Shown: positions 1 to 21,618 of the stretch, piece by piece
Position numbering within the stretch: the first letter of the stretch is position 1
Layout of the letters: each line of letters starts with the position of its first letter
DNA from: a virus
Virus record (IMG/VR): IMGVR_UViG_3300047335_000171
Coordinates: 1-21,618 of that record
DNA length: 21,618 nt
Strand: one strand, 5' to 3'
Made by a program: the position numbers and the translations under genes
Notes under the pieces: model-generated
Told to the model about the DNA's origin: nothing
Seen by the model: only the letters and a program-made list of their open reading frames with translations
Databases searched by the model: none

Positions 1-1522
1 AATCATGAAGTTCTTTGCCGGTCATGGTTTTAGTTAATGTCTGATCCTGCAAGTGATCGATAAATTCGATGATTAGTTCGGCATGATCCTGATCCAGCAT
101 ATGTTGCACTTCAAGAGTACAAAATATCCCATCCCATGCCTCGGCTCTTTGCGTCGCACTTAATTTTGTCAATCGTTCGTCGATTAACTTCATCGTCTCG
201 ATCGGTTGCACTTGCCCGACTAAAGTCTCTGGCGACATGTTCAGTGCACGGATAGCAGACGGATACAGGCTATTGATGTCTACTGCCCCAACATGATCGC
301 GCAAACCCTTACGCGGTTGAGCAACATAGGCTCCGACGACCGGAGAAGTGGTATCTTCATCATCGTCATCATCTGCTACTACTGCACTATCAGGGATTTC
401 ATCATCGTCTGAATCATTTTCTGACTCACGTGGTTTGCGATCCGGCACGACGCGATCAAGCGCATGCATTTCGTTGATAATCGCTTGCTCAACAAGAGCC
501 ACCGATCCCATCGTCGTTTTCAATAAAACGCAGTTGGCATGGGCAATCTGGTTGGCTAGTTCGATGAACTTGTATTTCTGATCGATCTTGACCATCAACA
601 TGACATCTTGACGGTTATATTCGATGAATTTGGCTAAATCTTTTTTATACAGATCATCGAGAGTTCCATCATACGGCGTTTTGACATCACCAACATCGGC
701 TTCAGCGATGGCATTGAGCGCATAAGACAGTCTTTGTTGCGTATTGTGCTTGCGATACAGCTCGATGTAATCAAGATGTACTCGCCCAAACAAGTCGTAA
801 GTCGTTAACGGCCGTCCGAATTTATCGGTGTAATCGCGTTTCTTCGGTAAGTAATTCCAAAGACAGAAACGTCGAGTATCATTTGCGCTGAGAATTTTCC
901 CGACGCGATTGACCAGATAGGGGATATCATACGAACTTGAATTCCACCCGGCGACGCAATCAACGTCTTCAATGCCATCCAAGAACGCATTCAGAAGGTC
1001 GCTCTCACGATCGAACATGAAGGTGTCATCAAACCCTGCGGCAATCGCTTGAGCGGCTTGTAGGGTCTTTGTAGGCGGACACAGCACATAGCTGATCAGT
1101 TTCTGGTCAGCGGATCGATACAGAGAGATGGCAGTGACAGCATTGAACGGATCATGCGGTGGGGCAAAACCTTTGATCGGATGGAAATCCGCCTCGATGT
1201 CGAAGAACCCGACATTCAGTGTCGGAACATCGGCCCCCATATAATTGTCCGCCAGATAGCGGAATACTGGATTGATGTCAGACTCAAAAATGCGTCGCCC
1301 GAGACGCTTCTGTTCGTTTAGCGCGCTGCGGAATTTCAAACCTGATGATGTGGCGACTCGTTTGCAGGCGTGTCCGAAGATCGATCGATGTGCACCACTT
1401 TGATCTTCATAATAAAAGACATAATTTGCAGGAACTTGAAGTAATTCACGTCGTCCATTTCGACGTTCAGCAATGAATATTTGATCACTCTTGCGATCCA
1501 GCACAGCATCAATATAGCTCAA
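1..1522 (-). CDS. 43: T4-type family B DNA polymerase, N-terminal 507 residues (cut by window edge)
   Basis: Replicative DNA polymerase with 3'-5' proofreading exonuclease. Visible order: N-terminal domain (about 1-104); Exo I with FFDIEAD (D108, E110); Exo II with AGWNSSSYDIPYLVNRV (around 191-207); Exo III with YNRQDV (302-307); palm motif A with VDINSLYPS (D415). These match T4 gp43 in order and almost in residue number (T4 D112, E114, D408). The fingers, rest of the palm, and thumb lie beyond the left edge. I chose the TTG at 1522 because an AGGAG lies 7 nt upstream and the frame closes at a TAA soon above it; no ATG offers a comparable start. Between exonuclease and palm there is an extra, strongly acidic stretch (about residues 366-394) that T4 gp43 lacks. 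Identification is very secure; the start is fairly secure. Confidence 0.95.
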   Translation of the reverse strand, partial: MSYIDAVLDRKSDQIFIAERRNGRRELLQVPANYVFYYEDQSGAHRSIFGHACKRVATSSGLKFRSALNEQKRLGRRIFESDINPVFRYLADNYMGADVPTLNVGFFDIEADFHPIKGFAPPHDPFNAVTAISLYRSADQKLISYVLCPPTKTLQAAQAIAAGFDDTFMFDRESDLLNAFLDGIEDVDCVAGWNSSSYDIPYLVNRVGKILSANDTRRFCLWNYLPKKRDYTDKFGRPLTTYDLFGRVHLDYIELYRKHNTQQRLSYALNAIAEADVGDVKTPYDGTLDDLYKKDLAKFIEYNRQDVMLMVKIDQKYKFIELANQIAHANCVLLKTTMGSVALVEQAIINEMHALDRVVPDRKPRESENDSDDDEIPDSAVVADDDDDEDTTSPVVGAYVAQPRKGLRDHVGAVDINSLYPSAIRALNMSPETLVGQVQPIETMKLIDERLTKLSATQRAEAWDGIFCTLEVQHMLDQDHAELIIEFIDHLQDQTLTKTMTGKELHD

Positions 1523-1527
1523 ATACT

Positions 1528-1571
1528 CTCTCCTCTGATTGTCCGATATTACTTATGCGGACAGAGGAGAG
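1528..1571 (-). promoter_or_regulatory. Leader hairpin sequestering the polymerase ribosome binding site
   Basis: On the minus-strand RNA, CUCUCCUCU (1571-1563) pairs perfectly with AGAGGAGAG (1536-1528), and GUCCG (1562-1558) pairs with CGGAC (1545-1541). A 4-nt bulge (1540-1537) and a 12-nt loop (1557-1546) complete it. The Shine-Dalgarno AGGAG (1534-1530) is entirely inside the outer stem, 7 nt before the TTG start. T4 gp43 is known to repress its own translation by binding a leader hairpin next to its ribosome binding site, so an autogenous operator is a natural reading. The pairing is seen; the function is inferred. Confidence 0.7.
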
Positions 1572-1575
1572 TCAA
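1546..1575 (-). promoter_or_regulatory. Promoter-like hexamers inside the polymerase leader hairpin
   Basis: Minus-strand TTGACT (1575-1570) and TAATAT (1551-1546) are separated by 18 nt, a reasonable sigma70-like arrangement. The -10 lies in the hairpin loop, overlapping a CATAAGTA that is 6/8 like the T4 late motif TATAAATA. A transcript starting about 7 nt downstream would lack the left arm of the hairpin and leave the ribosome binding site free. Promoter activity is inferred from sequence only. Confidence 0.45.
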
Positions 1576-1732
1576 AACCACAAAAAGCGATTGCAGAGAT
1601 CGATTACGGATTTCTGCCTTGACAGGCAAAATCATCCGCCATAAGCAGGTGACGAAACGGCAGTCCGTCGTGCAGACGGTTTAAAATACAATCTGTAACG
1701 GATGCAGCGGTGTTTTCCGCCGTACAGGCGGG
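1574..1732. other. Non-coding gap with several short hairpins
   Basis: No credible gene is seen between the polymerase leader and the exported-protein gene. The stretch contains short perfect stems: CCGCC/GGCGG just after the upstream stop codon, CCGTC/GACGG around 1665-1679, and GCCT/AGGC around 1617-1628. None is followed by a good T tract on the minus strand, so none is a convincing terminator. It may be a structured 5' leader for the polymerase message. Confidence 0.35.
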
Positions 1733-2434
1733 TTATGGTACGATCGTATAATCTCGGAAGGTGGGAGTGCCTTTGAATGGTTTGGTCGTCACTCGAACAT
1801 ATAGGCCAAAATGTTCATCAGACACTTGTGCAGTTGCCGTAAAGTCATGCAGTCGGCACGTGTCATCGTCACACATGCCGCTGCTATCATGTAGAATCGG
1901 CACGCTCAATTTCCGAATGAATTGATCGCCAGACTGCACATACAAATGCCAATTTTGATCCGTTTCACCTTGCCCTGTATAACCTGGAGTTGTGACGACG
2001 ATCATACCGAAATAGCCGGCACTAATAACCTGAATATTTGGCGCTTTGCCAAATCCGCCTTCTTCTGCGACCTTCGGTGAGCCAGCATTAATCGTCCAGC
2101 CTTTGTCGGTTTCAAGCAAATCAGCCATGCCAATGTAAGCCCCATCCGCATGAGACGGATCAGACGGCTCAGCAGCGATGACCAAACCAACATGATGCCG
2201 ACTAAATCGATCAAGCCATGACAACCTGCCTTTGACAGTCAAAAGGCAATCAGGCTGACATAATGGAAACGCCGGACCAGATAGCGATTTGCCGTCGTAC
2301 AAATCACCCATGAGATTATTGTCACTGCCTAAGTCGTGTAGCGGAAATCGATCGGCACCAGGAAATGACGTAGGTTCGCCAGCTTGAGCAGAGCCAATGG
2401 CTGCAAGCAAAGCTAGAACATGAGTAAATCGCAT
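1733..2434 (-). CDS. Exported protein of unknown function
   Basis: A 233-residue protein I do not recognise. The N-terminus is a classical Sec signal peptide: short basic start (MRFTH), hydrophobic core, and a likely signal peptidase I site after AQA (about residue 18). There is no lipobox cysteine. The mature part is mostly polar with beta-like spacing and has four cysteines in two pairs (PLCQPDC near the N-terminus and GMCDDDTC near residue 190), which could form disulfides in the periplasm. A weak purine-rich GAGAG precedes the ATG. It lies downstream of the 2435-2767 repeat gap and upstream of the polymerase. Signal-peptide-bearing phage proteins may act in the host envelope during infection, but nothing here assigns a specific role. 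Confidence 0.8.
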   Translation of the reverse strand: MRFTHVLALLAAIGSAQAGEPTSFPGADRFPLHDLGSDNNLMGDLYDGKSLSGPAFPLCQPDCLLTVKGRLSWLDRFSRHHVGLVIAAEPSDPSHADGAYIGMADLLETDKGWTINAGSPKVAEEGGFGKAPNIQVISAGYFGMIVVTTPGYTGQGETDQNWHLYVQSGDQFIRKLSVPILHDSSGMCDDDTCRLHDFTATAQVSDEHFGLYVRVTTKPFKGTPTFRDYTIVP

Positions 2435-2469
2435 TCACACATCTCTCAAAATGCCCTGAGTAAATTACA

Positions 2470-2580
2470 AAGTTCTAGACGCTGACCAGTTGAGATCGAT
2501 TATGTACGTTTTTGAAGTTTTCAATTTTGATTCGTTTGAATCCGCACAAATGCAATCCAAATGGTCTTCGTCTAGAACTT
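2470..2580 (+). ncRNA. Structured 111-nt unit 1 (candidate RNA element or cruciform)
   Basis: The unit starts AAGTTCTAGACG and ends CGTCTAGAACTT. With one extra base at each end (2469, 2581) this is a 13-bp perfect inverted repeat, continued after a 2-nt mismatch by GACCA (2484-2488) with TGGTC (2562-2566). Inside are two small hairpins: TTGAA-GTT-TTCAA (2512-2524) and GATTC-GTTT-GAATC (2529-2542). The layout is a closing stem with two internal arms. It shares length and landmarks with unit 2. It lies in a 333-bp gap (2435-2767) with no plausible gene on either strand. The strand is assigned from unit 2. Confidence 0.5.
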
Positions 2581-2592
2581 TCTGATTTGTCC

Positions 2593-2622
2593 GTTATATT
2601 TCTTGACTCGGATTCGTGTAAA
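2593..2622 (-). promoter_or_regulatory. Possible promoter for the exported-protein gene
   Basis: Minus-strand TTTACA (2622-2617) and TATAAC (2598-2593) are 18 nt apart, between the two 111-nt units and about 160 nt before the ATG at 2434. Transcription from here would cross unit 1. It is a weak match and purely sequence-based. Confidence 0.25.
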
Positions 2623-2658
2623 ATCAACAAGATCTGATCAAATCATCCAAATTTCACG

Positions 2659-2769
2659 AAGTTCTAGGTGATGACCGGTTTAAGGCAGTTATGCATGGAT
2701 CTGCCGTTTTCTGATTCGTTTTGTCAGAAATCTGTCAAATCGACTCAAACAGGTCATTGTCTAGAACTT
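2659..2769 (+). ncRNA. Structured 111-nt unit 2 (homologue of unit 1)
   Basis: Same length as unit 1. AAGTTCTAG (2659-2667) pairs with CTAGAACTT (2761-2769). The next three positions, GUG (2668-2670) against UGU (2758-2760), pair only as G-U wobbles in plus-strand RNA, followed by AU/AU and GACC/GGUC. The outer stem is therefore 18 continuous pairs on the plus-strand RNA and is interrupted on the minus-strand RNA. Internal arms are GGCAG/CTGCC (2684-2688, 2701-2705) and TTTCTGA/TCAGAAA (2708-2714, 2724-2730). TTATG sits at offset 30 and GGTC at offset 93 in both units, and both share TGATTCGTTT. The right end overlaps the stop codon of the minus-strand ATPase gene. Confidence 0.5.
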
Positions 2770-4324
2770 AGAAATCCTTCAGTTGTTGCAGAGCGGCTTT
2801 CATCCGACGAAGGCATTCCATTTCGTCAAATTCAATATCGATGGCTTCACGCAGGCTGGTAAAGGATTCGCCATGCCAAGATACATCGATATGGGTCACT
2901 TCGTGCTTGGCATAGGTCATAAGTCGTTTGAGATCACGACGCTTCGATACGAGATAATCTAATTTGCCTTCGGCATTCACCGGTCGCAGACAGAACACAT
3001 GACCGCCGTCTTGGTCATGGCACATGGCTAATTTGGCTTCAGAGAATAAAAATCCAACCGCATAAGGTATGCTTGTCTTTCCAAGTGAGTTCAGCGCGAC
3101 TTCGATCGTATAGCTGACCGCTGTCTGCCAGAGCAGCAAAACGCGGAGGATATTGCCGCCTTTGCGATAGGGCCGATCGCCATAAGGCCCATACACGATT
3201 TGCCAGCTACGCGGATCATAGGCTGGAATGTTTTTCCGCATGGCGGAACTTTCTGCTTCATCAAAGATGTAGATGTCGCCAAAAGTTTTCTCAAACCACG
3301 AGTCAAAGGATTGGACTTCGGTATAGGTTACTTCACTGAAATCGTCATCCTTGACGTCGTTGGACGTAAACGCTGCCAGATCAGGCGTTTTATCGGCAAT
3401 TACAACTTGATTTTGTAGGCTTTGACGCTTGGTCTTCTGATCAACCTGCTTGGCACGAACGACTTTCATGCCGCCAGCCCGATGCACGGTCGTATGTTTA
3501 CCAAAGCGTGAATTCAAGGCATCTGACGTATTGATCGACAATTCGCGCAAGAACCGTGCGAGCACTTGGGCATAGATTGAGCGCAATCCATCACGATTGG
3601 CGGTCAAGACATTGCGCGACATCGATGGGTCAAGTTCAACCAACACTTGGGCATTGGCTTCGGTGCTCGATGAAAACATCGACACGCCATTCACCCGGAT
3701 GATCACACGCTTGGATTTGTGGCTCTTGTTCACCCAGACTTTAGCGAAAGCCTTTCCATCGGAAACCAGATCACGCACATGGCGACCAGGATAAGCCGAT
3801 TTATTGCCGATACGCTGACCGTTGACGGTCACACGTGCCGGGATACGGCTCTCGGTCAGAAAGGTCTCTAACGCGTTTTGCATGGTCGTCAGGCTGTAGC
3901 CATCGACTTCGATGATCAATTTGCAGCCTTCGGTATGGACATGATCCAGCACATCGTAATGACCGCCGCGACCGACCACTTCATAGTCTTGCGATAGGAT
4001 ACGATACGCTTGCATCGCAAAACAGGTCAGAATGCGAGCCCGACCCATGCCGCCGATCTTGGTTGGATCTTGATCCTTCGTGCTGTTGCCGATTTGGAAA
4101 TAAACATTTTCCAATACGTCTCGGCTCATACCAGGACCGTTGTCAGCAAATGTCAGTTGCACGAAGCTGCCATCGGCTGAATCGGTCAGTCCGATATCAA
4201 TGGCGGTAACCGCCTGATCAATGGAATTTTGAAACAGTTCACGCCATACAGCGACAGGCGGATTGCTGTAGGCTTGTTCACGCTCTTTCTTCCAGAAGGT
4301 CGGTGAGATCTGAACCTGCGGCAT
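2768..4324 (-). CDS. GHKL (HSP90-like) ATPase with C-terminal HExxH motif
   Basis: The 518-residue protein begins with a GHKL/HATPase domain. It shows an N box WRELFQNSIDQA (E29, N33), an ATP-lid aspartate motif DNGPGM (61-66) and a glycine motif GGMGRAR (91-97), so ATP binding looks intact. The middle (about 190-290) resembles the transducer region that follows such domains. Near the C-terminus HEVTH (474-478) followed by H484 resembles a zincin metallopeptidase active site, preceded by a beta-rich stretch. The ATG at 4324 has GGAG upstream and a strong promoter (4351-4378). T4 rIIA also carries a GHKL domain, but similarity is limited to the ATPase motifs, so I do not name it rIIA. The ATPase assignment is strong; peptidase activity is tentative. 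Confidence 0.85.
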   Translation of the reverse strand: MPQVQISPTFWKKEREQAYSNPPVAVWRELFQNSIDQAVTAIDIGLTDSADGSFVQLTFADNGPGMSRDVLENVYFQIGNSTKDQDPTKIGGMGRARILTCFAMQAYRILSQDYEVVGRGGHYDVLDHVHTEGCKLIIEVDGYSLTTMQNALETFLTESRIPARVTVNGQRIGNKSAYPGRHVRDLVSDGKAFAKVWVNKSHKSKRVIIRVNGVSMFSSSTEANAQVLVELDPSMSRNVLTANRDGLRSIYAQVLARFLRELSINTSDALNSRFGKHTTVHRAGGMKVVRAKQVDQKTKRQSLQNQVVIADKTPDLAAFTSNDVKDDDFSEVTYTEVQSFDSWFEKTFGDIYIFDEAESSAMRKNIPAYDPRSWQIVYGPYGDRPYRKGGNILRVLLLWQTAVSYTIEVALNSLGKTSIPYAVGFLFSEAKLAMCHDQDGGHVFCLRPVNAEGKLDYLVSKRRDLKRLMTYAKHEVTHIDVSWHGESFTSLREAIDIEFDEMECLRRMKAALQQLKDF

Positions 4325-4350
4325 GCAAACTCCAAAACGACAATGAGCAT

Positions 4351-4378
4351 ATAATACCAGTTTTTAAAAATTTGTCAA
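4351..4378 (-). promoter_or_regulatory. Strong sigma70-like promoter for the GHKL ATPase gene
   Basis: Minus strand TTGACA (4378-4373, perfect -35), 16-nt spacer, TATTAT (4356-4351), then about 25 nt to the ATG at 4324. It lies in the short divergent gap to the methyltransferase gene. This looks like an early promoter read by the unmodified host polymerase. Confidence 0.65.
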
Positions 4379-4402
4379 GTGAGAGAGTTCATCAGTTCTG
4401 AC

Positions 4403-4410
4403 CATAAATA
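4403..4410 (+). promoter_or_regulatory. T4-late-like motif CATAAATA before the methyltransferase
   Basis: CATAAATA is 7/8 identical to the T4 late promoter TATAAATA. It ends 13 nt before the ATG at 4424, and no clear Shine-Dalgarno follows it. Similar motifs at similar distance precede several minus-strand genes in the window. Confidence 0.4.
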
Positions 4411-4423
4411 ACAGCCAATAAGC

Positions 4424-5431
4424 ATGGCTTTAATTCTCGTGGATGATCCTTGGTTTGCTTTTCCGCATAAGTCGAAATCACCAGTACAGGTGTATATCGG
4501 TGACTGTTTGACTGTGCTGGCTGAGCGGAGAACGGCTGGTATGCATTATGACGCGATCGTCACTGATCCGCCGTATGAATTGAATTTGCATAACAAGGCA
4601 TGGGACAACACTGGCATCACATTTTCGCGTGAATTGTGGACGTTATTATTTGATGTGCTCAAACCGGGCGGTTTTGTTGCTGCGTTCAGTGCGCCGAGAC
4701 TATATCATCGCATGGCGGTAGCGGCTGAGGATGCCGGATTTACCATGTATCCTTTCTTGGTCTGGAACTATGATAGTGGAGTTCCAAAGCCGGCAAATGT
4801 CTCAGAATTATTTGATCGTGATGTGCTCACTGAGCGTGAGATCATCGGCTATAAATCTGGTTCTGGGTACACGCAAGCCAATGTTGATCAGGGTGCTCAG
4901 AACCGATCTAAGACAAAATTTCCGGTTTATGCCCGACATGTTTCAGCCGAAGCGAAGCAATGGCAGGGGTATTATTATGGGGTTAATTGCTTAATGCCCA
5001 GTCTTGAACCGATCATGCTGGCGCAAAAGCCGATTGATCAGCCGCGCACGATTGATAATCTTCGCGTGTGGGGCACCGGAGCATTGAATTTAGGTGTGCT
5101 GCGAGATCGCTACGGCAAATGGCCGAATAACATTCTAAAGCATGACAAAGCACGCAGAATAGATCATCAGTCGGATCACCCGAGCGTCAAGCCAGTGCCT
5201 TTACTGGAAGATATCTGTGCGTTGGTCTGTCCATCGGATGGTCATATTATTGATCCGTTTGCTGGCACTGGCACAACCGGCATTGCCACGCAACGTGCAG
5301 GTTTTAACTGCACGTTGATTGAGAACAATCCAGCGATGAAATCAGTCATCGTCAGGCGGCTTGGTTTGGACGAGCGGGTGATTTCGTCGGTCGGAGCATC
5401 GGAATACGGCCCATTTTCCGAAGGATGTTGA
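4424..5431 (+). CDS. DNA methyltransferase, beta class (probable N6-adenine)
   Basis: 335 residues. The catalytic motif IV DPPY is at 48-51, and the S-adenosylmethionine motif I DPFAGTGTTG is at 277-286. This order (IV before I) defines the beta class. HPSVKPVPLLE, just before motif I, is the conserved helix seen in such enzymes. DPPY suggests N6-adenine methylation, although N4-cytosine cannot be excluded. The 100-odd residues between the motifs presumably contain the target recognition region. No restriction endonuclease gene is adjacent, so it is likely an orphan phage methyltransferase protecting or marking phage DNA. Its last 80 bp overlap the 3' end of the convergent gene at 5352. The final 20 or so residues, after the Rossmann core, are the overlapping part. 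Confidence 0.9.
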   Translation: MALILVDDPWFAFPHKSKSPVQVYIGDCLTVLAERRTAGMHYDAIVTDPPYELNLHNKAWDNTGITFSRELWTLLFDVLKPGGFVAAFSAPRLYHRMAVAAEDAGFTMYPFLVWNYDSGVPKPANVSELFDRDVLTEREIIGYKSGSGYTQANVDQGAQNRSKTKFPVYARHVSAEAKQWQGYYYGVNCLMPSLEPIMLAQKPIDQPRTIDNLRVWGTGALNLGVLRDRYGKWPNNILKHDKARRIDHQSDHPSVKPVPLLEDICALVCPSDGHIIDPFAGTGTTGIATQRAGFNCTLIENNPAMKSVIVRRLGLDERVISSVGASEYGPFSEGC

Positions 5432-6137
5432 ACTTACTTTTGATGCTGTTGCTGTTGACCGGTCGATCAAACCGGAGCGTGCATTCCTGCGCCAGTTGAT
5501 TATCGGTTTTGTACGGATCAGCGAGATGCAAATTGACCAAAAATTCGATGTCTTCTTCGCTCCATTTATATTGTTGTGGGGGTTCAATCACTGGCATATC
5601 GCGCAATTGTTGCACTGCCCAAGCCGGAAACTTTTTATCTTTCCGCCAAGACTGCAAGAGACTGACGGTGAGCAACGGACTTTGTGGGTTGATTGTATGC
5701 AATTTTAGGCTATAAGCGGCCCAATGCGTTTGTGTCCCATTGAGCTTGCCGAATTTGTCGAAGATGATGTCCATCACTTCGTTGTAGCTGTACCAATCTT
5801 TCGGAATTTGATGATTAGTTGGTTGATGACCTTCACGCAGTTCTTGCAGTTCTTTTTCAACCTGTGCGTGTTTAACTTTGAGCAGCGCATATTCAGCCTC
5901 AAGACTGATTTCCTCCGCTCGCATCTGCGCAATTTGTTGTTTCAGATCGTTGATTTGACGATTAACAGGAGTTGATCGTGAGTCTGCGTGAATCTGCAAA
6001 ATACGAGATGGCATCTCGGTTTTGCAAATCCGACGCAAACCCTCGACGGTCTGCATGATATCAATTTGATCAGTACTCTGATGGGCAAGTCGGTCAACGA
6101 TTGTTGCCAGCCTGCCGCAAACCACACCGACATCCAT
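5352..6137 (-). CDS. Coiled-coil plus SANT/Myb-like protein, paralogue A
   Basis: 261 residues from the ATG at 6137. I chose this start because it aligns with the well-supported start of the neighbouring paralogue (MDVG... against MEVQ...), rather than the longer TTG reading at 6206. Order: N-terminal helical part with VEGLRRI; coiled coil (about 70-120, rich in E, Q, K, L); a linker with SYNEVMDIIF; an SLLQSWRKDKKFPAWAVQQL segment; then a SANT/Myb-like helix-turn-helix starting KWSEEDIEFLVNLH and ending IKSKFNILRKMGRIP, with a basic proline-rich tail. It is likely a DNA-binding protein that dimerises through the coiled coil. It overlaps the convergent methyltransferase gene by 80 bp. Function is unknown. 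Confidence 0.8.
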   Translation of the reverse strand: MDVGVVCGRLATIVDRLAHQSTDQIDIMQTVEGLRRICKTEMPSRILQIHADSRSTPVNRQINDLKQQIAQMRAEEISLEAEYALLKVKHAQVEKELQELREGHQPTNHQIPKDWYSYNEVMDIIFDKFGKLNGTQTHWAAYSLKLHTINPQSPLLTVSLLQSWRKDKKFPAWAVQQLRDMPVIEPPQQYKWSEEDIEFLVNLHLADPYKTDNQLAQECTLRFDRPVNSNSIKSKFNILRKMGRIPMLRPTKSPARPNQAA

Positions 6138-6227
6138 GAAATGGCATCCATACAAAATGGTGTAACCAGCGGTTGTTACCTTAGTTAAAATCCAGACACA
6201 AATCAAACACTAATCTGTGATATTTTT

Positions 6228-6959
6228 TTACAAGATTTTTCGTGCACGCGGACGCTTTTTCGGCAAACGATCCTGTCGCCGCAGACGATCAAGCGCCCCT
6301 TTGATCGCATTTTCTCCGATAGGTCGATTAAAATGTTGTTCGCAAAGATGGGCCAATGTTTGATTGGATTGCAACGGATCAGCGGTATAGAGCGAGATCA
6401 GATAGGCTTCATTCTCCTCCGTCCACGGCACGCCACTCAGTCCGGTCCGTTCGGGGAAATGCAAGCGCTCAATTTGTTCGACTGCCCAATCCGGCACTTG
6501 ATCGCGGTTTTTCCATTTTTGTAGAGTTTCGTTCAAGACTGGTGTGCAACCAGGTGTTTGTTGAGTTGCAATGATATAATCGGTTCGCCAGCCATATGAT
6601 CGCCGAAGACGACGCAACAGAACGAACATGAACTGTTCCATCGTGTAATAATTATTCACCGGCTGGATCGTACGGTTTGTGATGTCGTGCAGTTGCACGC
6701 GCAACTTCTCTAGTTCAGATTCTAACTCGGCTTTCTCTTGAACTAATTCGATCACCTGCTGTTGCAAGTGCTCAATTTTATCTTCCAGCGACTCAATATC
6801 CCTTTGACCGGCAATCGCAAGGTAACGTAATGTCACGGAAGGAGCACTGCCATTGAGCACACGTCGCACATTTTCGCAGGCCAGTTTGATATCATCGGCC
6901 GATGTTCGTTCATCAACGATGCGGTCAACCTCAGCAAACAAGTCTATCTGGACCTCCAT
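6228..6959 (-). CDS. Coiled-coil plus SANT/Myb-like protein, paralogue B
   Basis: 243 residues from the ATG at 6959, which has a near-perfect GGAGG 8 nt upstream; a longer in-frame reading to 7049 lacks such a site. The architecture equals paralogue A: a helical N-terminus (LACENVRRVLNG), a long coiled coil (about 55-95), a YYTMEQFMFVLLRRLRR segment, TLQKWKNRDQVPDWAVEQIE, and a C-terminal SANT-like domain starting PWTEENEAYLISLY and ending IKGALDRLRRQDRLP with a basic tail. The shared blocks W(S/T)EE, ADP and NSIK/NAIK show that A and B arose by duplication. They are probably DNA-binding and possibly regulatory; no specific role can be assigned. Confidence 0.85.
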   Translation of the reverse strand: MEVQIDLFAEVDRIVDERTSADDIKLACENVRRVLNGSAPSVTLRYLAIAGQRDIESLEDKIEHLQQQVIELVQEKAELESELEKLRVQLHDITNRTIQPVNNYYTMEQFMFVLLRRLRRSYGWRTDYIIATQQTPGCTPVLNETLQKWKNRDQVPDWAVEQIERLHFPERTGLSGVPWTEENEAYLISLYTADPLQSNQTLAHLCEQHFNRPIGENAIKGALDRLRRQDRLPKKRPRARKIL

Positions 6960-7039
6960 TTCGAATGCCTCCGCGTCGCAGCTTTTTTCTGCGTAAAGTT
7001 TCAGCCGACACCAAGTGGTTTGTATGTCATGGCTGTGAA

Positions 7040-7075
7040 GGGGATGCAACGGATCAATTGAACCGATCCATCCCC
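7040..7075 (-). other. Hairpin between the DsbA-like gene and paralogue B
   Basis: On the minus strand GGGGATG (7075-7069) pairs with CATCCCC (7046-7040), with further pairing CGG/CCG nearer the loop. It follows the DsbA-like stop codon by a few bases. No T tract follows, so it is more likely an RNA-stabilising or processing hairpin than an intrinsic terminator. Confidence 0.4.
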
Positions 7076-7082
7076 CAACACT

Positions 7083-7343
7083 TTACGCGTGTCCGGTCAT
7101 GTGGATAATTTCTTCGATCACATCCATCTCTTCTTTTTTATCTGCTAACGAATTTTTAAAGATGATGTTCAGTGATGCATTGAGCTTGGCCGGTGCCAAG
7201 CCAAATTCTTCTGCTAGAGATTTCGTTACGTCCTTCAAACCACCTTTCATATCTTCAATTTGTTGAAGTACTTTCAAGCCTTCATCAATATAATTCTTGA
7301 ACTTGTTACGATCTTCAGGGGAAATAGAACCCAGTCCAGCCAT
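7083..7343 (-). CDS. dsbA: DsbA-like double-stranded DNA-binding protein
   Basis: 86 residues. The spacing of conserved positions matches the T4 DsbA family (89 residues in T4): an N-terminal helix (YIDEGLKVLQQIEDM), GLKDVTKSLAEEFGL, PAKLNASLNIIFKN and a C-terminal acidic helix (EEMDVIEEI). In T4, DsbA binds double-stranded DNA and influences late transcription; the same role is inferred here. I start at the ATG at 7343 because GAGG lies 9 nt upstream; a longer reading from a TTG at 7358 would run through that site. It has its own strong promoter (7398-7426), with a tandem 12-bp repeat between promoter and gene, suggesting regulation. Identification is by family pattern rather than high identity. 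Confidence 0.75.
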   Translation of the reverse strand: MAGLGSISPEDRNKFKNYIDEGLKVLQQIEDMKGGLKDVTKSLAEEFGLAPAKLNASLNIIFKNSLADKKEEMDVIEEIIHMTGHA

Positions 7344-7365
7344 AATAATCATCCTCAAATGAACT

Positions 7366-7389
7366 GTGCTAATTGCAGTGCTAATTGCA
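7366..7389. repeat. Tandem 12-bp repeat in the DsbA-like leader
   Basis: Two perfect adjacent copies of GTGCTAATTGCA (7366-7377 and 7378-7389). Each is a near-palindrome (TGC-TAATT-GCA). They lie immediately downstream of the -10 at 7398-7403, around and just after the expected transcription start, the typical place for an operator. The repeat is seen; the operator role is inferred. Confidence 0.7.
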
Positions 7390-7397
7390 CGCTGATT

Positions 7398-7426
7398 AAT
7401 ATAGATCGACAGTTTGTCCTAATCAA
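7398..7426 (-). promoter_or_regulatory. Sigma70-like promoter for the DsbA-like gene
   Basis: Minus-strand TTGATT (7426-7421), 17-nt spacer, TATATT (7403-7398). The -35 overlaps the stop codon of the upstream ligase-like gene. Good hexamers and ideal spacing make this one of the best promoters in the window. Confidence 0.6.
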
Positions 7427-8393
7427 GTGAAGTAATCGGCCATGTCATCCAAGCGCGCGATTGTTTTGCTTGATATAACGCATCCGGTTTTTTCAACATT
7501 AATGCGCGCTCGCCGCGCTCGATAGCCTGACGGACAAATTCTTCGAACAGTTGGTTTCCAGCTTTGCTATCCAAATCAACTTCTACCTGTGGCACTACAC
7601 GAATCAAACGCGACGCGGAAAAAACCCCGGATGTCTGAAGCTGTTCAAGTATCCGGCGCCGTTGCTGTTGCGTCTTGTTAGATGATTTCGCGCGAAAATC
7701 CTCTAACTGTATGATGTCGAATAACAGATACTCGCCACTGCCCGTGATCACACCGTCAAGTACAATCGAAGCCGTCAAGTGTGCTGCGATCAGACATAAT
7801 GGCTGCAACAACTCAACAGGCAGTTCATAGGACATACCCTTTGTGTCGTAAGACCAAGCAGATTTATCAAGCACTGTGATACAGCGTTTTCCGGCTATAT
7901 CGACATCAATGAGATAGTGCCCGGTTTGCGGACGATCCAGACATCGAGTTGCCATCTGACAGCGAAATTGGGGGATTTGAAAAGCCTCTGCGGCTGAGCC
8001 AAGGCGTTTAAGAACTTTGTTCATGACCGTCTGATCAATGACTCGCAGATCTTTTAACAATACACGACGATATAATTGATTCCACGTCACAGCATGACAG
8101 GTTTCAGCGGCTTGATTGATAGCCGCTCGTGCCGTATCACCACTTAATTTTCGTGTTCGCAAATCATTACATAATTGCAGAAAACTCTCGCATGTCAGCG
8201 ATCCCGGATCGCCGTCATCTTCGAGAATTTCAGCCACTTTCTTGATGCCAAAATTGATAAATGGATCCATCGCTAGCCGCACAAGTATAAAAAACTCGCG
8301 ACAGTTCTGTCCATAGGCGTCTAATAATATTTGTTCTTTGCGTTGGCGAGATGGCGCCACCGCCAATTGTTGAATGACGTCAATAGCACGCAT
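7419..8393 (-). CDS. Catalytically degenerate relative of T4 gp30 DNA ligase
   Basis: 324 residues against 487 in T4 gp30. The N-terminal helical domain matches gp30: RTRKLSGDTARAAI against T4 ATRKLTGNAAIEEL, and RRVLLKDL followed by NKV against RRVMMRDL and NKV. In the nucleotidyltransferase core, the position of the AMP-accepting lysine (T4 QLKADGAR, K159) reads DVDIAGKR, with D165 in place of lysine. Motif III DGEL reads DGVI (glutamate lost). The motif IV region is recognisable (GERALMLKK). Motif V, KFK in T4, reads MTW, and the protein ends there without the OB-fold domain. It should be unable to form the enzyme-adenylate. It may be a structural or DNA-binding derivative, or an inactive partner of a true ligase encoded elsewhere. 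The frame is open and apparently maintained. Confidence 0.7.
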   Translation of the reverse strand: MRAIDVIQQLAVAPSRQRKEQILLDAYGQNCREFFILVRLAMDPFINFGIKKVAEILEDDGDPGSLTCESFLQLCNDLRTRKLSGDTARAAINQAAETCHAVTWNQLYRRVLLKDLRVIDQTVMNKVLKRLGSAAEAFQIPQFRCQMATRCLDRPQTGHYLIDVDIAGKRCITVLDKSAWSYDTKGMSYELPVELLQPLCLIAAHLTASIVLDGVITGSGEYLLFDIIQLEDFRAKSSNKTQQQRRRILEQLQTSGVFSASRLIRVVPQVEVDLDSKAGNQLFEEFVRQAIERGERALMLKKPDALYQAKQSRAWMTWPITSLD

Positions 8394-8397
8394 CGGC

Positions 8398-8405
8398 TAT
8401 TTATC
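8398..8405 (-). promoter_or_regulatory. T4-late-like motif GATAAATA next to the ligase-like gene
   Basis: GATAAATA (7/8 to TATAAATA) lies in the 15-bp gap between the RyR and ligase-like genes, only 4 nt before the ATG at 8393. If active it would give an essentially leaderless message, so it could be chance. Confidence 0.2.
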
Positions 8406-8408
8406 TGC

Positions 8409-9029
8409 CTAAAAAGCTACGATTTTCGGCGCACCGTGCAATATTTTATCAAGTTCATCACGTTGAATGACGACATAACCATGGTTGTTTAACATCGAGA
8501 CCAGTTTTTGCGGCCAATCAAGATCGGCTGTTTTATATCGTTCAGGGAGTTCATCCCAAGGTCGGAGCAACGGATGAGTCTTTTCGGTGGCATCAAACAC
8601 AGCCCCGTAGCGCCATCCGGCGTTGCTACGTTCATGCAACCAATCTTCGTGCTGCTGACGCGCAAATGCTAAACACAATGCAAGATGTTGATTTGCGTCG
8701 AGGGGAATGGTTGCCTCATCGCGCGCTCGCAAACGCGTTTCATTGGTTTCTACATCAAAATCTAAATCCGGCTGTTTAGCAGCGAATTTTTCAACAATCG
8801 CATCTACTTCGGAAGGATGCAGATCGCGGGTCAACGGCACAAGATAAGCATGGCCATGATCCGTGACCTGATGAACCAATCGCGTGACATGACGCACGTC
8901 ATCATCATCCTGAACCGGAATAGGATTGATAATGCCGGACGGTGCTTTTGATGAAACAGCGTTGAACCACGCTTTAATGGACGATTTATCAAGCGCATCA
9001 TCAGTCATTAGTTTTATAAAACGATCCAT
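8409..9029 (-). CDS. RyR-domain protein
   Basis: 206 residues. The C-terminal part (about 118-187) fits the RyR domain first described in ryanodine receptors: LCLAFARQQHEDWLHER, AGWRYG, a DATEKTHPLLRPWDELPE block, a lysine/aspartate stretch, and a final helix with LVSMLNNHGYVV. These are the hallmark H..W..R..GW.YG...D...K.HP.L..(W/Y)DELPE positions. The N-terminal 115 residues are acidic, possibly a separate domain, and not recognised. RyR domains are found in phages and bacteria, and have been proposed to bind small nucleotide-derived ligands in conflict systems; their biochemical role in phages is not established to my knowledge. It is preceded by a CTAAATAA motif (9055-9062). A second ATG at 9008 is possible, but the first has the better upstream purine stretch. 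Confidence 0.8.
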   Translation of the reverse strand: MDRFIKLMTDDALDKSSIKAWFNAVSSKAPSGIINPIPVQDDDDVRHVTRLVHQVTDHGHAYLVPLTRDLHPSEVDAIVEKFAAKQPDLDFDVETNETRLRARDEATIPLDANQHLALCLAFARQQHEDWLHERSNAGWRYGAVFDATEKTHPLLRPWDELPERYKTADLDWPQKLVSMLNNHGYVVIQRDELDKILHGAPKIVAF

Positions 9030-9054
9030 TCGGTCTCAACGCTACTGCTTCGCT

Positions 9055-9062
9055 TTATTTAG
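9055..9062 (-). promoter_or_regulatory. Late-promoter-like motif CTAAATAA before the RyR gene
   Basis: CTAAATAA on the minus strand in the 39-bp gap between the 9069 and 8409 genes, 25 nt before the ATG at 9029. It is not part of a stop codon here. It resembles the T4 late consensus and other sites in this window. Confidence 0.35.
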
Positions 9063-9068
9063 AGATGG

Positions 9069-9485
9069 TCAATAGTTCAACAAGATGCTATCGACCGAAC
9101 CGAGACTGCATACTTGCTGTGGGATTGAGGATGTATAGCCAAGGTAGGTGCGATCGACAATCGCGCGGACCCAAATCGCATTGCAAACAAAATTAAACCC
9201 TGTGGTTGATGTCTCGCCGGTTCCACCAAAGCAGTTGGTCGTCACAACCGACCGTGGATATTGCCAATATAAAACATTATTGGGCAAGACAGAAAACCAA
9301 TCAATCGCTGTGGGATTGGCGGCTAGTGATGCTTGTACGCTAATCTGACCGGTAAAATTTGAGACCTTGATCGACACACTGTGTAATCCAGCGGTCGGTC
9401 CATACCAGCCAGCGCCTCGCATCGGCGTGCCAGTGAAAAGAGTCAATTCGCCGATGGGCTCGATTAAATTAATGCTACCGCGCAT
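9069..9485 (-). CDS. Probable virion structural protein
   Basis: 138 residues from the ATG at 9485 (a TTG directly before it is an alternative). The sequence is beta-rich, low in charge and rich in S, T, G, V and N. The segment VSIKVSNFTGQISVQASLA followed by NPTAIDWFSVLP has the pattern seen in small beta-sandwich structural proteins of myoviruses, where an ISVQ..L strand precedes DWF. Three cysteines are present. The start codon directly follows a CTAAATAATTG in which the TAA is the stop of the upstream gene. Assignment to the virion is inferred from composition and pattern, not from a named homologue. Confidence 0.55.
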   Translation of the reverse strand: MRGSINLIEPIGELTLFTGTPMRGAGWYGPTAGLHSVSIKVSNFTGQISVQASLAANPTAIDWFSVLPNNVLYWQYPRSVVTTNCFGGTGETSTTGFNFVCNAIWVRAIVDRTYLGYTSSIPQQVCSLGSVDSILLNY

Positions 9486-9492
9486 CAATTAT

Positions 9493-10599
9493 TTAGTTCG
9501 CTTTGAGACTTTCCCGTAGCCACGGCGGAACGGCTAAGCCGCGATGATCATACGGCCAAGTCCGCAATGATTGAGCGCGTGTGCGACCCTTCGATAGCAA
9601 GCGATAATATGTGCCACGTCCGGTTTCAATCGCTGATCCGCGAACCACATAACCTTGCTTGATAGCAGCACTTAACATGCCTGAGACTTGCTTGGCATCA
9701 ACCGGACTAAGCAAAGCCTGAATGGCTGAGGTGGCAATTTCTTTTGCACCCTTTTGGTGCAGATAATACAACGCTAAAAGCACACGCCCCATTTGCGGAG
9801 ATACGCCATAGTTCACATCGGATCGCGGTCTCTTTGATGGCGGAGGGAAATGTGGAGCGGATTCTACGTCTACGTCAATATCATCTTCCGGCTCAAGGTC
9901 GAAAATCTCTGGCTCAGATGTTTTCGGAATATCATTCGCTTTGTTGACGACGGTCTCGGCTTTCTGCGTGACCGGTTCAGTCACCTCTGCACGAGTAAAA
10001 AAGACTCGAAAGTCCTGCTCTGGCATGCCAAGAACGACATCCGGGACATCCAGCGGCACGACAAGCATATGTCCTACTGGCAAGATCAACTCTTCTTTCA
10101 ACCTGACGGCAATAAATCGTCCTGTGGATAATTTGTATTGAGGCACATTATATTTGGCAGATTCAAATAAAACATAACCAGTATCAACAAATCGACGTAT
10201 TTCTGGCTGTGATGGACTTTCTGTTTTCGGAGTATCTATCTTAGCTTCTTCAGATTTCACCTCATTTTCAATATCGATCACAATATCCTCGGCTATCGCT
10301 TCACTTGCTCCAGTATTAGACATTGTTTGTCCTTTTTTGACGGTTTGAAGATGTTTGGTGGAGTCACTTAGATGCAAAGGTGTCAACCCCAATCTTTGCA
10401 ATAAGCGTTTAGCTTGCGACCGCGCATTGAGATGAGCGCGCGGATCGCCGCCGCTATAGGTTAGCGTGCGCGTCTGACCGAAAACGGTAAACCGAATCGC
10501 AGGATGGTTACTTTTCCGGACATGTTCATACGCAACTCCATATTCATCCATGATATCAGTAATCGCCAACCGAACTCGTTGACGCGCGTCGTGTTGCAT
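9493..10599 (-). CDS. Three-part protein: HicA-like N-domain, middle beta domain, C-terminal winged helix
   Basis: 368 residues; GGAGG lies 5 nt before the ATG. Part 1 (about 1-75) has the pattern HPAIRFTVFGQTRTLTYSGG followed by DPRAHLNARSQAKRLLQRLG. This resembles small HicA/YcfA-type domains often embedded in phage proteins, where a strand pair is followed by an N.R....R helix. A charged linker follows. Part 2 (about 133-215) is a compact beta-rich region (RRFVDTGYVLF ... LVVPLDVPDVVLG). An acidic linker (about 230-260) leads to part 3 (about 268-345), a winged-helix-like segment (MGRVLLALYYLHQKG, VSGMLSAAIKQGYVVRG, RGTYYRLLSKG). A nucleic-acid-binding role is likely. I do not recognise a named family. 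Confidence 0.7.
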   Translation of the reverse strand: MQHDARQRVRLAITDIMDEYGVAYEHVRKSNHPAIRFTVFGQTRTLTYSGGDPRAHLNARSQAKRLLQRLGLTPLHLSDSTKHLQTVKKGQTMSNTGASEAIAEDIVIDIENEVKSEEAKIDTPKTESPSQPEIRRFVDTGYVLFESAKYNVPQYKLSTGRFIAVRLKEELILPVGHMLVVPLDVPDVVLGMPEQDFRVFFTRAEVTEPVTQKAETVVNKANDIPKTSEPEIFDLEPEDDIDVDVESAPHFPPPSKRPRSDVNYGVSPQMGRVLLALYYLHQKGAKEIATSAIQALLSPVDAKQVSGMLSAAIKQGYVVRGSAIETGRGTYYRLLSKGRTRAQSLRTWPYDHRGLAVPPWLRESLKAN

Positions 10600-10707
10600 G
10601 CCGACCTCCGATAAGCGGCAAACAACGACAAACGACTCAGATAGTCAATGTATTTCCGGCTTTTTTCAAACGATCGAAAACAGCAAATTAAACATCCATC
10701 ACAAAGT

Positions 10708-11079
10708 TCAGGCAAACCTATCACAAGTTCGGATAGCCGGCAAATTTGCGTTTTTGCGCCGTCGTCCACGTCGCGTTCGATTCGAAAGTTGTTCGCCGCT
10801 GAGAGTCAGATTATGCGATGTGGCGATGCGTTCGATTAACATGCCATCGAGGCTGATCACCTGCTCAGAGGTGAGACGACACGGCGTCTGATCCGCCGCA
10901 AGACTATCAAACACGATATTATGCCCATTGATCAAACAAGCACGTACGATGACAAATTTGCTCAAAACATTCGCGTTGCGAACGCAAGATAAACCACGGA
11001 CATTTTGATACGATTCAATAACGGTTCCTTGACGAATCACGCCCTTGCTCAATAGCACACGCGCCAATGATGATTGCAT
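10708..11079 (-). CDS. Small basic hypothetical protein
   Basis: 123 residues with a good GAGGA upstream of the ATG at 11079. Beta-rich first half (GTVIESYQNVRGLSCVRN, FVIVRACLINGHNIVFDSL), then a stretch with SEQVISLDGMLIERIA, and a very basic segment RTRRGRRRKN (about 102-111). The basic patch suggests nucleic-acid binding. It resembles no family I can name. The 108 bp between its stop and the next gene hold no recognisable feature. Confidence 0.65.
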   Translation of the reverse strand: MQSSLARVLLSKGVIRQGTVIESYQNVRGLSCVRNANVLSKFVIVRACLINGHNIVFDSLAADQTPCRLTSEQVISLDGMLIERIATSHNLTLSGEQLSNRTRRGRRRKNANLPAIRTCDRFA

Positions 11080-11120
11080 TGCATCCTCAAATATGAACTT
11101 AACTCAAATAAACTGAAATA

Positions 11121-11954
11121 TTAATTAGATTGTTTGCTTACGGCTTCGGCAATCTGCCGTAATACAGTTTGCTGATCAACAGGTATAATTGGATACTGAA
11201 TAAACAATTCGACCAACAGATCACCACGATGGCCTTGAGCATCGCTCATACCCTGACCCGCCAATCTTAATTTCCGTGTTGAATCAAATCCGGTTGGAAT
11301 GGCAACGCGCATAGAATGCCCATCGATTCCAACCACTTCAATTTCATTACCCAATAACACGTCAAATGCGGTCACTGGAATCGTCGTCAGCAAGTTCATC
11401 GCTTGACGAGTAAAACGCGGATGTGGAATTGTCCGGACAATGATATGCAGATCACCGGGACGCATATTTGGGCCGGATTGCTGACCGCCTTGCTGGACGA
11501 CCAGACGCATTCCATCGTCGATGCCTGGCGGAACTTTGATTTTGAATTCTCTGATTTCACCGCCAGCGGTTTGCGCCGGAGCCTGCACCTGAAGTTCTTT
11601 ACCAGTGAAGATTTCTTCCAGAGACATACGCACTTCTAGGTGTAAATCCTGTCGTTGTTGCGCATGCAAGTTTCTGAACAGATCATCGAATGGCGAGCGA
11701 CCATGAAACATATTACCGGGATCAAAATTGAATTCGAAATTAAATGGATTGCCACCGGGTTGAAAATTTGCTTGTGGTTGCGGATTGACGATGGAATCGT
11801 ACGCGGCATTGATTTCCTTGAACCGCGCCTCCGCCGTGGGATTGTTGGGATGCAAATCCGGATGACAGGTTTTTGCCAGTCGTTTGAACGCTGCCTTGGC
11901 TTGCTCGGGTGTCGCTCCTCTCTGTAGTTCTAATGTCGCATAAGGATCAATCAT
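11121..11954 (-). CDS. DnaJ/CbpA-type J-domain co-chaperone
   Basis: 277 residues. The J domain occupies 1-65 with the essential HPD at 31-33. A G/F/N-rich linker follows (about 60-95, FQPGGNPFNFEFNFDPGNMF), then two C-terminal substrate-binding domains (VRMSLEEIFTGKE..., IKVPPGIDDGMRL, RPGDLHIIVRTIPHPRF, GNEIEVVGIDGHSMRVAIP, KLRLAGQGM). There is no cysteine-rich zinc finger, so it is a class B (CbpA-like) Hsp40. It should stimulate the host DnaK, perhaps for capsid or replication protein folding. The start overlaps the stop of the lipoprotein gene by 4 bp (ATGA), implying translational coupling. A complete DnaJ in a phage lysis/virion block is not usual. Confidence 0.93.
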   Translation of the reverse strand: MIDPYATLELQRGATPEQAKAAFKRLAKTCHPDLHPNNPTAEARFKEINAAYDSIVNPQPQANFQPGGNPFNFEFNFDPGNMFHGRSPFDDLFRNLHAQQRQDLHLEVRMSLEEIFTGKELQVQAPAQTAGGEIREFKIKVPPGIDDGMRLVVQQGGQQSGPNMRPGDLHIIVRTIPHPRFTRQAMNLLTTIPVTAFDVLLGNEIEVVGIDGHSMRVAIPTGFDSTRKLRLAGQGMSDAQGHRGDLLVELFIQYPIIPVDQQTVLRQIAEAVSKQSN

Positions 11955-12337
11955 GGCTGTTGCGTACTTGTCGTCTGGGTAGCGCGCTTGGCGATAATAT
12001 TTTCTAGCATGGTTAAAATAGCCTTTTGTTCTTCAATGTAGCGTTGCATCTCAATGAGATTGAGCGAAAGATTATTGTAGTTATCTACGTCGAGTGAAAA
12101 AATTGGTTGTTTCATATTAGTATCTTCTGCCAGTTTTTTCAACTGGTCAAGTGTCAATACCTGCCATTGTACCGAATTTAAATTCATCGGTTCTATCGGC
12201 GGAATTGCGATCGGCGTATTAGGCTGCACAATAACTGATGGCTGTGAGGTATTCCCACAGCCAGCCAACAATAAGAAAATCAGTAGCAAAGACTTACTGG
12301 CCACGAGAAACCGCTTGCACATGGGCGAAAAATTCAC
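11951..12337 (-). CDS. Outer-membrane spanin-like lipoprotein (Rz1-like)
   Basis: 128 residues. A lipoprotein signal sequence ends in the lipobox LLAGC (C27), so the mature protein would be lipid-anchored. There is then a proline-rich stretch (about 35-50, TPIAIPPIEP), a conserved-looking WQVLTLDQLKKLAE segment, and a C-terminal amphipathic helix (LNLIEMQRYIEEQKAIL). Its first 44 bp lie inside the 3' end of the membrane-anchored coiled-coil gene, the classic overlapping Rz/Rz1 arrangement. Together they would bridge and fuse inner and outer membranes at lysis. It is longer than lambda Rz1, and the gene is translationally linked to DnaJ downstream. Confidence 0.75.
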   Translation of the reverse strand: MNFSPMCKRFLVASKSLLLIFLLLAGCGNTSQPSVIVQPNTPIAIPPIEPMNLNSVQWQVLTLDQLKKLAEDTNMKQPIFSLDVDNYNNLSLNLIEMQRYIEEQKAILTMLENIIAKRATQTTSTQQP

Positions 12338-12680
12338 GCGTTTCTTTATTCAATTGCGCTTGTAAGGCAGATGGATTGCGCGTGGTAAAGGTCCGCGTGC
12401 GGACTAGTTTAACCGCTGAGTCGGCTTGATCACGCACCGCTGACAATGTCTGATCAGCTGTGCGTTGCGCCTGCTGCACATTGTTAATGTCGGCCCGCAT
12501 AGCGTCATTGGCAGCTTCAAGATTTTTTGTCTCTACCTGCAACAAAGTCACCTGTTGATCGAGTTTGATAATAGTCTGCGACTCGGCGCGCAAATGCAAG
12601 ATGACGCCGATAACAACTAAGATGATGACGATAGCGGCGATCATATAAGCGCCGATTTTGGAGCCTAGAAATGCTAACAT
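12294..12680 (-). CDS. Inner-membrane spanin-like protein (Rz-like)
   Basis: 128 residues from the ATG at 12680, chosen because GAGG lies 7 nt upstream; a GTG two codons earlier would be too close. A single N-terminal membrane helix (about 8-30, rich in I, V, A and L) is followed by a long alpha-helical coiled coil (about 35-90, repeated L, Q, E, A and D). This is the type II topology expected of an i-spanin that spans the periplasm. The overlapping downstream lipoprotein gene strongly supports the pairing. It is preceded by a CTAAATAA motif and a bidirectional terminator, so it should form its own transcription unit with the o-spanin and DnaJ. Confidence 0.75.
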   Translation of the reverse strand: MLAFLGSKIGAYMIAAIVIILVVIGVILHLRAESQTIIKLDQQVTLLQVETKNLEAANDAMRADINNVQQAQRTADQTLSAVRDQADSAVKLVRTRTFTTRNPSALQAQLNKETREFFAHVQAVSRGQ

Positions 12681-12694
12681 AATCACACCTCGGC

Positions 12695-12702
12695 TTATTT
12701 AG
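12695..12702 (-). promoter_or_regulatory. Late-promoter-like motif CTAAATAA before the spanin genes
   Basis: CTAAATAA on the minus strand, 14 nt before the ATG at 12680 and just downstream of a strong terminator. A promoter is required here to transcribe the spanin and DnaJ genes, which makes this the most persuasive copy of the motif. Confidence 0.5.
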
Positions 12703-12707
12703 CACAT

Positions 12708-12737
12708 AAAAAAGGGGGCTATAACGCCCCCTTTTTT
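12708..12737 (-). terminator. Rho-independent terminator, bidirectional
   Basis: GGGGGC (12714-12719) and GCCCCC (12726-12731) form a stem around a 6-nt loop. It is flanked by six A's (12708-12713) and six T's (12732-12737), so a T tract follows the stem on both strands. It sits directly after the stop of the small membrane-protein gene (minus strand), which it should terminate. Confidence 0.92.
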
Positions 12738-12928
12738 CAATATATCAATCTATGATAACCTGAAAGTGGTAGAAGCCATTGTAGTAAAATAATGATCAAT
12801 ATGACCGACATTACCACACGCACAATTAACGGAAAAGGCGGCGGTAACGGAATCTGGTTCAAAACCCACCAAATCAAACCAAAAACGAGTGCGACTATAA
12901 GAATATTAATTAAAAAAGAAACAAGCAT
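12737..12928 (-). CDS. Small two-helix membrane protein, holin candidate
   Basis: 63 residues with two hydrophobic helices (about 4-24 and 33-53) separated by a short proline-rich turn (QIPLPPPFP). There is a short C-terminal tail with H, R and Y. AGGA lies close upstream of the ATG. Size and topology fit class II or pinholin-like proteins, and it lies directly beside the spanin pair. However, small membrane proteins of this type with an N.IP(L/M)PP turn also occur in bacteria without a lysis role. The gene ends at a strong terminator, so it is transcribed separately from the spanins. No endolysin gene is recognisable in the window. Confidence 0.6.
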   Translation of the reverse strand: MLVSFLINILIVALVFGLIWWVLNQIPLPPPFPLIVRVVMSVILIIILLQWLLPLSGYHRLIY

Positions 12929-12954
12929 GATATGTCCTAAAAATACAAGTGTAT

Positions 12955-13272
12955 TTAATCTTCTTGCATGAGACGAAAAATCATCGCATCAGCCGAACGC
13001 GCAAATGCCAAATACATCCGCCGATAACGATGTGGACGATACATCCCGATCGCCCAAGGCCCTTCACAATGGAATAGCAGCCAGTGTGCATGCGGATGAT
13101 CGGCATTCATTTCACAACGATAGAGTTGACTAAATTCGCTTTCTTTCTCCATCGTACATCGACAGAGACCTGTTGGACAGGCAATGCGAATGCCGCGATA
13201 TAGACGCAGTCTGAACAATATTTCTTGCACATCGCGCCAGAAACGAATGATTGATTTTCGATACGATTTCAT
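12955..13272 (-). CDS. Hypothetical protein
   Basis: 105 residues from the ATG at 13272. It is basic and aromatic, with cysteines and histidines that might bind a metal (CPTGLCRC, YRCEMNADHPHAHW, FHCEG). The start lies only 7 nt after the stop of the preceding gene, with no clear ribosome site, suggesting coupling by reinitiation. The stop codon is followed by a TTAAATAC motif and then the next gene. I do not recognise a family. Confidence 0.6.
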   Translation of the reverse strand: MKSYRKSIIRFWRDVQEILFRLRLYRGIRIACPTGLCRCTMEKESEFSQLYRCEMNADHPHAHWLLFHCEGPWAIGMYRPHRYRRMYLAFARSADAMIFRLMQED

Positions 13273-13279
13273 CAAATAA

Positions 13280-13657
13280 TTAAAAGTCGTCTTTCACGTT
13301 GAGAACAGAACATAGGCGATCAATTCGATCTTTCAGCCAATTGGTCAGTGGCACGGAAGCAACTGTAATTTCCGTAGGTTTCAACTCTGATATTTTGCCG
13401 CTATGTAAAATATCACGCAGGATCGATCGACATTCCGCTGCCAATACGCGTGGATCAGATTCGTTTTTGGTTAACTGATCGCGCAGTTGTATCGCGGCTT
13501 CACGCATGGCTGGTTTACTATAGGGATCAGCGGCATCAATCCGAAAATTACCATTCTCTGCGATTTTTAGTCCGGTAGCCGTATGTTTCGTCACGCGAAA
13601 TCCGATCATTCGATTCTCTTCATACCACGATTCAACTCGCCATGTTGGGTAGGACAT
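13280..13657 (-). CDS. Hypothetical protein
   Basis: 125 residues with AGGAG upstream of the ATG. The N-terminus is strand-rich (TWRVESWYEENRMIGFRVTK), followed by helical segments (MREAAIQLRDQL, RVLAAECRSILRDILH, LTNWLKDRIDRLCSVL). No motif indicates a function. It sits between a virion-like gene and another hypothetical gene and is probably co-transcribed with them. Confidence 0.65.
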   Translation of the reverse strand: MSYPTWRVESWYEENRMIGFRVTKHTATGLKIAENGNFRIDAADPYSKPAMREAAIQLRDQLTKNESDPRVLAAECRSILRDILHSGKISELKPTEITVASVPLTNWLKDRIDRLCSVLNVKDDF

Positions 13658-13702
13658 ATAATATCTCCTACTTTACGCTGAATGCGATAATTAAGATGTA
13701 TC

Positions 13703-14287
13703 TCATGTCGTCGGATACCACGGTGCCATATGGATCGTTAAACCGCCATACGCACTCGTCCATGTTCCGGTTGTCGTCATGCCCAAACTATCACCAGGTT
13801 GCAGCGTTAGAACTGTGATATCGTCAGTCAAAGCCAAATCATTCGAAACATAGACCGTCGAGGTCACATCAAACGGTGTGACCACAAGCGAAGTACCAGC
13901 AGATAAGGCTATGCCACTAGCCGATTTGACAATTTGAAACGTACCGGCTGTGCTGCTGATCTGTTCAATACGTGCGTAGATCGCTGTCACAACCAACGGA
14001 AAAGCCGCGATAAAAATCGGCAGGATACTTGGGGTCGTGTTCGTGCCAGCCCAATGCGCACTGGCCGTGATCAATGATGTTAAAGGTGGTAATCCGGTGG
14101 CTGAAATTGTAACATCAACCATCGAATCACTCGCCGTAATGGTGATTCCTGAGCCAGCAATCAAAGATTTAACTGCTAGAATTGGACTTTGAGAATTTCC
14201 AGCCGGAGCCGCGACCAAGCCGACACCGTTCCCGGTAGCCGTCAAACTGACAGATTGAAGACTATTAACCATGTGACGATGATCCAT
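13703..14287 (-). CDS. Probable virion protein, fibre- or collar-like
   Basis: 194 residues with very low charge, dominated by S, T, A, V, G, I and L. It contains SLIAGSGITITASDSMVDV, a G-S-G-I-T-I turn followed by a D...V.IS strand, typical of repeats in phage tail fibres and related trimeric beta proteins. The C-terminal region (about 100-190) looks like a beta-sandwich (YARIEQISSTAGTFQIVKSA, LTLQPGDSLGMTTTGTW). A receptor-binding, head-decoration or collar role is plausible. It is preceded by TTAAATAA 14 nt upstream and has no obvious Shine-Dalgarno. Assignment is by composition and pattern. Confidence 0.6.
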   Translation of the reverse strand: MDHRHMVNSLQSVSLTATGNGVGLVAAPAGNSQSPILAVKSLIAGSGITITASDSMVDVTISATGLPPLTSLITASAHWAGTNTTPSILPIFIAAFPLVVTAIYARIEQISSTAGTFQIVKSASGIALSAGTSLVVTPFDVTSTVYVSNDLALTDDITVLTLQPGDSLGMTTTGTWTSAYGGLTIHMAPWYPTT

Positions 14288-14301
14288 GCGACGAATTTCT
14301 A

Positions 14302-14309
14302 TTATTTAA
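14302..14309 (-). promoter_or_regulatory. Late-promoter-like motif TTAAATAA before the virion-like gene
   Basis: TTAAATAA on the minus strand, 14 nt before the ATG at 14287, in a divergent intergenic region and not part of a stop codon. It has the same spacing as the copies at 4403, 12695 and 17460. Confidence 0.4.
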
Positions 14310-14328
14310 CAGAATCCTAGCATGTCGG

Positions 14329-14357
14329 TTGACACTTCGTGAGAATAGAGATATACA
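14329..14357 (+). promoter_or_regulatory. Sigma70-like promoter for the nucleotidyltransferase
   Basis: TTGACA (14329-14334), 17-nt spacer, TATACA (14352-14357). The hexamers are near consensus with ideal spacing, about 47 nt before the ATG at 14405. The -10 lies in the first copy of a 17-bp direct repeat. Confidence 0.65.
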
Positions 14358-14377
14358 ATCGAGAATAGAGATATACA
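14341..14377. repeat. Two 17-bp direct repeats at the nucleotidyltransferase promoter
   Basis: GAGAATAGAGATATACA occurs perfectly at 14341-14357 and 14361-14377, a 20-bp period (about two helical turns). The first copy contains the -10; the second covers the expected transcription start. It could be a tandem operator or a duplicated -10 region. Confidence 0.75.
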
Positions 14378-14404
14378 GTTGGCTGAATTAGATTAAAGGT
14401 AAAA

Positions 14405-15397
14405 ATGATTATCGCTGAAATTTTATTCGGAAGTTCATTGTATGGCACCGCGACCGCGACGTCGGATATTGACGTGAAAACGGTTTTCGTTCCACCGGTT
14501 CGCCAAATTCTTTTGAATCGCATACGAATACATGAAAGCAATCGCCGCGAGAAAGCTCAGGGTGAAAAGAATATCGCTGGCGAAATCGACATTGAGTCAT
14601 TTGCTTTTCATCATTATCTAACCCTTCTCGCAGAAGGTCAAACCTTGGCGCTCGATATGCTGTTCGCGCCGGATTGGGCCATGCAGCGAGCCCCTCACCC
14701 AGTATGGAAAGAATTGGTCGATAATCGACATCTCTTGGTTAGCCGACAGGCAGCAAAATTTGTCAACTATTGCCGCGATCAAGCGCGGAAATATGGCATT
14801 AAAGGCTCACGCATTCATGCTCTACGGATGTTAGTGGCTTGGTTTGATCTGGAAATTAATCGTGTTGGTCCGAACGCACGATTGCGTGATGTGGCAGATA
14901 CTCTCCCTGACTGGATTTCCAGTCATGGAATCGAACACACTCAAATCATTATGATCAAACAGGCGAACGGTGGTGAAGCACCGCATTTGGAATGTTGTGA
15001 TAAAAAAGCACCATTCACTGTTACCTTGAAAAATGCTCAGGTAATCTACGCGACCGCTTTAGCCGAATATGGTGATCGTGCGTTGATGGCTGAGTCGAAT
15101 GAAGGCGTTGATTGGAAAGCCTGCTCGCATGCAGTTCGTATCGGCTATGAAGCTCTTGAATTTCTCAACACTGGCTGGATTACATTTCCTCGACCGGATG
15201 CCGCTCATTTGCTGGCTATCAAGCACGGTCAGATTCCGTACCAAGATGTTGCTCAGGAAATCGAGTCACTGATGGATCAAGTGGTAGCAGCACAGGCAAC
15301 GTCAAATCTCCCGGATAAACCGAATTATGAATACATCGATAATATCGTGTGCCGTGTTTATGGCGAAGCTGTGCAAAAAGCACCGCCATTTGCTTAA
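14405..15397 (+). CDS. RlaP/YcgL-like nucleotidyltransferase (DNA polymerase beta superfamily)
   Basis: 330 residues. The N-terminus carries the signature of the polymerase-beta fold, GSSLYGTATATSDIDVK (G9, S10, then D21 and D23 as metal ligands). A further acidic residue set in EIDIESFAFHHY (around 61-72) would supply the third carboxylate. The rest is helical, with FVNYCRDQARKYGIKGSR and RIGYEALEFLNTG, matching the large family of predicted nucleotidyltransferases that includes B. subtilis YcgL and the RNA-ligase-associated RlaP proteins. Such proteins are widespread in phages; family context suggests nucleotide addition to RNA ends. AAAGG precedes the ATG. It is transcribed from its own promoter and converges with the metallophosphoesterase gene 24 bp away. 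Confidence 0.85.
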   Translation: MIIAEILFGSSLYGTATATSDIDVKTVFVPPVRQILLNRIRIHESNRREKAQGEKNIAGEIDIESFAFHHYLTLLAEGQTLALDMLFAPDWAMQRAPHPVWKELVDNRHLLVSRQAAKFVNYCRDQARKYGIKGSRIHALRMLVAWFDLEINRVGPNARLRDVADTLPDWISSHGIEHTQIIMIKQANGGEAPHLECCDKKAPFTVTLKNAQVIYATALAEYGDRALMAESNEGVDWKACSHAVRIGYEALEFLNTGWITFPRPDAAHLLAIKHGQIPYQDVAQEIESLMDQVVAAQATSNLPDKPNYEYIDNIVCRVYGEAVQKAPPFA

Positions 15398-15421
15398 ATC
15401 CGCATTGGCATATGGATCGGA

Positions 15422-16222
15422 CTATGAATTCAAGATGATCACTTTTCCATAACTTTTTGTTTCCACAGAGTTGCCACTCACATAGCCAGTCTGATTGCTG
15501 ACAAAACGCGTTGTGCCGATCACTTGATCAACGCAATGATGCGTATGTCCCCAGACAACAAGGGCGACGTCATCGCGAGTAAAAACATCTTCGAGACGCG
15601 AACAAAAACAGGGTGATAAAGCGTCATTCAGGAACCGTACATGGGCACCGAAGCTTACCGGCGCATGATGGGTCAGTACGATCGTCAAACCGTCATACGG
15701 CTTCTCTAGCTCTGCTAGCAGCCATTGTTTATCAACCGCATGCATATCAACTGTATCCTGCGGCACCAGCAGACGATCGCCGTAACGGATCAGTCGAAAA
15801 TCATTCAATCCACGCTTGGCGGACAGCATGTTGACAATTGGGTCTCCAAACAGAGCAAAATCCGTCCATAGCGTCGCCCCGAGAACGCGAAGTTTTTGAT
15901 CTTTAATGAGAAATTCACGGCTTTCGCGGTTCAAAAATGAAACATTTGTGCAATATGCACGATCACGGATCAAACCAACCGTGTTGATATATTCACGCGA
16001 ATAGAATTCGTGATTGCCTGCGACTAAACAGATTTGCTGATCAGGAAACAAAGTTTGCGCTGTCTGGACACTGTCCGGACCATTATCGATGTCACCAGCC
16101 AAAAGCAACACATCGACATCGGCCAGTTCCGTCCGCAATCGATCACCGATAACCGCGAACTGTTTCGGCGACCAAAATTCAGCATGGAGATCAGACACGA
16201 TTCCGATTTTGATATCTGTCAT
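15422..16222 (-). CDS. Calcineurin-like metallophosphoesterase
   Basis: 266 residues from the ATG at 16222; upstream TTG codons to 16237 are possible, but the family motif starts best at MTDIKIG. All five motifs of the binuclear-metal phosphoesterase fold are intact: SDLH (D11, H13), AGDID, GNHE, THHAP and GHTHH. Similar proteins hydrolyse phosphomonoesters, phosphodiesters or nucleotides; the substrate cannot be told from sequence. No Shine-Dalgarno is seen, and the start lies 13 bp after the T tract of a strong terminator, so the source of its transcript is unclear. It converges with the nucleotidyltransferase gene. Confidence 0.9.
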   Translation of the reverse strand: MTDIKIGIVSDLHAEFWSPKQFAVIGDRLRTELADVDVLLLAGDIDNGPDSVQTAQTLFPDQQICLVAGNHEFYSREYINTVGLIRDRAYCTNVSFLNRESREFLIKDQKLRVLGATLWTDFALFGDPIVNMLSAKRGLNDFRLIRYGDRLLVPQDTVDMHAVDKQWLLAELEKPYDGLTIVLTHHAPVSFGAHVRFLNDALSPCFCSRLEDVFTRDDVALVVWGHTHHCVDQVIGTTRFVSNQTGYVSGNSVETKSYGKVIILNS

Positions 16223-16235
16223 GGACACATTCAAC

Positions 16236-16270
16236 AAAAAAATCCCGCGTTCATTTAAAATGGACGCGGG
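16236..16270 (-). terminator. Rho-independent terminator
   Basis: Minus strand: CCCGCGT (16270-16264) and ACGCGGG (16250-16244) pair around an A/T-rich loop that itself contains CATT/AATG pairing. Seven T's follow after one A (16242-16236). It should end transcription from the 16368-17446 genes, only 13 bp before the next start codon. Confidence 0.9.
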
Positions 16271-16304
16271 GAGGTTATATGGGGAGGAATTGCCTTCATC
16301 GCTG

Positions 16305-16345
16305 ATGACAATATCGTCATTCTAATTTCAGACATAACTGTCTGA
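16305..16345 (-). other. Two small perfect hairpins upstream of the terminator
   Basis: TCAGACA-TAAC-TGTCTGA (16328-16345) and ATGAC-AATATC-GTCAT (16305-16320) lie in the 3' region of the 16368 gene transcript. Neither has a T tract. They may protect the 3' end, together with the terminator. No gene is seen here. Confidence 0.4.
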
Positions 16346-16367
16346 CAAGACAAAATTATCGTTTCAA

Positions 16368-17102
16368 TCAAATAAAACGGTTGATCTTGCCTGTGAATTC
16401 AGAATGTGGGGAATCTTCAGTTCCATTCTCCGGAAGTTCATCTACAATTGGCGTTTCAGCCAATAACGATTCCAAGGTCATTTGCATTGGATCATGAATC
16501 GTTCCAGAATAATGGGCGATACCGGCACTTTCTTGTGGCGATAATTGCTGGACTGGTCGTGCAGACGGATCAAAGCCATAGGCGGCGTCTCGCTTCTTCT
16601 TCGCCTCAGCTTCCAACATGCGCGCTTCCAACAACAAATTTTGCGCAATATTACGCTTCTGTTCAGCGCTTTCAGCACGCATATTTTGATCATGACGATT
16701 GAACTTTTCACTTTGCTGCTTGTACAAAGCTTCGTCCGGCGTGCGTGTATGACGCCCTAGTTGAGTTAGAATATCACTCAACTTGATCGGCTGATTGGGC
16801 AACGGCAGCATCAAAACTCGATATACTGGGACAGCAACAAGCATGGCTTGTTCATGCAACGTTGCCAAGATATCCTTGCCAGTATCAGGCATCAGCCGAC
16901 GCGACAGCGCCAAGGCAAAACATTCTTCGTTCTGACCTTCAGGGCTTTTCAACACATCCATCACTGCCTGTTCATAACGCGGCGGTAAAGTATCCGTCGG
17001 AATAACCAAGGCATGATCTTCGCGATTGGGAATCTGCATAAAGGCCACAACACATCGCTGGTCAGTGTTGGCAATTTTGCCAACGTGTCTCATCATATCC
17101 AT
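16368..17102 (-). CDS. Hypothetical phage protein with a conserved-looking N-terminal domain
   Basis: 244 residues from the ATG at 17102; a TTG at 17105 is spaced slightly better from AAGGA and could be the true start. The N-terminal half (about 1-120) looks like a compact alpha/beta domain (RCVVAFMQIP, ALVIPTDTLPPRYEQAVMDV, ECFALALSRRLMPDTG, ILATLHEQAMLVAVPVYRVLMLP). A charged helical region (about 125-170, many E, K, Q and R) follows, then an acidic, probably disordered C-terminus. The pattern is reminiscent of uncharacterised proteins of T4-like phages, but I cannot name one. It is co-directional with the small gene upstream and is terminated at 16236-16270. Confidence 0.7.
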   Translation of the reverse strand: MDMMRHVGKIANTDQRCVVAFMQIPNREDHALVIPTDTLPPRYEQAVMDVLKSPEGQNEECFALALSRRLMPDTGKDILATLHEQAMLVAVPVYRVLMLPLPNQPIKLSDILTQLGRHTRTPDEALYKQQSEKFNRHDQNMRAESAEQKRNIAQNLLLEARMLEAEAKKKRDAAYGFDPSARPVQQLSPQESAGIAHYSGTIHDPMQMTLESLLAETPIVDELPENGTEDSPHSEFTGKINRFI

Positions 17103-17122
17103 CAAATAAAAATTCCTTTAAT

Positions 17123-17446
17123 TTATGTACGAGCGGACATCCGTCCACCACGCTGACGACGTGCATGCGTCATCTTTGGTTTGGTTGTTTCTTCAACCAT
17201 CACATCTGACTCGTCAGCCAAAGCTTCGAGAGGTTGATCTGTGGTTTCTTCTGTCGGTTCGCTGGGTGTCGGGTTGGCAATTGCAGCAGCGGCAGTGCTG
17301 AACATGTCTAGCCGATCGCGCAGAGCAAGGATTTGCCGAATATTCTCCCACCCACGAAATGCGCCTTGATCGCACGCATGATCGATGACTTTAACTGCAT
17401 CGGAAATATCAGTGACGTTTAGATTAACAGGAGGCTGATCAGACAT
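17123..17446 (-). CDS. Small hypothetical protein with N-terminal helical domain and basic tail
   Basis: 107 residues. The first 50 contain VNLNVTDISDAVKVIDHAC, GAFRGWENIRQ and ALRDRLDMF. This helical pattern (IDxA..RGAF.G.E...L..LRDRL) is seen in small uncharacterised proteins of many myoviruses. The second half is low-complexity, rich in E, P and T, and ends in a basic segment (ARRQRGGRMSART). An AAAGG precedes the ATG, and a CTAAATAA motif overlaps the stop of the HNH gene 13 nt upstream. Function is unknown. Confidence 0.7.
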   Translation of the reverse strand: MSDQPPVNLNVTDISDAVKVIDHACDQGAFRGWENIRQILALRDRLDMFSTAAAAIANPTPSEPTEETTDQPLEALADESDVMVEETTKPKMTHARRQRGGRMSART

Positions 17447-17459
17447 TGAAATATAACCT

Positions 17460-17467
17460 TTATTTAG
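17460..17467 (-). promoter_or_regulatory. Late-promoter-like motif CTAAATAA at the HNH/hypothetical junction
   Basis: CTAAATAA on the minus strand, 13 nt before the ATG at 17446. Its TAA (17466-17464) is also the stop codon of the HNH gene, so selection for the stop could explain part of the match. Confidence 0.3.
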
Positions 17468-18072
17468 GAGTTACAAAATTCTAGTGAAACGTCTTCGCTG
17501 GTGTCAACATTAATGTTGCCTAGACGAACTAAATCTGGTGACCAGTGAAGATACAGATTCCAACTCGGATGTGGCACGAAGATTGGAAATTTTCGCATAT
17601 TTCGAACCAACTGACCTATTGTTGGAATATAGGGTTTATTCGCAGGCTGTATTTTTGTATTGCAGCCACGCTTTCCATTACATGAAGAGCACGCAGCAGA
17701 ACAATTGTCGTATGTCGTTCGACCGCCATATACTTTCGGCAGCACATGATCGATCGTCAGATTATGCCGCTCGAATTGTTGCAAGCAATATTGGCATTGA
17801 AAATTATCTCTTAGAAATATTAAGTGCGCGGCTGGTTGCTCGTTGTTAGCCACCCAAGTGCGAAAGCCTTTGACTTGTCGTCGTAACATAACCACGGCTG
17901 GAACTTCGATTGTAATGCTTGGACTGTGGACGAAACGATCCTCATAGACATGCAAAACGTCAACAACATCAAGCCACATGAGACGAACGGCATTTTGCCA
18001 AGAAATTGATGATAATGGCACCCAGTTGACCGGCGCGACATCAGCATTCAACAGTAAAACTTCGCTTGGCAT
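17464..18072 (-). CDS. HNH endonuclease
   Basis: 202 residues. The HNH core shows a zinc knuckle pair CQYC (C93, C96) and CSSC (C128, C131), LTIDHVLPKVYGG (D108, H109), and N123 and N132 in DNCSAACSSCNGKRG, matching active HNH nucleases. The N-terminal 75 residues (LLLNADVAPVNWVPLSSISW, AVRLMWLDVVDVL, RQVKGFRTWV) follow the pattern of a common stand-alone HNH family in phages and bacteria. It could be a homing endonuclease, a packaging-associated nuclease, or act on host DNA. It starts 2 bp after the stop of the phosphatase gene, so the two are surely co-transcribed and perhaps functionally linked. Confidence 0.9.
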   Translation of the reverse strand: MPSEVLLLNADVAPVNWVPLSSISWQNAVRLMWLDVVDVLHVYEDRFVHSPSITIEVPAVVMLRRQVKGFRTWVANNEQPAAHLIFLRDNFQCQYCLQQFERHNLTIDHVLPKVYGGRTTYDNCSAACSSCNGKRGCNTKIQPANKPYIPTIGQLVRNMRKFPIFVPHPSWNLYLHWSPDLVRLGNINVDTSEDVSLEFCNS

Positions 18073-18074
18073 AA

Positions 18075-19172
18075 TTAATATTGCTTAAAGCATTCAAGTG
18101 TTAAGGCATCTTCATGAAATCTGAGATCGGCGGTGGATAATTTGCCGCCTTTACCAGAACCGGTGTCAAGAAAAACCACCTTACCGCCCAGTGTTCCCGT
18201 CATTACCAAAGGAAATTGTGAAACGATATCATGACCGACGATCACCATTCGATCCGCTGGAACCGTATCGACCCAACGATGCGTTCGATTAAATCGACCG
18301 GACGATTGATCAGTTTCACCGTAGAGCGCAAATTGCTCAATCGCACCTGATTCTGGGTTTGATGACCACAGACTCGGATGGGCAGCCGCATGCATGATCG
18401 AAATATGACCGATCTGCTGTATAAGGGCCGCATGGGATAACAAGGCGCGAAACCGACCCGTCCATTGACTGCGTTCCCGCGCGGTCAACGCTTCCAGCGC
18501 ATCGATCGTAACTTTATTGCCTTCGCTAATGCGAAGATTATGCGCGTGATCCAAATATCGTGCGATTTTGCGCTCATGATTGGCAAGTACCATAGAGGCT
18601 TCGCCGTGCATGACGGCATGATGGACAATCTCGACAACCTCCAGCGCGTGCTTGCCGTAATCTACAATATCACCGAGCAGCCAGACAAAATGCTGTCGAG
18701 ACCGTGCCCATTCTAATGCCTGTTGTAAGGCTTCCAATTCACCATGCACATCGCCGATGATTGTCATGCCAGCAAATCGTTTAGCTCGCAAATGAGCGTG
18801 CAAATCGACCGGCAAAGGCAATATCGGCTGCATGGTTGCATAGGCGCGAATATGCACCGTGCCGCTTTCAGGACGTGGCCCCAGCATATAAACATAGGCA
18901 CCCTGTCCAGCGGCCAGATTGACGAGCTGACGACGCTGATCCATTGTCAATCCGGTGATCGGCACGACGGCGCGTTCACCGAGACTGAGTTTTAGAGCGA
19001 CACGATGCCGCAATTCATTATACATGATCGAAATGAGATCATGACGTCTGGATGATCCCACGAGCTGATGCGAGATACTGTCTAAATCGACTATCTCATG
19101 TGGCTCGAACACATCAAGGCGATGCAAACTCTCGCATAAAATCAAACTGTGAAGTGGAATTACATAATGCAC
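18075..19172 (-). CDS. Pnkp-like protein: degenerate kinase domain fused to an intact metallophosphatase
   Basis: 365 residues from a GTG at 19172 with GAGG 8 nt upstream. The C-terminal two thirds are a Ser/Thr-phosphatase-type binuclear-metal enzyme: GDVHG (140-144), GDIVDYG (167-173), ANHE (197-200, where GNHE is usual), HAAAHPSLW and GHD, all metal ligands present. This arrangement resembles the central phosphatase of bacterial polynucleotide kinase-phosphatase. Residues 1-100 follow the layout of its kinase domain (EIVDLDSISHQLVG, YNELRHRVALKLSLGERAVV, LTMDQRRQLVNLA). However, the P-loop GxxGxGKS is absent: LILCES leads straight on, with no glycine-lysine. It should therefore be a phosphatase with a pseudo-kinase. 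It is probably involved in nucleic-acid end healing; protein phosphatase activity is the alternative. Confidence 0.8.
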   Translation of the reverse strand: MHYVIPLHSLILCESLHRLDVFEPHEIVDLDSISHQLVGSSRRHDLISIMYNELRHRVALKLSLGERAVVPITGLTMDQRRQLVNLAAGQGAYVYMLGPRPESGTVHIRAYATMQPILPLPVDLHAHLRAKRFAGMTIIGDVHGELEALQQALEWARSRQHFVWLLGDIVDYGKHALEVVEIVHHAVMHGEASMVLANHERKIARYLDHAHNLRISEGNKVTIDALEALTARERSQWTGRFRALLSHAALIQQIGHISIMHAAAHPSLWSSNPESGAIEQFALYGETDQSSGRFNRTHRWVDTVPADRMVIVGHDIVSQFPLVMTGTLGGKVVFLDTGSGKGGKLSTADLRFHEDALTLECFKQY

Positions 19173-19237
19173 GATAACAGCCTCGGTCTGTATTTACTCC
19201 AACGTTAAATGGTTTAAAACTATAAGCGAAACATGCA

Positions 19238-19259
19238 TTTTAAACTGCTAGTTCAGCAG
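19238..19259 (-). terminator. Weak terminator-like hairpin after the MazG-like gene
   Basis: Minus strand CTGCT (19259-19255) pairs with AGCAG (19249-19245) around a 5-nt loop, followed by TTTAAAA. It lies just after the stop at 19262. The stem is short and the T run is only three, so termination would be partial. Confidence 0.35.
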
Positions 19260-19261
19260 GT

Positions 19262-19792
19262 TTACACGTCATGTGTCACGATTTTCATCTTCTTCCGGTT
19301 GGCATCCCATTTTTCCAATTTGCGATTGATGTCAAATTCTAATCGGCGTTCAATTTGGTCTGGTTGATCAAGATCTGCAAACGTCGTCAGATTCAGATAG
19401 CATATCGCCGTAATAATGCGTGCCAAATCATCGCGTCCTCGGCTGTTGATGAATTGGCCGAGCAAAACACCAAAATGCAACAAAAACCCTTCACTGAATG
19501 GCAGGCCAGCCGACTCCGGTAAAATTGGCGGTAAAACCGTAGCAAGTTCAGTTTCTCCGGACAATAATGTCCAGCCAATATCAACTGCAACAATGAAACA
19601 GTCGGTTAGTTCTTCTCGCACATCAGCCCAAGTTTTGTTTTTCGCATTGGCTGGTGATGTGACATTCAGGTAGGCTTGTGTAGCTTCGCCATATTCCTCA
19701 ATTAACTTGAGGATACGACGATTCAAATTCGCGATCGAACGATTCGGATTCGCATCGCGTATCGCTTCGGCTAAACGTTCGAGTAATTCCAT
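19262..19792 (-). CDS. MazG-like nucleotide pyrophosphohydrolase
   Basis: 176 residues. The catalytic EXXE-X(n)-EXXD pattern of the MazG/all-alpha NTP pyrophosphohydrolase fold is present as EYGE (E33, E36) and ELTD (E61, D64), within helices LKLIEEYGEATQAYL and WADVREELTDCFIVAVDI. The extra C-terminal helices complete the fold. These enzymes hydrolyse (d)NTPs to (d)NMPs. In phages they may clean the nucleotide pool, feed dUMP towards thymidylate synthesis, or affect alarmones. AGGA precedes the ATG, and the gene is divergent from thyX, which would use dUMP. Confidence 0.85.
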   Translation of the reverse strand: MELLERLAEAIRDANPNRSIANLNRRILKLIEEYGEATQAYLNVTSPANAKNKTWADVREELTDCFIVAVDIGWTLLSGETELATVLPPILPESAGLPFSEGFLLHFGVLLGQFINSRGRDDLARIITAICYLNLTTFADLDQPDQIERRLEFDINRKLEKWDANRKKMKIVTHDV

Positions 19793-19847
19793 AAAGTCTT
19801 CCTATATCCTAGTTCCTATGAGTTTATCCCAAAAAATCATTTTGCGC

Positions 19848-19853
19848 TATAAT
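19848..19853 (+). promoter_or_regulatory. Consensus -10 box upstream of thyX
   Basis: TATAAT, perfect, 45 nt before the thyX ATG in the divergent gap. No good -35 hexamer is seen at 16-18 nt upstream, so activity may depend on an activator. Confidence 0.4.
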
Positions 19854-19898
19854 GATCGAACGGACTACATATGATCTCGTAATATTAGAGACAGCGAT

Positions 19899-20810
19899 AT
19901 GACCACTCAAAATGAAGTTTTAGACAATCCTAAGTATCTGCCACTGCTTGATTATGGTTTTGTCGGGCTGACCGATTCTATGGGAAATGATGCTTCGATT
20001 GTTAAAGCGGCACGTGTCTCATACGGCACTGGCACGAAATCCGTCTCGGAAGATCGCGGTCTGATCCGCTATCTGCTGCGACATCATCATTCCTCACCGA
20101 TCGAGCAAGTTTCATTTCAGTTTCACATAAAAATTCCAATCTTTGTCGCCAGACAACTACTCAGACATCGGACTGCGAGCGCGAATGAGTACTCGGCTCG
20201 TTACTCGATTATGTCCGATGAATTCTATCTGCCTGATGCATCACATATTGAGCCACAAAGCACGACAAACAAACAAGGCCGTGCAGGCAGTATCGATGAC
20301 CATTCGAAGGAAGGTGTGCGGTGGCTGATGCAAACCGCCTACGAAACTTCCTACGCCACTTACAAAACACTTTTGGGCCAACGCGATGAACAGGTCATGG
20401 TTCATTATGATCCCTATGGCGATAATCCTTTATTAACCGAAGAGTTTCCAGGCATCGCACGCGAACTAGCAAGAACTGTTCTGCCAGTAGCAAACTACAC
20501 CGAATGCTATTGGAAATCGGATCTTTCGAATCTGTTCAAGTTGCTCAAACTGCGTCGCGACAGTCATGCGCAATATGAAATTCGCGTATTGGCAGATGCG
20601 ATGTATCGGCTTATCCAGCCGATCGTGCCGCTGGCTTGTGAAGCATTCACGGACTACATGATGGAAGCCGTGACTCTCTCGCGCATGGAAGTCGCACTAT
20701 TGCGCGATTTGCTAGCCAAACAAGATAAAATCACGGATGAAGACGCTCAGGCGCATGGACTGACAAAGCGTGAAATCAGTGAATTCCGCCGTCGATTCTA
20801 TTCGGATTGA
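19899..20810 (+). CDS. thyX: Flavin-dependent thymidylate synthase ThyX
   Basis: 303 residues. The ThyX signature RHR-X7-S is exact (R89, H90, R91 and S99 in RHRTASANEYSARY). Other family features are present: SSPIEQVSFQFHIKIPIFVARQ upstream, and ARTVLPVANYTECYWKSDLSNLFKLLKLR downstream (about 192-220), which binds flavin and substrate. The enzyme methylates dUMP to dTMP using methylenetetrahydrofolate, FAD and NADPH, supplying dTTP for phage replication. The length is slightly above the usual 220-250, from the insert at about 113-135. The last 13 bp overlap the convergent gene at 20798. Confidence 0.97.
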   Translation: MTTQNEVLDNPKYLPLLDYGFVGLTDSMGNDASIVKAARVSYGTGTKSVSEDRGLIRYLLRHHHSSPIEQVSFQFHIKIPIFVARQLLRHRTASANEYSARYSIMSDEFYLPDASHIEPQSTTNKQGRAGSIDDHSKEGVRWLMQTAYETSYATYKTLLGQRDEQVMVHYDPYGDNPLLTEEFPGIARELARTVLPVANYTECYWKSDLSNLFKLLKLRRDSHAQYEIRVLADAMYRLIQPIVPLACEAFTDYMMEAVTLSRMEVALLRDLLAKQDKITDEDAQAHGLTKREISEFRRRFYSD

Positions 20811-21031
20811 GCCAGCAATCCCCATTTGCTAATATCACAGCCTTTTGCTGGGATTAAAGCAATAGCACAAAAGACGATTCCGGTGACTGACTTGGTCACC
20901 GGACCCGACTTGGTTCCGTGCTCGCCGGCTGGATATTGTTTGACAAATTCAGCGACACTCTCGGCTAGAGCATCCGGATTTTGATCCAATATATACACAA
21001 CGACCGGCAAGCGGGCTGTTTTTGGTCCCAT
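20798..21031 (-). CDS. Small hypothetical protein
   Basis: 77 residues from an ATG at 21031, 10 nt after the stop of the upstream gene. A longer frame to 21271 would overlap that gene by 230 bp and is unlikely. The first part (RLPVVVYILDQNPDALAESVAEF) reads as a strand and helix; the last part is hydrophobic with a single segment (VTGIVFCAIALIPAKG). No ribosome binding site is evident, so translation may depend on reinitiation. The stop overlaps the end of thyX by 13 bp. The family is unknown. Confidence 0.5.
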   Translation of the reverse strand: MGPKTARLPVVVYILDQNPDALAESVAEFVKQYPAGEHGTKSGPVTKSVTGIVFCAIALIPAKGCDISKWGLLAQSE

Positions 21032-21041
21032 CCAAATTTCG

Positions 21042-21617
21042 TTAACGGGTTTCAACAACGCGATCCTTCTTGATATAGCCAATTTCAGCTGATCCGCGCT
21101 CATGATCCGGCGTAAAGAAAAAAGCGCTTTTGCAAAGCACGCAGCGATACCGATTTGGAGTCTCAGCAACATCGACGTGATTACAGGTGATGGCTTCCGG
21201 ATTACCACTGCGCCGTCGCCGCCAATAGCCTTCAATTGTCCGACGCGGCTGCGGTAAACTTTCTCGCACACTGGTCACAACATCACGCAAAACGATTTTG
21301 CGCGGCAATTTCAATGATACACGCCAAAGTTGCAAATATGGTACGCTCTTACCATTGACGAAACGACGTTTTGCAAGGTTGCGCGATGGTTGAACGTGAT
21401 CGGTGTATTCGCGCGACTGGATCAAAGCCAACACCGAGATGATGAACCGCCATGTACCCGATGTTTCGCGGATCGACCGATTAACAATATAACTAAAGGC
21501 TTCGAAAAACGGCTTTGGCTGACTTAAGATTTCATCATAACTCGGATACAAATCCGATAGCACATAGGATGCACAACCAGCCAGCTTGCGACAGATCGCT
21601 AACTGATAGTCGCGCAT
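21042..21617 (-). CDS. Hypothetical phage protein with C-terminal zinc-binding motif
   Basis: At least 191 residues; the ATG at 21617 is at the very edge, so the true start may lie outside the window. The N-terminal part is helical. The C-terminal third reads RRTIEGYWRRRR, then CNH, CVLC, and a closing FFTPDHERGSAEIGY with KKDRVV. The order of a basic GYWR element, C.H...C..C and an HERG-x-A-x-(L/I)-G block recurs in uncharacterised proteins of large phages, and suggests a small zinc ribbon. RNA or DNA binding is possible. No function is established that I know of. Confidence 0.7.
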   Translation of the reverse strand: MRDYQLAICRKLAGCASYVLSDLYPSYDEILSQPKPFFEAFSYIVNRSIRETSGTWRFIISVLALIQSREYTDHVQPSRNLAKRRFVNGKSVPYLQLWRVSLKLPRKIVLRDVVTSVRESLPQPRRTIEGYWRRRRSGNPEAITCNHVDVAETPNRYRCVLCKSAFFFTPDHERGSAEIGYIKKDRVVETR

Positions 21618-21618
21618 C

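Follow-up and report, generated by a model that had tools for sequence, protein, structure and literature searches.

The stretch of DNA analyzed here, hereafter the window, comprises 21,618 nt of the IMG/VR virus record IMGVR_UViG_3300047335_000171 and carries two quasi-palindromic units, w1 and w2, between two genes of the minus strand (Table 1). The rIIA-like gene upstream of the pair in transcription order ends in a TAA stop codon that borrows its AA from the end of w2 (minus-strand junction GATTTCTAAGTTCTAG), and the start codon of the gene on the other side lies ~36 nt past w1. Two small hairpins of the Cas6f type sit between the polymerase gene and this downstream gene.

Table 1. Positions of the repeat units, flanking genes, and other features. 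Positions without prefix are those of the window; G001 and L049 refer to contig IMGVR_UViG_3300047335_000127.
Feature	Position	Strand	Description
Family B DNA polymerase (T4 gp43-like)	2..1552	-	truncated by contig end
Cas6f-type hairpin	1665-1679		CCGTC-GTGCA-GACGG, with TTTAAAAT tail
Cas6f-type hairpin	1717-1731		CCGCC-GTACA-GGCGG
233-aa gene	1733..2434	-	signal-peptide-like N-terminus, no family match; downstream of array
Unit w1	2470..2580	+	111-nt quasi-palindrome; arms 2470-2487, 2563-2580
Spacer w1-w2	2581..2658	.	78 nt; no recognised promoter or terminator
Unit w2	2659..2769	+	111-nt quasi-palindrome; arms 2659-2676, 2752-2769
rIIA-like protein	2768..4324	-	GHKL ATPase domain; upstream of array
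DNA ligase-like protein	7419-8393	-	adjoins RyR-domain protein
RyR-domain protein	8409-9029	-	adjoins ligase-like protein
Phage DnaJ	11121-11954	-	J and C-terminal domains
Decayed unit copy	G001 14850-14937
Unit ga	G001 14987-15097		good copy
Unit gb	G001 15107-15216		good copy; mosaic
Unit gc	G001 15227-15336		good copy
Cas6f-type hairpins	G001 20590-20604, 20650-20664, 23639-23653
Cas7f/Csy3	L049 1-1155	+	PF09615, 2e-53; cut by contig start
Cas6f/Csy4	L049 1134-1823	+	PF09618, 4e-13
Cas6f-type hairpins	L049 1878-1892, 1932-1946, 1993-2007		after Cas6f; 5-bp stem, 5-nt loop
Homing endonuclease, GIY-YIG-like	L049 18783-19850	-	NUMOD3-bearing; between gp25-like and gp6 genes
NusG homologue, phage-encoded	L050 1921-2469	-	PF02357, 6e-27

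Geometry of the paired units

An earlier reading of this DNA, made from the sequence only, had described two units of equal length whose starts lie 189 nt apart, with common ends AAGTTCTAG/CTAGAACTT and shared TTATG and GGTC motifs, and all of these features are indeed present in both units. A further shared element, TGATTCGTTT in mid-unit, likewise occurs in each, but in a register that is off by 5 nt, such that its start-to-start spacing from w1 to w2 is 184 rather than 189. AAGTTCTAG is found in all four arms, and exact copies occur nowhere else in the 21.6-kb window. The closing stem of w1 forms 16 of 18 Watson–Crick pairs with two mismatches, and that of w2, read as plus-strand RNA, forms 15 Watson–Crick and three G–U pairs, as had been reported. 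The inner parts of the two units are homologous in one shared orientation (58% identical, z 4.0), and overall identity is 66%.

A scan for palindromes with 16-nt arms and a span of 80 to 150 nt, carried out on 85 stretches (1.4 Mb) from the window's and related phages, returned, besides the window, only a second contig, G001, in which two family members were picked up, and three AT-rich single hits. Palindromes in which 15 or more of the 18 positions pair gave 16 register hits, compared with a mean of 0.56 and a maximum of 9 in first-order random copies of the window. A lone palindrome of this quality is not decisive; the common ends, length, and loop of w1 and w2 are, and the observation of paired structured units is real.

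A second array, probably in the same phage lineage

Scanning IMG/VR with the pattern AAGTTCTAG-N(85-115)-CTAGAACTT returned 18 stretches, only one of which is homologous: L007, or record IMGVR_UViG_3300047335_000127 (G001, 24.2 kb). Three looser pattern scans of IMG/VR added no further family members, and a distant blastn search of phages and plasmids gave nothing useful. The other candidates (L004–L021 except L007, L042–L048, and L144–L152) reflect chance or coding sequence and have no similarity in their inner parts; among them, L046 from Limnothrix (27.7 bits) owes its selection to the ends pattern and occurs once in its genome. With the three good copies in G001, five are known. A covariance model, R1, was built from these five, and their own scores, such as 104.6 bits for w1, are not independent evidence. 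Applied to 53 other records of jumbo phages, R1 recovered no unit; these comprise Agrobacterium phage Atu_ph07, Sinorhizobium phage Phosso, and SCTP-2, together with 50 that carry a gp6 homologue, among which no score exceeded 15.6 bits.

The G001 array has a 120-nt period and the same orientation relative to its flanking genes as the window array. Tandem units share a repeated TCAAAATCTC-type flank, and the loop region lacks symmetry, its conservation following a single direction. Unit w2 is more similar to ga (77% identical) than to its own neighbor w1, and gb is a mosaic of a gc-type left arm and a ga-type right arm.

Both arrays lie between minus-strand genes, in agreement with the gene setting first described, and each begins where the gene upstream of it terminates, at the stop codon. 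In G001, the array starts ~2 bases beyond the stop of the gp6 baseplate gene and is followed by the gene for a 4245-residue structural protein. In the closest relatives, L063 and L064 (gp6 61% identical), the same two genes abut as TAAATG with no gap, and in Atu_ph07 and Phosso, gp6 and the next gene abut or overlap; G001 holds ~590 bp where the genes of its relatives abut, and the array is therefore an insertion. No empty-site relative was found for the window array, the rIIA-like protein used as bait having recovered no relative from IMG/VR. The junctions of both arrays lack a clear target-site duplication, and neither a Y1 transposase nor an autonomous element was recognized in the two contig fragments. 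The homing endonuclease gene on the other side of gp6 in G001 has no counterpart ahead of gp6 in Atu_ph07 or Phosso.

Apart from a trivial match, no protein is common to the window and G001, and outside the arrays and one small hairpin their DNA shows no similarity of comparable strength. The tetranucleotide signatures of the two contigs correlate at r 0.58; the runner-up among 49 other contigs has 0.27, and halves of a single record give 0.46 to 0.57. The nearest relatives of the window polymerase are Phosso (46%) and Atu_ph07 (44%), the RyR-domain, ligase-like, and polymerase genes are ordered as in Phosso, and the gp6 protein of G001 is likewise closest to these two phages. Given the common signature and nearest named relatives, the arrays represent two sites in one lineage; the contigs probably both belong to an Atu_ph07/Phosso-like jumbo-phage lineage and may derive from one genome. 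The DnaJ encoded in the window agrees with its reported occurrence in a jumbo-phage group that includes Atu_ph07 (PMC7824862), and a NusG homologue is encoded on L050.

Folding, strand, and origin of the units

On the plus strand, w1 and w2 fold with z-scores of -5.7 and -5.9, and none of 200 shuffles reached the native values on either strand. Across the five units, the mean z-score is -5.4 for the plus strand and -6.2 for the minus strand, with individual minus-strand values of -8.3 (w1), -6.0 (w2), -4.1, -3.4, and -9.2. Consensus structures are found on both strands; the minus-strand inner fold differs but is of similar quality. The two conserved inner arms of the proposed architecture are weak: 76% of their cells pair, on a structure that was itself derived from these sequences. 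The 90 closing-stem positions of the five units hold three plus-strand G–U pairs, all in w2, no A–C pair, and seven other mismatches, and no bias in fold or wobble toward one strand is consistent across the five.

Pairing is for the most part kept across the units, in part through compensatory change, which bears out the claim that pairing was retained despite divergence. Compared with ga, unit gc has changed on both sides of the stem, in a compensatory manner, at positions 10, 12, and 13; in the mosaic gb these changes are disrupted. Compensation in quasi-palindromes can also arise by templated correction, and such changes alone therefore do not prove an RNA; they are compatible with selection on RNA or DNA structure or with templated correction. 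A consensus scan found no plus-strand sigma-70–type promoter in either array, and no terminator-type T run follows the stems; an intrinsic terminator, that is, a short GC stem with a T run, was sought at the arrays and is absent. The Rfam 15 covariance models gave no match above gathering score in the window, in agreement with the sequence-only reading, which could name no RNA family.

The sequence-only reading favored a plus-strand noncoding RNA transcribed against the gene cluster. The three G–U pairs in w2 and a plus-strand consensus fold with two inner arms point in this direction, but transitions yield plus- or minus-type wobbles equally, so that three of three plus-type wobbles have a probability of 1/8, and the four other closing stems contain none. 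With no plus-strand promoter and a minus strand that folds equally well, this strand argument is weak, and we regard selection for a plus-strand RNA as very unlikely. Since the arrays lie between minus-strand genes, read-through RNA would be minus strand, and if the units yield RNA at all, the simplest candidate is the operon transcript of the minus strand. It is conceivable, if on balance doubtful, that the units are primarily cis-acting hairpins selected in this message rather than mobile DNA, with roles in protecting the 3′ end, in nuclease processing, or in uncoupling translation. The position of both arrays at the stop of the first of two minus-strand genes, their common orientation to transcription, and minus-strand folds that are at least as strong as the plus-strand folds would all fit, but none of the 90 stem positions carries a minus-type wobble, no T run lies behind the stems, and the 53 jumbo-phage records devoid of units argue that such an element is not generally needed at gp6.

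A DNA site, extruded as a cruciform or bound by protein during replication start, recombination, packaging, or segregation, would account for strand-symmetric folding, the tandem layout, and the gc changes compensated on both arms; the occurrence of the units at two locations inside unrelated operons and a loop whose asymmetry and one-direction conservation exceed the needs of a plain palindromic site make this improbable. Promoter–stem-loop cassettes resembling the PeSLs of T4-type phages, which would seed recombination between genomes, share with the units a home in related myoviruses, an intergenic position at more than one site, and shuffled arms, as in the gb mosaic. Neither array has a sigma-70–type promoter or a promoter followed by a short terminator, however, and we give this reading almost no credence.

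The reading that we favor, at about even confidence, is that w1, w2, and the G001 units belong to a lineage-specific, dispersed family of intergenic quasi-palindromes of ~110 bp, REPIN- or MITE-like in build and read through on the minus strand. Two unrelated gene neighborhoods, an insertion at the gp6 junction relative to relatives, clustering, and partly kept pairing are observed; mobility and function are what we infer. Each unit runs from the conserved end AAGTTCTAG (9 bp) through 5 bp that vary but are mostly self-complementary, a GACC that is again conserved, and ~75 nt of diverging loop to the mirror arm. Such units may have inserted between genes directly behind a stop codon and then formed tandem clusters, of two in the window and of three plus a decayed one in G001, spreading as miniature nonautonomous elements handled as hairpins by an enzyme encoded elsewhere. 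They might be tolerated as merely long intercistronic hairpins in the minus-strand operon transcript, and these hairpins might, in addition, retard decay of the upstream message from its 3′ end or decouple the two genes. A more far-reaching version, in which a virus-borne REPIN-like hairpin element moves within and between jumbo-phage genomes, inserts at stop codons, and is served by a phage-encoded enzyme, strikes us as unlikely. Intergenic space in lytic phages is small, and dispersed palindromic repeat families, well known in bacteria, have to our knowledge hardly been described in such phages; the insertion and the empty site of the relatives offer a concrete case for studying spread, the choice of stop codons as targets, and effects on the operon.

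Comparison with known repeat systems

Single CRISPR repeats (Racr) and mini-arrays occur in phages (PMC11656645). Like these, the units are small structured intergenic repeats, and this phage lineage also has Cas6f-type hairpins; the 111-nt units differ in that a scan found no Cas6f-type hairpin (5-bp stem, 5-nt loop) within any of them, and we discarded a tie between the two. The Cas genes and hairpins of L049 may represent a mini-array or CRISPR locus of type I-F–like character in a phage. Neither Atu_ph07 nor Phosso has Csy4, Cas7f as bait found only itself, and the spacer-like stretches of 37 to 46 nt beside the hairpins have no local match.

PeSLs, in the account of Arbiol 2010 and Comeau 2014 cited in PMC4503421, pair an early promoter with a stem-loop in T4-type phages and, so described, resemble the units as intergenic repeated structured cassettes of T4-related myoviruses. 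The early sigma-70 promoter next to a short terminator stem-loop that marks PeSLs is not seen here, where the structure is a long quasi-palindrome.

REPINs, doublets of REP sequences that form hairpins in Pseudomonas and other bacteria, have inverted conserved ends, a fixed-length variable spacer, compensatory changes, an extragenic location, and ordered clusters with flanks, and GII doublets measure 110 bp (PMC3116915). The units parallel them in two inverted conserved ends, a spacer, a hairpin with compensatory change, and extragenic, ordered tandem clusters with copied flanks. They depart from REPINs in that the arm AAGTTCTAGNNNNNGACC lacks the GTAG/CGTC tag and small palindrome, so that their ends are not REP, and in that few copies are known, all phage-borne; no RAYT (Y1 tyrosine transposase) was found in the two genome fragments.

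MITE-, ERIC-, and Correia-type palindromes are intergenic elements of ~100 to 150 bp with terminal inverted repeats that are cotranscribed with neighboring genes. The units are similar in size, terminal inverted repeats, dispersed intergenic copies, and, probably, transcription with adjacent genes, but have no sequence match to these elements and no clear target-site duplication, and both of their known sites are tandem clusters. The units thus seem to constitute a new palindromic repeat family, REPIN- or MITE-like in build and presumably mobile.
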